Assembly (NCBI GenBank): GCA_027600665.1
Contig: JADGJL010000138.1
Span: 1-37,845 of the forward strand
DNA from: Irineochytrium annulatum
Taxonomy: Eukaryota > Chytridiomycota > Chytridiomycetes > Chytridiales > Chytridiaceae
DNA length: 37,845 nt
Reading direction: 5' to 3'
The position numbers and the translations under genes were made by a program. Every line of letters starts with the position of its first letter. Within the stretch, counting starts at the first letter, position 1. Positions 1-37,845 of the stretch are shown here, in pieces. The notes under the pieces are model-generated. The model was not told the DNA's origin, did not search any database, and saw nothing but the letters and a program-made list of their open reading frames with translations.

Positions 1-805
1 CGGTAGGCGCGACCGTGATGGTGTAGGTTTGAATGCCGTTGGCAGCGGCAGCTGGTGCGACAGCATTGGCCGCGGGCACGACGGGCGCGACGGTGGGCGT
101 GGCGGGGACAACGGCGGGCGGGGGAGCGACGAGACCGGCGGCGGCGCTGGCGGCCTGGAACTGAGCCGGGAGGGCGTTGACAACCGTTACCGGGCCGTTG
201 ACGAGGGGGACAGCAGGGTGCCCGTCGGCGCCGTGCGGCAGGCCTTGGGCATCCGTAACCGGGGTCGAAGAGAAAGAGACTTGGAGCTGGGGCACAGCCG
301 CGCCAGGCGTGCATGGGCCGAAGCTGAAGAGACCACCGGGGTGCGGGCCGTCGTCCTGCAGCTGGAAGATCCAGTTGTTTGCCATAACCATCGAACTCTG
401 TACGTTGAAGTGGGACTGCTCCTTCATGACAAAGTTGCTCGAGCCGTCCTGGGTGAAGGTGGCGGTGATCGTGGTGAGGCCGAGCTCCCCCATGGGCTGG
501 TAGGCAAAGATGTTGTTCACGTTGATACTCCTAAAACATGAAAGATTATTTTAGCAACCACGCTCGCACTAAGGTGAAGATAATCGAAAAATAAAAACGC
601 ACCATTGCAAGTTGATTGTCGCTGTGACAACGCCGTTCGCGCACTGAACGTTGTTGATACCGTTGCCACCGTTCTGGCCTGGATCCGCCGCGGCGGTGTG
701 GACGATCGTGCCAGCCTGGCGGCTGCGGAGACGGGCGAGAGGGCTGGCATCCGCACCGAGCGAGAGCGCTGCGACCGCGACAGCCGAGATGGTGGTGAAG
801 AACAT
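1..805 (-). CDS. Secreted protein, unknown function (3' end cut by window edge)
   Basis: Two exons, 805-603 and 530-1, are joined by a 72-bp GT..AG intron (602-531); the splice completes a Trp codon and the frame stays open to the left edge. The start is the ATG at 805, which gives a textbook signal peptide: a short hydrophobic core (about residues 2-17) ending in small residues before a Ser-Pro, so the protein should enter the secretory pathway. The mature part starts Arg-rich, which could be a dibasic-type processing site, and then becomes a beta-rich, Asn/Gln-rich region with few cysteines. The last ~60 visible residues are an Ala/Pro/Val-rich linker of the type seen in cell-wall or extracellular proteins. 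I do not recognise a family. The C-terminus lies outside the window. Confidence is good for a real secreted gene and nil for its function. Confidence 0.75.
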
Positions 806-1217
806 GGCGTGGACGGTGGTTGAGAAGCGGGGTATGTGATGGATGGGGCGACTTCGCGCGCTGCTTACCTTTTATCAAACGGCCAGCAAGACAGACTAAT
901 GAAACGCAAGCCCAAAACGACCCCCTGCGGCTTCAGCAGCTGAAGATCTGCGACGGTCGCGGGACATTCTTCTGTTGACGTCGGGGCCTGTGGTTGGTTT
1001 GAGTTCAAGGTCTGCGACGGCCCACGAGGGGCTTCTGCGACTCGCTCAGTGCATGCCGAAACGACGGGGGGGGCGGTCCGACCGGGAGATTTTCTGTTGG
1101 CCCTTCGGCTTTCCGGTCAGTTTCTGAACCCTTTTCCCTCGTGGATTTACGTTTTTGCCAGTCGTGATGTGATGTTCGGGATCTTCGTGTTCTCTAATCC
1201 CTTTCTTCTATCCGGCA
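806..1217. other. Intergenic region between divergent secreted gene and relic
   Basis: This 412-bp stretch lies between the start of the secreted-protein gene on the minus strand and the start of the broken gene on the plus strand. I see no convincing coding exon. It would hold the promoter of the left gene; no clear TATA box or repeat stands out. Confidence 0.5.
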
Positions 1218-2278
1218 TGCTCACCCTCTCCATTCTCGCTCTCCTCCCCGTCCTCGCCGTGAGGACCGCCGACTTCGTCCATCGTCGTCCGTGAGCGACT
1301 CACGTACCAAACGGTGTTATTCATTTGATAATACTTAATTTGCACTTTTCTCCTCAAAGATCGACCTCTTCGGCTGCTCCGGCGTGTTTGGCAGTGCTGG
1401 TGCGCTCACATCGCCCACAGCGTCGCAAACGCTAACCTGCAACTTGCCGTTCATAACCGCGGGCCTTAGTATCCTGCGCAACCTTAGCCCTTCGGCGTCG
1501 TGGATCACGTACCAGCCAGCCAGGCTCCAGCATTGTGACGCCCGCCTTTGCGAACCCATTTGGCGACTGTAACAAAGGCATTTAGGACCTGAAGGCGCCG
1601 TCGAAGGCCGCGCTGGCCATGAAGGTCTACATCGACAGCTGGTCAACCCCAAGACCCGCAACGACGAGGCGAACGACGAGGCGAACGGTGGACAGGTATG
1701 GTTATCTCCTTTTTATATTCAACGGTACAGATGGCCCCTTCTCGACTTTGCAACAGGCTTGCGGCATGCCTGGAGCCACTGTAGGGTATGAATTCCCGCC
1801 TCGCCTTTGCTACATAAGTAATCCTTCATTATGTTATACTTGTTCGTCCACTTCACGCATTGCTAACCGCGTCAATTTCATCATGCGTTATCAGGCGCAA
1901 GGCCTTAGCCACATCGGCGCCGTCGACGAGATCGACGGCTCGTTCGGCTACTGCGCCGACGGCGAATCGGCCGGGCTGAATAACCCGCAGGCCGCATCAT
2001 GGCGACGGGGCGATATTGGGCCTTCGCTGCGTCCTTAATCATGTTCCCGCCGGGCACCGCAGCGTCGACGGCGGGTCGTCCACGTCAACCTGCTGTCGAT
2101 GGCCGGTAAGAAGCCGAAACGGGCACGTCGTCGTGTCGGCGCTCAACATCGGGACGGCGCCAGTGGCGACGCGGTTAGGGTGCTTATGCTACCGCACTCG
2201 AAGACGAGGGGCGGAAGCGCCGTCGTTGCGTCGTATGTTGTGCATCAGTCCATGACGCTGGCGGCAGGCGCATCTTAG
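1218..2278 (+). pseudogene. Relic of a secreted-protein gene with frame breaks
   Basis: An ATG at 1218 begins a clear signal peptide (Leu/Val-rich core to about residue 15), and a GT donor near 1292 is followed by an AG acceptor near 1360. After that, coding-like sequence continues but jumps frame. One frame reads through a stop at about 1570. A second frame carries plausible sequence at about 1531-1640 with one internal stop. The first frame resumes at about 1641-1695 with an Asn/Asp/Glu-rich tail. A donor near 1696 and an acceptor near 1896 lead to another exon-like piece (about 1897-2036) that ends in a stop, and further coding-like fragments in shifted frames reach about 2278. No single spliced frame connects them. 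The family is not recognised. Either the gene has decayed or the assembly has several indels here; the neighbouring genes are clean, which favours decay. Confidence 0.5.
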
Positions 2279-2853
2279 CAGGAGTGGAAGGCTGTACCGG
2301 CTGTGACGATAGAATGGCTCTTTCTCGGACATGGTGCCGTGAGGACGCTGCTGTTCTGCGTAATTTCTGCGTGAGTTGCGCTTGTAGGTTTATGCGTCCT
2401 AAACCTGCTTTTGTCGTACTTTTGTTTTCCCCATTTCGCATCCTCTTCCTCATTCCTGTACACCTTGTCGCAACTGTTTTTTTCTTAAGACTACCCCTCC
2501 GGCTTCATGTTGGAATCAATAATGCCATGTCTGTCAGCCAGCCAACAACCTGCCGCGCAACCCCCTGATCGAAGAGCAGAGGCAACACGGGAAGCTAAAA
2601 GTCCTTGGGCAGATCCAACGCGACATTATCGCGATCCTCAGGGCCTCGGTTGCGGTTGAGATCTCCGTTGTTGCTTGCTTGCAGCGCGATGTCGGAAATC
2701 TGTTATCGTGCAGGGTCCACCATTCAATGTGACCTGCTCCACTTCCCAAGTATAGCCCACTGAGTTGCCGTAGGGTTGTTTACCTCTGGCAGTGGCACAC
2801 CAATTTCCATCCCTTCATATGCCCACCTCGCAACTCATCACCTCCACACCATC
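2279..2853. other. Intergenic region upstream of vWA gene
   Basis: About 575 bp without a supported gene. Short open frames on both strands lack recognisable domains. A frame in phase with the vWA gene extends upstream to a TTG near 2776, but no ATG precedes 2854, so I treat this as promoter and 5' UTR. Confidence 0.45.
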
Positions 2854-4476
2854 ATGGACTCCAAAGCGCCCCCGTACGCGAAATACCCGCAGCCCACCGT
2901 GACCGCGACCTCGTTTTATTTCTCTGCGCACGTCGCGGCCACCACCGTCACCATCACCTCCAGCAGCGACAACTTCCTCCAGCCTAAGTCCCCCCAAGGC
3001 TCCCGCACCTCGTTCGCGAGCAACGCCAGCTCCTTCTCCTCGACCGCCTCTAACGAGCCTCCGCCGCCGGTCTACGCCGGTGCGGGGGCTGGCACCGCTG
3101 GCCTTGCGAACACCTCCGCCGTGTCCACGTCAGCGCACGCCGTCGTGATCACGTTTGCGCCCTGCCCGATCCCGATCAATACCCGCGCCCAGGCCGAGGC
3201 GGCCATCGTCTCGGGGCCGAGGACCGTTGAGCATATTCAATCCGTTCTGGGCGCGTACGTGAATCTGAAGCACGTCCGCGCCGCAACGAGGCAGCCGGCA
3301 GGGGAGTATCGGTTTAGCACTCAGGGCGTGTTCGTCTACAATCATGTATGTATGCACTGCTTTTTTGGCTATAAGGATCATTCTCACCGTCCCTTCTTCG
3401 ACCAAGGTCATGCACAAACTTGAGAAGCTCTCCTGGCACGTCCTCGTCAAGCGACGGTACGTCGACCGCGAGCTCTACCTACAAGCCCTCCACCCGTTCC
3501 GCCGCCGTCTCTACGGCGAGCTCTGCGACACGAACGCGGACGCCGACGCCTTCGGCCACGCCGTCTGGTCCGGTCGCATCCACTTCCCGACGCTGACGGA
3601 CCGCGAGCTGTTCCACATCCGCGCCGGCGTTCGCGTGAACTGGGCCACGCTCTGCGGATCGCGGCAGAGGAACCTGAAGGTGGATATCTCGACGCTCCGG
3701 CAGGTCCACACCGTCTTCTTGGTCGACGACAGCGGGTCCATGCACGGCCCGGGACACTCGTCGTGGGGTGGAGGGTCGGACTACGCGTACAACAGAAGCG
3801 GGCGGATGGAGACACGGTGGGATCAGGTCAGGGATTTGATGATGGGGATGGTTGAGATCATCGCGCAGCAGGACCCGGAGGGCGTTGATATTCACTTCTT
3901 GAACGTCAGGACGGTGTACAGGAACGTGAGGACGCGGGCGGAGGTGTTGAGGATCTTTACCGATGTGAGGCCCACCGCGGGGACTTACACGGGCGCGAGG
4001 GTCGGAGACATCTTGGATGCTTACATGTCGACATTGAGGTAACCAGAACTCACTGGCGTACCAGTCGGCGAATTGGTGAAAGTAATTTGAACCTTTTATG
4101 AAAAAGATACGAGCCCTCGATCCGCCCGCTCTCGCTCGTGATCTACACGGACGGCGAGACCTCAGACGAGGAGACCCTTCACCACACGATCGAGTCGCAC
4201 GTCACCCACATTATGCATCGCGGTTACCCGGGCCACCAGCTAGGGCTCGAGTTCATCCAGGTCGGTGACGACCAGGAGGCGACCCGGCACCTCCGCAAGC
4301 TCGAGGACGAGGTCAGCCGACATCACTTGAGGTTCCAGAGGGACGTTGTAGGCGTCACGCCCGTCGCGTTGCAGGGCGGATTTGTCATGAACCCGGAGAA
4401 CGCGATACAGATCTTGCTGAGCGGGGTGGATGCGAGGATGAATGGTTATTTGAGGCAGAGGGCGTTTAATGTCTGA
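2854..4476 (+). CDS. von Willebrand factor A-domain protein
   Basis: Three exons, 2854-3345, 3407-4038 and 4107-4476, with GT..AG introns of 61 and 68 bp, give 497 residues in phase. The start is the first ATG in frame. Residues 1-100 are Ser/Thr/Ala/Pro-rich and likely disordered; about 120-260 form a conserved-looking alpha/beta region. From about residue 262 a vWA domain follows: a hydrophobic strand ends in the metal-site (MIDAS) motif DDSGSM near residue 270, a Thr in the TYTGAR segment can supply the second MIDAS ligand, and VIYTDGE near residue 385 supplies the third Asp. All three MIDAS elements are therefore present, so divalent-metal-dependent ligand binding is plausible. There is no signal peptide or membrane segment, so the protein is probably cytosolic or nuclear. 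Fungi have many such uncharacterised vWA proteins; partner and pathway are unknown. Confidence 0.85.
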
Positions 4477-5424
4477 TTCTATGCGAAGAAGGGGATTCTA
4501 TTGAACTTGTATTTATATTCTTTGATTCACTGAGGTTGAGACATGTAAATAGAACTGGTGACAACGTCAAGATATTGATCATTGTACAGCGGTATGTTCG
4601 ATTACTATCCAGTCTTCTTCTCAAATGCTGCGTTCCCACTCGCTGGTCTGCAGCATGAACGGGACGACAGCGGAGGTCGTCCAGAGTTACGATCAGGGGG
4701 AACTTATGAAGGCCCTAGCCGTGAGGACAGAAGTTCAAGCCAATTCGACCGTGCGCTTAGACCGACCACGTCCTCAATGCCCATCGTGATCCCCTTTGTG
4801 ATAACTCACCCTTTAAAAAACCGTTATTCACCGTCGCCGGCTCAGCCGTCCTCGGCCTCGAAGACCTTCACCCCGAACCATTGGTCCTCCGCACCCCTCA
4901 GCCCCTCCCCAGCACCCCCAGTCGCCGCACACTCCGCACACTCCGCACACTCCGCCCCCAGTTACCTTATAATCATCGCCATATACGCTCGCACTCTCAC
5001 CGTGCATTGAAGATGCAACGTCAGCAGTGGCACATTTTACGTTCGTGTGGTTTGGCTCGACAATTTTCTTCCACCCACTGCATTGTATATCTACCCATAT
5101 CGCTGACTGGCGAAAGTTCCTATTTTTACAGTTATAGATCGGTGCACATAGTATTTAATGTTATTACAATACAAAATTAGTGACAGCGAGCCCAGATGCA
5201 GTTGAATGAAGTCCACAACAGAGCGACTTCAATTCCCACGATTTAATTTATTTCATAATTCTCAGATGATGATGAGCAAAGAAAAAAAAAAGAGGGAGGT
5301 AGTAGAGTTTCCAGAATAAGCGCTAAATGAACCAGTAATGTCAGTCAAACGAATATGAGCATCAAAATAATACTAAGGTGCAGACATCAAACACAGCAAG
5401 CATTTCAATAGAGCAGGGAGCACA
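4477..5424. other. Convergent intergenic region
   Basis: About 950 bp between two genes that end toward each other. It is moderately AT-rich, with no supported exon, and contains a small tandem repeat near 4928. A TTTATT at 5247-5252 (AATAAA on the minus strand) lies about 175 bp past the BCS1-like stop and could serve as its polyadenylation signal. Confidence 0.45.
4928..4955. repeat. Short tandem repeat, 9-bp unit ACTCCGCAC
   Basis: About three head-to-tail copies of a 9-bp unit lie in noncoding sequence between convergent genes. This is ordinary minisatellite-like slippage; no spacers or dyad symmetry are present. Confidence 0.7.
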
Positions 5425-7592
5425 TTACTCCTCCAGAATGACATGGCCCTTCCGCTTACGAAGCTCATCCTCAGCCTCAGCGTCAGCGACAGTCTCCACC
5501 TCCTTATCCTTCCCCACCATCTTCTCCTCAGCAACCGCAGAAGTCTTCCGGCTTGGCGCCTCCGTCGAAACCTTCGACACCTTCCTGACCGGCTGCTCGG
5601 GCGCAATCATGGCCCCCTCACCGGCCCTCAACCCGCTCGTGACCGGCTTCCCGTCCAAAATCTCCCTGCACCGCTCGGCCAACCGCACGGGAATCATCCC
5701 GGGGTTGCTCCGGTACAGCACCATGATCCTCAGCGCGTCGCAGGGCGCGATCACGCCTTCCTCGATCCTCTCCAGGCCCGCGATCACGGCCTCCCTGTCA
5801 TCCATGACGGCCCTGTACATGTTCGTGAGCTGGTACCGGGTGCAGTAGCCCAGCTCGAGGTGCAGGTCGATGCGGCCAGGTCGGATCAGGGCCGGGTCGA
5901 GGACCTCCGGGTGGTTGGTCGTCATGATGACGATCACGTTCTCGTTCATCATGTGGCCGTCGAGGCAGTTGAGGAGGGCCGAGAGCGTGAAGCCGGAGAA
6001 GAGGGGCGTGTCCCGGCCGAAGGAGAGGCCGCCGAACTTTTTGGAGTCGAGGTCTCCCAGACCGGGCAAGGAGGGGCCAAAGGAGGACGTGAAGGAGGAT
6101 GACCCGCCGAACTCGTAGTCCATATCGTCCGAGTCGGACATAAAACCCTCGTCCTCGACTTTCTCCTTCTCCTTCCCTTTAGTCTTCGTGACCTTCTTTT
6201 TCGGTTCACCATCCTCGTCCGCCTCCTCCTCGTCGTCCTCCGCCGCCTCCTCCGCCGCCTTCTTCTCCTCGGCCTCCTTCCGCTTCTTCTCCCGCTGCAG
6301 CCTCAGCTTCTCGACCTTGCGCAGCGTGAATCGCCTGTCGCGAGAGTGCACCTCCCCGCTCTGCGCATCGATATCCTCAAAAACTATGATGGAATTGCGA
6401 GGAACGGAAGAGAAGGCCGACTGGAGGGACGAGTCGTCGCGGATTTCCTTCAAGTTCATGTAGTACAAGTTCCTGTTGTAGGTGGCCGATATGGCGTTGA
6501 CGAGGGACGTCTTGCCGGTGCCTGGCTTGCCTGAGAAGAGGTACCCGCGGCGATAGGGCAGACCCATGCGCTTGTAGAAAGTCTCGTCCGAGTGGAAGGT
6601 CTCGAGATCCCGGGTCAGCAGCTCCTCCTGGACGCGATCCAGCGCGACGGACGTGAGGCCGCGGCACGCGCGAAGGTTCTGGACATGCTGCCAGTAGTTG
6701 TAGCTTGAGTGCCGCTCGTACCGGGCTCGGGAGCGCTTCTCCTTCTGATGCTTGTGGAAGAGCCTTGTGACCTCGTTCAGAATGTTTTGCATCCACTCAA
6801 GCGTGACCTCCTCGTCGTCGATGCGTTGGATGATGATCGGTGGCTCCTGATTTATTATCGAGTCCTCGTTCCGGTCGAGCTTCTTCTTCGCATCGGCGCC
6901 TTCGTCCGCATTCTCGGCGCGCTCAAAGTAGATCTCGAACTTCGCGCCTTCGTGCTCGATCTGGAGAGTTGAGTCGCCCCTGGGCAGGATGTTGAACTCA
7001 GGGATGTCGTACTCGTCGTCGGCCCCCTTCTCGGACTCAAAGGTCGCCATGCGGAAGGAGCCGGTTTTCTGGGACTTGGAGCGGAGGGAAATAAGCCAGG
7101 CCAGGGCGGTCCAGTGGGTGTTCGGGTGGGCCTGACCCCACTTGCCGAAGCGATGGAACTCAACCTTGACGCTGATGTTTTGGCGGATGACTTTAGGTTG
7201 GTTATCGCCGTCCAAAAGAGCCTTCAACAGGTTGCCGCCCGAGTTGAGGAGGGCCATACATACCTGTGGATGGATGAAAAAGGTGAAATTAGTCTGTGGA
7301 GTCTATGAAGCCACCAACGACCGAAACATCTAGCGGAACTTACTGTCACGCAGAAGGTGATCAAAAACATGTCCACAGCGACATTGCCAGTGTTGATTGC
7401 AAGATATGACGGCAGGAACGCGAGGAGGACGGCCTGCAGCTGCGACCCGCTGAGCAGAGAGACGATGGGATGGAGCGAGCCATTGTCCGCAATGGCGTCC
7501 TGAATCCCCTTCCTTAACCTCTCGGCCTGGTGCTTCGTGTCCTCGAGCAGCTTGAGGCCGCGCATCCTCATGTTGCTCTTCGTCCGCGCCAT
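5425..7592 (-). CDS. BCS1-like AAA ATPase
   Basis: Two exons, 7592-7344 and 7263-5425, with an 80-bp intron, give 695 residues. The N-terminus has a hydrophobic stretch (about residues 52-86), likely one membrane anchor, followed by a BCS1_N-type region (about 90-250). The AAA module has Walker A GKPGTGKTS (about 327), Walker B IIVFEDID (about 374), sensor-1 MTTNHPE and the arginine-finger segment RPGRID. Between Walker B and sensor-1 lies an insert of roughly 115 residues that is Lys/Glu/Asp-rich and then Ser/Gly/Phe-rich; similar charged inserts are known in fungal BCS1-like paralogues. True mitochondrial Bcs1 (about 450 residues) translocates the Rieske protein for complex III; the greater length and insert suggest this is one of the expanded fungal BCS1-like paralogues, with unknown substrate. 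The start ATG at 7592 is the first in frame. Confidence 0.9.
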
Positions 7593-8465
7593 GGGTATGT
7601 GTATGTGAATGAGGCAGATAAATGTGTGGTGTTGTTGGGGAGGGGAAGGGTTCTACTTAAAGTGATTTTAGTCGGGTGCTTTCTACTTTGGATGACATTG
7701 GACGGGATCTTCCACCTTTGCGTTGTGGTTGTGGCTTTTCCACTCCGCGTCCTCAGCTCGCAATATCCATCCCTCAGCGTCAGCATCGCGCCCCTTCCCT
7801 TGGCTGGCTGCGACAGCACTGCGGATCAGCAGTGAGCGAGTATCCGAGGCCTTGCTGGGAAGGGGGAAGGGGCCAGTCGGAGCGTGTTATCACATTTTGC
7901 CAAAGTCGCTGGTGATGATCCCATCCACCAACCAGGACGCCGTCCTCGGATCTTATTGTTCTCTGTCCTTCTGCTGCGGCGACGATCACGGCGTCTGCAT
8001 GATGCGCGTGCTGATGCATCCTGTTTGAACCACTTAAACTACGCGATTGCAACATTATGGTTGGACTTTCCACCGGTCTTCGACTGATCGCCCCAAGCCC
8101 TCCAAAATCATATCTGTTGCTTATGTAACCATCACTTTGTCCTGTGCTTTCATCATTGTCGGGAACTCAAAATAAAATTATGTAAAATAAAAGGCATCGC
8201 CGCTTGAGCAAGTGACGGTCTGCGGCCGTCGACGTTGACCCTCGCAATGCTGGCTGACTGATGACTTTTACGAGCATATTGGTTTTAATGCCTTTTCTTG
8301 ACAGTCTTGTCAGTGGCAGATGGAATCTGTCGGAAATTGACCACGGCCCTAATCATCCCCACCCCCATCACATCATCCATCCTGGATCTCCGAGCTCGAC
8401 CTGGATCCCCGGAGGCTCGAATTCCACGGCCCCGACTATCACAGCTCAAGACCTCCTAGTCGGTC
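7593..8465. other. Divergent intergenic region
   Basis: 873 bp between the BCS1-like gene and the Gag-protease-like gene, presumably carrying both promoters. I see no supported exon. A short segment at about 8390-8450, in a different frame from the downstream gene, encodes residues like FHGPDYHS that faintly recall the N-terminus of copia Gag. A TAG lies nine bases before the downstream ATG in its own frame. I could not recognise long terminal repeats. Confidence 0.4.
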
Positions 8466-10103
8466 ATGAAGAGCATGCAGCGCCACCCGGCCGCCGACGA
8501 CCTCCGCGCCCGCTGGTCCTCGATTACCTACACCCCGGCCGCCGAGACCTTTGATGTTTTCGAGTCGCGCTTCAACAAGATCATGCTCGACCTTCGCCGC
8601 GTCGGGTGCAACAGCCTGACGAGCCCGCGCCAGGTCCTGCGAAACCTCGCCCGCGCCGTCGAGCGGCATTTCACCAGGATCGCGCGCAGTATCAGGGAGG
8701 AAGCGGAGACGGTGGACGATGGCGAGGAGGGTTGCGAGGTCGTGAGGAAGACGTGGAACGGTTTGAGGCTATTTGATGAGCGACGCCGCAAGAACGGGAG
8801 AACGGGCCGACCCGATACGACCGTCCTGGTGGAGAAGTCGGCGCGAGGGTCGTTGTCGGATGGGGCGGGTCAGAAGTTGAGCACCGGGACGGACGGCGTC
8901 GTCAAGGACAAGAAGGGTTCCCTTGATCAGACGAAAAAGTCGGTCCAGCCGCCGACGAAGCGTACGTCCTTGACCGAAACGGATCCCCCAGCTAAGAAGA
9001 GGCCCAATCATGCTTCTTCAGAGTCCAACCCCTGCCGATGGTGCGGGAGCACGACCCACGACGGCTGCATTAAGTGTGGCAACTGCCAGGGCTACGGCCA
9101 CGCTCACCCGGTCTGCATCTCCCTCAATTCGGCGCTCCTCTCGTATCGGGCGAACTCGTCGTCGTCGTCGTCGTATGGGAGAAAACCGGGTGAGCCCTTA
9201 TCGGCGTCAAACCCGTGCCGGTACTGCGGGAGCACGGATCACGCTCGTTGCATCAGGTGCGGCCTGTGCTTTGGATGGGGGCATGAGGCGAGATCGTGCC
9301 CGGGGCGTGACTGGAAGGGGGCCACGGCGGTGGGGCAGCGGGGTTCTGTGGCCGCGGTGGAGAAAATGGATGTGGAGGAGAAGGGGGCACGCAGTACGGA
9401 CGGCGACGTGCGTGCCGAGGTGTCTGGCGAGCCGGTCGACGATCCGGCCTCGTCCCATCGGAACGGCGACGCGATCCACATTCGCCTTGGAAAGCGCGCT
9501 CGAGATCACGAGGAGGCCGATGATGACGCGCGCCTGACTAGACATGAAGGCACGATGGCGGAGGCCGCGTCGACGGGCTCGCAGCACGCGCATCAGCCTG
9601 AGCCCGCCGAGCAGGTAGCCGCGAAGGTCTCCGCCTTTCTTCGGATGCCACTCGTCAAGCGCGTCGAGGAGCCGGAGCCGGAGCCGGAACCCGTCGTCAT
9701 CCTCACGGCAGACGCGATCATCGACCCGGCCGCGACGCGCACGATCGGGAACGACAGGTCGCAGTTTGTTACCCTGGAGCCCGTACTCGACGGCGACGAC
9801 GGGGGCGTCACGGGCCGCGGTGAGCTCCTCGTCCGTGACGGCGCCGGCAACGAGATCACGGTGTGGGACGCGTGCCTCATGCCTTCGGCGCCGGTCGTCG
9901 TTTTGGCGGGGCGGGACGTCATGCGCGCTGGGTTTGACGTCAGGATGACGATGAGGGACCGGCGAGGGCCGGACGAGCGCGTCGTGAGGGAATGGGTGCA
10001 TCACTTGACGTGGGAAGTAATGGAGGCGGAGGAGAGGGAGGATGGGACGATGGTGTTGAAGGTGTATTTTGCCGATGGGTATAAGGGCGGCGACATCAGG
10101 TGA
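8466..10103 (+). CDS. Domesticated copia-like Gag-protease protein (zinc-knuckle)
   Basis: A single intact exon encodes 545 residues. Residues about 10-75 resemble the Gag (UBN2-type) helical domain of Ty1/copia elements: a Trp followed by hydrophobic-spaced helices. A Lys/Ser/Thr-rich linker follows. Two duplicated zinc modules (Cys190-Cys217 and Cys251-Cys278) each have the spacing CX2CX4HX2CX2CX2CX4HX4C, that is a variant knuckle directly followed by a canonical CX2CX4HX4C retroviral-type knuckle. After a second acidic linker, residues about 414-495 match the layout of a copia protease: IIDPAAT, then an RSQF segment, a GRGEL strand, a D..LMP segment and an LAGRDVMRAGF end. The catalytic Asp420 is kept but the usual DSGA/DTGA context is DPAA. 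No integrase or reverse transcriptase follows; a different gene ends about 330 bp downstream. Seen: motifs and open frame. Inferred: retroelement origin and host use, probably RNA or DNA binding. Confidence 0.65.
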   Translation: MKSMQRHPAADDLRARWSSITYTPAAETFDVFESRFNKIMLDLRRVGCNSLTSPRQVLRNLARAVERHFTRIARSIREEAETVDDGEEGCEVVRKTWNGLRLFDERRRKNGRTGRPDTTVLVEKSARGSLSDGAGQKLSTGTDGVVKDKKGSLDQTKKSVQPPTKRTSLTETDPPAKKRPNHASSESNPCRWCGSTTHDGCIKCGNCQGYGHAHPVCISLNSALLSYRANSSSSSSYGRKPGEPLSASNPCRYCGSTDHARCIRCGLCFGWGHEARSCPGRDWKGATAVGQRGSVAAVEKMDVEEKGARSTDGDVRAEVSGEPVDDPASSHRNGDAIHIRLGKRARDHEEADDDARLTRHEGTMAEAASTGSQHAHQPEPAEQVAAKVSAFLRMPLVKRVEEPEPEPEPVVILTADAIIDPAATRTIGNDRSQFVTLEPVLDGDDGGVTGRGELLVRDGAGNEITVWDACLMPSAPVVVLAGRDVMRAGFDVRMTMRDRRGPDERVVREWVHHLTWEVMEAEEREDGTMVLKVYFADGYKGGDIR

Positions 10104-10434
10104 TGGGTCGTCCAGCGGGTTATGGTTTGCAGAAGTGGGGTAAAACTGGGAAGGAAACCGAACACATGTAGATTGGAGATACACGTCTTGTAAATATTTA
10201 GAACTGATAGGATGTTTGTTTAGATGGTCTTACTCAATACATATTTACTGATGCTGGATTGTAATCTTTGCCAATCAGTTGTTTCTTGACCAAAACTGGA
10301 ACGGAGCACATAGCATTGGTGTGCAATTATAACCTCATATCGCCCAATTTTGCGTTATCGAATAGTAGATACATATGCCCGGATGATAAAATATCGGCAG
10401 TCCTGACGCCGTGCGAGTTCTATTAACATAATGC
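10104..10434. other. Convergent intergenic region
   Basis: About 330 bp of AT-rich sequence between the stops of two convergent genes. It should hold both 3' UTRs. I saw no repeat matching the region upstream of 8466, so there is no evidence for flanking LTRs by eye. Confidence 0.45.
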
Positions 10435-13400
10435 CTATTTAAACACAACCTCCGGATTCTTCTCCCTCGGCTCCGAAGCCAGCGGCGCCGGCTCTTCTTC
10501 CGCCAACGTGCCCCAGCTGCCCCAAAACAACGCAACGAGCGCTCCCGACACCCCAAGCACGACTAAGCCAAACAAAAACGTCGCGGCGTAACCCCTCATC
10601 CCGCTGCCGCCCGCCTCCTCGTTCAGCGCGTTCGCCACGGTCTCTTGCACGGCCATCGTGACGCCCGTCGCGAGCTGCACCGCCGTGTTGAACACGCCCC
10701 CTGCGATGCCCCTGTCTTGCTCCGCAACCGAGCTCATGAGGACAATGTTGGCGACATTGAATGCCACGTCAAACCCGGCGACGATAAGGCATAGGGATGG
10801 GAACGGGAGCGTCCAATAGGAAGTGGTGTGGTCTACAAGCGCAAAGAGAACGCAGGCGATCATCATGCTCAAATGACCGAAAAGGAGGAACGGAGTTGGG
10901 TTTGGGTACCGCGATACTATTTCGCACGTTAATATACGCCCACCAGTCCGTAAAGATAGGAACTTACGCAGTAATCCGGTCCCTGCAGCTGTGATGAACC
11001 CGACGGCCACCATCGGAATCATATGAATGGCCGTCATGATGGGTGTGAAAGCGAAGACGTTCTGGAACGCGAGATTCGCATTGACTGAGAAGCCCTCGAA
11101 CGAGAAGACGATGCAAAAGATGACGACCAGTGTTAACGTCACACGCCTTGTAAAAATGTGACCCGGCACGAGCGGATTGGGTGTTTGGCGCTCCCAGAGA
11201 ATAAAAAGGCCGAATCCTACTGCGGACGCAATGAGAGGCGCGATGACTTGCCCTTGGTTCCACCCCACCGATGGGCCTGTCACGATGCCGTAAGTAAGCG
11301 CGAGTAGGGAGAGAGTCGAAAGGGCCGCGCCAACGATGTCGAGCCGCGGTGGGGTGACGTCAGAGATCTTGTCGGCGGGCAACACGAAATATCCAGCTAC
11401 CCAGTCGGCAAGGGCCACCATCGCGTACACAAAGAAGACCCAAGGCCAGCCTAAGGCCTCAGATAGAATTCCTAGAAAGGATTTGAGTAGACATTCGCGG
11501 AGATCGAAGCTTCTAGCCTCACCTCCTATGAATAACCCAAATATGAAACCGATCGGTGACGACGCCCCGAACATCGAGAAGGCCCAGTTTCTCTCCTTCG
11601 GCTCCGTGTACAAGTCCGCGATGCTGCCGAGCGCCGACGGGATGCTCGCGGCCGCGCCGACGCCCATGAGGGCGCGACCGATTACGAGCATGATAACGGA
11701 CCGCGAGAAGCCGCAGAAGACGGTGGCCGCGGTGAGCCAGGCCATGCCAATGAGGAAGACGCGCTTTTTACCATAGTAGTCCGTCAGACGACCGAAGAGA
11801 AGGAGGAGCGACGCAAACGACAATCTGGCGACATACACCGATGAGCTTACTTGCGGTGAAAAAAAAAGAAAAGGAAGAAAGGGACTCACGAATACGCTGA
11901 TATGATCCATTGCAACCCCCCGGAATCCGCCTGCGCATTCAATGCATTCGTAATAGCCGGCAACGCGATAACAACCGTTGACGCGGCGTATACATTTAAA
12001 AACTGCGCAGCGCACAACACGCAGAGCGCCAGCCTCTTTCCCGTCGCGCTCATATCCCCCACACCGCCCCGTGCGCCTAACACACCTTCATCTGAACCCC
12101 GTGCCGAGCCTGGTCCCCCCGAGCCCGAGCTCTCAGAAGACCGGTCCCAAGCGTGCGCTGCCGCATCGGTGGCATCGTAACCAAAGACGCGCTCCCGGTA
12201 CTCGGGGCATAACCACTTGCAAGGAAACGTCCCCTCCAACGGCCGACCACCAAAATGATGCTCCAGCACCCGGTCTCGCTCGCGCTGCTCGGCGCCAGGG
12301 TAAAGCTGGAACACGTCCCGCTGTCGTGCGCCGTCCCGCGCGGCGAACTCGTACCGTCGGCTCCTGATGCAGTCGAACGCACGCAAGGCGCGACGGAATT
12401 CAGGGAGCGAGTGGACGTCCGCACGGGACAGGAGGACGGCGAGGGCTGCGGCGTCTTCGAGCGCCAGATTCTCTGGCTGCCCGAGGTGCGAGGAGGTTGG
12501 ATGGGCTGCGGCGCCGACGAGGACGAAACGGCCCGAATTGTGAACGCGGTCCGCGGGGTGAATCTGCGCAGCCGTCATGACGCGGTGCTTGTCGGCGGAG
12601 TGGGCGTGCGCGAGGAGGCCCTGGAGAGGCTTATCCCAGGTGCGGAGGTGGTGGCGGATCTCGTCGAGGGCATTGCGGCAATGGTGCTCGGACGCAAGCT
12701 TTTCTGAGGCGTGAATGGTCAGATTATAGATCTTGCCGCTGTCAAGGGAGTAGCCAACGACATAAGCCCCGGGGCCGATCCTTTTTGAAGTGGTGTCAGT
12801 ATGTTTCCATTAAAAGTGAATACGTACCATAAACGAAGGGCGGGACGCGCGATCATCTCCCGTAGGTCGTCATCGATAACCTCTGCTATATTTATGGTAG
12901 CGGAATAAATGAACTCCTTCATCGGCACAGGGTCTGCCGAGGCCCTCTTTCCTAGGATTGCCTTCCTGCACCTTGAGTCAATCCCGTCAACGCCAAGCAC
13001 AAGATCTGCGCTGACGACCTTATCGGAATCGCCGTCAGCACAAGCATTTGATGAATACGCAACGCTTACCTGCCCGTCTGCTAGCGTGAACTCGCCTCTG
13101 GCGGGGTTGGCAGATTTCAAACCCGCGCCTACCCGCACAGAAACTCCAAGCTCCTTGACCTTGCACAATAATGCGGCCCGCAGGTCCCCCTCCGTCACGT
13201 TGCATATGAACGATATATAGGTCCTCCGGATCTCGTCACCAAACGACCCATCGAAGCCTAACGCGCGACTCCCATCGTGCCGGGAGATTAATAGCGATGT
13301 GGGCTCGTTTGAAATAGGCATCAAGCCCCTTATAACACCCCATGTGTCTAACACACGCGCCCCGTTGGGCGCTAGCTGGATGCCGGTGTGAGCCGGCGTG

Positions 13401-15353
13401 TTGGGGGCAGACGCGTCGCCGTAAATGGTTACACGATACTTGCCAGTCTCCGCGACGGCGATAGCAGCGGAGAGCGCACCGACTCCTGCGAACATTCACT
13501 TTCACTACGCTGCTCGAAGCCATCGTAATGTTAATTCCTACCTGTGCCGATAATCGCTAAATCCAATTTTCCGCGAGTCCCTGGTGCTCCGGGGCCTAAC
13601 GTTTGGGATGACAAATACAGGCTAGCCGCAACCGCAGCCGTGCGATCCGCGAGGGTAGAATGAATCTCCTTCTCCTGCGACGTTGCGGCTTTGGCCGCCT
13701 GAAGCGGAAAGATCGGACCCATACGGGCAATCGAGGGCGTTGCTTCCGCCTCGCCGTGCTGTAGCTGCGCCACCGTCCGTGACGAAACCGCCGCGGAGAT
13801 CGTTATGGCGAGTGACGATTCAATCCTTGATGGATATTGTAAGGAAGACACCGTTGGACTAAACGGTATAGCGGCGGTCTCGGTTGGGGCGGGTTTCCGG
13901 TTCCGAACATCGGTTTCTACATCGTATCCGAAAATCGTCGGCTGGTGCTCCGGAGCCATCCACAAAAGTGACATGGGCTTTTGGGTCTCACCGACAGCAT
14001 GTCGAAGAATCGCGCGCTGAGTGGCTTCGAGGCCCATTAGCGTGTCACACCGCTCCCTCCTCATATTATCGTAGTCTTTTAGAGCCTGTGGCAGGTCCGT
14101 CTTCTCTAGCATGAGGTCCAAAAGAACGCTAAGTGTTTCTGCGTCTTCCAGAGCGACACTTGCTCCCTGGTGAAGATAGGGAAGGTCCGAGTGCGCGGCG
14201 TCCCCTAGTATAACGAGCGAGGACGTTTGGCTGACCCAAGTCGGCAGGGCCGGGACGCTCATTAAACGCCATTTGTCCACCGAAGTCGCGAGAGTCGCCA
14301 GGCTGCAGAGAAAGGGATCCCAGGTGGTCAACACGGCAGAAAGTTCGGCGACGGTTGCTTTTTGGTGAAAGACGGCCGCTGGCATCGTGCTTTGCGCAAA
14401 TAGCGTCACGCAATAATCGGTGCCATGAGGCATCAAATAACCCTCGGCGTGAGCGTCAGGTCCCAACCTTCGATAGAGTGAGCCGCCACGCGTTTGACAT
14501 AAAATAAAAACGGACCATATTCGGAGACCGGGGGACGTCGCTACCCTGAGCAAAGATGAATCCATATATGCAATGGGTACGACAAATTTAAAGACGCATT
14601 CGCCTGTTGGGACTGGGTCGCACCCATCGGCACTGCCGACTATCTCCATCCTGCATCCGGACCACAGTCCATCCGCACCGATAATCAGGTCGGCTTTTCT
14701 GGCCTGTTCGTGACAATATCAGTCTCAACCGTTTAACATTGAGACGTACCGCCCCGTCATTCAATGAAAACGTTCCAGCTACGCCGTCGACAGCTACCAA
14801 GTCGGACGCGGTTTTTATTGTGACTCCCAGAGACTTTGCCTTATTCATGAGCCCCGTGTGGAACTCGTTGTCGCTGAACATCAGGGCTGGCGCGGAATAG
14901 GCAGCCTCCAAAGCAGCGGATAGGCCCAACTCATGCGCTAGCACTTCCGACCCATCCCGTCGAACCAGCGTCAACGCCTCGAGCGTTGTTGTCGTGGAAA
15001 GCATCTCGCCGAGCAGGTTCCATCGCCGTAAAATCCGCGTGCCGTTCGGAGTCAACCGAAGTCCAGCGGAGCCCCACTGATTCACCTTTGCACCCGGGCC
15101 AGAGTCGTACACTGTGATATTGTGCTTCCGCTTTCCAGTGGCAATGGCAATGGCTGCGCCGAGACCGCTGATACCTGCGTCGTGAAAAAAAAAATTCAAT
15201 GTTTATAGGTTCAAAGAAGTTCTAACCGCCGCCGACGATCGCGATATCCAACACGACTTCCTCTTCTGCAGGTGGAGGGTTGAGGAAAAAGTCCGAGAAT
15301 TTCTGCGCCGGCGGAACTGGCGGCCCCCTCATCAGACTCTTCCGCAAGGACAT
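10435..15353 (-). CDS. Tandem FAD monooxygenase-FAD monooxygenase-MFS transporter fusion
   Basis: Ten exons (15353-15227, 15174-14750, 14703-14516, 14467-13542, 13485-13070, 13018-12828, 12780-11890, 11824-11523, 11471-10968, 10916-10435) keep phase and give 1483 residues. Module 1 (about 1-435) is a PHBH-fold FAD monooxygenase: IVGGGISG (about 38-45), GADG (about 191), WLGP (about 247) and LGDAAH (about 334). A ~110-residue Ala/Ser/Thr/Pro linker runs into module 2: IIGTGVGA (about 552), GVDG (about 704), WIGPGA (about 758) and VGAAAHP (about 845). After a Ser/Gly linker, module 3 (about 1001-1483) is a DHA2-type MFS transporter with motif A GRLTDYYGKKR. The module 1-2 and 2-3 junctions lie inside single exons (14467-13542 and 12780-11890) with no stop. 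Monooxygenases of this group hydroxylate or epoxidise with NAD(P)H and O2; the transporter suggests export. Internal ATGs (near 13720 and at 12053) could allow shorter products. Substrate unknown. Confidence 0.8.
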
Positions 15354-16215
15354 CTGATTTGAAATGTTAGCTTCGCACTAGTTATTGGCGGTGAGCTGGG
15401 ATGGAGTGGAGTTGACGCTCTTGAAAGCACGACAGGGCCTGGTAAGATCGTTATCCTAAAAATATCAACAGCATTAGCGTGTGCTCTTAAATATATTGTT
15501 CCGGCACGCTCATAAACCTGATTCCTTGCGCGTTGGCTTGAAATGATGCGCGGTGGCCATCTCCTTGTGGTGCCGTCCGCGCTCCCTCGGTGACGAGGGC
15601 TCAGGCTCCTCGGCGAGCATCAGTCGACCGTGCCTCTTCTTGGCGTGTGTGATGGCCCCGACGTTGCTGCCAGTCGTCTTCCATGTCTACTGGTCTTTCC
15701 TTTCCGGCACAACATCCTCACACTCCCTCGCTGGCCACCTCACCTGTTGAACTCGACGCCTTGGAAGACGTACTCGGGGATGGCTTCAGTCTGGCGGGAT
15801 TCGTTTCAACGAAGCTGACGCGGACGCGAGACTCAGTAAATCCTGAACGCAGAAGTAAATCCATATGTAGATTGCCGCAGATCCGCCAACAGAGTTTGCG
15901 TTATCACTCAAGAATGAAAGGTACTGCTGATACGGCCCTGGCAGTTGATGCGGTCGTCTTTGCTATTTTAAGGGAAAAAGAACAAAAGTGCATCACGCAA
16001 AGTCAAAACATCGTCAATTTTTTTTGGAACGACATCGACTTGGCTCGATTAACTAACAAAACGAAAAGCTACACTTTGTAGTAAACGCACGACCTATCTT
16101 AAAGGTCCATTCGCCTGAACAACTCAAGCATCAAACGTACGGGACGATAAGCAACTCTTCAATAAAGTCCTTAGCTGAAAAAGGAGGCATTAAATACTTC
16201 CAAGGAGGCTGTCCT
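15354..16215. other. Intergenic region upstream of the fusion gene
   Basis: About 860 bp between the end of the ArgRS gene and the start of the fusion gene, both on the minus strand. It must hold the fusion gene's promoter. On the plus strand an ATG-started frame at 15683-16081 (132 codons) is open, but it has no recognisable domain and its second half is AT-rich like noncoding sequence; I list it separately with low confidence. Confidence 0.4.
15683..16081 (+). CDS. Hypothetical short ORF, doubtful
   Basis: An ATG-started 132-codon frame lies in the gap between two minus-strand genes. No signal peptide, membrane segment or family motif is visible. The composition changes from GC-rich to AT-rich along its length, unlike the confirmed exons here. 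It could be a small gene, part of a spliced gene, or chance. I cannot assign a function. Confidence 0.15.
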   Translation: MSTGLSFPAQHPHTPSLATSPVELDALEDVLGDGFSLAGFVSTKLTRTRDSVNPERRSKSICRLPQIRQQSLRYHSRMKGTADTALAVDAVVFAILREKEQKCITQSQNIVNFFWNDIDLARLTNKTKSYTL

Positions 16216-18849
16216 TCACATTCGCTGCAAAGCAACGACTCCCAGCGTGGCCAACGCATTGCCGAGCGTAATCCTAGCGGCCTTGAACATCGCCAGACGG
16301 GCTTCTGCGATCTCCGCCGGCTGGTGAAGGACAAACAAGTTTTCCAAGGCCACCATCACGGCGTGAGCCAGGCGGAAAGCATAAGTCACGATTTTACAGG
16401 GCTCTAACGAGATAGACGCCTCCCTAAAATCATGACACAACAAACGAGTTAGATAACAAAATCAGCGCATGCCCAAAGTTACCGCAAAACATCCGGGTAC
16501 GCCGCTATCACAACCAGAAGCGCTATCGCCGAAGGTTCCGTCAACATTCTGAGGTTCGTCTTCGGCGAGGCCTCGACGGGGGCTGTCCGCTCGACGGAAC
16601 ACAGCCGAGCGTGCGCGTACTGCAGGTAAGGACCCGTGTCACCGTGGTCGAACGCCTGCATGCGTTCCCAGTCGAACACATAGCCCTTAACACGGCGAGA
16701 CCTAAGGTACTCGATCGTGACGGCCGCCATCCCAACCTGATCCGCGACCATCATCGGGTCGTCGATGTCGTTGTACTTCAACTTGTTCTTCTTCATCACC
16801 TCCAGCATGGATTTTTGCATCCAATTAAGGAGCTCCTCGAGGAGGAGGACCCGGCTTGTTGGCGTGATCATGAACTTGTGCTTGATCATACCGAAGCCGA
16901 TGTGTTGGCATTTGCCCGCCCACGGCAGGCCCAGCAGCTCCAGGATCTTGAAAAGCTGCTTAAAGTGATGCTCTTGCTGCAAACGTATTGTTAGCATGTT
17001 GCTATTTGTACGAGAGCCACGATCGTTTGTACCTGACTGCCAATGACGTAGTACATGTTGTCAAACTTATACATCCTCTCACGGTCAATCGCGGCCGCGA
17101 TATGACGGGAGATGTAAAGCATGCCCCCCGTCCCGCTCCTCTCGATGACGGCAGCGTGGAGCTTGTGTTCATTCAAGTCGATGATTTGCGCACCGTCGGA
17201 CAATGTTAAAAGGTTTAGCTCCTCCAGCTTGTCGACAACACCCCGCATATGAATTGTGGAGTACTCGGCTTCGCTCGAATACACGTCGAACGAGACGTTT
17301 ACGCGCTTATAGCTTTCGCGATATTTGGAAATGGTGAGATCCGTGAGCCGCTGCCATAGACCCAGTGCTTTCTTGTCACCTAGTGCACGAATGTCAACGG
17401 CAATAGTAAGCCAACGAGTACTCTACCTTCTTCCATGCGAGCGAAGTAGGCTCGCGCCTTCTCGTCAACCGACTCGTCTCTGAAATTGTCTTTCTGCAAG
17501 CGTAGTGGTCAATGATAGCCTTGAATAGCTCCAAACGGCAAAGACTTGCATTGATATTCACAAACACTTCGTAAAGATGGCCAATGGGATCCTTGACAAG
17601 GCTCTCCTCTCTCCCGAACTTCTCAAACCCAATAGCCAGCAGACCTATAGCGAGATTACCCGCCTGAAGATACATAAACAAACGTACCACATCCCTTTCC
17701 CCAGTTCCCGAAGTAGTTGATCGATACCGTCGCCCACCCGCTCGCGTTCAAAATTTTTTCAACAAAGTTTCCGAAAACAATACTCCGCAAGTGGCCGAAG
17801 TGGAACGGCCTTGCAATATCGGGGCTGCTGTACTCAACGACGGCAATCTTCCCAAAGCCGAGCGAGTTCCGACCGAAGGCAGAGCCCTCCCTCAGAACCT
17901 TCGGGATCAGCTTATCCCGGAAGTTGTCGTGGTTCATGTGAAATCGCAGGAAGATCCCGTTCGCTTTCACCTTGCTGATAACATTCCCATCGACAACGAA
18001 CTGAAAGAATATGCTCTTACGTGAGAACGGTGCTTTCATAGAACGGAGATTTCGGGCTCCTCTCACCTTCGCTTGTAGCTCCTTCGCCTTCTCGAAGGGA
18101 TTCCCGGCAATCTTTAACCGAGGCACGGCCATCACAAAGTCCCCTCCTTGCGAGTCCTTTGGCTGACGGTTCTCAAACAGCGGGAGAATCATCGCCGTCG
18201 GCACGCCAGTGATCGTCGACAGCTGGCTGGCGATCGAGTATCGGATCTCGTCCAGCAGGTTCGCCGTCGCCAGCGTCTCATCCACGGCCTTCACCGCCCG
18301 GGCCACCTCGGGGATCCGATCCATCGTCGCCACCCACTGGTCCACCGATTTGGACTTTCCCCCCGCGTGCTGCCGAGCCAGGTCCCACGCGATCAGGTCG
18401 GCCAGCGTCAGGCCCTTCCCGTCCATCGACAGGCGGTTCTCCCTCGGTGATTCCAGTCGCTCAATCGGGCGCCGCACCCAGTCCGACGTCGCAGTCGCGA
18501 AGACGCATGATCGCGAGAAGTCGATCCACTTGTCGATGTGGCCCTGCGTGTCGAGCGGCAGGCCGCCGTAGAGGGCCTTCCCGTTCGTCGTCGCGAACTC
18601 GTGCGTCATGTACCGGGCGACGGCGCTCTTCCCGGTCAGCGTCACTCGATCTGCGGAGCGCGAGCCGGCGGGAATGATGAGGTGGCAGGTTGTGTTGGTG
18701 AGATCCAGGTGCAGGCCGAGGCGCAGCTGCCACCCGGCCTTCGCGTCGCCCTTCCGCGCCAGGAAGTAGGCGGCCGTCTCCGCGTAGGGTGCGCAGGCGG
18801 GGGAGAACAGCAGGTACAGGGTCTCCTTGTGCCTTTCGATGGCGCTCAT
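16216..18849 (-). CDS. RARS1: Arginyl-tRNA synthetase with GST-like N-terminal domain
   Basis: Seven exons (18849-18067, 18000-17688, 17644-17550, 17493-17427, 17379-17033, 16976-16483, 16423-16216) give 768 residues. Class Ia ArgRS charges tRNA-Arg. Residues about 1-195 resemble a glutathione-transferase fold, especially its C-terminal half (HIDKWIDF, then LTLADLIAWDLA). Then come the ArgRS N-terminal (tRNA D-loop-binding) domain, the HIGH-type signature PFHFGHLRS, the NWGK..LLAIGFEKFG block, and the anticodon-binding helices containing DTGPYLQYAHARL. The usual KMSKS-like MSTRKG loop reads MITPTS; many ArgRSs lack a canonical KMSKS. The third intron (17549-17494) has GC..AG ends, supported because the join gives the family-typical VNINKD. 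The first intron (18066-18001) is 66 bp and stop-free, so retention would keep frame. A GTG 33 bases upstream is not used as start; ATG 18849 is first. Confidence 0.92.
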
Positions 18850-19872
18850 CGTTGTCGTTGTCGCCGTCGTCGGTAGTGGCACTGCATGAGAAGAGTTGTT
18901 ATGAACCAGAAATGATTGATGACTCGAATGACAATTTAGCTCTCGTGCACGTTGTGAACAAGTCTGGTTCAGTGCCCAGGTGATCGAACCGGAGTTCTTA
19001 ATCGAATATGATGCCAGCTGCCCTCCGCTCGTTACCGGCTTCTCACTCCAACCAAACCCTTAGGTTCTGCGTTGTTACCAGGCGCGCCCTGGTCCACCTT
19101 CCTCATCGGTAGGCACTTCTCCTCCTCCTCCTCCCACACGAGTTCGCCGGAAAAATTGAAGACCTCGTCAACATCTGCCTCGGTTCCTCGGCGTGCGGGG
19201 AGACGGAAGCTTCAATCCGCGGCCTGGTTTTTTAGGGGATAATGGGAAGAAAGATGGAGGAAAAGTAGGAGTGGTGAAGGTTTGGCGGGAGCAGGAACAT
19301 GATGTCGAACGAGGAGCCAGGACGATACCATGTCAGCGTTGGAACGCGCTGAGCCTTGGCCTCCCCCACGAGGCAACCGTTCCCCGCAGACTATTCGGGC
19401 AACCCGGGACCGCACCTGGTGTTGAACCATTGCCTTCATGGGACTCAAAGGAGCCATGTGGGCTCTGTGCTTGCCTCCATTCCCTTCCGGGGGGGAATCT
19501 CTTTTGTGTGGTTCTATGAGTGGAGATTGTTTATATGCCTACTCGGCAGGTTTACGATAACAACCTTGAGTTTTACCTCTTGCCAATCAGAAGCTGATAT
19601 CGGTAAGAATCAAAATGCGTACTCATATATTCAAATGGTAGATCTAAGCGTTTACGTACCAAGGAACTGATTGATTTACAGCGACAGAGAAAAAACGAAA
19701 TATGATGATGTGGAGACGAAAGATACAGATGAAAAGGTCGGGAGTGACTACAAAAACGGGCGCTACAACAACTACGCAAACAAAGAAAAGTATGCAATCC
19801 ACTTTCCACTCTACTGCACAAACGCGACCATAACTCCACACACTCCAAAGCTATTCTTGTTCCACACCGGAT
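18850..19872. other. Intergenic region upstream of ArgRS
   Basis: About 1020 bp between the ArgRS start and the 3' end of the ADIP-like gene. It should carry the ArgRS promoter and the neighbour's 3' UTR. Open frames on both strands are short and featureless; I saw no tRNA cloverleaf or repeat. The part after about 19560 is AT-rich. Confidence 0.4.
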
Positions 19873-22360
19873 CTACGCCTCCTCCACCCTATTCGCGTCC
19901 TCAACCATCCTCAGCGCTTCATCCACGCCCCCCATCACGACCTTTGTCCTAAAGCCCCACACCTCCTTCCCGAACGCGGCTCGCTCCTCCTCAAGCCTCT
20001 CCCGCTCCCTCGCCAGCTCGACCGCGACGCCCCGAAGCCTCCCGCGCTCCTCCTCCAGCCCTGGGACCACAAGGCCCTGCTGCTGCGGCCCCTGCGAAGG
20101 GGGTGGCGTTGGTGTCGGGCTCATCTCGAGCGAGAATGGGTGCACGCCGGCCGCGCCGGTGAGGGGATGCTGCGGCTGGAGGACAAGGAGGTTCAGCAGG
20201 CGCGTCTGGTGCTCGAGCAGGGTCTCGAGCAGTGGGGAGTGATGCTGCTGCTGGCACTCCGGCGGGGTGACGAGATGCGGCGGCGGCGAGAGCGTCGAGA
20301 CGGGCAGGCCCAGCTGGTGGTGCGCCAGGGCGTGATGGAGAGGCTCCGGGGACGGCGTCAGGTACGTGTGGTGGTGGTGTTGGTGGAGGGCCATGGATGT
20401 CGCGGAGGCCGTGATGGACGTGATATTTGTTTGCGATGGCGGGCGGTCGTCGATGGCCGGGGCGGCGGGGGGCGGGTGCGCGTAATGCGGCGGCTGATCG
20501 TCGTCGACGTGACGAGGTTTGACCTCTTCAACGCTGTCGCGGCATAGTTTCAAATCGTTGTCGGCCCCGCCGGACCTCACTTCGTCGGGTTGAACGCGAT
20601 CCGGGAAGGGTGCGCGTGGTGCTTTCGGGGAGCGTTTCATGGAAAGCGTAGGGGTCGAGAAGGTGCGGGCGACGCGCGGGGGGTTAGTGGAGGCTGGTGG
20701 CTGGGGTGGCACTTGCGATGCGGGGATAGAGCGAGACGTGTTGCTCAGGGAGCGCCGGGGTGACAAGGGGCTTGTAGGCGCAGAACCTATACTTCGGCGG
20801 AGGGAGGATGTGGAGATGCGGCGGGAGGACTTGTCCATGTCGTCCTCGTTCGTTGAACTTCCGCATTTTGGACAGGGCGGGATGGTTATCGAAGTTCTCC
20901 GGCCAGCTAAACGGCGATTAATTAAAGGTAAGCAATTCGACGAACGCTTGCATACCGTTCGCATTGTTTTGATACTGTTGCAAAAGCTTCGCCATTTTCT
21001 CCGACTCCCTCTTCAGCGTCCTCATCTGTGTCTCCATCGACGCCATCTTCCCCTCCATCTCCTTCGCGCGCGCCGACTCCTTGTCCGCCCTCGCCTTCGC
21101 CTCCGCAGCGCTCCTCCCCATCACGTCGAGCTCTCGCTTCAGCCGGCCGACGCGATCCCGCAGCACCTTGTTGTCCGAGTTCGACCGGTTCAAGGCCACC
21201 TCGTTGCCCGTCAGGCGGTCGGATGCGATCCGAAGCGTTTGATGCAGCTGCTGAATGACCACGATCGCGTGCGAGAGAGGCACTACGTCGGTGACGTTGC
21301 TAATGTTGTCCGTGGTATGCCCTGGTAGAGTTGAAAACCCCGCGTTGTAAAGTAGCTCGTTAAGAGCAGTGAGTTGGGAAGACGTCCGATCCTCAATTGC
21401 CCCATCTTCCTTCGTACACTCTCTCGAATCCGACTCTTCGATATACACGCCCTCCGGTTTAGACTCAGGATACCCTCGCGGCTTCTGGTCTGTATGCTCT
21501 TCTGAGCGGTCGAACTTTGGACCCACGCCGTCATCTTCCCCCATGTCTGGCGGAGTCACCGAAACCGTCTCATCCCGCAGCGCCCTGAACACCCCCCTCG
21601 GCTCTTCCACCTCGCGCTCCGGATACGGCACTTCCACGTAACCTGCCTTGGGCTCCCAAGTCGAATTCCTCTTTACGACCTCCGGCCAGTCGACGCCGTT
21701 AACCCTCCCACTGAACAACAACGTGTGATGCCTCATTCTCGACTGGTTGAGCCTGTCCCGTGGTGACCACTGGAACGCCGGCGTGTCGGGTGGTGTCGCC
21801 GTTGGCGGCCCGGCCCTCGGTTCACCGCCCAAGAACTTGGACCGGGCCTCCTCGAACGATGGATGCCGCTGCAGGCGTGGCCCAGCCCGTCCCGAGCCTG
21901 GAGTGCTGGGCTCATCGTCGAACGGAGAAGACGGAGGCGGCGGAACATTCGGCAAATCCTCCTTCGCTGTCGGCGAGTCCTCGGGCGTCGGCGACAAGAC
22001 TTTCCCATTAAGGCGCCGCGGGGATGAGATGGGGGTTGCAAGGAGCGTAACATCGCTCAGGCCCGACAGACGATTCGAATTCCGTTTGGTTGAAGCGGGC
22101 GAAGGCCAAGAGGCGCCGTCATCGTCGCTGCTGTCCGAGAGCGAGTCCGCTCCGGCGTCGTCATCCGAGCCCTCAAACTCAGTCAGCCGCTCGTTCGTCC
22201 ATGCACCGTCCCCGAGCCGTCGTGGACCACCAGCTCTCCTCATGGTGTCAGGTGAAACGGAAACCTTGAATGAATCGAGGGGTGGGCTCTTGCCTCCCCG
22301 CGCGAGCCCCGATCCGCCGTTGGCCGCCAACGACGACAGCCGCGAATGCCAGAACGCCAT
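19873..22360 (-). CDS. ADIP/Msd1 (SSX2IP)-like coiled-coil protein
   Basis: Two exons, 22360-20956 and 20906-19873, with a 49-bp intron, give 812 residues. The N-terminal ~310 residues are Ser/Pro/Asp-rich and disordered. About residues 325-370 hold a conserved block (LTALNELLYNAGFSTLP, then a helix with IQQLHQTL), followed by a ~95-residue coiled coil rich in Lys/Glu/Arg/Ala. This order matches the ADIP family, which includes vertebrate SSX2IP (centriolar satellites and cilia) and fission yeast Msd1 (microtubule anchoring at the spindle pole body). The C-terminal half is Pro/His/Gln-rich with a CPKCGSS pair and ends in a second Arg/Glu coiled coil. The role inferred is microtubule anchoring at the basal body or centrosome; family assignment rests on pattern only. 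It starts 101 bp from the divergent BTB gene. Confidence 0.6.
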
Positions 22361-22461
22361 CGTACCGAATGCTGGTGGCGGCGGACTACGATCTGCGCCC
22401 GTTCGAGAAGGCTTGAAAAATCTACGGTGGTCACCGAAGTGGAGAGCTACTTACCGTAATA
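22361..22461. promoter_or_regulatory. Compact divergent promoter region
   Basis: Only 101 bp separate the start codons of the ADIP-like gene (minus) and the BTB gene (plus), so both promoters must overlap here or extend into the genes. I cannot point to a specific element. Confidence 0.4.
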
Positions 22462-23558
22462 ATGACTTCCGCTGGCATCGTCGCCGAGATTCAGGTGCCG
22501 TTGTTGGCGTTGGCCACTGATTGTTGTTGCCACATAATGCCTGATATTCACTGCATCTGCAGGCCGCGGTGAAGAAGGAATTCGACTCGCGGGAAAAGGA
22601 GCTTGTCGAGCGCGAGCAGGAGCTTAGCAAGCGCGAGGCCCGCATTAAAGGCTTCTGGACGACTGACAATACGAACTGCGAGCAGGTCGTCATCCGTGTC
22701 GGGCAGCGCCTGTTCTATACGAGCCGCGACGTCCTGCTTTCGCAGCCGGACTCCTATTTTTCTGGCCTGCTCAGCGACAAATTCAAAAGGAAGGATGGAG
22801 ACGAGCCGTATTTCGTTCCACGCGACGCGGACAGTTTTGAGGAAGTGTTGCGCTTTATGGTGTGTATGGTATATGGTGATAGTCTTTAGACTCTTAAGCA
22901 TGAGTAGGTGTACGGGAGGATCGTTAGCTCGTTATCGGACGGAATGAAGTACAGACTCGAGCGCGACGCAGAGTTCTACGGCCTCCCCGCATTGTCATTG
23001 GCGGTGGCAGCGGTGGGATCCTCAGCATTAACCGGTGACGATGGGGTTGTTGTCCTAAATCAGGAGAATCAGCCGCCGCTTGTCGGCGACGTGCTGCAGT
23101 GGAGATTGAGGGTCATCGATTCCAAGACTTACGCGACCCCTTTGCTCGCAAAAAACCTCAGCTATATAACTATTCAGAAGGTAAGATTCAACGGGATGTC
23201 CCTCCACTAACGATAGTAGAGTGGCATTTATATGGTAAATTTACGGACTACCACCTTGTCTACTGGCCAATTGTCATTGGTGTGCAACGGTGTCGTTGTT
23301 GCAAGTTGCTCTCGTGTGGTTCGGCCGGCTACAGCTACTGCGCAACCGCCACTAGCAGCACCCTTCACCCAACCGTCAGCCTTTGGATTCACGGTCGCTC
23401 CGGCAGCAACAACAGCCGTTACCGCTGTAGCTGATGCCACCTTCAACCTCAACGAAACGTTCACCTTTAAGACAGGTGACAAGCTGTCGGTCACGCAGAC
23501 TGGGATGGTGGATCCAAAGCCTGCTGGCAATCATTGGAGTATTATCAGACTCCGATGA
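22462..23558 (+). CDS. BTB/T1-domain protein with C1q-like C-terminus (copy A)
   Basis: Four exons, 22462-22494, 22563-22859, 22908-23180 and 23220-23558, with introns of 68, 48 and 39 bp, give 313 residues. The 11-codon first exon is supported by the paralogue at 27362-28245, whose N-terminus aligns (IQ.AVK.EF). A short charged coiled coil (about 12-42) is followed by a BTB/T1-type domain (about 43-150) with VIRVGQRLFYTSRDVLLSQP and DSYFSGLLS, the KCTD-like pattern used for tetramer formation. Residues about 178-313 resemble a C1q/TNF-type jelly roll: a TIQKSGIYMV strand, LSLVCNGVVVAS and FKTGDKLSVTQTG, ending in a WSIIRL strand. It has no signal peptide, so a C1q-like fold would be intracellular. 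Function unknown; an oligomeric adaptor is a fair guess. Confidence 0.75.
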
Positions 23559-23615
23559 TACGCTTTGATGTCCAGCCTCCCCTTATACTACCCGTAATCT
23601 TGGTTGCAGATTCTC

Positions 23616-23621
23616 AATAAA
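23616..23621 (+). terminator. Candidate polyadenylation signal AATAAA
   Basis: A canonical AATAAA lies 58 bp past the stop of the BTB copy A gene, the expected distance for a 3' end signal. Confidence 0.45.
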
Positions 23622-23731
23622 TCTTTCGATGTCCCGTCCCATGCTTCATACGTCAACGGTAGATCTTGTGTGTGTCCACGAAATAGTCACGCTCAAAGCT
23701 CAACGGCACCTCAGCGCTGGGCCTCACTCCG

Positions 23732-25730
23732 ATGCGCATCTCCCTCGTCCCGCTCCCCCCGCCCTCCACCACCGCGCCGACCGACAGCCAACCTTCTTTC
23801 GTCCGCGGGCACCTTGGCGCGACGCCCACCCAGGTGACGGGCATCGTGCGCCTGGCAATCCTCCCCGCATCCCCTCACATCGCGGCCTCCTCCGCCAAGC
23901 TCAAGATCCGCCTGCACGGCGTTGCCAGGACGGGATGGTTCGAGTCGCGCGGGCCCAGCCTGCTGAATCCGCTGAGGAACTCGGTTGTGGAGGAGCGGAG
24001 GCTGCTGGACGAGGAGTTGGTCGTTCACGACTGTTTCCCCGGGAATGACGTGGAGCTCGTGGGAGTTGGGACGTACGACGTGCCATTCCGGTTCTCGCTG
24101 CCGGATATCTTGCCGCCGTCGTTCCAGGGGAAGGAGGGCACCATTTCGTATGTGTTAACTGGTATGTTGGCCGGTTCGCTTTGGACAGATAAAATGGAGT
24201 GCTCATTATATTTACGACAGCGACCATTGCGTATAAGCAGCGTGGGCTGCTTCGAAAGACCGAGCGCGTCGTCAAGAAATCTGCGAAGGAAACAATTATC
24301 CTGCGGAGGTACCTTTATTTTAGCTTCGAAACGAATTGTTTTTAATCAATGTCGCATATAAGATACAACCTTGAGCAGATCGTGCCCTCAAGTCAACCGC
24401 CGCCAGCATTTACCGTAACTCCACCAGCTGACTTCACGACTCCCCTACCCTCAAATGCCCCGAACATGCCCGTTTTGTCACATCGAAACTCGATGTCATC
24501 CTTTGGCCTTCCGTTGTCAAGGACTACCACGATCGAGTTTGAAAGCTGGGACGCATGCGCCGACGCCGCCATCCTCACTAACTTCGACAAGAAGGACGCT
24601 ATCAAGTATCGCATCGTCGTGCCGAAGAGGAACTTCGGGCCAGATGACCCTATCGTCGCGCATGTTCACATTTCACAACTTCCTGAGGTTTGCTTGACTG
24701 AGCGCGTGTTGCCTGAATTGTGATTTTTGACGACATAAAATCACAGGGGCATTCCGTTGAGCACGTCGACATCAACATTTTTGCCGAAGTCTCGACGCGC
24801 GCGAACAACAACGTGAAGAAGTCCCGACACGTCATTCTTTGGCATCGCGACCACGCCTCCCACTCCGGCCACTTCTGGTCGCGGCTTATTCACGTCGAGC
24901 CCCGGAAGTCAGGTGCCTCTATAGACACCCACACGACGCTGACAAACCCGGCTGCTTCTCAGCCGGATCTGCCTTCTGACCAACCGTTGGACTTGAACCC
25001 GGTCCCCGACCTTATCGACGTCGCCCGCGATCCCTCCGCGTCGCTTCCCGTGCCGCTGGAGAATCAGAATTTCGACCTGGCCTTGCGGCACCCGGCCACG
25101 TCCCTACCGACTCCGGGGTCGCAGCCGGTCCTGCTAACTCGGCGCCGAAGCTCTCGAGGCTCAGCACCTATCCCGCCCGCGCAGGATCCGCCAGGCTCGA
25201 ATCCGACGTCGCCGACAAGCCCATCGGCCTCCCTCCCGACATTCTCAATCTCGGCCTGGTCTGGTGACGCCGAGGCCGTCGGCGTTCTCGGCTCCTCCTC
25301 CGACCACATCCCGGACACCGCCAGCGACTCCATCACCGACGCCGACGCCAGCGACGGCACGCCAGGCTCCGCGCGTCGTAGCTCACGCTCGCAGCCGGGC
25401 TTCCCACGCCGTCGGAACATGGGCGCCGCGAGCCTAGTCCGTCACGTCCTGCCGCAGCTGCTTGCAGGGAACGGCGCGCACATGGGAAAGCGGGGCGCGT
25501 TCCACACGTTCGTGTCGCCGCTCATCTCCGTCAGGCATGTGATGAGGGTCGAAGTCGTGACGAGGAGGAGGGGCCCCGTGTTTGGTCTGCCGGCGTTGTC
25601 GGAGAGGTGTCATGTGGAGACCCCCGTGGTGCTGCATGCGGCGGGGGAGCGGGAGAGAAGATTTTTGAGGTGTTACATACAGGGGCCGGATGAGGATCAG
25701 GTGGACGAATGGTTGAATATCGCTGCATGA
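23732..25730 (+). CDS. Alpha-arrestin-like protein
   Basis: Four exons, 23732-24161, 24221-24308, 24363-24687 and 24747-25730, with introns of 54-59 bp, give 608 residues. The arrestin-N fold covers about residues 20-180, with the strand pattern ending in the family-typical block PFRFSLPD..LPPSFQGKEG..SYVLTA. The arrestin-C part begins around IEFESWDACADAAI and continues through GHSVEHVDINIFAEVSTR. A long Pro/Ser/Asp-rich insert of about 170 residues (roughly 345-515) splits the C-domain, whose last strands return near VSPLISVRHVMRVEVVTRR and end with ETPVVLHA. Fungal alpha-arrestins recruit ubiquitin ligases to plasma-membrane transporters for endocytosis; I did not see a clear PPxY motif, so that role is inferred from the fold only. 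Start ATG 23732 is the first good one in frame. Confidence 0.8.
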
Positions 25731-26051
25731 GGGAACAAAATTTCGTTATGTACGGTTGTGACGAGAGGCTGCCAGAATGAATTTCTTTCTCAGCCCATTT
25801 TTATCAGCTTTTGGTCGTTGTGTACATGATTCTTAGCGCTTATTCTTTTCTTTGACCCATCTGATTGTATGTATTCGAACTTTGAAGTACCTGACCACTT
25901 ACTCGTAAATTGTAGAAGTGTCTGCCTCGGCTCGCCTCATAGTTTAAATGTTCGCTAGATCGAATAAAAGTAGTTGCCTGCTTCTAACCGTTTACGTGTT
26001 AACCGCCATCTGGACCACATCGTCGTTTCTTTTTCCCTAATCAACGAGCGT
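25731..26051. other. Convergent intergenic region
   Basis: About 320 bp of AT-rich 3' flank between the arrestin and pseudouridine synthase stops. It includes an AATAAA at 25963-25968 on the plus strand. Nothing else is apparent. Confidence 0.45.
25963..25968 (+). terminator. Candidate polyadenylation signal AATAAA
   Basis: A canonical hexamer lies 233 bp past the arrestin stop codon in AT-rich flank. The distance is somewhat long, so it is only a candidate. Confidence 0.3.
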
Positions 26052-27008
26052 CTATTCCTCATCCCACACGAACCCCTTCATCTGGGTAAAGGTGTCGCCG
26101 ACGTCCCATTCCATCGTCCCCAACCCACCCGTTTTAAACGGCATCACCATCGACCTTGCATGAAGCATCGTCCTTCCGATCTGCTCCGTCCAGTCATCCT
26201 CATACAGATAATCCCCCAATATCGGATGTCCACTCGACAACAAATGTACGCGTATCTGATGCCGCCGACCCGTCACTGGCGACACCTCCAAGAACGTCAC
26301 CCGGCGGCCTGTAGGAGCGTACACGCCGCCCTTTATCCGCTTCACATGCGTCGTCGCCAACCGAGCACCGGGCGTGGTCGCGACCAACGCGTCCGGGACA
26401 ACGCCGACCTTTTTGTCCTTGCAACCTTCCACCTCTGCAAGCGCCGCTTCAATCGTGCAATCGTGCATGTCGCCGACGACGACGGCGTCGTATCGCTTCC
26501 GTACCAGACGCTGACGGAACAACGACGCGGCGCGGCCCGTAGAGCGGCGGGTGAGACCCCAAAGGTGAAGGCCCGAGGTCACAAAGTCCAGCTGGTGGAT
26601 CATGAAGAGGCGGGGGAGGTGAGTGAGATGCTTCAGGAGAAGTTGCTCCTCCGTCGGGCTCGCGTGGGTGGGACCATCGATGCGGAGGTAGTGCCTGAAG
26701 TGCGGGGTCAGCGATGAGAAGATGTCAAGGACGACGGAGGGGTTACCGTACGGTTTGTTGACGACCAGGAAGTTTATGTCCTCGTACACGATCTGGATCT
26801 TGAAGTGATAGTCGTGCGATGGGTCATAGCCGTCGATCACCGTTATTCGGTTGACCGGTTGCACGACCATCGAGTCCACGACCTCAGATGGAGCGGGCTC
26901 CGCCTCGGCGTCCTCTCGCTGTTTCCCGTGAGCTGCACCCGCCTCATCGGGATCCAGCTGGGTCGCCTTGGCCTCCGCGAGCACCTCCGCTGGGCAAGCC
27001 GAAGTCAT
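26052..27008 (-). CDS. RluA-family pseudouridine synthase
   Basis: A single exon of 318 residues starts at the ATG at 27008. After a charged ~55-residue leader, the fold begins with IVYEDINFLVVNKPYGNP (about 73-90). The catalytic motif is HQLDFVTSGL at residues 138-147, with Asp141 as the expected nucleophile. GRRHQIRVHL and GHPILGDYLY follow, and the domain closes with MLHARSM. This order is diagnostic of RluA-type enzymes that convert uridine to pseudouridine in rRNA, tRNA or mRNA. The usual Arg of HRLD is Gln here. There is no S4 domain. The leader is acidic and not obviously a mitochondrial presequence, so cytosol or nucleus is likely. The exact RNA target cannot be told. Confidence 0.9.
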   Translation of the reverse strand: MTSACPAEVLAEAKATQLDPDEAGAAHGKQREDAEAEPAPSEVVDSMVVQPVNRITVIDGYDPSHDYHFKIQIVYEDINFLVVNKPYGNPSVVLDIFSSLTPHFRHYLRIDGPTHASPTEEQLLLKHLTHLPRLFMIHQLDFVTSGLHLWGLTRRSTGRAASLFRQRLVRKRYDAVVVGDMHDCTIEAALAEVEGCKDKKVGVVPDALVATTPGARLATTHVKRIKGGVYAPTGRRVTFLEVSPVTGRRHQIRVHLLSSGHPILGDYLYEDDWTEQIGRTMLHARSMVMPFKTGGLGTMEWDVGDTFTQMKGFVWDEE

Positions 27009-27361
27009 TAGAATGCTTATCCTGCAACTTTGACGATTATTAAGTCCAAAACGTTGAAGGGTGACACAACTACTTCGTAATTACTCCATATTAAACTGTC
27101 AGAATACGTTGAATTTTACTTCCGTTGCAACGCAACAGAGTGAGGATCGTCATTGATCATAAATACCCGCGTTCACTGCAATAATGCCATGTTCCAGCCA
27201 AAAAAAATGAAATAGGGCGCAGTGTCGGTCATCGTGCAGCATCTGCGCAGGCAAGTTAAAGTATCACCCGACTTTAACTTAAAATGTTGTCGCAAGCGAA
27301 CGACATTATCAGTCGAACTCTCAAATCGGGCAAGGGGTTTTGAGTTTCCCAGCAGTCGAAT
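27009..27361. other. Intergenic region
   Basis: 353 bp between the BTB copy B stop and the pseudouridine synthase start, AT-rich. It should contain the pseudouridine synthase promoter and the 3' UTR of copy B. I looked for a continuation of the C1q-like domain of copy B here and did not find an in-frame exon. Confidence 0.45.
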
Positions 27362-28245
27362 CTAACAACCAGAGCAACATCTGCACTCGATTTTGCTCAA
27401 TTGAATGTCAATGAGATAAATACCATCCTGAAAGTTCCTAAGTTCAGGTAATGACGTAAGGAATGAAAAGCTCTCTATTACCTTCAGCACTTTAACGGTG
27501 TCGTTATTAGTCAAACGCTTACTCAGCTCGTATAGCGTCTTATCACACTTAGTTGCGGTAAACACCAAAGAGTATGCGGAATTAAAGGCGTTATCAAGCA
27601 CCAGCACGCCGTTCTCATCGTCAGTCCAGAACGGCCCGTAGGTCAGCTCCTCCGTGAGCCTCGTCAGACTGTAATATTCGGCTTCCAGCAAAAGTCTCGA
27701 CTTCATCGGCGCCGGTAACTCGTTCAAGAGAGTCCCGTGAATCAGAAAGTACAGAATGTGCTCAAACGCGTCGCCGTCGCGTGGGACGAAAAAAGGCTCC
27801 CCGTCTTGTTGCTTGTAATTGTTGCTCAACATTCCCGAAAAATAGGAATCGGGCTCTGAAAGGAGGACATCGCGGCTGGTGTGGAAGATGCGGTCGCCAA
27901 CGCGGAGAACGACGGGCTTCGTCTCTGATTTGTCGTTTGTCCAGAACCTAACAATTCCTGCTGTTAATGCGAGCTCAAAATCAACGCTCTTACTCTGCAA
28001 CTTTCTTCTCCCGAAATTCCACGTCCTCTTCGCGTCGGGCGAGCTTTTGACAGCGTCAGTTCGACGTAATGAGCAAGCACCAAAACCTCGTCGGCGAGCT
28101 CTTGGAACTCCAATTTTACGGCGTTCTGAATGGACGAAATCAACTTCGTGCTGTTCGCGCGGGCCTTCTTCCCCCTCGACACGGGAGTTTTCGTGGCAGT
28201 CGCGGTGGACCCGCTCCCAGTGTCCATTTCATCGTCCCCCAGCAT
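27362..28245 (-). CDS. BTB/T1-domain protein, shorter paralogue (copy B)
   Basis: Three exons, 28245-28087, 28043-27994 and 27947-27362, with introns of 43 and 46 bp, give 264 residues. The splice choices are those that restore alignment with copy A: the coiled coil (IQNAVKLEF, then EFREKK) leads straight into FWTNDK and the BTB/T1 domain VVLRVGDRIFHTSRDVLLSEP. The N-terminus adds about 40 Thr/Ser/Lys-rich residues. After the BTB domain the sequence follows copy A up to the start of its C1q-like fold (FQDGIYLIDIQLS) and then ends in CRCCSGC, so most of the jelly roll is missing. The first donor is GTTTTG, which is weak. The two copies lie about 4 kb apart in opposite orientation, which fits an inverted duplication followed by divergence. 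It may be a shortened functional gene or an early relic. Confidence 0.7.
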
Positions 28246-28897
28246 CTTGAGATTCGCAGTGGCGGCTTGACGTTGGCTTGTGGAAGGTCAGAGCAAGTCG
28301 GACCCAGGCGTTCGCGTCGTTAGGTACCGGCCTTGAGTCAGGAGATGCTTGGGAGATGCGAAAGCTTGGAGGACGTGTTGGCCTCTTCGTGGACCGCGAT
28401 TCTGACCCTCTCAAAGGAGGAGGGAAGAAATATCTGGTTACAGTGTTGGTTCCCTCAATTCCGAGTAAGATTTATCGAAGACACAGCAAAAGTTGTCGAA
28501 CTGAGGTTTTCTCTTGACTGCATGGCTGGAACAGAGTGTGGAGGACGAAGCCGGCATCGAGCGCACAGTTTCAGAGCTATTTTGCCAAGGAGCCATGTCG
28601 TTGACGACGGCGGCGTTGGTACCACGCCATACGACAGAGCACCATCTGCTAAACAGCCGTGCTTTCACGTCGAGACAAGATCGTGAAGTTCAGTTTTTGG
28701 CTGCGTAAATTGCTCGGTGCGAATAAATATATTGCTAACACTTGCTCATAATGACTGCTGCTCTCAATTAACTTGGGCCTTACCCTCCTGTGGAAGGGCA
28801 TGCACGTACTTTGCGGACGTGCGAACGAGGTAGGAATGACGGAGTTTGAAGAAAATTGACGTTTAGGCCTCAAGCCAACCATTGCTATCACTACGCA
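28246..28897. other. Divergent intergenic region, BTB copy B / IFT172
   Basis: About 650 bp between two start codons on opposite strands, so it holds both promoters. Short open frames on the plus strand (e.g. 28333-28686 region) show no domain. No clear RFX-type X-box (the usual ciliary-gene element in animals) could be recognised by eye. Confidence 0.4.
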
Positions 28898-31800
28898 ATG
28901 CAGATTCGGCACCTGAAAAGCGTCATCGGGGCGTCCGACGCCGCGAACCGGATCACGGCCCTGGCATGGAGCGCGAACAACCAGAAGCTGGCCGTCGTCG
29001 GCGCGGACAGGGTGATCTCGCTCTTCGACGAGACCGGGGAGCGGAAGGACCGGTTCTCGACGAAGCCCGCGGACCCGAAGGCCACGAAGCCGTACTACAT
29101 CTGCGCGTTGGCCTTCTCGCCGGACTCGACGAAGCTGGCCGTGGCGCAGTCGGACTGTGTGGTGTTCGTCTACAAACTGGGGCTGGAATGGGGGGAGAAG
29201 AAGAGCATTTGCAACAAGCTCATCCAGACGGCGGAGATTACGTGCCTGACTTGGCCAAAAGAGCAACACAATGCATTGGTGTTTGGCATGACTGATGGAA
29301 AGGTACTGTTTCGGATCACTAAGCTCTTCCGTTAAAACCGCGAAGGTTCGGGTCGGCAACTTGAAGACGAACAAGGCCGCAACGCTGTATCAAACCGACA
29401 GCTGCGTCGTGTCAGCTGCCAGCAGCCAGGACGGGAACGCGATCATTACTGGGCATCTGGACGGCTCAATCAACCGCTTTTTCTTCGACGACGGTATTTC
29501 AGGCGCGTCGCAGGTGACTCGTCGCACAACCGAAACTGTCAATTAAATCGACATCAGGGGAAATTCACAGTTCATACCTGCGCTCCGATCGCGTTGGCTT
29601 GGGGTGAATCTATCGTCGCGGCCGGCAGTGATCGCGCCGTCGTCTTCTACGATAATAACGAAGGGAGGGTGTTGCAGGAGTTTGACTACTCCCGGGACGA
29701 CGATGAGGAGGAACTAACGGTAGCGGAATTCAGCCCAAGCGGGCAGAGTGTTGTGGTCGGTGGATTCAATCGGTTCGTTTGCACTCGCTTCTGCCAGTGG
29801 TGATACTGATGTGTTTTTAGGCTGCATATCTACAACTACTCGTCGTCGAGGCAGATGTGGGAGGAGGCGCCGTTGAAGACGATTGAAAATTTCTATACTA
29901 CAACTGCTCTAGCGTGGAAGCCCGACGGCTCTAGGCTGATAGGGGTAGGAAAGTCCCGCCGTTTTGTCAAACTCATCTTTGAAGGCCAACGTCACCGGCG
30001 CTGTCGAGATGTTTGATTGCTGCCTGCGTCGATCCCGCTACAAAGGAAAGTTTGAGTTCACATACGTCTCCCCAAGCCAAGTTATCGTAAAGCGCCTCTC
30101 GACGGGGTCACGGATTGTCCTGAAGTCTCACTACGGCTACGAGATCGAGAAGGTCAACATCTTTCAGGATCAGTTCCTCATCGCGAATACGCCGGAAACA
30201 CTATTGATTGGGGACTTATCGAGCTGCAAGCTGAGCGAGGTTTGGTTTTCAAATGTTTTCGGGCTACTCTGACGGTTTCGCAGATTCCGTGGACGGGAAG
30301 CGGCGAGGAGAAATTCCACTTTGATAATGCACACGTCTGCATGGTTTTTAATGCTGGCGAATTGTCTCTGGTAGAGTACGGCGTAAACGAGGTCCTTGGG
30401 TCTTGCCGGACAGAGCACATGAACCCCCATTTGATAAGGTACTGTTGCCGTATAGTTAACGACATGCTAACCATCCAAAGTGTTCGCCTGAATGAGCGGA
30501 AGAGCGATGACGACATCAAACGGATAGCGTACCTGATTGATCTTCAGACGATACACATTTTGGATCTGTGCAACGGGTCCAACCTGGCCACGATTAGCCA
30601 CGATGCGAAGATCGATTGGCTCGAGGTAACATACCATGCCATTTCGTTGTTTCCCGATGCTGAAGTACGCAGTTGTCCGGAAAGGCAAACAAGCTGCTGT
30701 TTAGGGACCGCCGCCAGCAGCTGCACCTGTACGACCTGCAGACGCAGACGCGGACCACGTTATTGCACTACTGCAGCTATGTGCAGTGGGTGCCAAACAG
30801 CGACGTCGTTGTTGCACAGAGTAGGCAAAATCTGTGCATTTGGTATTCTATCGACTCGCCTGAACGGGTCACGATGTTCCCGATTAAGGTCGGCCTTTAG
30901 TTATCCAATGGAGTCATCCTAACGTTGAACAGGGAGAGATTGAGGACATTGAGAGGGATAAGGGAAAGACGGAGGTGATTGTGGATGAGGGGGTTAATAC
31001 GGTGTCTTATACGCTGGATGAGGGGTTGATTGAGTTCGGAACCGCGTTGGATGACAAGGACTATGAACGGTAACGGGCCGTTAAAATGCTTGGACTTATT
31101 GCCTCAAAGGGCTGTGGCACTGCTGGAGACGCTGGAAATGACGCCGGAGACGGAGGCGATGTGGAAAACGTTAAGCTCTATGGCGTTGAAGGACAAGAAG
31201 ATCATAGTGGCGCAGAGATGCTTCGCCGCGCTGGGTGACGTCGCGCGAGCGAAGTTCTTGAGTGATCTGAACGATATTGCGGAGACATATCACGTCGACG
31301 AGACTGTGCGTTGCAACCATCGTTTATTCTTAATTTTAACGTTGAAAAAGGAAAGCGTCAATCACTACGCGATTCGCGCCAAGCTCGCCGTCCTCGACAA
31401 GCAGTTCAAGCTCGCGGAGTCCATCTTCCTTGAGCAGGGACGAGTAGAGGAGGCCATGGAGATGTACCAAGAGATGCATAAATGGAACCTTTCAATTAAG
31501 GTTGCGGAATCGCGAAACCACCCGGAGCTGGAGCACTTGAGGAAGAACTACTTCCAGTGGCTCATTGACTCGAGCCAGGAGGATAAGGCTGGGGAGTTGA
31601 AGGAGGAGGAGGGGGATATCGTTTCGGCGATCAATCTGTTTTTGAAAGGAGGTTGGCTTTGTTGTGTGTTAAAAGGGTTTACTAATGGGCGTAGGGATGC
31701 CTGCGAGGGCGTTCTTTTTGCTTAATCAGCATAACCTGAACAACATTGAGTTGACGGAGAGAGTGGCGGCCGCCCTTTTCAAATCAAGTCTTTACGAGAA

Positions 31801-34800
31801 GGTGAGGTTAAATACTTTTAGCGCATATTTTAAATCGATATTAGGCTGGAGAACTCTTTGAGAAGCTGGGAAGTAACGAACGCGCGCTTGACGCTTACAG
31901 GAGGGGTAAAGCCTTCCGCGCCGCTGTCGAGCTTTCCCGCATGTTCTTCCCGCATGAGATCATTAACCTAGAAGAGGTACTAAGTTGAGCTTTTTGCGTG
32001 GATACTGACCCAAATGAAGCAATGGGGTGATCACTTGGTCTCGCAGAAGCAGATGGATGCCGCGATCAACCATTATATTGAGGCCGGGAAGTCCTTCAAA
32101 GCTATTGAGGCTGCAATTGGGGCGAAGCAGGTAACGGGCTTCAAATTTATTTTTATATCTTACCTCTTTCTGCCGCATCGAAGTGGAAGAAGGCCGTTGG
32201 AATTTTGGACTGCCTGCAACCGCCCGACAGCGGGAAAGCATACTTCCTCGAGTTGGCGAAGCACTTTGCGAATGTCTCCGACCTCGCTCTCGCCGAGAAA
32301 TACTTCGTGCAAGCCGGAAAGCCACAGGAGGCCGTCGATATGTACACGAAGGCGAACAAATGGGAGAAGGCCCACGCCCTTGCGACGACGTACATGTCCC
32401 CAGAGGAAGTCGCTTTCCTGTACATCTCCCAAGCGCGCGAGATGGAGGGCCAGGCTAAGTTAAAGGAGGCCGAGAAGCTTTACTTGACAGTCGGGGAGCC
32501 GGATTTGGCGATTAATATGTACAAGAATCACAAGCATTACGATCAGATGATTCGGTTGGTTACGGCGTACCACAAGGACCTTTTGATCGAAACGCATCTG
32601 TACCTGGGGAAGACGTTGGAGACGGAGGGCAACTTTAAGTTAGCGGAGCACCATTACGTGGAGGGTAAAGATTGGAAGGCGGCCATCAATATGTACTGCG
32701 CAAATAGCTCGTATGAGGACGCATACCGGGTATGTTTTTGTATCATCGTCGTAACGTCCTCAATTAACGGCGTGTCAAGATTGCGAAAAGCTATGGTGGC
32801 CCCAACTCGGCAAAGCAAGTCGCGTACCTGTGGGCGCGATCCCTCGGCGGCGAATCGGCCGTGAAGCTATTGACAAAGTTTGGTCTGCTCGAGGCGGCGA
32901 TCGACTTCGCGACCGAAAACAATGCCTTCGACTTCGCGTTTGAGCTTAGCCGGTTTGCCGACAAGTTCAAGCTGTCGGACGTGCACTACAAGCACGCCAT
33001 GTTCCTCGAGGACAACGGCAAGTTTAAGGAGGCCGAGAATGCCTTCATCCTTGCGGGCAAACCGAAGGAGGCGATCCTGATGTATATCCACAATGAGAAT
33101 TGGGAAGCGGCGCTGTCGGTCGCGGAAACGTATGATCCGAATAGCGTCGGGGAAGTGCTGGTGGGGCAGGCAAAGGTGAACTTTGATCGAAAGGACTTTG
33201 CAACGGCGGAGGCGTTGCTGTTGAGGGCGCAGAGACCGGATCTCGCTATTAAGCTGTACAAAGAAGCGGGGAACTGGAAGGAGGCGTTACGGTTTGCGAA
33301 GGAATACCTGCCGAATAAGCTTTCGGATGTTCACGAGGAGTATGACAGGCACCTTGCCGGGCAGAACAACTCAAGTCGAAAGGATGAACTGCTCTCCACG
33401 GCGCGTTCGCTTGAACAACAGAAGGACTGGTCGCGGGCTATCGACATGTACCTCAAATTCAACGTCCCGCAAGTCACCGACCTCACTTTCCTGGAGGAAG
33501 TCTGGGAGAAAGCCGTCGGGCTGTCGATGAAGTATGTTCCCGATAGAGGACACGATGTGGTTTCCCTAGTATGCTCTCGCCTAATAGGCATCAAGAAATT
33601 CGAGCAAGCGGCAGAGTTCTACTCGAGCGCTGAGATGTACAAGGAGGCCATCGATGCGTATATCAACGGCGGGCTATTTGACAAGGCGAAAGAAGTCGTG
33701 AACCTCGCCCCGAAATATGCAGATTATGTCCAGTCTTCTTTGGTTTCGCACCTGAAGACTCAAGGGCAGGCGGATCAACTAGTGAGCGTGAATATAACAG
33801 CAGGATTGGATCTGTTCGCTCAGCGTGGAGAGTGGGACAAGTGCCTCGAGACGGCTTCCAAGCATGTGAGTTAAAACGTCATTCGGCCGAATGCTAATCC
33901 AATTAAAGGGACCGGACGTTTTGAACAAATACCTATCCATTTACATTGTGTCTTTGATTAAGGAGGCGAAGTACGAACAGGCAGTTCAATATGTTGCGAA
34001 ATATGGCATATCGGCAAATCCTGGGAACTTTGATATGTATTTAAGACTGTCGCGAGAAGTTCTCAATCGAGGTTCAATCGCGAGCTTGACGGCACTAAGA
34101 GAGATCTTATTCAAGCTGGTGAGCAACCGTATTTCATGCGCATTAGATCTAAATATCATGCGAAGGTACATGGTTCTTCATCTCAGTCGGCGCTGCCAGC
34201 GGATTTCTCGAGATTGCTATTTATTGTCCATTTGTTGACCCTACGTAATTACTGCGCCAGCAAACGGGATCTGTGGGTGTTTGCGGCAAAGCAGGCAATA
34301 TCGCTGCTGCGCTATTCCAGAGAGCTCGGACCAGACCGTGCCTTCTACGACGCGGGGACGTACGCAAAGGTACGTTGCTTCCCGAGAGTGATAGTGGTAA
34401 CCGTCTACACTTGTAGCAAGCTGGGATGAACAATATGGCGTTCGTGTGTTGGAATCGTTACCTGGATTTGAGCGACGCGATTGAAGAAGGGGATGCTTCG
34501 ATGTTGGAAAATGCCGACTTTGAGAACACGGACGTCCCATACGACATTCAGCTTCCAGAGGAAAATATGCCGGTATGTATTCGCAAATTGCAGTTGCCAC
34601 TTTTTTTTAACCATCCTCTAGGACGCAAAACGGGATGAGGTCCGAGACTGGGTGCTCCAGGTCTCGCTTGATCAAAAGATTAAGCAAGAAGTGGATACGA
34701 GGGATTGTGAGGAGTGTGGCACGAGCATCTATGACGCTTCCCTATCGTGCTACAACTGCAAGAGCGTATGTGAACCCTGCATAATCACCGGTAACTACAT

Positions 34801-34975
34801 ACGCATCGACTTTTCTAATGGTATTGCAGGCTATCCGTTGTCACGAAATAGAGTTCGCTGTGGAAACTGCACCCGGTCCGCTAACAAGGAGGACTGGAAT
34901 AAATTTACCATGGCAGAACGGGTGTGTCCGTGGTGCGGAAGTGCACAGCAGCCGGTCTTCCTGGCGGCGTCGTAG
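28898..34975 (+). CDS. IFT172: Intraflagellar transport protein IFT172
   Basis: Twenty-one exons give 1727 residues, close to the usual ~1750. Exons: 28898-29302, 29346-29513, 29558-29772, 29821-29944, 29985-30239, 30284-30438, 30481-30625, 30673-30888, 30933-31069, 31110-31305, 31351-31651, 31695-31801, 31845-31976, 32020-32130, 32184-32729, 32780-33865, 33909-34118, 34166-34369, 34417-34572, 34622-34790, 34830-34975. IFT172 is the large peripheral subunit of the IFT-B train that carries cargo along the flagellum and works at tip turnaround. Residues 1-600 form WD40 propellers ([17 protein letters not shown] near the start); about 610-1600 are TPR-like helical repeats. The C-terminus has the diagnostic [26 protein letters not shown] and NKEDWNKF blocks, plus five CxxC pairs. 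Start ATG 28898 begins with the conserved MQIRHLKS. All introns are 39-53 bp. Confidence 0.97.
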
Positions 34976-35023
34976 TAATAGCTTGCATGACTTCCTTCAC
35001 TGGAGTAAACTTGTTTTTCGCAT

Positions 35024-35029
35024 AATAAA
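35024..35029 (+). terminator. Candidate polyadenylation signal AATAAA
   Basis: A canonical AATAAA lies 49 bp past the IFT172 stop and about 85 bp before the myosin light chain start, so IFT172 transcripts probably end in this short gap. Confidence 0.5.
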
Positions 35030-35112
35030 ACTGCTGCATTTTTCACCCGAAGTTGATTTTGAGCAGACGGGTTAGAATTCAAGGTCCGAATTACAACTTT
35101 GACGCCACCACC

Positions 35113-35745
35113 ATGGTAAGGCGCGACAGCCAGATCAGCTCTGATGATGCGTGCAGGCTACCCTGAAGCCGAAGAAGAAGCGCGCGGCCCGCCAGAACTC
35201 CAATGTCTTCGCGATGTTCGACTCGGCCCAGATCGCGGAATTCAAGGAGGCCTTCTCCATGTTCGACCATGATCACGACGGGTTTGTCGACAAGGAGGAT
35301 CTCAAGGACATGCTGGCATCGCTTGGTGGGCCCATTAATTGCATTCGCACTCTTCACTGGCTAATCGATCAATGCCAGGACAAACGCCGACGGACGAGTA
35401 CATCGACGATATGCTTTCCGAGGCGCCTGGAAGCATCAACTTCACGATGTTCTTGACACTGATGGGTGAAAAGATGTCGTGTTTCGATCCAGAGCAGGAG
35501 ATCATGCAGGCGTTCGAGTGCTTTGACGAAGGGAACACTGGATTCATCAACGCCGATGTCTTACGGGAATATATGACCACTATGGGAGATCGGTTTACCG
35601 ATGACGAAGTATGTGCCATGCAGATGACAGCGAAATCGTTTACATGTATAAGGTCGACATTATGTTTAAGGGTGCCCCGGTTGATTCTTTCACTGGCAAC
35701 TTCAACTACCGCGACTTTGTGCGAGTTATTAAGCATGGGGAGTAA
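35113..35745 (+). CDS. rlc1: Myosin II regulatory light chain
   Basis: Four exons, 35113-35115, 35157-35325, 35379-35608 and 35653-35745, with introns of 41, 53 and 44 bp, give 164 residues. The first exon is only the ATG, followed directly by GTAAGG. The protein is an EF-hand light chain that wraps the second IQ motif of the myosin II neck and tunes contraction, including cytokinesis. The basic N-terminus leads into the phospho-motif [10 protein letters not shown]: Ser16 matches the classical light-chain kinase site, while the preceding Thr is Asn. EF-hand 1 ([12 protein letters not shown], residues 38-49) keeps calcium or magnesium ligands; the other EF-hands are degenerate, as is normal. 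The blocks [19 protein letters not shown] and [13 protein letters not shown] are diagnostic. The gene sits 137 bp after IFT172 on the same strand. Confidence 0.95.
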
Positions 35746-36118
35746 GCAGATGCTCTACATAGTTAAACACAAACATCCTTTAAGTTCGGAGTTAAACCAG
35801 TTAATAGTACGAGGACAGATATTCTTGCATAATGATTTATTCTTTTCGCGGCTATTATTGGATACGATTGCATAGATTAAAGAAAGCGGAAGCAAACAAA
35901 TAGAGAGCACGAGAAGTCCCCGGGAAGCCCAAGCGAAATACAGGATAAATTTGGAGACACATGATAAAAAGTAGCCAGGTATCCGGTAGACGAAATATCA
36001 TGACAAGCTCGAGCGAACTAACGAAAGCCAATACTCGACACCAGGTCCATTCCTCAAACATGTTAGCATTAGTATCGCTAAGAGAAAAGCAAATGTAAAG
36101 AACCGACGCAACGTCTCC
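35746..36118. other. Convergent intergenic region
   Basis: About 370 bp of AT-rich 3' flank between the myosin light chain and kinase stops. No exon or repeat was recognised. Confidence 0.45.
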
Positions 36119-37698
36119 TCAAAGGTTCAGCGCGTCCACAACGCTCGAATAAATATCCTTAAACACGAACGCGCTCCCCGTAAGTCTCTTAATCCTAATG
36201 CCGTGCAGCTTCAACAGCCATATCTTGCACACCTCCACCTCAAACTCCACATTGTTCTCCTCATTCCCCTCCTTCAGCGCGCAGTGCAGCATGTAGAGGT
36301 CTTCGACCCTCTCAAACCGCAGCCTCCCGTCGAACTGCCTGGACAGCAGCATCATGACCCGATGCACCTCCTGGAAAATGGCGGCCGGGTTCAGGGGCGA
36401 CGTCGTGGCGCTATTGAAGTTGTAACGGACCGCGCGGATCTCGCGTGCGGGACGGTGCATGAGGTGCCAGCCCTCGATCTCCTCCTTGGAGGGTACGACG
36501 CCGCCTTGGTTTGACGCGTCCCCAGTGAAGGCCGGCGGGTACTCGCCCGCGCCGAGGGGCGGGGCCGAGCGCGGGCCCGATGCCGGATCGGGTAGGCTTT
36601 CGGAGGAATTGGCAGAGGACGCGGGCGCCTGAACCATGGACATGCGCCGCATGACAGTCAGACCGCGGTCGTGCGCAGGTGTTGCGAAGGAGGGCGTTGG
36701 CGCGACGATCGTCGGGATGGGGCCGTTGTGAATGCTTGAGGCGACGGAGGAGCGGCGGGGTCGTCTTGAAGCCGAAACCGCACCGGACGCGGACGCGGTG
36801 TCGTTGGACGGGGAAACGGGTCGCGCGAAGGTCGGCCCGGCGGAGGTGGTGGAGAGGCGGTTGATGGCGGTGGAGGAGGTAGAGTCTGATGAGCCGGTTT
36901 GGATCATGCGGGGCTCGTCGGTGGAAGCGCGGAAATGGCCGGACCCGGAGCCGACGCTGGAGTGGTTCTGGGGTGCTAGGCCGCCGAGGAGAAGGTTGAT
37001 GGTATTGCGGCGCTTCCGGGCTGGCGGGGCGCGCCCGAGAGACGCGGTAGACGGATGCGGGTCGGGCACCGGAGTGGAAGACTGCACGGGAGCGGAGTGG
37101 GGGCCATCGGAGGCAAGCGGAGCTTCAAGGGCGAGAGGTGAGGGTCGGTTTATGTCGTTGAGGGTCATGCGTCTCGGCGGCCTGCCTCCGGCCGGGGAAG
37201 CGGACCTAGGCATAGTAGTTGGAAGCTCCGAGACCTCGTCCTCCCCGTCCTCGCGGATAACTGGCCGTTGTAGAGCATCCATTGGTGACGGACTCCTCCC
37301 CCGGCTTGGCGCCTGCATGGTGCGGAGATCGGCCGCGTTCGGTACGAGAGAAGAGGACCTCCTTCGGCCGCCGGCTCCCGGCATGACCCCCGCGGAAGAC
37401 GCGCGCCGGCCGCTAGGGCCCTTTCCAGCTCCTGGGAAGGCGCTCGCGTGGACGGCAAAGTTTTTGCCGTCGCGGGTGTGGTTGCGGATGGTGTAGACGA
37501 TGAAGTCGCTGTCGCGGGTGATGGAGGCAATACATTGGCCGACCTGGGACGGGATTGGGGGACCCATCACCTTCGGCAAGAGACGTTCGGGAGGACCGGA
37601 CTCCTCGAAGTTTACCCAAGGGTCGGCCCGTAACCCGTCCATGTCTATCCGCTCCTTCGGGTCCTTTTTCAAAATCTTTGCTAGAAGATTTCGGAGGT
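36119..37698 (-). CDS. MARK/PAR-1/KIN1-family kinase, C-terminal exon (partial)
   Basis: One exon of 526 codons (stop included) is visible; its acceptor is at 37699-37700 and the rest of the gene lies beyond the window. It opens with the last part of a kinase domain (LRNLLAKILKKDPKER, then DPWVN), as in the C-lobe end of CAMK-type kinases. The middle ~330 residues are Ser/Pro/Arg-rich and disordered. The last ~105 residues are a KA1 domain: an RAVRYNFNSATTS strand, an FQEVHRVMMLL helix, VEFEVEVCKIWLLKLHGIR and a final helix ending in VVDALNL at the very C-terminus. KA1 domains bind acidic phospholipids and restrain the kinase. MARK/PAR-1/Kin1 kinases control polarity, microtubules and the cell cortex. 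Which fungal name applies cannot be settled without the catalytic core. Confidence 0.88.
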
Positions 37699-37726
37699 CT
37701 GCGTTCCCACGTTAGCATAAAGCAAC

Positions 37727-37845
37727 AAAAAAAAAAAAAAAAAAAGCAAAAGAAAAATAGAAAAAAATTAAAAAAAAAAAAAAAAATAAAAATTAAAATT
37801 AAAAAAAAAAAAACATGCCAACAAAAAAAAAAGTGAAGAAAAAGG
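37727..37845. repeat. A-rich low-complexity tract
   Basis: The last ~120 bp are almost pure A with scattered T, G and C, reaching the window edge. On the gene strand this is a T-rich stretch just upstream of the kinase exon acceptor, so it lies in an intron longer than 145 bp, unusual among introns of 39-80 bp. It may be real low-complexity DNA or reflect a poor assembly end. Confidence 0.6.

Follow-up and report, generated by a model that had tools for sequence, protein, structure and literature searches.

A continuous reading frame in Irineochytrium annulatum encodes two flavin monooxygenase modules and a DHA2-like transporter module

The flavoprotein monooxygenases of group A are recognized by three motifs, named GxGxxG, DG and GD. 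DHA2 transporters of the MFS type contain 14 transmembrane helices. Arguments on whether an enzyme hands its product directly to an exporter usually rely on gene neighbourhood or on loose complexes. The solved sequences closest to the flavin monooxygenase (FMO) modules described here are decarboxylating 4-hydroxybenzoate and vanillate 1-hydroxylases (8gsm, 8x38 and 8r2t). CpMNX1, TvMNX1 and VibMO1 are enzymes of this kind named in PMC12915361.

The window is a 37,845-nucleotide stretch of DNA from the chytrid Irineochytrium annulatum (contig JADGJL010000138.1), the one species whose DNA forms the basis of this analysis. Chytrids are simple fungi, most of which live in water. All aligned FMO relatives are single proteins of 427–481 aa, whereas in the window two FMO copies are joined to each other and then to a transporter. 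The MFS relatives HK101_008892 and Obelidium mucronatum P0023 are stand-alone proteins; here, the first membrane helix is reached only after about 1,000 residues of FMO and linker sequence. The predicted protein is read as a hydroxylase of phenolic acids that is attached to a DHA2-like exporter.

Gene model and linkers

Splicing of ten exons on the minus strand (15353-10435) gives one frame of 1,483 codons with the order FMO1, 110-residue linker, FMO2, 43-residue linker and MFS transporter:

10435..15353, minus strand: whole gene, FMO-FMO-MFS, 1,483 aa (splice model; fused also in the GenBank entry for this locus, HK101_001973)
15353-15227, 15174-14750, 14703-14516, 14467-13542, 13485-13070, minus strand: exons 1-5 (splice model)
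13018-12828, 12780-11890, 11824-11523, 11471-10968, 10916-10435, minus strand: exons 6-10 (splice model)
13900..15353, minus strand: module 1, N-terminal lead (residues 1-33) and FMO1 (residues 34-436, borders approximate), exons 1-4 (FAD_binding_3; nearest solved chains 8gsm, 8x38, 8r2t)
13570..13899, minus strand: linker 1, residues 437-546, A/S/T/P-rich, in exon 4, with Met496 at 13722-13720 (no in-frame stop; composition)
12159..13569, minus strand: module 2, FMO2 (residues 547-965, borders approximate), exons 4-7, with degenerate flavin motifs (FAD_binding_3; identity to FMO1)
12030..12158, minus strand: linker 2, residues 966-1008, G/S-rich, in exon 7, with Met1001 at 12053-12051 (composition; Obelidium alignment)
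10435..12053, minus strand: module 3, DHA2-like MFS transporter, residues 1001-1483, exons 7-10 (MFS_1; hydrophobic peaks; solved relatives)

The sole stop of the spliced frame is the terminal TAG. The nine introns (46–65 nt, GT...AG) all carry G at +5, and a branch-like motif is absent from intron 8 alone. Pfam FAD_binding_3 (PF01494, curated cut-off 22) matches FMO1 with 44.7 bits (E 1.4e-11) and FMO2 with 28.7 bits (E 1e-6); MFS_1 (PF07690, cut-off 33.4) matches module 3 with 159.4 bits (E 1.5e-46). The uninterrupted ten-exon frame of 1,483 residues described in the earlier note is confirmed by the splice model and by Pfam on all three modules. Both junctions lie within continuous exons (4 and 7), as stated there, and the calculated mass of the fused product, 158 kDa, falls within the predicted ~155-160 kDa. 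The FMO-FMO-MFS frame is real at the DNA level. Its domains are certainly beyond chance, the open linkers only modestly so. Rfam and tRNA scans gave no matches.

In GenBank the locus is entered as 'hypothetical protein HK101_001973' (P0001, 1,388 aa), likewise one fused protein, spliced somewhat differently. Two stretches of the present model are missing from it (FMO1 residues 212-302 and 28 residues near 1324-1352), and it gains 7 residues (part of intron 7) and 17 residues (all of intron 8). The 17-residue insert is absent from both stand-alone MFS relatives.

In first-order Markov simulations built from each linker's own sequence, a stop-free linker arose in 355 of 5,000 cases (7%) for linker 1 and in 1,936 of 5,000 (39%) for linker 2. 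If the three modules must in addition stay in one frame across the two junctions (1/9, own arithmetic), accidental continuity falls to ~0.3%. The codon score of linker 1 (-0.123) is ~2 sd below that of true in-frame windows (n=174, mean 0.020, sd 0.070, minimum -0.248) and close to that of other frames (mean -0.167); the +2 frame of linker 1 scores higher (-0.095). Linker 2 scores -0.428, and every frame is low there. About as low as linker 1 are the N-terminal lead (-0.103) and the C-terminal tail (-0.133) of the model, and the FMO and MFS modules themselves reach merely -0.017 to -0.071. GC by codon position is 0.59/0.62/0.59 in linker 1 and 0.67/0.72/0.63 in linker 2, a pattern that is not coding-like. 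By codon score the linkers carry no coding signature, an unfavourable but weak result, as the training set of the score consisted of 13 matched genome stretches.

Hidden introns that would bring a stop into the linkers were considered and rejected. There are 9 GTNNG...AG candidates in linker 1 and 6 in linker 2, none with a branch-like motif, and their GC content is 0.61–0.67 compared to 0.31–0.47 in the nine model introns.

A missed base in a linker could mask a stop, in which case the locus would consist of two or three ordinary tandem genes. The other two frames contain 2 and 3 stops in linker 1 and 2 and 2 stops in linker 2, so a single indel could end the frame; the sequence derives from a single assembly, and the linkers' failure to score as coding fits such an error as well. 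The remaining ~1,330 codons, on the other hand, have no internal stop, and any error is confined to two short stretches. A sequencing or assembly error is considered improbable.

The flavin monooxygenase modules

FMO1 and FMO2 have the same residue at 130 of 419 positions (31% identity). All three introns of the FMO1 region recur in FMO2 at the same aligned position and in the same phase:

15175..15226, minus strand: intron 1, phase 1, at the GxG loop of FMO1; corresponds to intron 4 (13486-13541) in FMO2
14704..14749, minus strand: intron 2, phase 0; corresponds to intron 5 (13019-13069) in FMO2
14468..14515, minus strand: intron 3, phase 2, within the Trp codon of LRIW; corresponds to intron 6 (12781-12827) in FMO2

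These three matches of three point to a single duplicated ancestor of both modules. A tree of 11 rows, comprising FMO1, FMO2 and nine of eleven relatives (P0014, which is near P0013, and P0020 were left out) and none of the named characterised decarboxylating hydroxylases, gives no decision on whether the two are sisters, because none of its eight inner branches is well supported and long branches meet.

In the 11-row alignment FMO1 possesses all three flavin motifs (GGGISG, GADG and GDAAH). In FMO2 the DG motif is intact (GVDG). The GxGxxG site reads GTGVGA, with the last Gly, present in 10 of 11 rows, replaced by Ala; the GD site reads GAAAH and has lost the aspartate (GD in 9 of 11 rows); and QP takes the place of QG (9 of 11 rows). 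These three departures make two working hydroxylations doubtful, and FMO2 may be a dead partner domain. Given the loss of conserved flavin-motif residues, a docking, regulatory or product-holding role of FMO2 would be likelier than that of a second working enzyme. The arginine of HR-x-DL, a pattern observed in this alignment, is present in 8 of 11 rows and missing from FMO1, FMO2 and P0018.

The same three chains, 8gsm, 8x38 and 8r2t, are the best solved matches of both modules (among 43 for FMO1 and 36 for FMO2). By name, 8gsm is a 4-hydroxybenzoate decarboxylase and 8x38 a decarboxylative vanillate 1-hydroxylase. The matches span at most residues 3-378 of 421 in FMO1 and 2-426 of 435 in FMO2. 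A probable function of FMO1 is the oxidation of a phenolic acid. Judging from the names of these relatives, this would most likely be a decarboxylating hydroxylation that yields a hydroquinone.

The transporter module and its stand-alone relatives

The nearest solved relatives of the MFS module are EfpA, followed by QacA-type proteins and EmrB, all of them DHA2-type exporters. The module resembles these by sequence and exceeds the MFS_1 cut-off. Its best NCBIfam profile is DHA2/EmrB TIGR00711, yet the score of 142.3 bits lies below the curated cut-off of 230.2. Hydropathy analysis gives 13 peaks each for the module and for a stand-alone paralogue encoded in the same genome. This paralogue (contig C572, 559 aa, 56% identity) has an in-frame stop 16 codons upstream of its ATG and equals GenBank HK101_008892 (P0022) letter for letter. 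The stand-alone protein P0023 of Obelidium mucronatum (502 aa) is 49% identical to the module, and its aligned start, itself a gene prediction, is two residues from Met1001. The stand-alone paralogue and the position of the Obelidium start suggest stop-codon loss as the route of fusion, and the fusion was probably made in this way.

The same start is also consistent with separate products from a continuous frame. The FMO part would then come from transcripts that end early or retain intron 4 or 7, and the transporter from an internal promoter or a start at Met1001. In unspliced read-through the next in-frame stop is at 13533 (within intron 4) or 11888 (within intron 7), Met496 precedes FMO2, and the low codon scores of the linkers agree with this reading. 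However, the modules lie ~330 and ~130 bases apart. Both linkers lack A[AT]TAAA and TATA[AT]A; this says little, as the gene's own flanks lack these motifs too. Separate products are considered rather unlikely.

Preferred, with a chance slightly below even, is the reading that one gene encodes a membrane-anchored enzyme-transporter, built stepwise by tandem FMO duplication and stop loss, which hydroxylates and then exports a phenol. A group A flavin monooxygenase gene adjoining a DHA2-like MFS gene would have been duplicated in tandem, and the loss of two stop codons would then have joined the three frames into a single putative polypeptide; the intron positions common to both FMO modules, and the start of the stand-alone MFS protein in the alignment, suggest these steps. 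The N-terminal side of MFS proteins generally faces the cytosol, and that of the module should do so as well. The module would export the FMO1 product or a related phenol. The direct channelling of a hydroxylated product into export that the earlier note suggested is an inference. In a more specific version, which is unlikely, FMO1 is active, the non-catalytic FMO2 receives or shields the reactive hydroquinone and the exporter removes it, so that a toxic, redox-active phenol would never be free in the cytosol.

If this preferred reading is true, the protein is a natural covalent enzyme-exporter and would allow a direct test of product hand-over to exporters. It would also be a case of gene fusion in which the start of the stand-alone transporter is still legible and one domain is apparently decaying.

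Architecture, neighbourhood and metabolic context

The earlier note knew of no protein with this order. Besides this locus, none was found in protein searches of limited reach, each scoring only the 8,000 candidates with most shared words; the search that found the stand-alone MFS relatives listed 120 of 313 matches and, by length, was unable to show a fusion of this size. A published account of such a fusion was not found in the literature searched. The length of P0020 from Mycena (902 aa) suggested an FMO-FMO protein; its sequence comprises one FMO and unrelated sequence.

The earlier note calls FMO and MFS genes common neighbours in metabolite or detoxification clusters. No such cluster was seen around the gene in a scan of ten further open frames, out of 35 in the window, and none of the Pfam families above cut-off is of a metabolite-cluster type. 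Seven frames gave matches above the cut-off (AAA ATPase, arginyl-tRNA synthetase twice, pseudouridine synthase, BTB, IFT-type TPR and KA1), one gave sub-threshold matches alone and two gave none.

By analogy with hydroxybenzoate permeases that feed MNX1 in yeast, the transporter of a real fusion might instead import phenolic acids for the FMO. PMC5566891 reports that hydroxyaromatic substrates up-regulate both MNX1 and the genes for hydroxybenzoate transporters (HBT1-4) in Candida parapsilosis. The top profiles and solved relatives of the MFS module, however, are efflux types. The search for the hydroxyhydroquinone route speaks against uptake as well: three intradiol-dioxygenase profiles gave no match in the genome, a soft negative, because a profile search of the same kind with PF01494 (14 matches listed, 20 of 30 candidates scored) missed the window's own two FMO modules. 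Import is considered improbable. If the preferred enzyme-exporter reading is correct, MNX1-like phenolic-acid chemistry would occur in a chytrid whose genome gave no match to an intradiol ring-cleavage enzyme with these three profiles. The same genome yielded homogentisate dioxygenase, in three pieces.

Structure and coding status of the predicted fusion gene

The gene and its two linkers lie at the following positions:

15353–10435, minus strand: predicted gene with the order FMO1 (first flavin monooxygenase module), linker 1, FMO2 (second flavin monooxygenase module), linker 2 and MFS (transporter module)
13899–13570, minus strand: linker 1
12158–12030, minus strand: linker 2

From sequence alone, an earlier note had proposed one gene fusing two FMOs to an MFS exporter. 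Ten exons indeed form a single FMO-FMO-MFS frame of 1,483 codons with the terminal TAG as its sole stop, and the gene ends named in that note are matched to the base. The FMO1/FMO2 and FMO2/MFS junctions lie inside exons, as it had claimed (exons 4 and 7). All nine introns (46–65 nt, GT...AG) carry a G at +5. FAD_binding_3 in modules 1 and 2 and MFS_1 in module 3 each pass the Pfam cut-off. This uncommon gene structure is truly present in the sequence.

The absence of stops in the linkers is, taken alone, not very strong evidence. First-order Markov sequences built from each linker are stop-free in 355 of 5,000 cases for linker 1 and 1,936 of 5,000 for linker 2. The chance that both are open and keep the same frame at both junctions is about 0.3% by our arithmetic. 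The codon scores (−0.123 for linker 1, −0.428 for linker 2) count against coding linkers, with reference means of 0.020 (s.d. 0.070) for 174 in-frame windows and −0.167 (s.d. 0.121) for 870 windows in other frames. This test is weak, since the N-terminal lead (−0.103) and C-terminal tail (−0.133) of the model also score low. The linkers are of low complexity, being A/S/T/P-rich and G/S-rich; such scores would be expected alike from low-complexity linkers and from former untranslated sequence. Without splicing, the FMO1 frame has its first stop at 13533, past the first strand of FMO2, and the FMO2 frame at 11888, past the first membrane helix. Separate genes would therefore need to overlap, and this anatomical argument is stronger than that from stop-free linkers. 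Probably, FMO-FMO-MFS is a real fusion, predicted from the DNA of one species.

A full-length protein search returned the same locus, as hypothetical protein HK101_001973 (1,388 aa) of Irineochytrium annulatum (Chytridiaceae, Chytridiales). Compared with the 1,483-residue model, it lacks residues 212–302 and 28 residues near 1324–1352, and it has 7 and 17 extra residues from sequence spliced out here as introns 7 and 8. The 17-residue insert is absent from both aligned stand-alone MFS relatives. Since HK101_001973 is likewise modelled as one fused protein, the fusion is already public as an unnamed prediction; its parts are known and their order is new. No published description was found in the literature searched. 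No second protein of this order is among the 10 and 11 matches of two protein searches, in which distant cases could escape as 8,000 candidates were scored in each.

Origin of the modules

FMO1 and FMO2 share 31% identity over 419 aligned positions. All three introns of FMO1 match those of FMO2 in aligned residue and phase.

Intron positions common to FMO1 and FMO2
Pair 1: GxG loop, phase 1
Pair 2: strand ahead of ADL, phase 0
Pair 3: Trp of LRxW, phase 2

This coincidence points to a single intron-bearing ancestor of both modules. Tree support is too poor to tell if the two are sisters. An 11-row alignment gives FMO1 identities of 30% with FMO2, 31–36% with six ascomycete proteins, 26% with the FMO relatives P0018 and P0019, and 22% with P0021, also from an ascomycete. 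As FMO1 is no closer to FMO2 than to the six ascomycete proteins, an old duplication or uneven rates have to be allowed. The genome searches turned up no further close FMO: outside the locus, the search with FMO1 gave one weak match, on contig C459 (one of five rows), and that with FMO2 gave none (0 of 4 rows).

An MFS paralogue on contig C572 has an in-frame stop 16 codons upstream of its ATG and, when spliced, equals GenBank HK101_008892 letter for letter. The PF01494, FMO1 and FMO2 searches of the genome gave no FMO match on C572. The aligned start of an Obelidium mucronatum MFS relative (502 aa) lies two residues from Met1001, near the start of the MFS module. Judged from this start and the stand-alone paralogue, the fusion junction is probably located just upstream of the former transporter start.

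Predicted functions of the modules

The best solved matches of FMO1 (of 43) and FMO2 (of 36) are 8gsm, a 4-hydroxybenzoate decarboxylase, 8x38, a decarboxylative vanillate 1-hydroxylase, and 8r2t. PMC12915361 groups TvMNX1 with CpMNX1 and VibMO1, which are 4-hydroxybenzoate 1-hydroxylase types. FMO1 retains the GxGxxG, DG and GD motifs. FMO2 retains DG and has GxGxxA instead of GxGxxG (last Gly in 10 of 11 rows), GA in place of GD (GD in 9 of 11) and QP in place of QG (QG in 9 of 11). The HR-x-DL arginine, kept in 8 of 11 rows, is absent from both modules.

P0018, a single FMO of the fungus Rhodofomes roseus (481 aa), also lacks the HR arginine, the GD aspartate (GQ) and the QG glycine (QV). 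Such departures thus occur elsewhere and are no proof of lost FMO2 activity.

The MFS module is DHA2-like. Its best profile is TIGR00711, with a score below that profile's cut-off, and its best solved relatives are EfpA, followed by QacA-type transporters and EmrB. A toxic, unburnt hydroquinone would be a product worth exporting. Uptake rather than export is less likely; in its favor, hydroxyaromatics induce both MNX1 and hydroxybenzoate transporter genes in Candida parapsilosis (PMC5566891).

Homogentisate dioxygenase is present in the genome, in three pieces. Intradiol dioxygenase is the ring-opening step expected in the hydroxyhydroquinone route. PF00775, PF04444 and TIGR02439 had no match in the genome (0 of 1 each), a soft result, as the same kind of search can overlook genes: with PF01494 (20 of 30 candidates scored) it listed 14 matches and missed FMO1 and FMO2, though both exceed the Pfam cut-off as spliced proteins. 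That miss is a sensitivity limit on intron-split genes. The strongest FAD_binding_3 match listed is a 535-aa frame (G000:C872:20581-22119) with a sub-threshold phenol-hydroxylase-type tail (Phe_hydrox_dim, 23.6 versus 24.9 bits).

Neighboring genes

5425–7302, minus strand: AAA ATPase, presumably BCS1-like, with a long charged low-complexity stretch inside the AAA region (by eye)
8460–10103, plus strand: 547-aa open frame without a Pfam match, gag-like by eye, with two CCHC-like zinc-knuckle stretches
16479–19059, minus strand: arginyl-tRNA synthetase
32768–33874, plus strand: IFT172/IFT140-type TPR protein, in line with a flagellated fungus

The 547-aa frame is convergent with the fusion gene and lies 331 bases from its 3' end. 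On the strand that carries the fusion gene, the synthetase lies upstream of it. The synthetase has tRNA-synt_1d in two open frames and DALR_1 below the cut-off; in the frame 17656–19059 (minus strand), the match starts only at residue 400 of 467.
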